From Deltaproteobacteria bacterium (GTDB lineage: Bacteria > Desulfobacterota > Desulfobacteria > Desulfobacterales > JAUWMJ01), in contig DAOWEJ010000070.1 of NCBI GenBank assembly GCA_030638575.1, forward strand, positions 1-35,741: a stretch of DNA of 35,741 bases. The letters are read 5' to 3'. The notes under the pieces are model-generated. The model was not told where the DNA came from. It was given only the letters and a program-made list of their open reading frames with translations, and did no database searches. Both the position numbers and the translations under genes were made by a program. Below, one piece after another: positions 1-35,741 of this stretch (positions within the stretch are counted from its first letter, which is position 1; every line of letters starts with the position of its first letter).

Positions 1-1
1 A

Positions 2-3000
2 ATACCTGCCGGCGCTGCGGGCCAGACTGCGACTTTTAATGTGGCAACAACTGCTGATGCAAAGGTTGAGGCAGACGAGACCTTTGGTGTTACTGTAAGC
101 AGTGCGGATACTAATTTTAATGGCGTTGCAGCGAGTGGTACTGGCACGATCACGAACGATGACCAGTTTGGTATTGTGGTAAATACTTTATTGGTGCCTG
201 AGGGCGCAACGGCGACGTTTACGATAACCCTGGGAAATGACATCGACGCGGCAGTTAATGTAACTTACGACGCATCAGACGGGACAGCGACAGTAGCGGA
301 CAACGATTATACGGATTCACCAGGGTCTGTGACATTTCCTGCAGGTTCTTTATTTGGCAGCACTCAGACATTTACAGTAGCTACCGGTAATGACAGCGTG
401 GTCGAACCGGACGAGACATTCACGGTTCTTGTTAGCAGTCTGGATGCAAATTTTGATGGAAACGATGCCACTGGAACCGGGACTATCCTAAATGATGACA
501 CCTACACAATTTCAATAAATAACATTGTTGTTGCTGAGGCTGATGGGACGGCGACATTCACTGTGTTACTTAATCAGGCAGTGATAGCCGGTGATTCAGT
601 TTCGGTTGATTATATAACGGCAGATGGGTCGGCTACAACTGCCGGCAATGACTATGCTCTTGCCGACGACAATTTGACGATTGGTGAAGGACTAAACAGC
701 GGTACAATCGATGTAACTATTATTAATAATACTGATATTGAGGGCAACGAAAACTTTTTTCTTAATCTCGGCCCGGTTACTACCGGCAACGCAAGCATAG
801 GCGACAGCCAGGGTGAGTGTGTAATCACAGATAACGATTGCACGATAATTTCGACTGTAACTCCTTTTTTGGATGAAGAAAGCGGAACTATATCGCCTTT
901 AGGTTCTATTGTTGTGGAAGGTAACGCAGATTATACATATACTATGACTCCCGGTTTCGAGTCCTGTGTAAAGGATGTAACTGTGGATGGTGCATCGCAA
1001 GGTCCGGTAACAACATATACATTTACCAACGTTACTTCCAATCATACTATAAATGTATCGTTCAGGAGCCTTTATAGAATCACGGGAGAAATTTGGCCTT
1101 CAAGAGCCAGGACCATTGAAGGCGGAAATGGCGCATGGAAAGCGTATAATACTTCTGCCGGTTTTGACAGCGGGTGGCTTGATCACATGCAGAATGTAAC
1201 AATTACTGATTGCTCTGTTGAACTGGTAACAGTGGAGTTTCAGGACCAGGCGGGTTGGGAAACGCCTGCACCCCAGACGATTACGCTAAAAGATGAGGTA
1301 TTCGTGGACAACTCTGTGGACCCACCTGTGGAGACCTCTTTAGTAACAGTGGAAGGCACATACAGACCGTTTCTTACCGTGGTGTCGAGTAACGGCACGG
1401 TGACAAGCATTCCTGCCGGCATTGACTGCGGCGGCGACTGCGACGAGATTTATAATGCTAATTTAACGGTTCAGCTTACAGCGGTTGCAGATGCGGGATA
1501 TGTCTTTTCAGAATTTGTAGGAGATGTCACTATTGCCACTTCACCGACAAATGTTATTATGGATGAGCCGAAAACGGTAACAGCGGTTTATGTTGTTGAA
1601 ACACCGGGCAACGTGGATGGGGACGGGGACGGCTGGACTATTGACGGTGGTGACTGCAACGATGCGAATGCGCAGATATATCCGGGTGCTCCTGAGCAGT
1701 GTGATGCCACAGACTGGGATTGTGACGGCCTGACTAACGACACCAACCCGATGGATGCGGACTGCGAGGAGTTAACCCTTTCAGATGTTCCCCTGGAATC
1801 GCAGTTCCAGCCAGCTCCTGCCAACATCGTGTTCGTCCTTGACAATTCAGGGAGCATGGACTGGACAATCATGACAGATGAAAGCGAAGGGCTTTTTGAA
1901 GGCAAATACTATGTTTTCGATAACCCCGGAGATAATCAGTACGGTAACAGTCACCAGTTGACCGCTACTCAGAGGGCTAAATGGAAATCTCAGTGGAACG
2001 GGTATAACAAGATGTATTATAACTTGGCTGTAGAATATATAACATGGCCCAATGGGGACGGGACCCGGTTTCCCGATGCGGACATGAATAATCCCAGGTC
2101 AAATCCTGAAAACGTTTCTGATACTCTTGATATGGATGATACATTTCGGACCATTGATGGTGTTAACATAATAAATGCACACTATTATACCTGGGATGAT
2201 GCTGATTTAGACGGCTCAGTAGATAACGGCGAAATTTATCTTATCGTGCTTAACGGGGGTATAAACTGCTACCAGCTTGATGATCTCGACGGTGACGGCA
2301 TTGTTGAAAATAACGAACTGGCTTCGGTAGCCCTTCCAGACGGCATTGTTCCTAAAAATCAGGATGGTTCTCCTCGGACATATACCGAGGAGCGCCAGAA
2401 CTTTGTGAACTGGTATTCTTTTTACAGGAGGCGCGAGGGGACGGCCAAGGCTGCCGTTGGCGAGGTGATAGACAGCCTATCGGGCGTACAGGTCGGATTT
2501 TATTCCATCAATTCTTTTAATATAGGAATCAGACAGCCGGTCTTAAAGGTCAGGGTGACCGAGAATGACGACGATGGTAATCCTATCTATACGGATAACA
2601 CCGAGTTATTGCTTGACCTTCTTTACGCTATGGATTCCCAGGGCGGCACGCCCCTTCGGAATTCACTAAGAGACGTAGGGCGATATTTTGATGCGGACGA
2701 CAATAATAGCGGCGGATTGGGGGATGAGTCCCCGTGGTACACCGATGGCAGAGGTGAATGCCAGCAGTCCTTTGCTGTAGTTATGACGGACGGTTATTAC
2801 AACGGCGGTAACCCGGGCATAGGCCATCAAGATAGTGACCAGACAGGAACTACCGATCCCGAGGGTGATGAATTATATGCGGACCTTCATGATCAGACTC
2901 TGGCGGACGTTGCCATGATGTTTTATAAAAACGATCTGGCAGACGACATTGCAGATAGAGTTCCCACCAATTTCGCAGATGATGCCGATTGGCAGCACAT

Positions 3001-5401
3001 GGTAACATACGGCGTTTCATTCGGCGTTACCGGGAATTATAATCCGGATGACTACAACCTGGACACCGACCCGGGTAATAATGACCGGGACTATCCTATA
3101 TGGCTTGACCCGCTCGATCCACAGGCAGACTGGCCGGAAAAAAACAGAAGGAGGATCGACGACCTGTGGCACGCTTCAGTAAACGGGCGCGGAATATTTT
3201 TAAGCGCAACCAACCCTGAAGAACTGGTCTCCTCCCTGAAGGCGATTATGCTTAACCTTACAGCGAGAATCGGTTCCGGTGCTTCATTGTCCATCAACGG
3301 CGAGGAGCTTTACGCCGGAACCATCATGTTCCAGGGACAATATTCGACAGACGGCTGGGCCGGTGATGTACTTGCCTATTCCGTAAACACGGTAACCGGA
3401 GAGGTGATAAAAGATACACCACTATGGAAGGCATCTGAAAAGCTGGGTGAAGGAAGTGACTGGGATGACGTTGACTGGTCAACCGGTCGAGCAATCGCAA
3501 CATATAATCCTGATCCTTCGGTCGAAGCAGGCATAGCGTTTCGATGGGCAGATTTAACACCCGCCCAGTTGGCTTTCTTGGATGATAACCCGTATACCGG
3601 GGTTGTTGACAGCGACGGGCTGGGACAAGCCCGGCTTGAGTATCTAAGAGGCAATAATGAAAATGAAGAACTAAACGGCGGCACTTTCCGGGATCGAGAA
3701 AGCAAGCTTGGGGACATCGTACATTCTTCCCCGCTTTTTGAAGGCTATGATACTAATAATGACGGTGATGATGATTACGGGATGATATATGTAGGGGCCA
3801 ATGACGGTATGTTCCACGCATTTAATGCCGACACCGGTGTAGAGAAGTTCGCTTATGTTCCGAACCTGGTATTTGAAAAGCTGAAGGGGCTTACACTCCC
3901 TGATCCTCATTTCAGGCACAGGTATTTTGTCGATCTAACGCCTTATGTTAAGAACATTGGCACTGCAACCCTTCCGAAAAAACTGCTGGTGGGCGGCCTT
4001 AGCAAAGGGGCCAAAGGGTATTACTGCCTGGATGTGACAGATGCTTCCAACATATCAGAAAGCAATGCCGCATCCTGGGTAAAATGGGAATATCCGAAAC
4101 AGGATTCTACAGCAAAAGAAAAGGAAAACATGGGTTACAGCTTCAGCCGGGCTTATATTGTCAAATCCTATGTTCCAGGTCACGAATGGGTTGTGATATT
4201 TGGAAACGGCTACGGAAGCACGAGTGAAACCTCTGCCTTGTACGTACTTGACGCCGATACAGGGGACCTTATCCGGATGATCGATACCGGGGCGGGCTTT
4301 GGCAACGGCCTTTCCTCGCCCGTTCCTGTGGATGTGAACGGTGATTACATTGTCGATTATGTGTATGCCGGCGATCTTAACGGAAATATGTGGAAGTTTC
4401 ATCTTCAAGATTCCGATCCTGCAAAATGGGGCTCGGCTTATGGTGATAATGATGCTAATTCAGACGGTGTAATTGACCTTGCCGACGGGGAAACACCAAG
4501 GCCGTTGTTTAAGGCTACGGGCAGGGAAAAGACGGACGTGAACAGTAATATTTATACAGACACAACAACATGGTCCCAGCCTATTACAACACAACCGATC
4601 GTTATCAGGCACTGTGATTATTCAAAGTCCGGGGCTCTTGTCCTTTTCGGAACCGGGAAGTATCTTGCGGAAACTGATTTGGATAGTACGGATTACCAGA
4701 CCATATACGGAATATGGGATTTTGGAGACGAAGTTAATGAATATCTCGGTGACTTTATGCGGGGAGCAGGGCCATCCGATGAAGATGAGTTCTCTAATCC
4801 TTTACTCCAGTCAGCCACTTTGCTCCAGCAGTGGGTAATATACTGGGGACCGAATCCATATAATGAAAACCAGAACCTGAGGGTCCTCACAGACAATGAA
4901 CCTGACTGGGGAACATATGATGATACCGACATACCAAAAGTACATGCCGGGTGGTACTTTGATCTTCCTTTAAACAAGGAGCGCGTCATGCGAGACCCTG
5001 TTTACAGGGACGGCAAGCTTATTATCATCAGCTCCATACCTGAAAATGATCCGTGTTCCGCAGGCGGCTCATCCATCATCCACGAGATGGACGCCTGCAC
5101 CGGCGGAAGGCTCGATTCGTCCTGGGCTGACATTAACGAAGACGGCGTAATAGATGAAAATGATTTTATAACGATTGAGAATCCTGATTACGTAGTAGGA
5201 GGCACCGAGCCCGAGTGGATCACGGTTCCTGTCACCGGAATTGAGATTGATGCGATGATATTCCCACCGGTGATATTGATTCCGCCTGATAGTGAAATTG
5301 AAAGAAAGTATTTCGTTACAGCCGGTGGAGGTATTGTAATGGTCATAGAGCCGGCTGATCAGAGACGGATGTTTTACTGGGGGCGTATCGGGCAGCCATA
5401 A
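2..5401 (+). CDS. PilY1-like giant adhesin/pilus-tip protein, 5' end outside window
   Basis: The reading frame is open from base 2, so the GTG at 41 is internal and the gene starts upstream; about 1,799 residues are visible. Domain order by nucleotide: about 2.5 Calx-beta repeats (2-840, with DETF and NDD ends); beta-rich repeats (840-1600); a MopE-like putative metal-binding motif rich in DGDG and DCND (1612-1750); a von Willebrand A domain with MIDAS DNSGS near 1840, GGTPL near 2640 and MTDGYY near 2780; and the PilY1/Neisseria PilC C-terminal propeller (LGDIVHSSP near 3710, YVGANDGMFHAFN near 3790, YAGDLNGNMWKF near 4365). Several EF-hand-like loops are present (DADLDGSVDNGE, DLDGDGIVENNE). 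In known systems PilY1 acts at the tip of type IV pili in adhesion and pilus assembly. The C-terminal identification is firm. The large N-terminal fusion suggests a secreted calcium-stabilised adhesin, which is inference. A PilY2-like gene follows. Confidence 0.9.
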   Translation: MPAGAAGQTATFNVATTADAKVEADETFGVTVSSADTNFNGVAASGTGTITNDDQFGIVVNTLLVPEGATATFTITLGNDIDAAVNVTYDASDGTATVADNDYTDSPGSVTFPAGSLFGSTQTFTVATGNDSVVEPDETFTVLVSSLDANFDGNDATGTGTILNDDTYTISINNIVVAEADGTATFTVLLNQAVIAGDSVSVDYITADGSATTAGNDYALADDNLTIGEGLNSGTIDVTIINNTDIEGNENFFLNLGPVTTGNASIGDSQGECVITDNDCTIISTVTPFLDEESGTISPLGSIVVEGNADYTYTMTPGFESCVKDVTVDGASQGPVTTYTFTNVTSNHTINVSFRSLYRITGEIWPSRARTIEGGNGAWKAYNTSAGFDSGWLDHMQNVTITDCSVELVTVEFQDQAGWETPAPQTITLKDEVFVDNSVDPPVETSLVTVEGTYRPFLTVVSSNGTVTSIPAGIDCGGDCDEIYNANLTVQLTAVADAGYVFSEFVGDVTIATSPTNVIMDEPKTVTAVYVVETPGNVDGDGDGWTIDGGDCNDANAQIYPGAPEQCDATDWDCDGLTNDTNPMDADCEELTLSDVPLESQFQPAPANIVFVLDNSGSMDWTIMTDESEGLFEGKYYVFDNPGDNQYGNSHQLTATQRAKWKSQWNGYNKMYYNLAVEYITWPNGDGTRFPDADMNNPRSNPENVSDTLDMDDTFRTIDGVNIINAHYYTWDDADLDGSVDNGEIYLIVLNGGINCYQLDDLDGDGIVENNELASVALPDGIVPKNQDGSPRTYTEERQNFVNWYSFYRRREGTAKAAVGEVIDSLSGVQVGFYSINSFNIGIRQPVLKVRVTENDDDGNPIYTDNTELLLDLLYAMDSQGGTPLRNSLRDVGRYFDADDNNSGGLGDESPWYTDGRGECQQSFAVVMTDGYYNGGNPGIGHQDSDQTGTTDPEGDELYADLHDQTLADVAMMFYKNDLADDIADRVPTNFADDADWQHMVTYGVSFGVTGNYNPDDYNLDTDPGNNDRDYPIWLDPLDPQADWPEKNRRRIDDLWHASVNGRGIFLSATNPEELVSSLKAIMLNLTARIGSGASLSINGEELYAGTIMFQGQYSTDGWAGDVLAYSVNTVTGEVIKDTPLWKASEKLGEGSDWDDVDWSTGRAIATYNPDPSVEAGIAFRWADLTPAQLAFLDDNPYTGVVDSDGLGQARLEYLRGNNENEELNGGTFRDRESKLGDIVHSSPLFEGYDTNNDGDDDYGMIYVGANDGMFHAFNADTGVEKFAYVPNLVFEKLKGLTLPDPHFRHRYFVDLTPYVKNIGTATLPKKLLVGGLSKGAKGYYCLDVTDASNISESNAASWVKWEYPKQDSTAKEKENMGYSFSRAYIVKSYVPGHEWVVIFGNGYGSTSETSALYVLDADTGDLIRMIDTGAGFGNGLSSPVPVDVNGDYIVDYVYAGDLNGNMWKFHLQDSDPAKWGSAYGDNDANSDGVIDLADGETPRPLFKATGREKTDVNSNIYTDTTTWSQPITTQPIVIRHCDYSKSGALVLFGTGKYLAETDLDSTDYQTIYGIWDFGDEVNEYLGDFMRGAGPSDEDEFSNPLLQSATLLQQWVIYWGPNPYNENQNLRVLTDNEPDWGTYDDTDIPKVHAGWYFDLPLNKERVMRDPVYRDGKLIIISSIPENDPCSAGGSSIIHEMDACTGGRLDSSWADINEDGVIDENDFITIENPDYVVGGTEPEWITVPVTGIEIDAMIFPPVILIPPDSEIERKYFVTAGGGIVMVIEPADQRRMFYWGRIGQP

Positions 5402-5416
5402 AATAAATACAAAAAC

Positions 5417-5472
5417 GGTTAAGTAGTTGAGTTGGAAAATTATCAATACCTTAACAACTCAACTACTTAACC
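5417..5472. repeat. 18-bp perfect inverted repeat of octamer words
   Basis: The arms GGTTAAGTAGTTGAGTTG (5417-5434) and its exact complement (5455-5472) are separated by 20 bases. The arms consist of the octamer word GTTRAGTR seen elsewhere in the window. The element lies between the pilY1-like stop and the next start and would form a strong hairpin in RNA. There is no T-run, so it is not a classical terminator. Confidence 0.85.
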
Positions 5473-5491
5473 AACCCAAAAGGAGATAAAG

Positions 5492-5845
5492 ATGATGGCT
5501 TTTGTAAACATTCAATCCTGGAAAATAAATACGGAAGTAGGCGCAAAACCATTGAAGATCTGCGTTTTGATACTTGTCGTTTTGCTGTTGGCATCCGCCT
5601 TCGGGTTTGCCGAAGAAGGCGATAAAAAGGAACTGGTTGTCGAGATCGGTACGATTTATCGAATGGATGGTGTTGAGATTGTAATAAACGACCGTCTGTA
5701 TAATCTATCCCCAGGTGTTCGTTTCTACACCAACTCCAAGATGGATACATATGCGAATCGTTCCTGGTTTAAGGTCGGTACCCGGGTAAGCTATCAACTG
5801 GATGATAAAGGAGAAGTCATAGCAATGTGGTTTGAGAGTAAGTGA
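5492..5845 (+). CDS. Small secreted PilY2-like protein
   Basis: This is a 117-residue protein. AGGAG at 5481-5485 lies 6 bases before the first ATG and 9 before the second, so either could be used. A hydrophobic stretch (about residues 22-40) ending in alanine residues looks like a signal peptide, unusually preceded by some 20 polar residues. The mature part has the pattern GTIYRMDGVEIVINDRLYNL, then a glycine-rich KVGTRVSYQLDDKGEV segment, which resembles the small PilY2 proteins encoded directly after pilY1 in Pseudomonas (also about 115 residues). The family name rests on position, size and pattern, not on a search. Its role is unknown; it may help secretion or assembly of the preceding giant protein. 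Confidence 0.7.
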   Translation: MMAFVNIQSWKINTEVGAKPLKICVLILVVLLLASAFGFAEEGDKKELVVEIGTIYRMDGVEIVINDRLYNLSPGVRFYTNSKMDTYANRSWFKVGTRVSYQLDDKGEVIAMWFESK

Positions 5846-5974
5846 AAAAGGTTGTAATTTTTCTCGATTCTCATGCAAAAGCGTCAGGCTTGCGGGGGTT
5901 ATAAATCAGGCGCCTTTGCGTGAAAAAAGTACCTTCCAGACAATGAAATTCCAATTCTGCTCATAACCAACCTT

Positions 5975-6059
5975 GATGGTCTCGAAAAAAAATGCATTTT
6001 ATGGCTTTTTACGAGATCATCAACCTTTGAGCTATCAGCTATTAACTATCAGCTATCAT
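5975..6059. repeat. Imperfect inverted repeat plus heptamer repeats
   Basis: The 338-base gap 5846-6184 holds three things. Bases 5975-5990 (GATGGTCTCGAAAAAA) pair with 6006-6021 with two mismatches, an inverted repeat that may be a remnant of a short mobile element. Bases 6030-6059 are four copies of a heptamer word (GCTATCA, GCTATTA, ACTATCA). The promoter at 6072 follows. A weaker imperfect dyad lies at about 5874-5926. No gene is visible. Confidence 0.6.
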
Positions 6060-6071
6060 ATTGCTTCTTAA

Positions 6072-6101
6072 TTGACATAACGCACAACGTTGCGATATAA
6101 T
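6072..6101 (+). promoter_or_regulatory. Near-consensus sigma-70 promoter for the GspE/PilB-type ATPase
   Basis: TTGACA (6072-6077) and TATAAT (6096-6101) are both perfect consensus hexamers, separated by 18 bases. The spacer contains the palindrome CAACGTTG within CGCACAACGTTGCG (6081-6094), a possible operator. The start codon is 84 bases downstream of the -10 box. Confidence 0.8.
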
Positions 6102-6184
6102 CATCTAAAATATGCGTTTCCTTTAAAAACAAAATACCAAAAGCAAAATTTCCAAGATAACGGATTAAGAAAGGCCTTTATAAC

Positions 6185-8008
6185 ATGCCAAAAGATCCGA
6201 ACAATTCATTTGCAACCAGGGATGTCTGCAAAGTCCTGATTAAAAACGGCCTTATTGCACAAGACGAGGCAAAAGAAATAATTAAAAAAGAGGACAGAAC
6301 ACGGGCAAAACTTGAAAAAGGTCGAGTCGGTCGGAAAGGCTCGTCTGCTTCGGGAAACAGAATTACAAACCCGGTTACTATAGTAGATATTATTGTCTCT
6401 TTTAAACTTCCCAGGGGGGATGGCAAACCGGGATGGCTTGATGAGGAGGTTATTTTTCAGACTCTTGCAAAGGACTGGGGAATTCCATACAAAAAGATTG
6501 ATCCTTTACAGTTGGATCTCAACCTGGTGACTACAACCATCCCCCGTAATTTTGCCATGAACCATTTGATTCTGCCCATTGACATTGCTGACGGATGCCT
6601 GACCGTTGCATCACCATATCCCTTAAACCTTGAGGTCATGGACGATATTGCCAGGGTAAGTAATTTAAAATTAAAGACCGTACTTTGTTCCAAATCTGAT
6701 ATCATCAAGCTGATTAACGAATTTTTCGGTTTCAAACGGTCCATTGCCGCAGCAGAAGACATGTTTGCAGGCCCTTCCGTTGATCTCGGCAACCTGGAAC
6801 AGTATGTTAAACTGAAATCATCAGATGAACTGCCCTCCACGGATCAGCATATTGTAAATGCTGTAAACCATATACTTATCTATGCTTTTGACCAGAAGGC
6901 AAGTGATATCCATATCGAGCCAAAAAGGGACGTGGTTCAAATAAGGATGCGGATTGACGGAGTATTACACACAGTCTATCAGCTTCCAAAGAAGGTTCAT
7001 AACGCCATAGTCAGCAGGATAAAGACTTTGTCGAGGCTGAATATGGCTGAAAAGAGAAGACCCCAGGACGGCAGAATAAAAACCGATAAAGGAGGCGTAG
7101 AAGTGGAGATACGGATTTCCACTGTTCCTGTTGCATTTGGTGAAAAAGTTGTTATGAGGATTATGGATCCTGAGGTCCTTTTCCAGGATTTGGATGGGCT
7201 TGGCTTTACGCCGACCGATCTGGAACGTTACAACAGGTTTGTCGGCATGCCCCATGGAATTGTGCTTGTTTGCGGCCCAACGGGAAGCGGAAAATCGACA
7301 ACCCTTTATTCAACCCTTCGTAAACTTTCCACATCGGAAAAAAATGTTGTTACCGTAGAAGATCCCATAGAGATGATACACGAGGATTTTAACCAGATTG
7401 CAGTGCAGTCTGCGATTGATGTCACTTTTGCCAACATATTAAGGAACATATTAAGACAGGACCCGGACATCATTATGATCGGAGAGATGCGGGACCTGGA
7501 AACAGCCAGAAATGCCGTTCAGGCTGCATTAACCGGGCACCTGGTTTTATCCACCCTCCATACCAACGACGCTCCCACCTCTCTTACCCGCCTTCTGGAT
7601 CTCGGAGTTCCTCCTTACCTGATTCAGGCCACTCTGGTCGGTATTCTGGGCCAGCGCCTTGTTAGAAAGATATGTAACTACTGCAAGGAATCTTTTGAAA
7701 TGGATGCTTCTGAACTGGCTCGTATGGGTGTTGAGGCAGGGAAAAAGGGAATTATAAGGCTATACCGGGGAAAGGGTTGCATCAGATGTCGCAATACCGG
7801 TTATCGCGGAAGGATCGGTATCTTTGAGGTCCTTCCTTACAGTGAATCCTTAAAGAAGATAACAACTTCAAAGACGAATGTAGAGAAATTGAGGGCCCAG
7901 GCCAGGGAGGAGGGTATGGCCACCCTCCGGGAGAGCGCTGTTAATAAACTCATAGAGGGAATCACCACTTATCAGGAGGTGCTAAGGGTCACCTGGGAGA
8001 ATCTATAA
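6185..8008 (+). CDS. GspE/PilB-type secretion or pilus-extension ATPase
   Basis: This 607-residue protein has the full layout of the type II secretion/type IV pilus assembly ATPases. An N-terminal T2SSE_N-like region is followed by the core ATPase. Walker A is GPTGSGKST (about residues 363-371), the Asp box is near VTVEDPIE, Walker B is IGEMRD (about 431-436, M replacing the usual I), and the His box region is STLHTNDAP. Two CxxC pairs (CNYC about 496, CIRC about 532) form the zinc site of the GspE/PilB type. The protein powers pseudopilus or pilus assembly at the inner membrane. No gsp or pil partner is adjacent, so GspE cannot be separated from PilB here. AAAGG lies about 10 bases before the ATG. 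The pilY1-like gene upstream is a plausible functional partner, which is inference. Confidence 0.9.
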   Translation: MPKDPNNSFATRDVCKVLIKNGLIAQDEAKEIIKKEDRTRAKLEKGRVGRKGSSASGNRITNPVTIVDIIVSFKLPRGDGKPGWLDEEVIFQTLAKDWGIPYKKIDPLQLDLNLVTTTIPRNFAMNHLILPIDIADGCLTVASPYPLNLEVMDDIARVSNLKLKTVLCSKSDIIKLINEFFGFKRSIAAAEDMFAGPSVDLGNLEQYVKLKSSDELPSTDQHIVNAVNHILIYAFDQKASDIHIEPKRDVVQIRMRIDGVLHTVYQLPKKVHNAIVSRIKTLSRLNMAEKRRPQDGRIKTDKGGVEVEIRISTVPVAFGEKVVMRIMDPEVLFQDLDGLGFTPTDLERYNRFVGMPHGIVLVCGPTGSGKSTTLYSTLRKLSTSEKNVVTVEDPIEMIHEDFNQIAVQSAIDVTFANILRNILRQDPDIIMIGEMRDLETARNAVQAALTGHLVLSTLHTNDAPTSLTRLLDLGVPPYLIQATLVGILGQRLVRKICNYCKESFEMDASELARMGVEAGKKGIIRLYRGKGCIRCRNTGYRGRIGIFEVLPYSESLKKITTSKTNVEKLRAQAREEGMATLRESAVNKLIEGITTYQEVLRVTWENL

Positions 8009-8011
8009 GAT

Positions 8012-8168
8012 GAGCGCTTCGCTTGAAGATCACTACGTTCGAGGAGCGCTTCGCTTGAAGATCACTACGTTCGAGGAGCGCTTCGCTTGAGGATTATGGT
8101 TTTAAGCCTCAAGAACGTAAGTGCGCTCTTCAAAGCCCGAAGGGCTGGTCTTAAAACGAAGTGCTCAC
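8012..8168. repeat. Minihairpin array A, mirror-symmetric, between convergent genes
   Basis: A 32-bp unit beginning GAGCGCTTCGCTTGAAGA is repeated exactly twice (8012-8043, 8044-8075) plus a half copy (8076-8091). Each unit is two 16-mers, one containing AGCG-CTT-CGCT. From 8106 the units run in the opposite sense (for example GCCCGAAGGGC), so the left and right halves can also pair with each other. The array fills the gap between two convergent genes (stops at 8008 and 8175). Confidence 0.85.
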
Positions 8169-8172
8169 TATA

Positions 8173-9285
8173 TTACTCTGGCGGAGTACAGATTTTTGTT
8201 CCAGGAGAAATGTTCCTGTCTGCCTTAGTTATAAAAACGGTTGATGTTGTTTCTTCGGTGTGGAGGACTAAAAGTTCGCCGAAGATAATGGCATCAAGGG
8301 GAAATTTTTTGCGTGTTTTTGGATCTATACGGCTCTTTTTCTGATAAAAAACATTATATCTTTGTCCCGGCTTTACTCCGTCTTTTTTTCCTTTGTTTAT
8401 AAACACTATTGTATTATCTGCGATAAGGAGATTGTGCTCCTCTGCGCTGATAACCTCTCCCAGCAACCCTCCCTGGCTTTTTCTCCGAGCTATATTTTTA
8501 GATCGTTTAACGTAAGGCATCAACCGGTCATTTACTTTAACGTTGCTAAAGGACCGGATAACCCTTGCTATTGCAAAGCGTGGCGCTGACTGGGTGATTT
8601 CAACAACTGCCGAAAAATAATGCTGGATTCCGATATAATCTCCCGTCTTTTTATCCTTGATAGGATCAAAGGTTCTAAAGACGGTATATTTGCTGCCTGG
8701 AGCAAGAGGGTTGCTCTTATCCTGCCCGATGTAAACGATATCATCCTTACTGATCAGTTTTTTATCTTCTTTAGCCCTGAAGATGAAACCTTCAGGGGTT
8801 ACAGGTTTCTTTTTTATAAAGCCCACACGATCAATTGCAGCAAAATAAAAGGTCTTAACTTCCGGTTTGATCTCAGGAATCGCTTCAGGCTCGATTTCTA
8901 TTGGCGGTGCTTTGGTTTCTATGGCTTTTTCTTCTATAACCGGTCCGGCTTGTTTTTCAATATCCTTTCGCAGAAACAGGCGTATGCGCTGTCCGGGATA
9001 AATAAGGTGAGGATTTGCAATCTGGGAGTTGTCACTCCACAAATCCGGCCAAAGATATGGTGAATCTGAAAATCGCTGTGAAAGATCCCACAGGGTGTCG
9101 CCCTTTTTAACGGTATAATAAAAGCCTGTTTCAGTTTCGATAACCTCATCTTCAATGTTTTTACTTGAAACAGCCTGTGATGTTGTGTCTTTTCCTTCGG
9201 CACACAGATTTAAAGGGAAAAGAAAAAGAGCTGTAACGAGTATTGCTGAAATAAAAGCTGTTTTTAATCTGTTTGTTGAGCCCAT
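8173..9285 (-). CDS. Secreted LysM-domain protein
   Basis: This is a 370-residue protein with a signal peptide (residues 1-29, ending NLCAEG) and one LysM domain at about 55-105 (YTVKKGDTLWDLSQRF, NPHLIYPGQRIRL). LysM binds peptidoglycan. The linker is rich in E, P and I (about 110-145), followed by a C-terminal region of about 220 residues without a recognised catalytic motif, containing the repeated theme PGSKYTVFR and PGQRYNVFY, which suggests two related beta-rich modules. CGGAG precedes the ATG by 7 bases. LysM proteins of this type are common in Desulfobacterota and Geobacter relatives. The function beyond cell-wall binding is unknown; a periplasmic or outer-membrane envelope role is inferred. 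Confidence 0.85.
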   Translation of the reverse strand: MGSTNRLKTAFISAILVTALFLFPLNLCAEGKDTTSQAVSSKNIEDEVIETETGFYYTVKKGDTLWDLSQRFSDSPYLWPDLWSDNSQIANPHLIYPGQRIRLFLRKDIEKQAGPVIEEKAIETKAPPIEIEPEAIPEIKPEVKTFYFAAIDRVGFIKKKPVTPEGFIFRAKEDKKLISKDDIVYIGQDKSNPLAPGSKYTVFRTFDPIKDKKTGDYIGIQHYFSAVVEITQSAPRFAIARVIRSFSNVKVNDRLMPYVKRSKNIARRKSQGGLLGEVISAEEHNLLIADNTIVFINKGKKDGVKPGQRYNVFYQKKSRIDPKTRKKFPLDAIIFGELLVLHTEETTSTVFITKADRNISPGTKICTPPE

Positions 9286-9326
9286 TAGATACTCCGATTT
9301 ATAGTTTTATGTTAATGTCTGACATC

Positions 9327-9526
9327 GTTAAGTGGCTAAGTAGTTGAGTGGTTGAGTAGTACCGTATGAGCAGGCTCGTTTCGGGTGTACAGGCATGCCA
9401 TTCCAAGCGAAGCGAGATATCTTTTTTTTTCAATAGATTACTGGCAAGATCTCCCCTTGGCCGAAATAACAGACCTTTTCGTTCAGACAATAACCACTTA
9501 ACAACTTAACCACTCAACGACTTAAC
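9327..9526. repeat. Long inverted repeat of GTTRAGTR octamers
   Basis: The gap 9286-9651 holds four octamers at 9327-9359 (GTTAAGTG, GCTAAGTA, GTTGAGTG, GTTGAGTA) and the inverted counterpart at 9492-9526. They bracket about 130 bases in which no convincing gene is seen; one AAGCGAAGCG word near 9398 resembles the minihairpin arrays. The short open frame across this region is repeat-derived and is not called. Confidence 0.75.
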
Positions 9527-9584
9527 AATGACTAAATATTAGCCTGGTTAACAGTTATTTGTCAAGCTTTTCAATTTTGTAAAA

Positions 9585-9623
9585 AAAAAGCCTTCATACT
9601 CTTTATAAGCATGAAGGCTTTTT
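9585..9623 (-). terminator. Intrinsic terminator of groESL
   Basis: AAAAAGCCTTCAT (9585-9597) pairs perfectly with ATGAAGGCTTTTT (9611-9623) around a 13-base loop. On the minus strand the stem is followed by a run of T. It lies 29 bases beyond the groEL stop. Confidence 0.9.
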
Positions 9624-9651
9624 AAAATCTATGCAAATGGTGCAGGGCGAA

Positions 9652-11313
<1,662 letters not shown>

Positions 11314-11336
11314 CTATCCTCCATTTTATTTGGTTT

Positions 11337-11624
11337 TTATTCAATTATTCCAAGGACGTCGTCTTCACGCATGATCAGATATTCATCACCCTCAATTTTT
11401 ACCTCTGTGCCGGAATACTTTCCGAATAGAATCCGATCGCCTTTTTTGATTTCCAGAGCAATTCTCTTGCCGTCATCACCGACTTTGCCCTTGCCAACAG
11501 CAACAACTTTTCCTTCAGCCGGTTTTTCCTTGGCTGTGTCAGGGATGATGATTCCTCCCTTGGTGGTTGTTTCTTCCTCAACACGCTGTACTAAGATTCG
11601 ATCCTGTAATGGTCTAAGATTCAT
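11337..11624 (-). CDS. groES: Co-chaperonin GroES (10 kDa)
   Basis: This 95-residue protein has the family start [16 protein letters not shown], the mobile loop region [20 protein letters not shown] and the end [16 protein letters not shown]. It caps the GroEL cage. It is the first gene of the groESL operon; AAAGGAGAA lies upstream of the ATG. No CIRCE inverted repeat (TTAGCACTC/GAGTGCTAA) is present in the 203 bases before it, so HrcA control is not indicated here. A sigma-70-like promoter is proposed at 11707-11734. Confidence 0.98.
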
Positions 11625-11706
11625 TGTACAAATTCTCCTTTTGCTTTAGACGTGATTTTATTAAAGGTTAGTCCCTAAATTGGTTAAATACTTCATATTG
11701 CAAATA

Positions 11707-11734
11707 ATGATAATCATACATTTTTGTTTGTAAA
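11707..11734 (-). promoter_or_regulatory. Candidate groESL promoter
   Basis: On the minus strand TTTACA (11729-11734) and TATCAT (11707-11712) are separated by 16 bases. This would give a leader of about 75 bases before groES. Both boxes are one or two bases from consensus. A heat-shock sigma factor site was not recognised. Confidence 0.45.
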
Positions 11735-11827
11735 GAGTCGGCAAAAAAAAAATCAGGGGACTATACATCTTCTATGTCAACGGCTTGAAAATGAGGCCTT
11801 GACATTAAATGCGGCTGTAGCAGCAAG

Positions 11828-12112
11828 TTAATCAGCGAATTTTATGGATTTATTGGTGTCGGTGGTTGATGTTGCCGTGTCTGTCGCAGGTGTTTCCTTT
11901 TTCTTTTTGGCCGGCTTGGAAGCACTCTGGGATTTGTTTGCATAGTCTGTGACATACCATCCTGTCCCTTTGAGATGGAAACTGCTGTGGGAAACAAGTT
12001 TGTGCAGTTTTCCCGAACAGTGTGTGCATTTTGTGAGGGGCTTATCGGAGAATTTTTGCAGCATTTCCTCTATTCTGCCGCATTTTGTACATTCATATTC
12101 ATAGATGGGCAT
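11828..12112 (-). CDS. FmdB-family zinc ribbon protein
   Basis: This 94-residue protein begins MPIYEYECTKCG, the hallmark of the FmdB/CxxC_CxxC_SSSS family, with two Cys pairs (CTKC near residue 8 and CTHC near 33) forming a zinc ribbon. The C-terminal half is low-complexity, rich in K, S, T and A. The family is widespread and sometimes called a regulatory protein, but its molecular role is not settled. AGGAGG lies about 9 bases before the ATG, and it has its own likely promoter at 12167-12194. Confidence 0.9.
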   Translation of the reverse strand: MPIYEYECTKCGRIEEMLQKFSDKPLTKCTHCSGKLHKLVSHSSFHLKGTGWYVTDYANKSQSASKPAKKKKETPATDTATSTTDTNKSIKFAD

Positions 12113-12166
12113 CTTGATAGAACCTCCTGGTTAAGCTTCTTGATTTCGGAACATATCGTCTAAACA

Positions 12167-12194
12167 AATATAGTTAGCGAATTCAACTTGTCAA
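12167..12194 (-). promoter_or_regulatory. Likely promoter of the FmdB-family gene
   Basis: On the minus strand TTGACA (12189-12194) is followed after 16 bases by TATATT (12167-12172), 55 bases ahead of the start codon. Confidence 0.6.
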
Positions 12195-12213
12195 GGAATA
12201 AGCTCATGCCTGA

Positions 12214-12753
12214 TCAGGTGTTTCGCAGTCCTTCCAGAGGAGTTCGCCACTTGCTGTAAAATTTAAACACATCAGACAGCCCCGGAATCTTAACCGAATT
12301 TAAGATTTTATGGGTTTTTTCATGTACGCGTGTTTCTTCCGTCATTTTTTCTTCTAATGAAGCGTCAAAGTTTTGAAGGAATTTGGTAAATCTGACAATG
12401 TGAATGAGTTCGTGAGTTATTATATAGAGAGCAAAAGGAAAAAGCTCTATACTTGGAGAGCTTTTCAATGCTGCATGGATTGAATGGTCCTGGAGGCAAA
12501 TCTTATAAAAATCGTAGGTCGAAGAACCAAGGGAACTGTCTTTTTGTTGTCCCTCATATCTGATTATCTGTGCGAAAGGGCCATGTATGATTTCATCAGA
12601 ACTCAGATCAGCTATGGTTTTTACATCGTATCTTCGCCGTAGCCACTGACTGGCAGACATCTTGTAAAAGTTGCTTACAAGCTCTTCAGCCATTTCGACT
12701 GCATTATTTACAATTTTTATCTGATCCGGGCTGAATTGTTCCAGTTTTTTCAT
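12214..12753 (-). CDS. Conserved-looking protein with HExxH motif, possible zinc metallopeptidase
   Basis: This 179-residue protein is not assigned to a named family. HELIH at residues 114-118 sits in a hydrophobic helix (FALYIITHELIHIVRF), the classic zincin active-site motif; downstream acids E134, E135, E139 and E140 or the histidines H144 and H148 could supply the third zinc ligand. No signal peptide or membrane segment is seen, so it should be cytoplasmic. It lies 11 bases after the coiled-coil membrane protein gene and has no clear ribosome site of its own, which suggests translational coupling. Catalysis is inferred from the motif only; an inactive or structural zincin fold is equally possible. 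Confidence 0.75.
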   Translation of the reverse strand: MKKLEQFSPDQIKIVNNAVEMAEELVSNFYKMSASQWLRRRYDVKTIADLSSDEIIHGPFAQIIRYEGQQKDSSLGSSTYDFYKICLQDHSIHAALKSSPSIELFPFALYIITHELIHIVRFTKFLQNFDASLEEKMTEETRVHEKTHKILNSVKIPGLSDVFKFYSKWRTPLEGLRNT

Positions 12754-12764
12754 GTGACAGAATA

Positions 12765-13883
12765 TTATTCTACTGAAATGTTAATAAATTCATCTGTTTC
12801 CTTGGAAGTCGAAGTTTTATCATTCGATTCCACCAAAGGAGGAGGCTTCTTATTAATTTCCCCTGGAACAGTTTCCTCTGAAGCAGCACCGCTTTCAGGT
12901 ATTTCTTCCTTAGGCGAAGCTTCCGGTTCTTTTTCTGTCTGTAACGAATTCGGCACTTCCTTTTTTTCCTGAGACGAAACTTCCGGTTTCTTATCTTTAT
13001 GGTGAGAAACCGCCGGTTTTTTTTCTTTTGGAGCCGAAACGTCAGGCTTCTTTTTAATTGTGGGCAAAGGTTTTGGTTTCTTTTTTAAAGAGGTTGAAAG
13101 TGTTTTGAATTTTACTCCAATCGGAAAATTCTTTTCCAGAATAAGTTTTCCGGCTGTGGAAAAAACAAAAACCGTAGCTATATTAAATTGGTCCGGGCCG
13201 GTTTGATCATTTGCCCTGAATTTCATGGTTCTGAATTTGGAAATCGAAAAGGAACGGCCTCTTTTACCGGAAGGTTTTCCTGAAATTAATGACACATTAG
13301 GTAGTATTAACCATTTCTTCTTATCGTCTCCTTTGTCCTTTAATATTACAACAGTTCTCCCGGATACAGGAGATGCTCTTGAACCGGTATTTCTCAGTTT
13401 GTATTGAACCCTTAAAGTATTTATATCCGGTTCATGGAAAACTATAAAATTATCGGCCGAAACGCTTAAAGGTGTTTCGAGCTGTGATGATGTCCCTTTT
13501 TTATCCGATGCAGAGCTATTTAATATGTTATTGTCTAAAGGTTTTTGGACATCTGTTACTTTTGTCTCCGCTACGCTCTCTTCTATCCTGGATTCGGCAA
13601 CAACCAGCCTGGCCATGAGTATATCTTTTTCATGCCCTAAAGAAATGATTTTTTGCTGTGAATTCTTGAGATTGTTTTGCATGCTTTTATTCGTTACTAT
13701 TGAACTTTTGTAAAGAAAACCAAGCCAGGTGCTGGCAGCTATGGTAATAATCAATACTGATGCCAAAGTAATTGCCAGCCCTTTAAACCTTTTGATTGTA
13801 AACGTTTTTCCACGGTTCCCCACAATTAAAAGGGTCCAGTGTCGATCTTTTTTTTGTGTTTTTGTCTTTGAATATTTTAGCAT
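12765..13883 (-). CDS. Membrane-anchored coiled-coil protein with basic-acidic repeat tail
   Basis: This 372-residue protein is not assigned to a named family. The N-terminus is a short basic cytoplasmic segment (containing RHWTLLIVGNRGKTF), followed by one membrane helix (about 35-57) and a predicted coiled coil (about 65-105). A globular part (about 143-255) contains NFIVFHEPDINTLRVQYKLRN and KWLILPNVSLISGKP. The tail from about 265 is low-complexity, with imperfect 12-13-residue repeats of the kind KKPDVSAPKEKKPAVS, turning acidic toward the end. The topology suggests an inner-membrane protein with a periplasmic domain. The N-terminus resembles that of some membrane-bound M23 peptidases, but no M23 active-site motif is present. 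A MITE-like element ends 38 bases upstream of its start. Confidence 0.75.
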   Translation of the reverse strand: MLKYSKTKTQKKDRHWTLLIVGNRGKTFTIKRFKGLAITLASVLIITIAASTWLGFLYKSSIVTNKSMQNNLKNSQQKIISLGHEKDILMARLVVAESRIEESVAETKVTDVQKPLDNNILNSSASDKKGTSSQLETPLSVSADNFIVFHEPDINTLRVQYKLRNTGSRASPVSGRTVVILKDKGDDKKKWLILPNVSLISGKPSGKRGRSFSISKFRTMKFRANDQTGPDQFNIATVFVFSTAGKLILEKNFPIGVKFKTLSTSLKKKPKPLPTIKKKPDVSAPKEKKPAVSHHKDKKPEVSSQEKKEVPNSLQTEKEPEASPKEEIPESGAASEETVPGEINKKPPPLVESNDKTSTSKETDEFINISVE

Positions 13884-13921
13884 TTTTCTTTTTTTTTATC
13901 TTTTTTAATGGTTTTTTAGAA

Positions 13922-14080
13922 GAGCCTGTTTCAAAACGTTTCAGTTTGTTCAAGTTCAAGGAAGGCGAAAATTTTAACCACAGGAATACATGTAGTATTT
14001 CGAGGATTAAAATTTGAGCCTGACGCAGAAATTGGGCAGATAAGCGCAGACTTCGAAATGGGACGTTTTGAAATTGGCTC
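13922..14080. mobile_element. MITE-like element copy 1 (variant ends)
   Basis: 159 bp. The ends GAGCCTGTTTCAAAACG and CGTTTTGAAATTGGCTC are near-perfect inverted repeats, but GAGCC replaces the GAGACC of the other copies. The interior shares the family core (GTTCAAGGAAGGCG, ATTTCGAGGATTAAAATTTG, GAGCCTGACGCAGAAAT). It is flanked by AGAA on both sides, a possible 4-bp target duplication. Confidence 0.7.
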
Positions 14081-14091
14081 AGAAGTTTATT

Positions 14092-14898
14092 TTATTTTTC
14101 CGTATTTACCCTGATAGTATCTCCTTTTTCAACCATAAAATGGTTCTTCGCGCTACCGCAATTTACAGCTATTTCAAGATATCTGCGGCTCCCTATAACA
14201 GCAATTGGGCAGTTAGGTTTTACACTGTTATAATTAGGCGATAATCCCCTGATTTTGCGTCTGCCCACAATTATTTCAAGCTTTTTCCCCATATCTGAAT
14301 TGTAAAATTTATCAATAACGGCCTTATCAATATTTGTAATCAGATTCCCAAAACGGTCAATTGAGACAATGAGGCCGGTAAGTTCACCTTTGTCTGAAAA
14401 GTTTGGTTTAGGGATGGATAAATCCGCAAGGTTTTTTTGTTCCAGAGGTGTTCCAAGCTCATTTATTTGAACCCCCATAGATAAATGAGCACTTACCGGG
14501 GCAAAAATATCCCTGCCGTGGAATGTCCGGCTGACAGGTTCTAAAAAAAATCTGGCATTATTAACATGGATAATCGAATCGACATTCCCTTCATCGATTA
14601 TAAATTTCAAAACACCATTATCAGGAGCAATAAAAAAGTGCCCCATTGCTTCAAGGGATATAATTGAGCGGTCACTCCCGACTGTCGGATCTACGACAAT
14701 AACATGCACTGTTCCTTCAGGAAAATAACTGTAAGAATATTGAATAATATACGCAGCATGTATCAGGTCCTGGGGATCAATACCATGTGTAACATCGATA
14801 ATATTAACTGATGGGTTTATGGACAGGATAACACCTTTCATTATGCCTGCATATTCATCATCAGTGCCAAAATCGGTAATTAGGGTGATTATGGACAT
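14092..14898 (-). CDS. SAM hydroxide adenosyltransferase (DUF62 family)
   Basis: This 268-residue protein matches the S-adenosyl-L-methionine hydroxide adenosyltransferase (fluorinase/chlorinase-like) family. It starts IITLITDFGTDDEYAGIMKG and carries VVDPTVGSDR and FHGRDIFAPVSA, which hold the family's conserved Asp, Arg and His for activating water or hydroxide. Known non-halogenating members convert SAM and water to adenosine and methionine. The C-terminal domain includes IDRFGNLITNI, which binds the adenosine part in the family. Heptamer repeats reach almost to the start codon, and no clear ribosome site is seen before the ATG. A cytoplasmic housekeeping or SAM-level role is inferred. Confidence 0.92.
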   Translation of the reverse strand: MSIITLITDFGTDDEYAGIMKGVILSINPSVNIIDVTHGIDPQDLIHAAYIIQYSYSYFPEGTVHVIVVDPTVGSDRSIISLEAMGHFFIAPDNGVLKFIIDEGNVDSIIHVNNARFFLEPVSRTFHGRDIFAPVSAHLSMGVQINELGTPLEQKNLADLSIPKPNFSDKGELTGLIVSIDRFGNLITNIDKAVIDKFYNSDMGKKLEIIVGRRKIRGLSPNYNSVKPNCPIAVIGSRRYLEIAVNCGSAKNHFMVEKGDTIRVNTEK

Positions 14899-14912
14899 AG
14901 TTTAAAAAAAGA

Positions 14913-15208
14913 GGCAGAAGGCACAAAGGCAGAAGGCAGAAGTGTATAAATCAATATTTCATAACCTATAGAAATGATACGATATGTCCCTACTATCGAA
15001 AATGACACCTTTGAAGATTTCTAACTTTTACGAATACATCAATTTTTGTACCCTTTAAACTTCTGCCTTTGCTTATCACATGTTCAAGGTTCATGGGTTC
15101 AGGGTTCACGGGTAATAACACCGAACCATTTTTACATTCAACATTCAATGTTGGACGTTCGATGTTCTTTTTATTTTTTTCCCTTCTGCCTTTGTGCCTT
15201 CTGCCTTT
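14913..15208. repeat. Mosaic of heptamer repeat families
   Basis: The gap 14899-15215 has no convincing gene. It contains GGCAGAA/GGCACAA heptamers (14913-14942) mirrored by their complement (15183-15208); TTCTGCC words near 15061; GTTCAAG/GTTCATG words (15082-15113); and ACATTCA words followed by an inverted GTTGGACGTTC stretch (15134-15167). The arms of several families can pair with each other. Confidence 0.75.
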
Positions 15209-15215
15209 CCCTTTG

Positions 15216-16259
15216 TCATTGAAACAACTTTTTCTGAACACTGTACCCAAGGTGTCGGTATGCAGCTTCTGAGGCCTTTCTTCCGGAAGACGTTCGAATT
15301 ATAAAGCCGATTTTTAGCAGATACGGTTCTACAACATCAACCAGTGTATCGGTTTCTTCCTGGAGTGTTGCGGCAATCGCTTCAATACCAACAGGACCGC
15401 CATTATAAAACTCAATAATTGTTTTAACAAAGCGACGGTCGAGATTAGTCAACCCCTTTTCATCAACTCCCTCCAGAGAAAGGGCTGCATTTACGGTTTC
15501 CTTTGTAATTACTCCGTCTGCCTTTACCTGGGCATAATCTCTCACGCGTTTTAAGAGCCTGTTAACAATCCTGGGCGTTCCCCTGGACCGTTTTGCAAGT
15601 TCCCAGGCGCCTTTATCATCAATCTTTACTTCGAGCAGAGCTGCCGACCGCCTGGAAATTATAACGAGATCCTGCTCATTATAGAAATCCAGGCTTCTAA
15701 AAATACCGAATCTGTCACGAAGCGGTGCGGATAATAATCCGACACGGGTAGTAGCTCCGACAAGAGTAAAACGGTTAAGTTTATACCTGTGGCTTCGTGC
15801 ATGAAAACCCTTGTCAAAGACAAAATCCACAGCGAAATCTTCCATGGCAGGGTACAAAAACTCCTCCACAGCCTTGGGCATGCGATGTATCTCATCCACG
15901 AACAGAATATCTCCTTCTTCAAGGTGCGTAAGGAGACCTATTAGATCCCCGCCTTTATCAAGTGCCGGTCCGGATGTAACGGTTATTTTGCCGCCCATTT
16001 CATTGGCTATGATATGAGCCAGTGTAGTTTTGCCAAGGCCCGGTGGTCCGTGAAAAAGAACATGATCAATCGGTTCTTTGCGCTGCTGCGCCGCCTGAAT
16101 TGCAATTTTAAGGGTTTCAACAATCTCGGACTGCCCAATATAGTCTGAAAAATTTTCCGGACGCAAAGATAAAATTTCAGGTTCCTGGTCTATCGGCAGA
16201 CAAGACCCGGAGAGTATACCCTGATCATCTGAAGACTGTGTTATTATATCATCCGGCAT
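15216..16259 (-). CDS. ruvB: Holliday junction branch-migration ATPase RuvB
   Basis: This 347-residue protein is full length for the family. It has [11 protein letters not shown] near the N-terminus, Walker [10 protein letters not shown], Walker B FVDEIHRM, sensor 1 [18 protein letters not shown], the arginine-finger region, and a winged-helix C-terminus with [11 protein letters not shown]. RuvB hexamers drive branch migration of Holliday junctions loaded by RuvA. The gene is last in ruvC-ruvA-ruvB, starting 16 bases after ruvA. The repeat mosaic follows its stop. Confidence 0.98.
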
Positions 16260-16275
16260 ATGTGATTTCCGTTAT

Positions 16276-16893
16276 TTAAGAAGCGGTTTCACCACGATAT
16301 ACTTCTTCAAAGAGTTCTTCAGGTGTTGAAACAGCTCTGTTGCGTATTAAAGCTTCTGCTATCATCTGCTTTGCATCAGCAGTTTTATGACCAAGCTGGT
16401 CAACAAGAACGTTCAGCACCTTTTTAGTAAAATCTTCATCAACAGGTATCTGTGTGGGCTCTGTTTTGCTGATCAACGCAAATTTTTCCATCTTGCCTTT
16501 TAGTGTGGCAATTATTTTTTGAGCAGTCCTGTTTCCGATTCCTTTTAACTGTTTGAGTCGGGCAGTATCTTTTGTTTCAATGGCACGTGCTATGTCACGA
16601 ACAGGTATATTCATGGCTTTAACAGCTTTTAAGGGTCCGATGTCCTCAACAGAAATGAAATGTTGAAAAAATTCCTTTTCAGCCTCAAGGTTAAAGCCGA
16701 TCAGTACAGGCTTTGGTTGTCTGTCCGTCTGCTGGTAAAAGATATAAAGAGAAAGCTCATCACCTATTTCCTTGGTTTTCAAGGTTTCCATCACAATCGC
16801 AGGGAGAAGAACTTCATATCCCACCTGGTTTGCAAGAAGAAGTATCCGGTCTTGTTCTATTTTTAAAAGCTTGCCTTCTAAATAACCTATCAT
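16276..16893 (-). CDS. ruvA: Holliday junction-binding protein RuvA
   Basis: This 205-residue protein starts MIGYLEGKLLKIEQDRILLLANQVGYEVLLP, the RuvA OB-fold, and carries a helix-hairpin-helix LKGIGNRTAQKIIATLKGK in the central domain. The C-terminal domain III (DEDFTKKVLNVLVDQLGHK to EELFEEVYRGE) contacts RuvB. It binds four-way junctions and recruits RuvB. It starts 17 bases after ruvC, and an octamer repeat fills that gap. The ribosome site is weak, so coupling to ruvC translation is likely. Confidence 0.97.
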   Translation of the reverse strand: MIGYLEGKLLKIEQDRILLLANQVGYEVLLPAIVMETLKTKEIGDELSLYIFYQQTDRQPKPVLIGFNLEAEKEFFQHFISVEDIGPLKAVKAMNIPVRDIARAIETKDTARLKQLKGIGNRTAQKIIATLKGKMEKFALISKTEPTQIPVDEDFTKKVLNVLVDQLGHKTADAKQMIAEALIRNRAVSTPEELFEEVYRGETAS

Positions 16894-16903
16894 TTTATTT
16901 TGT

Positions 16904-16919
16904 CACTCAACTACATAAC
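16904..16919. repeat. Octamer repeat pair overlapping the ruvC stop
   Basis: On the minus strand this reads GTTATGTAGTTGAGTG, two copies of the window's octamer word. The ruvC stop codon TAG (16911-16913) lies inside it, and the last codons (V, M) are repeat-derived. Confidence 0.6.
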
Positions 16920-17411
16920 AGTCTTCCGTTTATTATTTTCAAGGCGAAAAAGGCCGATAAGTGCTAAACCTATTGCATCTGAAGCATGGTAAGGCCTGAT
17001 AGGTGTTGACAGGTTTAACAAATGTCGAACAGCTTTTTCAAGCTGAATTTTGCTTGCATTGCCGTTTCCGGTTAAAACTTGCTTGGCCTCACGCACAGGA
17101 ATTTCTGTTACCGGCACGTTAACCTGACATCCTGCAAGAAGAATAATACCTGTGACCTGCCCTAATGTAATTCCAGACTTTGGATACTTTGGAAGGGAAA
17201 ATACATCCTCTACAACCATAAGGTCGGGTTTTTCATCCTTCAAAAAGGATAGAAGCTTTGAGTAGATTTGATCGAGGCGGTTTGGCAAAGGGATGTTGTT
17301 TGGAGTATTAATAGTGCCAAAGGAAAAACCATAGACTTTAAGCCCGGTTCCCCTGACAATTCCAACACCGGTTGCAGCCAGGCCAGGATCTATGCCGATG
17401 ATCTTCATCAT
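16911..17411 (-). CDS. ruvC: Crossover junction endodeoxyribonuclease RuvC
   Basis: This 166-residue protein has the RuvC start KIIGIDPGLAATGVG (first catalytic Asp), VVEDVFSLP (Glu), and HASDAIGLALIG (C-terminal acidic pair). It resolves Holliday junctions with RuvAB. Two ATGs in a row open the frame (17409-17411 and 17406-17408); the second fits the known family start better and leaves 7 bases to an AAAGG. That AAAGG and the bases up to the first ATG belong to a MITE-like element. The C-terminus ends in a repeat-derived V-M. Confidence 0.97.
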   Translation of the reverse strand: MMKIIGIDPGLAATGVGIVRGTGLKVYGFSFGTINTPNNIPLPNRLDQIYSKLLSFLKDEKPDLMVVEDVFSLPKYPKSGITLGQVTGIILLAGCQVNVPVTEIPVREAKQVLTGNGNASKIQLEKAVRHLLNLSTPIRPYHASDAIGLALIGLFRLENNKRKTVM

Positions 17412-17570
17412 GAGACCTTTGCAAAACGTCCCCTTTTGGCAGATTTCTGCGTTGGGCTCAATTTTTAATCCTCAAAATACTCAATGTATTCCTCCGGTTA
17501 AAAATCTCGTCCGCCTTGAACCATGCCAGATAAGCGGAGACTTCGAAATTGAACATTTTTCAAAGGTCTC
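17412..17570. mobile_element. MITE-like element copy 2, abutting the ruvC start codon
   Basis: 159 bp. The ends GAGACCTTTGCAAAACG and TTTTTCAAAGGTCTC are inverted repeats. The interior has the family core in the reverse sense relative to copy 1, including AATCCTCAAAATACTCAATG and CTTCGAAATT. The flanks ATCAT and ATAAT match at four of five bases. Confidence 0.75.
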
Positions 17571-17667
17571 ATAATCATGCACTCATTGCCGGTTTCCTGT
17601 TAATAGATACCCGATTTTAAGTAGTAATTGCATCTGAAACACAGTTTTCGGTATCCGGCATCAAGAT

Positions 17668-18495
17668 TTAAAACTCTTTTAACTTCTTTTTTGCTATTTT
17701 CGCTTCGTTAGAATCGGGATATTTCCTTATTAATTCCTTTAAAATAAGACGGGAATTTGCTTTATCTTTAAGGTTATAAAATGCAAATCCCTGTTTTAAA
17801 AGAGACGCCGGAACTTTATTCCCTTTGGGGTATTTTTCTATTACTTTCTGATATTCGAGTATGGCTTTTTCATACCATTTTTCACGATAAAACACTTCGC
17901 CGATCCAAAACTGAGCGTTGTCGGCATTTTCTGATTTTGGATATCGGTCTATGAATTCCTGAAATTTTTCACGGGCAGTTTCAAGGTTACCCTCATCAAA
18001 GGCCTGTTTTGCAAATAGGTAAAGTTCATTTTCTGTAAGTTTTTTTCCCGGTTGGCCTGCAGATAAGGTTTTTAAACCGGTCTTTTTTGTGTGGTCGGAT
18101 ACGGATATTTCAAGATTCAGATACTTTTCTATACGAATAATGCTTTCTCTGTTTGAAGTCGCGATCTCTTTTAATCTGTCAAGCCGGTCTTGTTCTTTTT
18201 TGTTCGAGTCTTCAGATGCCTTTGTTTTTTGTTTTAGTAAAAATTCCGTTTCTTCAATCTTTCCTCTTAAAATCTGAAGCTCTTCATTGATTTCATCAAG
18301 CCTTACACGTAGCCCTGCAGATTGACTTCTTATATTCCGCCCCTCTTTTTTTTGTGATTTTGTGAGGTTTTCCATTTGTGAGAACTGATACTCCAGCTCC
18401 AACAGGCGGTCGTTAAGGATAATAGCGTCCTGCCGGGTTGCACACCCGTATAAAATAAAAAAAGTAGCCAGGGAAATAAGGATTGAGTGTTTCAT
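17668..18495 (-). CDS. cpoB: Tol-Pal system coordinator CpoB/YbgF, lipoprotein form
   Basis: This 275-residue protein begins with a lipoprotein signal peptide with lipobox LYGC (C at about 18), so the mature protein is probably lipid-anchored, unlike the soluble E. coli protein. A coiled coil follows (about 25-130, typical of the YbgF trimerisation region), then about three TPR-like repeats: NELYLFAKQAFDEGNLETA, DNAQFWIGEVFYREKWYEKA and PASLLKQGFAFYNLKDKA, each with GN/YPK turns. In E. coli CpoB links outer-membrane constriction to peptidoglycan synthesis through TolA. It follows pal by 76 bases, but a strong terminator lies between, so its level may be lower than that of the rest of the cluster. 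Confidence 0.92.
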   Translation of the reverse strand: MKHSILISLATFFILYGCATRQDAIILNDRLLELEYQFSQMENLTKSQKKEGRNIRSQSAGLRVRLDEINEELQILRGKIEETEFLLKQKTKASEDSNKKEQDRLDRLKEIATSNRESIIRIEKYLNLEISVSDHTKKTGLKTLSAGQPGKKLTENELYLFAKQAFDEGNLETAREKFQEFIDRYPKSENADNAQFWIGEVFYREKWYEKAILEYQKVIEKYPKGNKVPASLLKQGFAFYNLKDKANSRLILKELIRKYPDSNEAKIAKKKLKEF

Positions 18496-18519
18496 AGCAG
18501 GCAGTTTAAATTTTTAAAA

Positions 18520-18547
18520 GGTCTCCCGCCATTCAAGGCGGGAGACC
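18520..18547 (-). terminator. Strong hairpin between pal and cpoB
   Basis: GGTCTCCCGCC (18520-18530) pairs perfectly with GGCGGGAGACC (18537-18547) around a 6-base loop. On the minus strand it is followed by TTTTAAAAATTT, so it looks like an intrinsic, possibly leaky, terminator. Confidence 0.8.
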
Positions 18548-18571
18548 CCTTCATTTTTTTACTAATGCAAT

Positions 18572-19105
18572 TTAGGGTATAAGAAAATGCCCGCGCCTGT
18601 TCTTGGCCCAGGCTTCTTCATTATGACCGGCATCAACAGGACGTTCTTCACCATAGCTTACCGTTGAGATTCGATATGCTTCAATTCCAAGGTCAACTAA
18701 AAATGCTTTTGCACTTTCAGCACGTCTGTCGCCCAGCGCAAGGTTATATTCGTTGGTGCCCCGCTCATCACAATGGCCCTCAATGCTCACAGCTACATCG
18801 GGATTATCCCGCATCCAGTCTGCCTTTCTCGTTAAAACATCCTGAGCCACTGAATCGAGTGAAGATTTGTCAAATTCAAAGTAGATATCTTCGTTTAGGA
18901 ACATGTTTCTTGCCGCTAATATGCCACGATCGTCCTCAGCGACAGGTTTTTCCTCCTCAACCTTTGCTTCTGTCGGTTCTTCTTTTGTTTCGGTGACAAC
19001 TGCTTCTTCAGTTTCCGTAATTTCCTTTTGTGCACAGGATACAGTAAACAGCAGTCCAGGGATTACAAACAACAATGCCAAACTTATCCATAACTTCTTT
19101 CGCAT
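18572..19105 (-). CDS. pal: Peptidoglycan-associated lipoprotein Pal
   Basis: This 177-residue protein has a lipoprotein signal ending TVSC (Cys about 24), an acidic E/T/K-rich linker, then an OmpA-like domain with [11 protein letters not shown] and the peptidoglycan-binding motif [22 protein letters not shown], ending [11 protein letters not shown]. Pal anchors the outer membrane to peptidoglycan and is mobilised by TolB. AGGAGG precedes the ATG. The gene follows tolB by 50 bases. Confidence 0.97.
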
Positions 19106-19155
19106 TTTTTCCTCCTTTCAAAATCGAGTAATTCTCATCTTTCGTTAAAATTTGG

Positions 19156-20478
19156 TCAATCCCATTTAACATTCGTTGACCATTTTGGGTTAGTCTGCTC
19201 ACCACGTAAAGAAAGCAGGCGCCTCTGGTCGGTACCATAAGCAGTCATAACATAGATCCTGGAAGGCCCCTCACGTGTTGAGCTGAACGCAATAAGGCTT
19301 CCATCAGGGGAGTAGGAAGGCGCTTCATTATTACCGGTATCATAAGTCAATTGCACCGGATCTTGGCTCTTAATATCTATTGCAAAAATGTTGCTCTGTC
19401 CTTTTTGGATAGAACAATATGCTATCCTGTCACCCCTGGGAGACCAGCTTGGTTGTGTATTATATTGGCCATTAAATGTCAATCTTTCAACCTGCCCGGA
19501 ATTTATATCCTTTATATAAATCTGAGGTGTTCCAGAGCGGTTTGAGACAAATGCCATCTTTTTTCCGTCAGGGGACCAGGAAGGCGATACATCACTTCCA
19601 TACTTGCTGGTCAGTCCTTTAATAATTTTCCCTGTTCCAGTCAACAGATAAATTTCCTGGTCACCAGAATATGAAAGTGTTGCAGCCAGTTCAAATTTGC
19701 CAGGAACCCATGCAGGGGCTATGTTTATCCCTTTTTTCGCAATTACATACCCCTCCTTTTTTTTTATATTTTTTATGTAAATATCCGGTTTTCCATTTAA
19801 ATATGAGGTGTAGGCAATCCACTTTACGTCAGATGACCATGCAGGGAAAAGGTTTATCTTTTTATTATTTGTAAACTGTTTTAAATTAAAACCGTCGAAA
19901 TCACATATGTAAATTTCCTTATTTCCTGAACCGGTTGATATAAATGCTATTTTGCTGTTGAAAATTCCCCTGCTACCTGTGAGATGATATATTATCTCGC
20001 TGCAAAAACGGCGTATCATTTGCCGCAGATTATCTGCAGGCCCTTCGTACCTTTTCCCTACCAGTCTTTTTGCTTTGAACGTATCGAACAGGCGAAGCTC
20101 TACTTCCAAGCGGTCGTTTTTTAATGCAAGACCGCCTGTTATAAGGAGTTCAGCACCTATACTTACCCAGTTGTTGAAATTGATTTTTGGAGTAATCAAA
20201 GGGGGATTATCAGGGTCAATAAGAAAGGCGCCACGGTCGAGCATCTTGAAATAACATGTAAATTCAAGAGTTTCGGAGAGTAAATCAGAGGCCTTTTTTA
20301 AAACGGAATCCTTTGTTTCACTGTCCGGCAGGTTTGCAAAGATCGGGATGGCGATTGGTATTTTTCGTAAAAAAGGGTTGTTGATGTCGATATATTCATA
20401 ATCCGCCAGGCACAGTCCGGGCATTATGAACAAAGTAAGTACAATTAAAGATATTATTTTTATTTGAATTCGTTTCAT
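19156..20478 (-). CDS. tolB: Periplasmic beta-propeller protein TolB
   Basis: This 440-residue protein has a signal peptide (1-25, ending CLADYEY), an N-terminal alpha/beta domain (PIAIPIFANLP to FKAKRLVGKRYEG) and a six-bladed TolB propeller with repeated PAWSPDGKKMAFVSNRSG-type blades (for example PSWSPRGDRIAYCS, PSYSPDGSLIAFSS). TolB is the periplasmic shuttle between TolA and Pal. The gene lies between tolA and pal. A 100-base heptamer-repeat hairpin separates it from tolA. Confidence 0.98.
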   Translation of the reverse strand: MKRIQIKIISLIVLTLFIMPGLCLADYEYIDINNPFLRKIPIAIPIFANLPDSETKDSVLKKASDLLSETLEFTCYFKMLDRGAFLIDPDNPPLITPKINFNNWVSIGAELLITGGLALKNDRLEVELRLFDTFKAKRLVGKRYEGPADNLRQMIRRFCSEIIYHLTGSRGIFNSKIAFISTGSGNKEIYICDFDGFNLKQFTNNKKINLFPAWSSDVKWIAYTSYLNGKPDIYIKNIKKKEGYVIAKKGINIAPAWVPGKFELAATLSYSGDQEIYLLTGTGKIIKGLTSKYGSDVSPSWSPDGKKMAFVSNRSGTPQIYIKDINSGQVERLTFNGQYNTQPSWSPRGDRIAYCSIQKGQSNIFAIDIKSQDPVQLTYDTGNNEAPSYSPDGSLIAFSSTREGPSRIYVMTAYGTDQRRLLSLRGEQTNPKWSTNVKWD

Positions 20479-20484
20479 TAAATT

Positions 20485-20573
20485 AGCTCATAGTTCACAG
20501 CTTATAGCTCACAGTTCATAGCTCATAGAATAAAGGATTTAATCATTTAACTATCAGCTATCAGCTATGAGCT
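20485..20573. repeat. Heptamer repeats in inverted arms inside the tol operon
   Basis: Bases 20485-20528 hold six heptamers of the type GCTCATA/GTTCACA. Bases 20549-20573 hold the complementary type (CTATCAG, CTATGAG). The arms can form an imperfect hairpin between tolA and tolB, with no T-run on either side. Confidence 0.75.
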
Positions 20574-20581
20574 GTTATCAC

Positions 20582-21442
20582 CTATTTTATTCCTTTTGGT
20601 CCAAATTTAAGGCCTACAGTGTAATATGGGAACAAAAAGCTCTTAGGGAGCGGTGGAAGCGGGTTAGACTTCATGATTGCTTTATAAGCAGAGTCATCTA
20701 AAAAGCTGTTGCCCGACTTTTTATCGAACCAGATCTCCTTTATTTCGCCGTTTGGCATAATTTTAATAGCAAGAGCAGCCTCGAGATCGGTGCTGTTCCC
20801 TGCGAATTCCTCGGAAAACACCCAATTTTTTTCAATCTGCCAGGCAATTTCAGAATTATATATCTGCATGATTTCCAGGGTCTTTCCGCCTTTCGCTCCC
20901 GGCCTCCCGTGTATTCCGGCATTTTGATCCTTGACCCCTTTTATGGAATTTTTTTCCGGATGCTTGCCGGGACCTGTCTTTTCAACTTCACGCTTAAGGC
21001 GTTCAAGTGCCTCAGTTAATGGCTGGGGTCTTGACTTGTCAATCTTTTTTTCTAACTCTGATATTGCGCTTTTGACAACCTTGTCTGACTTAAAAGTCTT
21101 TTTTTTAAGAGATTTTTTAACCTTCTTTTTTGCAGGCTCTACTGATACCGTCTTTGAAGGCTTCTTATACGCTTTTTGTGTTACTGCTCGCTCCGGCGGT
21201 TTTACAATGGCTTTACCGCCGGATATTCTCGGTTTACCCTGATCCGGGATTGTAACCAGGCTGACATTTATTGCAGCCGGTGAATACTCTCTTTTCGGGG
21301 TAAAATCGGGAGTAATGATTAATACAACAAAAAAAATCAGATGAAATATCGTAGAAACGGAGAAAAATAAAATCAATGTCCCTGGTTTGTTACCAGCCCC
21401 GTGGAACATATCACTGCGGGTGTATGTTCTTTCTCTAAACAT
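20582..21442 (-). CDS. tolA: TolA-like protein (TonB-type C-terminus)
   Basis: This 286-residue protein has one N-terminal membrane helix (about 24-46, TLILFFSVSTIFHLIFFVVLII), a lysine-rich, low-complexity periplasmic stalk (about 60-170) and a C-terminal TonB/TolA domain (IYNSEIAWQIEKNWVF, AALAIKIMPNGEIKEIWF, FLDDSAYKAIMKSNPLPPLP). It lies between tolR and tolB, which fixes its role as TolA: it couples the TolQR proton motor to TolB and Pal. It starts two bases after the tolR stop, so the two are translationally coupled. Confidence 0.92.
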   Translation of the reverse strand: MFRERTYTRSDMFHGAGNKPGTLILFFSVSTIFHLIFFVVLIITPDFTPKREYSPAAINVSLVTIPDQGKPRISGGKAIVKPPERAVTQKAYKKPSKTVSVEPAKKKVKKSLKKKTFKSDKVVKSAISELEKKIDKSRPQPLTEALERLKREVEKTGPGKHPEKNSIKGVKDQNAGIHGRPGAKGGKTLEIMQIYNSEIAWQIEKNWVFSEEFAGNSTDLEAALAIKIMPNGEIKEIWFDKKSGNSFLDDSAYKAIMKSNPLPPLPKSFLFPYYTVGLKFGPKGIK

Positions 21443-21444
21443 TT

Positions 21445-21870
21445 TTACTTTCTGACTTTCTTTTCTTCGCTTATCGGTATTGTCACCATGCCGAGCTTTT
21501 CAACTCCGGCTCCTTTTATCTCCGACATAACCCGAACGACAATACCGTAAGAAATGTCCTTATCGGCCTTAAGGTAAACTTCACGGTCGGTTCTCCCGTC
21601 AAGAATTTTTATCAGCTTTTCCCGAAGAAAATCGACCGTGACCTGAAAATCGTTTATATAAACCCTGTTTTCTGTATCTATGGTAATTAATAGGTGTTTT
21701 TTTTCAGATACAAGGGGTTTTGAAGAGGCTTCGGGCAAGGAGACGTTTACACCCTCCATCATCATCGGAGCAGTCACCATAAAAATAATTAAAAGCACGA
21801 GCATGACATCGACAAAAGGTGTGACGTTAATATCCGACATCAGGCTGCTGTTATTACCCCCGGATGTCAT
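21445..21870 (-). CDS. tolR: TolR (ExbD family)
   Basis: This 141-residue protein has a single N-terminal membrane helix (VTPFVDVMLVLLIIFMVTAPMM) with the proton-path Asp (FVDVMLVLL), then the periplasmic ExbD/TolR domain (DREVYLKADKDISYGIVVRVM). It works with TolQ as the proton-driven stator for TolA. The start overlaps the tolQ stop by 4 bases. Confidence 0.97.
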   Translation of the reverse strand: MTSGGNNSSLMSDINVTPFVDVMLVLLIIFMVTAPMMMEGVNVSLPEASSKPLVSEKKHLLITIDTENRVYINDFQVTVDFLREKLIKILDGRTDREVYLKADKDISYGIVVRVMSEIKGAGVEKLGMVTIPISEEKKVRK

Positions 21871-22601
21871 TTTCTTCTCCTTTCAATCCTTAAAATATCC
21901 CGTTCAACAATATTTAGAAAGTCTGCTGTGAAACTTTGTAATTCAGACTCTATGACTCTTATTTTCTGCGTAAAATAATTAAAGGCTATTACAGCAGGTA
22001 TTGCCACCGCCAAACCGGCTGCTGTTGCAATAAGGGCCTCGGATATACCGGGAGCCACAACGGCAAGGCTTGCCGATCCTCTGAGTCCTATACCATGAAA
22101 AGAATTCATTATGCCCCAGACAGTTCCGAACAGACCTATAAAAGGTGCTGTATTTCCGGTTGTCGCAAGGAAAGGGACCATCTGAGTCATCCTGGTCATC
22201 TCCGTGTTAATGGCACGGCGCAGGGCCCGTTTAACATTATCTGTTCCGGTGAATTTTGAACTTAAAGGCGATTCCTGTTCTTTTGAGGATTGAGGTTGTG
22301 ATATGGGAACACCCGATTTGCTCAATTTTTTAAGCTCCAGGTACCCTACACGAAAAATCCTTGCTACCGGGCTGTGTCGCAACTGCTTTGCTTTAACAAA
22401 TGCATTGGACAGGTCACGGCTTTTCCAAAAAAAATCGGTAAAGTTAGCTGATTCCCGGAAAGCTTTCATGATATATCTGTATTTAATAAAAATAATCGCC
22501 CATGATGTAATTGAAAAAAAGAGGAGAAGAAGCATAACAAACTGAACCATAGGTCCGGCGTTGCTTATCATATGAAATATGTTAATTTCGTGCTTAAACA
22601 T
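21867..22601 (-). CDS. tolQ: TolQ (ExbB/MotA family)
   Basis: This 244-residue protein has three membrane helices: one near the N-terminus (MVQFVMLLLLFFSITSWAIIF), and two in the conserved C-terminal half (MVPFLATTGNTAPFIGLFGTVWGIM, SEALIATAAGLAVAIPAVIAFN). This is the ExbB/TolQ proton-channel fold. GGAG lies about 9 bases before the ATG. The first gene of the tol-pal cluster; a riboswitch-terminator leader precedes it on the same strand. Confidence 0.97.
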   Translation of the reverse strand: MFKHEINIFHMISNAGPMVQFVMLLLLFFSITSWAIIFIKYRYIMKAFRESANFTDFFWKSRDLSNAFVKAKQLRHSPVARIFRVGYLELKKLSKSGVPISQPQSSKEQESPLSSKFTGTDNVKRALRRAINTEMTRMTQMVPFLATTGNTAPFIGLFGTVWGIMNSFHGIGLRGSASLAVVAPGISEALIATAAGLAVAIPAVIAFNYFTQKIRVIESELQSFTADFLNIVERDILRIERRRK

Positions 22602-22644
22602 AAAGTAGCTCCGGATTTTAGTTGGGGTGATTTATTCAAGTGTT

Positions 22645-22685
22645 ATAAAAAAACGCCTTTTGGAATCCGAACCCAAAGGCGTTTA
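22645..22685 (-). terminator. Intrinsic terminator between GEMM-I leader and tolQ
   Basis: AACGCCTTTTGG and CCAAAGGCGTT (within 22652-22683) form a long stem around GAATCCGAA-like loop bases, with a single bulged A. On the minus strand the stem is followed by seven T. It lies between the riboswitch and tolQ, the position expected of a riboswitch expression platform. Confidence 0.85.
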
Positions 22686-22691
22686 AAAAGC

Positions 22692-22778
22692 AACACCTAG
22701 CAACCCGGCGATCATAGCATTCCAAGCGTTAGATCCGTGGTTTTGCGCCGCCGCTTTTCAGCGGGTTTGCCTTTTTTA
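22692..22778 (-). promoter_or_regulatory. GEMM-I (cyclic-di-GMP class I) riboswitch candidate
   Basis: On the minus strand the element starts AAAAGGCAAACC, then a CCGCT-GAAA-AGCGG hairpin (GAAA tetraloop), then GCGCAAAACCACGG, then a second stem closed by GATC...GATC containing UCUAA and UAUGA strands like a tetraloop receptor, and ends GCCGGGTTGCTAGG. This order is that of GEMM-I. By the usual numbering position 20 is G, which fits cyclic-di-GMP better than 3',3'-cGAMP, and the stacking A47 is kept. Departures: the block usually GGGACGCAAAGCC here reads GCGGCGCAAAACC. Identification is by eye; a covariance-model scan would settle it. Confidence 0.75.
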
Positions 22779-22784
22779 TGCATA

Positions 22785-22831
22785 TGTATATATTATTATA
22801 TCTTTTATGTCAGAATCAATCATTTTGTCAA
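22785..22831 (-). promoter_or_regulatory. Candidate promoter(s) of the tol-pal leader
   Basis: On the minus strand CTGACA (22808-22813) and TATACA (22785-22790) are 17 bases apart just upstream of the riboswitch. A perfect TTGACA at 22826-22831 lies further upstream but lacks a good -10 box at normal spacing. Which is used cannot be decided by eye. Confidence 0.4.
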
Positions 22832-22912
22832 GAGCCAAAGGGAATTTTATCTTTTATAATAAATTATTCACCAGGGCGGAATGGAGTTGCCGTGGCCGGC
22901 TAAAAAATTATA

Positions 22913-22941
22913 TTGACAGGTTAAAAGCTAATACATAAAAA
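22913..22941 (+). promoter_or_regulatory. Candidate sdhCAB promoter
   Basis: TTGACA (22913-22918) and TAAAAA (22936-22941) are 17 bases apart, 96 bases ahead of sdhC. The -35 box is perfect and the -10 box is weaker. The rest of the 22832-23037 gap shows nothing else recognisable. Confidence 0.5.
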
Positions 22942-23037
22942 TAACTTTTTTATTTCTTAGAGGAAAAATATTGATATAAACTCTGCTTCTAACCATTTTT
23001 TACTCAATTTTATGATATCAGCAATACGGAGGAGAAC

Positions 23038-23679
23038 ATGAACTGGCTTGTAAATACACTTGGATCTTCCATCGGGAAAAAGCTGTTGATGGCAATAACA
23101 GGCCTCGGGTTTTGCAGCTTTCTCGCAGGACATCTTGCCGGTAATCTTACTATTTACTGGGGAAAAGATGCTTTTAATTCATATGCCGCGCACCTGCATT
23201 CCTTAGGACCCATCATCACCATGGCTGAACTGGGGCTTTTATTCTTTGCCCTTGTTCATATTCTGACAGGAACAACTCTCTTTTACCAGAATTTCAAGGC
23301 AAGACCTGTCAGATATTCGATGAACAAAAGCGCCGGAGGCCGTACTATAGGTTCAAGAACAATGCCTTATACCGGTTTTTTTCTTCTTATCTTTATTGTT
23401 TTTCACCTTATTAATTTCCACTTTATAGATAAAACCGGTACAACTATTTATCAAATAGTGCACAGTGCATTTGAAAATATCGGATATGTCGTTATTTATG
23501 TCATTGCAATGATAATTGCAGCGATTCATGTAAGCCATGGTTTATGGAGCGCGTTCCAGACCATAGGTGCCAATCATGTAAAATATATGCCTTTTATCAA
23601 AGTCGTAAGTTATGTTTTCAGCCTGATTATCGTGATAGGTTTTGGTTTCCTTCCGGTCTATCTTGGGTATATTGCTTGA
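23038..23679 (+). CDS. sdhC: Succinate dehydrogenase/fumarate reductase cytochrome b558 subunit
   Basis: This 213-residue integral membrane protein has five hydrophobic helices, with heme-ligand histidines likely among CSFLAGHLAGNL, FALVHILTG, IVFHLINFHF and IHVSHGLW. The length and five-helix single-anchor design fit the type B family (cytochrome b558, as in Wolinella and Bacillus), which usually binds two b hemes and handles menaquinone. GGAGGAG lies 5 bases before the ATG. It is first in sdhCAB. Confidence 0.93.
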   Translation: MNWLVNTLGSSIGKKLLMAITGLGFCSFLAGHLAGNLTIYWGKDAFNSYAAHLHSLGPIITMAELGLLFFALVHILTGTTLFYQNFKARPVRYSMNKSAGGRTIGSRTMPYTGFFLLIFIVFHLINFHFIDKTGTTIYQIVHSAFENIGYVVIYVIAMIIAAIHVSHGLWSAFQTIGANHVKYMPFIKVVSYVFSLIIVIGFGFLPVYLGYIA

Positions 23680-23686
23680 AGGTAAC

Positions 23687-23801
23687 CGTTTACGGGTTCA
23701 ATGGTTCAGAGATTCAGGGTTAACCGAAATCTGAACCGTCCTACGAGCGAGGCTGACGAAAGAAAGATAACCTTGAACGGTGAACCCTAAACCTGTAAAC
23801 G
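23687..23801. repeat. Long inverted repeat between sdhC and sdhA
   Basis: Arms 23687-23722 (CGTTTACGGGTTCAATGG...) and 23768-23801 (ending CCTGTAAACG) are imperfect complements about 35 bases long, built of GGTTCA-type words. The remaining gap to sdhA shows only a ribosome site (AGGAG at 23861-23865). Confidence 0.75.
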
Positions 23802-23872
23802 ACTGCAATTTATACAAAGGCACAACCAGCAAATTTTTTTACGAATTTATTATCATAACAAGGAGATAATAC

Positions 23873-25786
23873 ATGCAGCTTGATGCAAAAATCCCCGGAG
23901 GTCCTCTTGCACAGAAGTGGGACAGACACCGGTTTGAGCTTAAACTGGTTAATCCTGCAAACAAAAGAAAGTTTGAGATAATCGTTGTGGGAACCGGCCT
24001 TGCAGGAGGGAGTGCATCGGCGTCCCTTGCCGAGCTCGGCTATAATGTAAAGACATTTTGCATCCAGGATAGTCCCAGGCGGGCTCACAGTATTGCAGCC
24101 CAGGGGGGAATCAATGCAGCAAAAAATTATACAAACGAAGGCGACAGCATATGGCGCCTTTTTTACGACACCGTCAAAGGCGGTGATTTCAGGTCAAGGG
24201 AAGCAAATGTCTATCGACTTGCACAGGTAAGTAATAATATTATCGATCAATGTGTTGCACAGGGTGTTCCCTTTGCACGGGATTACGGAGGACTACTTGC
24301 AAACCGGAGCTTTGGCGGTTCTCAGGTTCAAAGAACCTTTTACGCCAGGGGGCAAACTGGCCAGCAGCTTCTTCTTGGAGCATACAGCGCTCTGATGCGC
24401 CAGGTAGGAACAGGCAAGGTTAAAATGTTTCCCCGCAGGGAAATGCTTGATGTTGTGGCTATAAACGGAAAGGCCAGGGGAATTGTTGCCCGCAATCTAA
24501 TCACCGGTGAAATCGAGACCCATACAGGTGACGCCGTTGTGCTGTGCACAGGAGGTTATGGCAATGTTTACTTCCTTTCTACGAATGCAATGGCATCAAA
24601 TGTTACAGCCGCCTTCAGGGCATATAAAAAGGGGGCATATTTTGCCAATCCGTGTTTTACACAAATTCATCCTACATGTATTCCGGTTCACGGTGATTAC
24701 CAGTCCAAGCTCACTCTCATGAGTGAAAGCCTGAGAAATGACGGTCGTGTATGGGTTCCTAAAAATACGGGAGACAAACGCAGGCCTCAACGGATTCCGG
24801 AACCTGAAAGGGATTATTACCTGGAAAATAAATACCCCAGTTTCGGAAACCTTGTACCACGGGATGTGGCATCAAGAAATGCCAAAGAACAGTGTGATAT
24901 GGACAAAGGCGTGGGTGAAACAGGTCTTGCCGTGTATCTCGATTTTGAAGATGCCATAAAAAGAGACGGAAAGGAGGTAATCGAAAAGAAATACGGCAAC
25001 CTTTTTCAAATGTACGAAAAAATTACAGCCGAGAATCCCTATGAAACACCCATGATGATTTATCCGGCGATTCACTATACCATGGGAGGTCTGTGGGTCG
25101 ATTACAATCTGATGAGCACCATAGACGGCCTTTTTGTCCTTGGGGAGGCCAATTTTTCAGACCACGGAGCCAACCGTCTCGGAGCCAGCGCTCTCATGCA
25201 GGGTCTTGCAGACGGCTATTTTGTATTACCGTACACTATCGGCGGATATCTTGCAGGAACACCTCTAGAGGAAATAACCACCGGCCATTCGGCATTCAAA
25301 GAATCCGTGACATCAGTTAACGACAGCGTAGAGAAGTTGCTTTCCATAAACGGAAAAAGGACCGTTGATGATTTTCACAAACAACTGGGCCATATCATGT
25401 GGGATTACTGCGGTATGGCCAGAAATGATGAAGGGCTGAAAAAGGCCAAAGGAATGATACAACAGTTAAGGGCGGAATTTCAGGAGAATGTTCTTGTTCC
25501 GGGTTCAAAGAAAGATTTCAACCAGAGTCTGGAACGGGCAGGTCGTGTGGCAGACTTTCTCGAGTTTGGAGAATTGATGATCATCGATGCCCTTTCCCGC
25601 CAGGAATCATGCGGCGGTCATTTCAACGAGGCGTATCAAACGGCCGAGAATGAGGCTTTGCGGGATGACGAAAACTTCTGCCACGTCAGCGCATGGGAAT
25701 TTACAGGCAAAGATAAAGAACCGGTACTTAACAAAGAAGAGCTTAAATTTGATAATGTCGAATTAACACAAAGGAGTTACAAGTGA
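23873..25786 (+). CDS. sdhA: Succinate dehydrogenase/fumarate reductase flavoprotein subunit
   Basis: This 637-residue protein has the FAD dinucleotide motif [19 protein letters not shown], the covalent-FAD histidine in [15 protein letters not shown], the catalytic region [10 protein letters not shown], the family block [12 protein letters not shown] and [21 protein letters not shown]. It catalyses succinate-fumarate interconversion at the inner membrane face. AAGGAGA lies 8 bases before the ATG. Its stop overlaps the sdhB start by 4 bases. Whether the complex works as dehydrogenase or fumarate reductase is not decided by sequence. Confidence 0.97.
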
Positions 25787-26547
25787 CAAAGACTATAAAT
25801 TTAACCCTTAAGGTCTGGCGCCAAAAAGGACAGAAAAAAAAAGGTAGGCTCGAAACATACAAGGCCGTGGATATATCCACAGACATGTCGTTCCTGGAAA
25901 TGATTGATGTCATAAATGAACAGCTTACCCTTGAAGGAAAAGAGCCTATCGCTTTCGACCATGACTGCAGGGAAGGTATCTGTGGAATGTGCGGAGCTGT
26001 TGTAAACGGCCGTCCCCATGGCCCTGAAAAGGGCACAACCCTTTGTCAGCTTCATATGAGACATTTTTCAAACAACGATACCATTGTAATCGAACCATGG
26101 AGGTCAAGGGCGTTTCCTGTTATAAAAGACCTGGCGGTTGAGCGAAGCGCCCTGGACCGGATGATCCAGGCGGGAGGGTTTATTTCCGTGAATACCGGCG
26201 GTGCGCAGGATGCCAATGCAATCCCCGTATCCCAGGAGGCAGCGGAGCTGGCCATGGATGCTGCAGCCTGTATAGGATGTGGTGCATGTGTTGCCGCCTG
26301 CCCCAATGCATCGGCCATGCTCTTTTTAAGTGCCAAGGTTTCTCAACTGGCCCTGTTTCCACAGGGAAAGCCTGAAGCTGCGAAAAGGGCTATATCCATG
26401 GTCAGAGAAATGGATATGCTGGGTTTCGGAAACTGCACCAACGAAACCGAATGTGAAGCAGAATGCCCCAAGGAGATCTCCATTACCAACATTGCACGGC
26501 TAAATCGTGAATTTTATAAAGCAGGATTTTTTTCAGCAGAAAAATAG
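25783..26547 (+). CDS. sdhB: Succinate dehydrogenase/fumarate reductase iron-sulfur subunit
   Basis: This 254-residue protein starts with GTG (4-base overlap with sdhA; AAAGGAG upstream). The [2Fe-2S] cysteines are in [10 protein letters not shown] and [18 protein letters not shown] and [12 protein letters not shown] carry the [4Fe-4S] and [3Fe-4S] sets. It passes electrons from the FAD to the quinone site in SdhC. The last gene of the operon; a terminator lies downstream. Confidence 0.96.
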
Positions 26548-26629
26548 GAAATTCTGAAATAGTTCGCAATTCCGTTTTCCTATCAAGAGCATAAGCACTA
26601 ACTTAATGTTTCCGCATTTCCTTCCTTTA

Positions 26630-26771
26630 GAGACCTTTGCAAAACGGCACTTTTTGTCCGATTTCTGCGTCAGGCTCAAATTTCAATCCTCGAAATATCC
26701 TATATATTCCTGTGGTTGAAATTTTCGCCTTCCTTGAACTCGAACAAAAATTACCTTTTTTCAAAGGTCTC
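26630..26771. mobile_element. MITE-like element copy 3, with 5-bp target duplication
   Basis: 142 bp. The ends GAGACCTTTGCAAAACGG and TTTTTTCAAAGGTCTC are inverted. The element is flanked on both sides by CTTTA, a 5-bp direct repeat. The interior carries AATCCTCGAAATATCC, CTGTGGTTGAAATTTTCG and CCTTGAACTCGAACAAAA. Confidence 0.85.
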
Positions 26772-26776
26772 CTTTA

Positions 26777-26806
26777 AAAAGGGGGCAACTTTGGCTCCCC
26801 TTTTAT
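26777..26806 (+). terminator. Intrinsic terminator downstream of sdhB
   Basis: AAAAGGGG (26777-26784) pairs with CCCCTTTT (26797-26804), followed by ATTAAA. The MITE-like element sits between the sdhB stop and this hairpin, so the transcript may read through the element. Confidence 0.65.
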
Positions 26807-26897
26807 TAAAACCAAACACTTTCCACCAAAAAGGATATCTTGACTGCTGCCTGAAAAATATTCTATGTAATACCAAAAGACTGAGTGCTTAAAGGCC

Positions 26898-26985
26898 TTG
26901 ATGAGCGTCCGCCTGCGGTGGCCATGAAGAGCGGACTAACGCTCTTTATGGCTAAAACTTTAATCCTCAAACGAAGCCCTCGGCT
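26898..26985. repeat. Degenerate minihairpin array
   Basis: The stretch contains GATGAGCGTCCGCCTGCGG and GAAGAGCGGACTAACGCTC in the sense seen in the other arrays, then CAAACGAAGCCCTCGGC. The spacer words (GATGAGC, GAAGAGC) are kept but the stems have decayed. Confidence 0.5.
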
Positions 26986-27023
26986 TGCCCTGGTTGAGAT
27001 GCTTCTAATAAAAAAGGTGAATT

Positions 27024-28115
27024 ATGGAAAAATGGCATGCATATTTTGATCAATTCATAGCAGGCTATGCAGCGGAGACGACTTATATGCATATTTTCAT
27101 TAAAGCAGCAGTAGCCGTGGCAGGTACATTTATTGTCTGGTTTATTTTAAAAGGTATTATAAATCTGTTTGAAAAAAGAATTAAAAAGAGCGGTATTTTG
27201 CATATAAACACTCAAACTTTCCTTGTAATCCGAAAAGTTCTTTCTTATGCCTTAATTCTTGTAACCGGTACATATCTGATCAGGCTTTTCAATATACAGC
27301 TTATTGAAAATATTTATCATGCGATTTTAATTGTAATCCTGGCCTCTCCGGTTAACGAATTTTTTATAATTTTTATAAAATATCTTGAAAAGAATCTGGC
27401 CGATAAAACAGATACCAAGATAGATAATGTTATTTTTGATCTTTTAAAAAAATTCGCAGGCGCCATTATCTATATAACTGCAGTAATTATCGCTCTTGAT
27501 ATGTTAGGCGTTAATGTTATGCCGTTTATTGCCGGTGCTGGTGTTGCAGGTATAGCCATAGGTTTTGCCGCTAAGGATACGTTGTCGAATCTTATCGCAG
27601 GTGTATTGCTGATTGTCGATCGGCCCTTTGAGGTAGGTGACAGGATCGAAGTATGGACCGCTCCATCCGGCAGTGCGACCTGGGGCGATGTTCTAGATAT
27701 CGGGCTGCGTGCGACAAAAATTAAAACAACCGATAATATCGTAATCGTTATTCCCAACAACGAAATAATGAAGCGGGATATAATAAACTACACCATTATT
27801 ACGTCTAAAATCAGGGTTCGCGTTAATATAGGGATTGCTTATGATGCGGATATGGAAAAGGCAAAAGAGTTGATTATAAAGGTGGCCGATTCCGCCGAAT
27901 GGATAGCAAAAGATCCGGCTCCCAAGGTAGTTGTGAGAAATTTCGGGGACTCTTCAGTCGATCTACAGCTTCGGGTCTGGATTAATGATGCAAGGAAAAG
28001 GATGGATACAATTTCCTATGTCACGGACAACATAAAAACATTGTTTGATAAGGAAGGGGTAGAAATACCATATCCGAAAAGGGATATTTTTATTAAACAT
28101 GAGAAAAGCGACTAA
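27024..28115 (+). CDS. MscS-family small-conductance mechanosensitive channel
   Basis: This 363-residue inner membrane protein has about four hydrophobic helices. The pore helix and beta domain are clear: FIAGAGVAGIAIGFAAKDTLSNLIAGVLLIVDRPFEVGDRIEV, then GDVLDIGLRATKIKTTDNIVIVIPNNEIM, ending IPYPKRDIFIK. Members open under osmotic down-shock. AAAAGGTG lies just before the ATG. It is monocistronic; no partner gene is evident. Homologues with additional N-terminal helices are common in the family. Confidence 0.93.
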   Translation: MEKWHAYFDQFIAGYAAETTYMHIFIKAAVAVAGTFIVWFILKGIINLFEKRIKKSGILHINTQTFLVIRKVLSYALILVTGTYLIRLFNIQLIENIYHAILIVILASPVNEFFIIFIKYLEKNLADKTDTKIDNVIFDLLKKFAGAIIYITAVIIALDMLGVNVMPFIAGAGVAGIAIGFAAKDTLSNLIAGVLLIVDRPFEVGDRIEVWTAPSGSATWGDVLDIGLRATKIKTTDNIVIVIPNNEIMKRDIINYTIITSKIRVRVNIGIAYDADMEKAKELIIKVADSAEWIAKDPAPKVVVRNFGDSSVDLQLRVWINDARKRMDTISYVTDNIKTLFDKEGVEIPYPKRDIFIKHEKSD

Positions 28116-28176
28116 AGTGAATAAAGCTTTAATTTAAAAGGCTGAAGGCAAAAAGCAGAAGATATATGATTGATGG

Positions 28177-28322
28177 AGGAGCGCTTTGCTTGAAGACCGT
28201 TCCCTTCGGGAACTTGATGAGCGCTTCGCTTGAAGCTTAAAGGCCGAAGGCCGCTCTTCAAGCCACGCAGTGGCGCTCCTCAAGTCCTGAAAGGACGCTC
28301 TTCAAACCCTTTGTGTTTGAAA
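28177..28322. repeat. Minihairpin array B with variable stems, between convergent genes
   Basis: The left part has units in the GAGGAGC/TTGAAGA sense (AGCGCTTTGCT, GTTCCCTTCGGGAAC, AGCGCTTCGCT). From about 28240 they switch to the opposite sense: GGCCGAAGGCC, GCCACGCAGTGGC, GTCCTGAAAGGAC, each followed by the constant GCTCYTCAA. Stems differ from unit to unit but always pair. The array lies between the convergent mscS-like and murI genes. Confidence 0.85.
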
Positions 28323-28354
28323 GCAAATTGGTTAAGGTTTAGACGGTTAGGTGT

Positions 28355-29134
28355 TTATACTTTTTCAAGTTTTACATTCCTTTTTAAAACAGCTTTTGCT
28401 GTTTTTTCAAATTGAGGGGTTATATCTGACACAAAAAGACTGAATTTTCCGTTTTTACTCAATTTATTTTCGATATCTTTATTTGTTTTAAGAAAATCCT
28501 TTACTTTCTCTGCAACTCCGGCAGAAGAGTCTATGATATTCACACGTTTCCCGATTTTATTTTGTATGATTTTTTTTAAAAGCGGATAATGGGTGCAACC
28601 TAAGATAAGCGTGTCTATCTGCCTGGTTTTAAGTGGATGGAGGTATTTTTTAACAACCATTGAAGTAACAGGCTTTTTAAGCCACCCTTCTTCCACCAAC
28701 GGAACAAGAAGGGGGCAGGCAGTAGAATAGACCCTGGCATCGGGATTTATTTCAAGAAGCTTTTTTTCGTAAATGCCGCTTTGTATTGTGGCGCGGGTTC
28801 CTATGACTCCAATACTAAGCTTTTTAGAACTTTTAAGGGAAAGCTCCACAGCAGGCGTAATAACTTCAAAAATCGGAAATTTGTATTTTTCAACAACCCT
28901 TTCAGTCGCAATACTTGAAGCAGTATTACAGGCCATCACGATTATTTTTGCTCCTTTTTTTAAAAGAAAATCGGTATTTTCAAGGGCGTATCTGATAACG
29001 GTTTCAGGGCTCTTGGTACCGTAAGGAGTACGTGCGGTATCGCCAAAGTAGATAATATCATAGCCGGGAATCTGCTCCATAAGAGCCCGCATGACAGTGA
29101 GTCCGCCTATTCCTGAATCGAAAATTCCAATCAT
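28355..29134 (-). CDS. murI: Glutamate racemase
   Basis: This 259-residue protein is full length. It starts IGIFDSGIGGLTVMRALM and contains the two catalytic-cysteine segments ACNTASS and LGCTHYP, plus YFGDTARTPYGTKSPE. It makes D-glutamate for peptidoglycan. It is transcribed alone, converging with the mscS-like gene; the minihairpin array B covers its 3' flank. An array (C) covers the region upstream. Confidence 0.97.
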   Translation of the reverse strand: MIGIFDSGIGGLTVMRALMEQIPGYDIIYFGDTARTPYGTKSPETVIRYALENTDFLLKKGAKIIVMACNTASSIATERVVEKYKFPIFEVITPAVELSLKSSKKLSIGVIGTRATIQSGIYEKKLLEINPDARVYSTACPLLVPLVEEGWLKKPVTSMVVKKYLHPLKTRQIDTLILGCTHYPLLKKIIQNKIGKRVNIIDSSAGVAEKVKDFLKTNKDIENKLSKNGKFSLFVSDITPQFEKTAKAVLKRNVKLEKV

Positions 29135-29164
29135 TTAGCCTATCCCGGATAAAACGGTGAAGGC

Positions 29165-29212
29165 GAGCGCTTCGCTTGAAGAGCACTACGTTCGAGGAGC
29201 GCTTCGCTTAAG
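29165..29212. repeat. Minihairpin array C, three 16-mers
   Basis: Three 16-base units follow without spacers: GAGCGCTTCGCTTGAA, GAGCACTACGTTCGAG and GAGCGCTTCGCTTAAG. The array lies in the divergent gap upstream of murI. The remainder of the gap to 29374 shows no other clear feature. Confidence 0.8.
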
Positions 29213-29374
29213 GAAAAACGTTTTAAGCTTTAGGCAATAAGTTTTAAGTATTTGATAAAACAGACAATAACATTAGCCTAAAACCTAAAACATGATAAAT
29301 TTGACTTTTTACAACTTCATCGTATATAAGCAGTTATTTTTATTTACAAGGGAAATAATACGAAGGAACAACAG

Positions 29375-29659
29375 ATGCACACACATGACAAAAAACAATC
29401 AATGGATCAGAAAATTTTTAATATCGGCCTTTCCATGGAAATGGTATCTTTATATCTTTTATGTTGCGGCCTTGCAGATGCAGGGAGCATGATTACAAAA
29501 AAGAATATTCTTGAAATATGGAACGGCAGCGAAGAAGAGTTAGTAAAAAGTCTTAAGAGCCTAGAAGAAAAAAATATCCTTCGCAAGATTATTTCAGACA
29601 GAAAAGATCACGATATATATAAGCTGACAGATGTAAAACAATGGAGAACCGGTCAATAG
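29375..29659 (+). CDS. Small helical protein, possible winged-helix
   Basis: This 94-residue protein is not assigned to a named family. GAAGGA lies 8 bases before the ATG. A hydrophobic helix (FNIGLSMEMVSLYLLCCGLADAG) is followed by ITKKNILEIWNGSEEELVKSLKSLEEKNILRKII, then a hairpin-like KDHDIYKL. This layout (helix, helix, 'EEELVKSLKSLEEKNILRK', wing) resembles a winged-helix regulator. The stop codon is 2 bases ahead of a MITE-like element. Regulatory function is inferred from the fold impression only. Confidence 0.65.
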   Translation: MHTHDKKQSMDQKIFNIGLSMEMVSLYLLCCGLADAGSMITKKNILEIWNGSEEELVKSLKSLEEKNILRKIISDRKDHDIYKLTDVKQWRTGQ

Positions 29660-29661
29660 TC

Positions 29662-29826
29662 GAGACCTTTGTAAAACGTCCTCTTTTGTCCGATTAGCGC
29701 TAAAGCTTCACTAAAGTGCCTGTGTCAGGCTCAAATTTTAATCCTCGATCCGCCTCAGGCGGACCTGTGGTTAAAATTTGAGCCTTCCTTGAACTCGAAC
29801 AAAACTGAACATTTTTCAAAGGTCTC
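29662..29826. mobile_element. MITE-like element copy 4, with inserted minihairpin
   Basis: 165 bp. The ends GAGACCTTTGTAAAACG and TTTTTCAAAGGTCTC are inverted. The interior has AATCCTC followed by GATCCGCCTCAGGCGGA, which replaces the AT-rich segment seen at that place in copy 3. An extra stretch TTAGCGCTAAAGCTTCACT is present near 29695. No target duplication was found. Confidence 0.75.
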
Positions 29827-29927
29827 GCCCCATCTAATGCCTGATAGCTGCGTTGTCCAGCCTTATAGGCGGGACGCCTTGCTCTCAAGCATGATCTGGG
29901 GTTCTAAAACCGGTTCTATCCATTTCC

Positions 29928-29972
29928 TATCAGCTATGAGCTATGAACTATCAGCTAATATCTATCAGCTAT
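29928..29972. repeat. Heptamer repeats overlapping the 3' end of the YkgJ-type gene
   Basis: Six or more CTATCAG/CTATGAG heptamers run from 29928 to 29972. The stop codon and the last five residues (IADRY) of the minus-strand gene lie inside them. The gap 29827-29954 shows nothing else but a weak minihairpin near 29869. Confidence 0.7.
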
Positions 29973-30344
29973 TTTCTCAGCCACGAATTCCTTAACTACG
30001 CTGTCAGGGACATCCGTACGAATTCCAGGGCATACTGAAGCCATGATGTGCCAGTTGTTAATATCAACAAGCACACTCTTTATAAAAGGCCATGCTTTAC
30101 ACATATATGGTTTAACCGGATGAATCATGCAAAGTTTGTCCCAGAATATACAATACCCGTTTTCATCCTGAGCCAGAACGGGCTTACCTCCTGACAACCG
30201 GCAGTACTTTGCAGTAAAAGATTTAACATCCATATTCACATATTCTGCTATAACCTTAACATCCTTTTCGGATAAAAAGGTTCCGCCGTAGCCATTACAG
30301 CAGTCCCCGCATTTTTTACATTGAAAAAGAGAATCAGACAACAT
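29955..30344 (-). CDS. YkgJ-family CxxCxxCC cluster-binding protein
   Basis: This 129-residue protein has the defining N-terminal motif CKKCGDCCNG, plus later cysteines (GYCIFW, KLCMIHPVKPYMCKAWPF, SVCPG). Members of this family are thought to bind zinc or an iron-sulfur cluster; the function is unknown. It overlaps recR by 11 bases, so it is probably in the dnaX-ybaB-recR transcription unit. The C-terminal five residues come from the heptamer repeat at 29955-29972, so the native end may have been longer or shorter. Confidence 0.88.
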   Translation of the reverse strand: MLSDSLFQCKKCGDCCNGYGGTFLSEKDVKVIAEYVNMDVKSFTAKYCRLSGGKPVLAQDENGYCIFWDKLCMIHPVKPYMCKAWPFIKSVLVDINNWHIMASVCPGIRTDVPDSVVKEFVAEKIADRY

Positions 30345-30933
30345 GCCGTGTCTCCATTGCTATTTTCAGGGTAACCTGATCAACATATTTCAAGTCACCT
30401 CCCATTGGAACACCTGATGCTATTCGTGTTACTTTGACAGGATATTTTTCAAGAAGCTGCGCAATATATGCGGCGGTCGCTTCCCCTTCGACATTTGTGC
30501 TTGTGGCAAGTACAACCTCTTTGATGTTACTTTCTTTTACTCTGGATATTAATTCCCTTATTCTAATATCATTCGGCCCGACACCGTTCATAGGGGAGAG
30601 TACTCCTGATAGAATATGATAACGACCTGGAAAAGCGCCGGATTTTTCAACAGACACCATGTCTGCCGGCTGTTCCACCACACATAATAATTCAGTATCT
30701 CTTGCCGGGTCGTTGCATATATTGCAAAGATCGCTGTCGCTTAGTGCAAAACATTTAGAGCATAACCTTACCTTGTCTTTGAGTTCCAGAATACTATTGG
30801 CAAGCTGTTCAGCCTCTATGCGGGGTGCTTTCAGAATATGCATTGCAAGACGCTCGGCTGTTTTTTCTCCTATGCCGGGCAGCCTGGAAATATTTTTTAT
30901 CAATTTTAATATCGAGGCCGGGTAGTAATTCAT
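30334..30933 (-). CDS. recR: Recombination protein RecR
   Basis: This 199-residue protein has the helix-hairpin-helix region ISRLPGIGEKTAERLAMHIL, the zinc finger CSKCFALSDSDLCNIC, and the Toprim domain (LCVVEQPADMVSVEKSGAFPGRYHILSGVLSPMNGVGP, EVVLATSTNVEGEATAAYI). With RecF/RecO it loads RecA at gaps. It follows ybaB by a single base and overlaps the YkgJ-type gene. Confidence 0.97.
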   Translation of the reverse strand: MNYYPASILKLIKNISRLPGIGEKTAERLAMHILKAPRIEAEQLANSILELKDKVRLCSKCFALSDSDLCNICNDPARDTELLCVVEQPADMVSVEKSGAFPGRYHILSGVLSPMNGVGPNDIRIRELISRVKESNIKEVVLATSTNVEGEATAAYIAQLLEKYPVKVTRIASGVPMGGDLKYVDQVTLKIAMETRHVV

Positions 30934-30934
30934 G

Positions 30935-31246
30935 TTATGTCAATCCCGGGATATTCAACCCGCCTGTGAGTTTGCTCATCTCCGATGAGACCATTTCCTG
31001 TGATTTTATAAGAGCGTCATTAATTGCCGCAAGTATTAAATCTTGAAGCATTTCCACATCTTCGGGATCCACAACCTCCTTTTCTATTTGTATTGATACA
31101 ATCTGCTGCTTCCCGTTCGCTATAACTTTGACCATACCACCACCGGCAGTTGTTTCAACCGTTTTGTCAGCCATTTCCTCCTGCATTCTCAGCATTTTTG
31201 TCTGAAGTTTCTGAGCCTGCTTCATCATGTTTCCCATACCTTTCAT
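30935..31246 (-). CDS. YbaB/EbfC nucleoid-associated protein
   Basis: This 103-residue protein has the YbaB/EbfC layout: [53 protein letters not shown], then [11 protein letters not shown]. It forms a tweezer-shaped dimer that binds DNA. It lies between dnaX and recR, the usual place for this gene. Confidence 0.95.
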
Positions 31247-31281
31247 TAAAATACCTCCCTGTATGCCCGGGTAAACCGGCG

Positions 31282-32958
31282 CTAAATAATTTTTACATCT
31301 ACAACCTTTCCATTGAAAATCTCTACTGCATCAGCAATTAGAGGGTGGTCGAGGGCTTTTTTTTTTAAGTCGTCATCTCTGGTTTTTTTTTCTTCAGTTT
31401 TATTTCGGGCTATTTTTTCAATTATAATAATTTCCATATTTTTAGAGAAAAATTCCTTGCAGATTTTTTTTAAGATATCCATGTTCTTACTGCGCCGGAT
31501 CATATTGATGTTAAAACCGTTTCCGTTTACTTCAATTTCAAGGCTCTTGCCGGTCAGCCTTTTCAATTTGCACTTTGTCAGGTTCGCTGCAAGGGAAGGA
31601 TATTTTTTTGAAATAATTTCAAAAAGGCTGTTCCAGGTCGCATGGAGATCGGTGAAGGAGTTGGAAGGTGTTGCTATGCTTTCCGAGCCTTTCATGTCCT
31701 GATTTACATCTGGTGTTTCCGGCAACTTTTCTTTTTTTTCTGATAATGCAAAATTGTTTTTGGCACCACCATAACGGGCCTGGGTTTCTAAAAACTCTTC
31801 TCCCTGCACAGGTTCAATTTCATTACGGAGAATATCGAGTTTGTCAATAAGCACATCAATAGGAAGAGCCGGTTTAATCTGAAACATCCTGATAAATACG
31901 ATTTCAAGAGCCAGTTTCGGCTGGGATGAAAACCTTATACCGGCATCTTCTTTGAAAAGAAGATCAAAGACCTGGTTCAGGTAAGCTGCGGAAATATCTT
32001 TTACCTGATTTTTCATTAAGTCTATCTCATGGGCAGGTAGATCGACAAGCTTGCTGATTTTTTCCCCCATTTTTACGACCAGAAGATTCCTGAAGTGTTC
32101 CACGAGATCCGAATACAGTTTTTTCATATCATGACCGTGGTCGTAAATATCATCAAGTTCATCAAGAATAACAGGAATATCTCCGCTTATAATGGCTTTG
32201 GAAATATCAAAGATAATTTTTCTATCGATAACTCCCAGTATGTCAACTACCTGCTCGTGGGTAATAGTCCCTTCAAGGCAGGTCATAACCTGGTCAAGAA
32301 GGCTTAAAGCATCCCTCATGCTTCCGCCGGCCTCACGGGCAATGAGTTCCAGGCTTTCATCGGGAATATTGATTCCTTCCTTAGTGCATAGAAAGGTCAT
32401 GTGTTTTGAAATTGATTCTAAGTTTATGCGTCTGAAATCATGTCGCTGGCAACGGGAAAGAATTGTTATCGGAATCTTATTGGGTTCTGTGGTGGCAAAG
32501 ATAAACATGATATGGGACGGGGGCTCTTCAAGGGTTTTTAAAAGTGCGTTGAAAGCCGCTGTGCTTAACATGTGTACTTCGTCTATAATGTATATCTTGT
32601 AAAGACTGTGTGCGGGCATATACTTGATATTTTCACGCAGTTCTCTTATCTGATCCACGCTGTTATTAGAAGCGCCGTCAATTTCAAAAACGTCCACAGC
32701 TCTTCCCGAAGTAATATCTTGGCATGATCTGCACGTATTGCAGGGGATTGGCGCAGGCCCTTGCTTGCAATTCATCGCTTTTGCCAGAATGCGGGCAACC
32801 GTTGTCTTTCCGGTACCCCTTGGGCCTGAAAACAGGATCGCATGAGAGACCCGATCAGAGGAGATTGCGTTTGATAGAGTACGGGTGATGTGGTCCTGCT
32901 GAATAACTTCTTCAAATGTTTGTGGGCGGTATTTGCGTGCAAGAACGAGATAGGACAT
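31282..32958 (-). CDS. dnaX: DNA polymerase III gamma/tau subunit DnaX
   Basis: This 558-residue protein (start at [21 protein letters not shown], 32958) is the clamp-loader ATPase. Walker A is GPRGTGKTT, the zinc Cys set is [16 protein letters not shown], Walker B is DEVHML and sensor 1 is TTEPNKIP. A longer frame opens at 33045, but its first 29 residues include the translation of an AGGAT repeat, so the family start is preferred. An A8 run at 31732-31739 (minus strand) lies about codon 407, near where gamma ends in other species. The C-terminus (about 440-558) is the tau-specific part, weakly conserved. Confidence 0.95.
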
Positions 32959-32980
32959 AGAATAACTTTCTGTATTTTTT

Positions 32981-33243
32981 TTGACAGGATTTACAGGATA
33001 TTCAGGATATTTTTTGCCTTTCCTGAAGAAAGGCAAAAGTGTCAACCCTCTTCGAGATAACCAATTGGACTAATAGCGGCAAGAGTTTAGCTTAAAGATG
33101 GCAATGGTTGGAAGCCGGCTTCTCCTTTCCCGCCTTTGGGCGGGATTGTGCTTTCTCAGTCTCGTCCCCGCCCGCCTCGCAAGCGAGAGCGTTGCGGGCA
33201 GGTGGAGACTGAGAAAAATAAAAAATCCTGTTCATCCTGTCAG
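32981..33243. repeat. Inverted AGGAT repeats and hairpins between dnaX and tRNA-Ser
   Basis: Bases 32981-33010 hold three CAGGATNTT-type words; the complement recurs at 33225-33243. Between them are CCCGCC-TTTG-GGCGGG (33129-33144) and a long hairpin (33152-33216) closed by TTTCTCAGTCTC/GAGACTGAGAAA. No SRP RNA core motif (GGAAGGAAGCAGC-like) was found, and no gene is visible in the 295 bases. Confidence 0.6.
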
Positions 33244-33253
33244 ATTATTTTGG

Positions 33254-33344
33254 CGGAGAGAGAGGGATTCGAACCCTCGGTGCCGCTTTTGGCAGCACAC
33301 ACGATTTCCAGTCGTGCTCCTTCAGCCAGCTCGGACATCTCTCC
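33254..33344 (-). tRNA. tRNA-Ser (anticodon GGA)
   Basis: Minus-strand tRNA with acceptor GGAGAGA/TCTCTCC, anticodon loop CTGGAAA (anticodon GGA), a long serine-type variable arm and T-loop GGTTCGAATCC. The 3' CCA is encoded at 33251-33253. It reads UCC and UCU. Confidence 0.95.
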
Positions 33345-33389
33345 GTGAACAGTTAAGTAGTTTGTTTAATGGGTTAAGTGGTTACCTGG

Positions 33390-33479
33390 CGGAGAGGGTG
33401 GGATTCGAACCCACGATCCCGTTTTTGACGGAATACCGCTTTTCGAGAGCGGGGCCTTCAGCCGCTCGGCAACCTCTCC
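33390..33479 (-). tRNA. tRNA-Ser (anticodon CGA)
   Basis: Minus-strand tRNA with acceptor GGAGAGG/CCTCTCC, anticodon loop CTCGAAA (anticodon CGA), a long variable arm and T-loop GGTTCGAATCC. CCA is encoded at 33387-33389. It reads UCG. The two serine tRNAs are in tandem, 45 bases apart, with octamer repeats (33353-33385) between. Confidence 0.95.
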
Positions 33480-33545
33480 GGTGCTTTCAAATAATTATAT
33501 TAATCAGGTTCCAATATAATTTTTTAATAAAGCATGTCAATAATA

Positions 33546-34268
33546 TTAAGGCAAAAACATCTCTTCCACCTCTTTCGTGTAAGCGCCTTCTTTAGCGTAG
33601 ATTACAAGGGGAGGGCCTATCTTTAAACCAGGACGTGCGCCTTTTATTCCTTCCAGAATAATCAGTTTGGCTTCTGTATTCCAGCCTGAATGGATAGTGC
33701 GGAGAAATTTAGGTTCAATATGGGCAGATCGCATACTGGTCATAAGGTCGATTATGCGTTCTGCTGAGTAAATAGTGACAAACCTTCCTGCAGTGCGCAA
33801 TACACGGCGGACTGTTGTAATTACATCATCAAGGGTAGCCTTGATTTCGTGTCTTGCTACTGCGCGCTGGAGGTCAGGGTTTATTCTTCCCGATTCGGCC
33901 TTCCTGTAAGGCGGGTTGCTTACAACCAGATCTACAGGAACTGAAATCATATCATTTTTCAGTTCTTTCATATCTTTGCAAAGAATGGTTATGATGCCGC
34001 CCATCCGGTTTTCTTTGACATTGGAGACAGCAATGTCGGCAAGTTCTTTTTGCACCTCGATTCCGAAAATTTTCAGATTCGGTTCGCGATAGGCCAGTAT
34101 AAGAGGAATAATGCCGCAGCCTGTTCCCAGATCAAGAATCTTGTCTCCGGGACGGGGACGGGCATGACAGGCCAGCAAAATCGAATCGATGGAAAAGCGG
34201 TAGCCGGAACGATCCTGTTTAACCTTGATACGGCCATTAAAAAAGGTATCTGGAGTTTTAGTTTTCAT
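33546..34268 (-). CDS. TrmN6-type tRNA1(Val) adenine-N6 methyltransferase
   Basis: This 240-residue protein has the SAM-binding DLGTGCGIIPLILA, the N6-adenine signature SNPPY, and the family hallmark YRFSIDSILLACHA near the N-terminus. Relatives (TrmN6/YfiC) methylate A37 of tRNA1(Val). The family call is good; the exact substrate is inferred. It has no partner on the same strand, apart from the DciA-like gene upstream. The minihairpin array D fills its 5' flank. Confidence 0.88.
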   Translation of the reverse strand: MKTKTPDTFFNGRIKVKQDRSGYRFSIDSILLACHARPRPGDKILDLGTGCGIIPLILAYREPNLKIFGIEVQKELADIAVSNVKENRMGGIITILCKDMKELKNDMISVPVDLVVSNPPYRKAESGRINPDLQRAVARHEIKATLDDVITTVRRVLRTAGRFVTIYSAERIIDLMTSMRSAHIEPKFLRTIHSGWNTEAKLIILEGIKGARPGLKIGPPLVIYAKEGAYTKEVEEMFLP

Positions 34269-34298
34269 AGCTCCTAAACTGGTAAAACCGGAAAAACT

Positions 34299-34449
34299 GA
34301 GCGCTTCGCTAAAAGAGTGCTTCGCTTGATGAGCGCTTCGCTTTAGGGCTTAAATCCGCCGCAGTCGGATGCTCCTCCAGGCCGAAGGCCGCTCTTTAAA
34401 GCCCGGAAGGGCTGTTCCTCAAGTCACGAAGTGACACTCCTCCAGGCCT
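34299..34449. repeat. Minihairpin array D with variable stems
   Basis: Three 16-mers (GAGCGCTTCGCTAAAA, GAGTGCTTCGCTTGAT, GAGCGCTTCGCTTTAG) are followed, in the opposite sense, by GGCCGAAGGCC, GCCCGGAAGGGC and GTCACGAAGTGAC, with CTCYTCMA-type spacers. The array lies between the methyltransferase and DciA-like genes. Confidence 0.85.
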
Positions 34450-34471
34450 CCAAGCTTTCCAGCCTTTTTGC

Positions 34472-34804
34472 CTACAATGCTCCGATTTTAAATTTTATCT
34501 CTTCGACCAGATCTTCCCCCAAAGATGTGTTGATATTATTTATTATATCCTTTTTTAAAAATGTAAGCTCATGAATCCATGCGGAACTGGTAACATGTAC
34601 CAGGAGGATCTTGCCTTTAAATGCTGCCGGGCGGGCATTTTCTGCAATAACTTTGCCCACTACATCATTCCATAGACTCCAGACCTGTGCAAGTCCTGAG
34701 TCTGATTCCCTGCGATAGGTGCTTAAAATATTATCCAGGATATTGCTGATGTGAACGGATTCTTTGAGATGTTTTCTTTTTTTCTTCATAACAGTAAATT
34801 GCAT
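34472..34804 (-). CDS. DciA-like protein (DUF721)
   Basis: This 110-residue protein matches the DUF721/DciA family: VWSLWNDVVGKVIAENARPAAFKGKILLVHVTSSAWIHELTFLKKDIINNIN. DciA proteins act as helicase operators, loading the replicative helicase DnaB in bacteria without DnaC. The start at 34804 is uncertain; a second in-frame ATG at 34789 begins MKKKRKHLKES, and neither has a clear ribosome site. It is transcribed alone or with the methyltransferase. Confidence 0.85.
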   Translation of the reverse strand: MQFTVMKKKRKHLKESVHISNILDNILSTYRRESDSGLAQVWSLWNDVVGKVIAENARPAAFKGKILLVHVTSSAWIHELTFLKKDIINNINTSLGEDLVEEIKFKIGAL

Positions 34805-34994
34805 TTTGTGTATTTGTTGATGCTATATATAGCACCTGAGCCTGTATTTGCAAGTGACACGCTATTAATTAAGTTTTTTGCTTTGTCCTTTAAAGCCCCC
34901 TCTTTTAAACTGGTTTTATTTTTCCAAATGCGTTTGCCTTGCTTTACAGTTGCTTTTTGCTTGACTTGAAAGGTTAAGTGACTTAAATTGAAAT

Positions 34995-35061
34995 TAAAGC
35001 AACATCACATTTTTAAGGATTAAGGACGGATACGCCCCGCAGCAGGTGGGGCGGTCTTTTT
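34995..35061 (+). ncRNA. Candidate small RNA with terminator
   Basis: TTGACT (34961-34966) and TAAATT (34984-34989), 17 bases apart, would start a short transcript that ends at a clear intrinsic terminator: CGCCCC/GGGGCG (35033-35038 with 35048-35053, outer GAC/GTC) followed by TTTTT. No open frame lies between. It could equally be just a terminator with no dedicated RNA. The gap 34805-34960 shows nothing else. Confidence 0.3.
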
Positions 35062-35071
35062 GTATAACAGA

Positions 35072-35223
35072 GAGACCTTTGAAAAACGGTAATTTTTATT
35101 CGAGTTCAAGGAAGGCGATCCGCCTCAGGCGGATCAACCACAGGAATATATGGAATATTTCGAGGATTGAAATTTGAGCCTGACGCAGAAATCGGGTAAA
35201 AAGTGCCGTTTTTCAAAGGTCTC
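35072..35223. mobile_element. MITE-like element copy 5, with ACAGA target duplication and inserted minihairpin
   Basis: 152 bp. The ends GAGACCTTTGAAAAACGG and CCGTTTTTCAAAGGTCTC are perfect inverted repeats. The element is flanked by ACAGA on both sides. The interior holds GATCCGCCTCAGGCGGATC in place of the AT-rich segment found in copy 1. It ends 27 bases before the hflK start. Confidence 0.88.
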
Positions 35224-35250
35224 ACAGAAACGAATATACAGGTTAATACT

Positions 35251-35741
35251 ATGGCTTGGGATTGGGAAAAACTAAAAGAGCAGCAGAGGCAGACAGGAGG
35301 AGGCGGAATTCCTCCTCAGATGGATGAAATTTATAAAAAATTCAAGGGGTTCAAACTGCCTGGCGGACCGGTGGCAATTCTTATTATTGTTATTATAGCT
35401 ATCCTCTATTCTATATTCTACACGGTTAAACAGGATGAAGTAGGAGTTGTCCAGCGATTCGGGCGGTATGTACGTACCACCCAGCCGGGCCTTAACTTTA
35501 AGCTGCCTGTAGGAATAGAAAAGGTAACAAAGGTAAATGTAAAAAAAGTCCGGACGGAAGAGTTCGGTTTTACCTCCGGAGCAGGAGATGCAAGGTCCCG
35601 TTTTTCAGGCAGAAGTGATAATGTAAACGTAGCACTTATGCTCACCGGAGATTTGAATGTCGGTCTTGTTCCGTGGATTGTACAGTACCGGGTAAAAAAT
35701 CCGTTTAATTATCTTTTTAAAGTCCGGGACATCAGGAAAAT
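35251..35741 (+). CDS. hflK: HflK, membrane protease modulator, 3' end outside window
   Basis: The frame begins at ATG 35251 and is open to the window end (163 complete codons). The N-terminus is MAWDWEKLKEQQRQTGGGG, followed by a membrane helix (about 43-60, VAILIIVIIAILYSIFYTV) and the SPFH/stomatin start QDEVGVVQRFGRYVRTTQPGLNFKLP. HflK with HflC forms a cage that controls the FtsH protease at the inner membrane. hflC is expected downstream. The MITE-like element ends 27 bases upstream, so it forms part of the leader or of the promoter region. Confidence 0.93.
   Translation, partial: MAWDWEKLKEQQRQTGGGGIPPQMDEIYKKFKGFKLPGGPVAILIIVIIAILYSIFYTVKQDEVGVVQRFGRYVRTTQPGLNFKLPVGIEKVTKVNVKKVRTEEFGFTSGAGDARSRFSGRSDNVNVALMLTGDLNVGLVPWIVQYRVKNPFNYLFKVRDIRK

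Follow-up and report, generated by a model that had tools for sequence, protein, structure and literature searches.

Our preferred reading, held with moderate confidence, is that element B is one copy of a mobile, non-coding, intergenic palindromic family of Desulfobacterota that is kept for DNA hairpin formation. The halves of each hairpin stem change together and the linkers and hairpin tips stay constant, suggesting that the folded DNA itself is the object preserved. Element B and its sister copies were located in a stretch of 35,741 nucleotides, the whole of which we refer to as the window.

The repeat unit of the family is a hairpin plus a 9-base spacer (GCTCNTCAA), and hairpin and spacer alternate along each of two arms of opposite orientation, which point outward around a short core (Table 1). 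The initial annotation of this DNA had described the hairpin units, their sequence and their coordinates accurately, but as simple arrays, in place of the two opposite arms around a core found in each element; its interval, 28177-28322, captures the element and cuts the outermost spacer, which begins at 28174. The spacer is constant, as had been proposed, but the form GCTCYTCAA is too narrow, because position 5 among 443 segments is C in 278, T in 104, A in 55 and G in 6. The two arms usually differ in hairpin size, which is 7 nt in one (GCGAAGC, ACGTAGT) and 11-19 nt in the other; the 7-nt arms often alternate GC and AC stems with a period of 16 nt. Because the arms are oppositely oriented around the core, the left arm reads as TTC/TAC loops on the + strand. 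Element C is a partial element (one half), in which a long arm is not recognisable. The second inverted-repeat family listed in Table 1, with its GAGACCTTTGNAAAACG-like ends, looks like a MITE-like family.

Table 1. Hairpin elements, neighbouring genes and other repeats or motifs of the window (units are given in outward order for element B)
Feature	Position	Strand	Composition	Setting or remark
Element B (studied copy)	28174..28305		left arm, core, right arm	between convergent genes
Element B, left arm	28174..28229	-	GCGAAGC, GCTCATCAA, GTTCCCGAAGGGAAC, GGTCTTCAA, GCAAAGC, GCTCCTCCA	outward from 28229
Element B, core	28230..28241		TTGAAGCTTAAA (12 nt)	separates both arms
Element B, right arm	28242..28305	+	GGCCGAAGGCC, GCTCTTCAA, GCCACGCAGTGGC, GCTCCTCAA, GTCCTGAAAGGAC, GCTCTTCAA	outward
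MscS gene	ends 28115	+		left of element B
Asp/Glu racemase gene	28355-29134	-		right of element B
Element A	8012..8166		two arms, core	between convergent genes
Element A, left arm		-	five 7-nt units, GCGAAGC/ACGTAGT in alternation	
Element A, right arm			AGCCCGAAGGGCT, then ACGAAGT	
Element C	29165..29228	-	short arm GCGAAGC, ACGTAGT, GCGAAGC	
Element D	34299..34444		short arm (- strand), core TTTAGGGCTTAAA, long arm (+ strand)	
Element D, long-arm hairpins		+	TCCGCCGCAGTCGGA, GGCCGAAGGCC, AGCCCGGAAGGGCT, GTCACGAAGTGAC	
Degenerate element	26898..26970		one long hairpin clear	spacers mutated
c-di-GMP-I riboswitch	22696-22781	-		73 bits
Second dispersed inverted-repeat family	13913-14084, 17403-17575, 26621-26780, 29661-29827, 35071-35224		~120-170 bp, ends like GAGACCTTTGNAAAACG	copies up to 94% alike
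Degenerate short tandem/inverted repeats	5417-5472, 9327-9360, 9491-9528, 20484-20578, 29924-29975		TTAAGTGGTTGAG and AGCTATCAGCTATGA type	intergenic

We evaluated stem pairing on segments, each being the DNA that separates one spacer from the next (with no more than one mismatch per spacer); as the segments were delimited by spacers alone, pairing played no part in their choice. The 443 segments, drawn from approximately 22 genomes and two viral contigs, contain 42 distinct stem sequences, and 374 of them are fully paired, compared with 142 ± 8 after swapping of the 3' arms. In the first segment set, facing positions were 96% Watson-Crick, compared with 71% after exchange of 3' arms among equal-length segments. 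The covariation score of 50 distinct 13-nt hairpins was 0.700 (0.263 ± 0.026 when shuffled, and 0.055-0.156 with a slid partner); cells with both sides changed numbered 60 against 18.7 ± 3.7, a value as high in none of 500 shuffles, with the reservation that these cells are not independent events because the stem counts include units related by copying. In nineteen pairs of long-hairpin types the loop is identical and the difference is a single whole base pair; the whole-pair changes among these types include transversions (C-G to A-T, C-G to G-C). The joint change of the two arms that had first been noticed in the window is therefore upheld in the larger set, and genome-wide the arms are paired rather than random.

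The hairpin tips follow a rule of their own. The GAA-type loop named in the initial annotation is present, although not exclusive, and the general form is GN(N)A: read on the outward strand of both arms, the loops of fully paired units are GN(N)A in 315 cases and TN(N)C in 5 (183 versus 0 in short arms, 132 versus 5 in long arms), counts that take in units copied by descent, so that shared descent could explain part of the constancy. Any base can stand in the middle of GNA (A 221, C 56, T 48, G 6). The pair closing a GNA loop is C-G in 266 cases, T-A in 25, G-C in 2 and A-T in 0, with C-G and T-A together making up 291 of 293. Extraordinarily stable DNA minihairpins have been described as combining a loop of the GNA or GNNA type with two or more G-C pairs, and the published melting temperature of d(GCGAAGC) is 78 C (PMC4686876). 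The loop part of this rule (GNA/GNNA, C-G closure) describes the family well, 315 of 374 fully paired units being GN(N)A; the stem part holds for GC and long stems but not for the AC stem (one A-T and one C-G pair), which is the commonest 7-nt stem, with 121 of the 374 fully paired units. Segments of 7 nt with 2-bp stems form the majority (229 of 443). Such hairpins are predicted to be unstable as RNA (+2.0 to +3.7 kcal/mol) and also as DNA (+1.2 to +2.0 kcal/mol); because the energy tables carry no bonus for DNA GNA loops, minihairpin stability is taken from the literature, which covers the GC stems and not the common AC stem.

The joint change had been ascribed either to selection for the hairpin or to copying, with one arm serving as the source for rewriting its partner, two causes that do not exhaust the matter, module replacement (considered below) being a third route. 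Rewriting without selection would amount to template-switch correction, in which a polymerase switches at an imperfect hairpin and rewrites one arm, so that stems stay perfect though unused. Template switching at imperfect hairpins is a documented process (PMC8794818, PMC8604942) that can achieve transversions such as those observed in one event, and mismatched stems are indeed rare, some of them resembling fresh point changes or half-and-half chimeras (AGCCC..GGGAT, GTTCC..GGGAT). Inter-strand switching, however, inverts loops, contrary to the near absence of TN(N)C; 2-bp stems leave little room for switching; and neutral correction does not predict the modest excess of G-T over A-C among single-departure units (24 versus 10 on the outward strand; two-sided P ~0.02, uncorrected for multiple looks). 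Nor would arm copying alone lead one to expect a constant GN(N)A loop with a pyrimidine-purine closing pair. We therefore favour selection for the DNA hairpin and regard correction without selection as a rather unlikely account, while correction may contribute to stem maintenance.

The elements are intergenic and most abut a gene. Convergent genes flank 8 of 21 elements with callable neighbours; among intergenic regions of 120 bp or longer the figure is 25 of 190 (P = 0.007). Divergent genes flank 2 of the 21. Gene calling relied on a simple longest-ORF criterion, so single neighbour assignments are approximate. This setting, with its nearness to stop codons, suits RNA-level elements, whose arms would be transcribed at gene ends and whose hairpins would act by stabilising the 3' ends of mRNA, halting transcription or binding a protein, in line with earlier proposals for REP and repeats of that type. 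Tolerance of G-U pairs in RNA from the outward strand would likewise account for the excess of G-T over A-C, and each strand of element B gives a better fold than shuffled sequence does. Yet the loop and G-T preferences hold for the outward strand of each arm, and thus for opposite strands of one element, so that any one transcript would have one of its arms in the wrong orientation: a single RNA would show GNA loops in only one arm and TNC loops in its partner, which points to DNA, and to the individual unit, as the object preserved. The fully paired tetraloop units are mainly GTCA/GCCA, which satisfy DNA GNNA but, being mostly GNYA, not RNA GNRA, and the 2-bp hairpins are predicted to be unstable as RNA. 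We found no promoter and, in 28080-28420, no intrinsic terminator (G+C-rich hairpin plus T run), and an Rfam search over the arrays at gathering and relaxed thresholds gave no family match, all families falling below threshold; the readings of the element as an Rfam RNA family, a promoter or a terminator were rejected accordingly. Taken together, a role at the RNA level appears distinctly unlikely.

Folding of both strands beyond shuffled expectation is shared by a further model, in which the element makes one long fold. Through arm inversion the left spacers (TTGARGAGC) are complementary to the right spacers (GCTCYTCAA), and their pairing would make a central stem from which the hairpins branch sideways at four-way junctions. 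Between spacers of equal rank, however, there are 754 Watson-Crick cells, compared with 760 ± 6 when shuffled, and position 5 varies independently; unit numbers are often unequal between arms, and the predicted folds lack a consistent fishbone shape. Because left and right spacers do not covary, the long central stem is unsupported; we rejected the fishbone as a conserved structure and judge the long fold highly improbable.

The genome of the window (G000) is represented by a 2.31-Mb assembly that is 76% complete, and all assemblies used here are metagenomic and partial. In G000 the pattern GCGAAGCGCTC occurs 51 times, compared with 0 for the reversed control pattern, so the arrays are neither confined to the window nor an artefact of it, a possibility that had been raised at the outset; spacer pairs 7-17 nt apart number 36 versus 0 in the control. 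Approximately 515 kb of G000 chosen around spacer matches yielded 30 two-armed elements and six further stretches yielded more arrays, whereas three untargeted stretches (48.7 kb in total) contained none. The total for G000 is approximately 36 or more elements or array sites, intergenic and with inverted arms. Scanning one genome per species with GCTCNTCAANCGNAGNGCTCNTCAA across 84,980 species, we obtained 74 matching stretches, limited to Desulfobacterota-type genomes: their titles are of the types Desulfobacteraceae, Desulfobacterales, Desulfatiglandales, Syntrophaceae, Deltaproteobacteria and Ca. Desulfatibia vada, and one title reads Pseudomonadota only. In a sample of the phylum, 32 of 297 genomes had a spacer-pair match, many of these being chance matches without a hairpin; other families nevertheless hold genuine paired arrays, with quite different stems (GGGCCGCAGGCCC and GGCTGAAAGCC among others) and a spacer that is nearly always GCTCCTCAA. 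Several hairpin arrays of the family studied here are also present on two IMG/VR contigs, IMGVR_UViG_3300009431_001314 (L141; terminase and capsid genes) and IMGVR_UViG_3300035128_000120 (L142; terminase gene), which are likely phages. Element B itself had no match among GenBank phage records and PLSDB plasmids, and no relative of its neighbouring racemase was found in viral contigs. A search of the open-access literature turned up no description of the hairpin-array family, an outcome that does not prove the family undescribed.

Comparison of G000 with its relative G002 (JAUWOH, CSMAG_2445) points to gain and loss of elements. At one orthologous site G002 holds different elements (L256 and L254) where G000 reads through (L040 near 12121); at another an element in G002 (L250) is absent from G000 (L047 near 17982); and further orthologous sites show likely gains or losses. 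No target-site duplication was evident at the empty orthologous sites. Among copies within one genome, L036 and L050 are 95% identical over 142 bp, and element B is 82% identical to L046 over 199 bp. Judged from sequence comparison, these filled and empty sites and near-identical copies support a REPIN-like mobility of the inverted unit. The arrays on the two likely phage contigs also speak for mobility of the family. The two G002 contigs concerned, C367 (L254) and C409 (L256), share gene context and site with different array elements; flanks and element together are 86% alike, and the pair represents either paralogues or mixed strains.

Where a site is shared, its units turn over. Of eight sites examined in G000 and G002, seven have a recognisable two-armed element in both species and the eighth (L139/L031) has a reduced one; flanks are 74-93% identical and hairpin units differ wholesale. 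L053/L164 is an example: the core can still be recognised (GGACTAACGTCC versus GGACTAAAGTCC) and both arms have changed in the members and number of their units. Whole hairpin units are thus exchanged, gained and lost at orthologous sites, so that module replacement accounts for much of the joint change from site to site. A sequence of 30-odd nt (GCTTGYC..GGCGTAGCC..GGCGAAG.C), itself composed of GNA hairpins, lies in a hairpin tip at 9 of the 12 places where it was found (tip loci L146, L163, L165, L139, L160, L241, L250, L255 and L104; outside arrays, L053 and L068), and the orthologous pair L031/L139 has the same stem with and without it.

The mechanism that we propose for the preferred reading starts from the outward strand of each unit, which would fold into a C(GN(N)A)G minihairpin when the DNA is single-stranded or negatively supercoiled, with extrusion envisaged as in phage N4 hairpin promoters. 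A putative DNA-processing enzyme would read the hairpin tip and spacer and not the stem sequence; because it would ignore that sequence, stems could drift freely so long as they remained paired, and recombination between copies would let arms grow and be reshuffled. A benefit to the cell, such as gene-end marking or supercoil uptake, is speculative. More tentatively, and with considerable doubt, we suggest phylum-wide mobile DNA in which an enzyme reads the C(GN(N)A)G tip plus GCTCNTCAA, ignores the stem, and builds or reshuffles arrays in the genomes of bacteria and phages, a second small element also being inserted into tips in a targeted way. Y1 transposase genes are present nearly throughout the order, whether arrays are many or few, and stretches around Y1_Tnp matches in G000, G001, G002 and G031 contained no arrays, a provisional result for G000, which is 76% complete; the G001 Y1 protein resembles IS200/IS605 TnpA by motif.

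Known bacterial palindromic repeats are recognised by stem or foot; in the present family the stem sequence is unconstrained, and conservation extends only to pairing, tip and linker. The family therefore provides a natural test of whether small DNA hairpins arise and are put to use in living cells outside phage promoters, a place to part selection from template-switch correction by using close strains, and a marker for poorly cultured sulfate reducers and their phages.

Among known systems, the promoters of the phage N4 virion RNA polymerase are also small DNA hairpins with 3-nt loops, a sheared G:A loop pair and variable stems; they extrude at sub-physiological supercoiling, and the non-conserved bases of their stems matter for pairing only (PMC4496689). 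N4, however, has three single promoters and one polymerase, whereas the present elements are arrays with a putative reader, and no promoter was found. The family resembles the stable minihairpins d(GCGNAGC)/GNNA in loop rule, in C-G closure and in having GCGAAGC as a common unit; those are known mainly as a physical property or laboratory tool, and here they would be modules dispersed through genomes, many of them having longer or AC stems. The double-hairpin elements of fungal mitochondria are small, mobile- or selfish-looking palindromes, and we know of no GCTCNTCAA spacer in the organelle palindromes of fungi or Volvox. Both are likened to the present family by description, and both reside in organelle genomes, unlike this bacterial and phage family. 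The palindromic repeats of Volvox organelles (PMC2670323) are likewise small and of selfish or mobile appearance. REP, BIME and REPIN sequences are short, intergenic, non-coding palindromes in inverted pairs or clusters with compensatory changes, and REPINs are mobile (PMC3116915, PMC3733652). Like them, the family consists of many-copy, inverted, extragenic palindromes that are present or absent between related genomes. It differs in that the linker is constant and the stem free, with multi-unit arms that have a short and a long side; the GTAG or CGTC foot of REPs occurs in 0 of 443 units, the feet here being TCAA and GCTC, and no association with RAYT was found, so that we rejected a RAYT/REPIN link and did not file the family under REP/REPIN. 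The best reading is of a family REP/BIME-like in kind and distinct from the GTAG/CGTC REPs.
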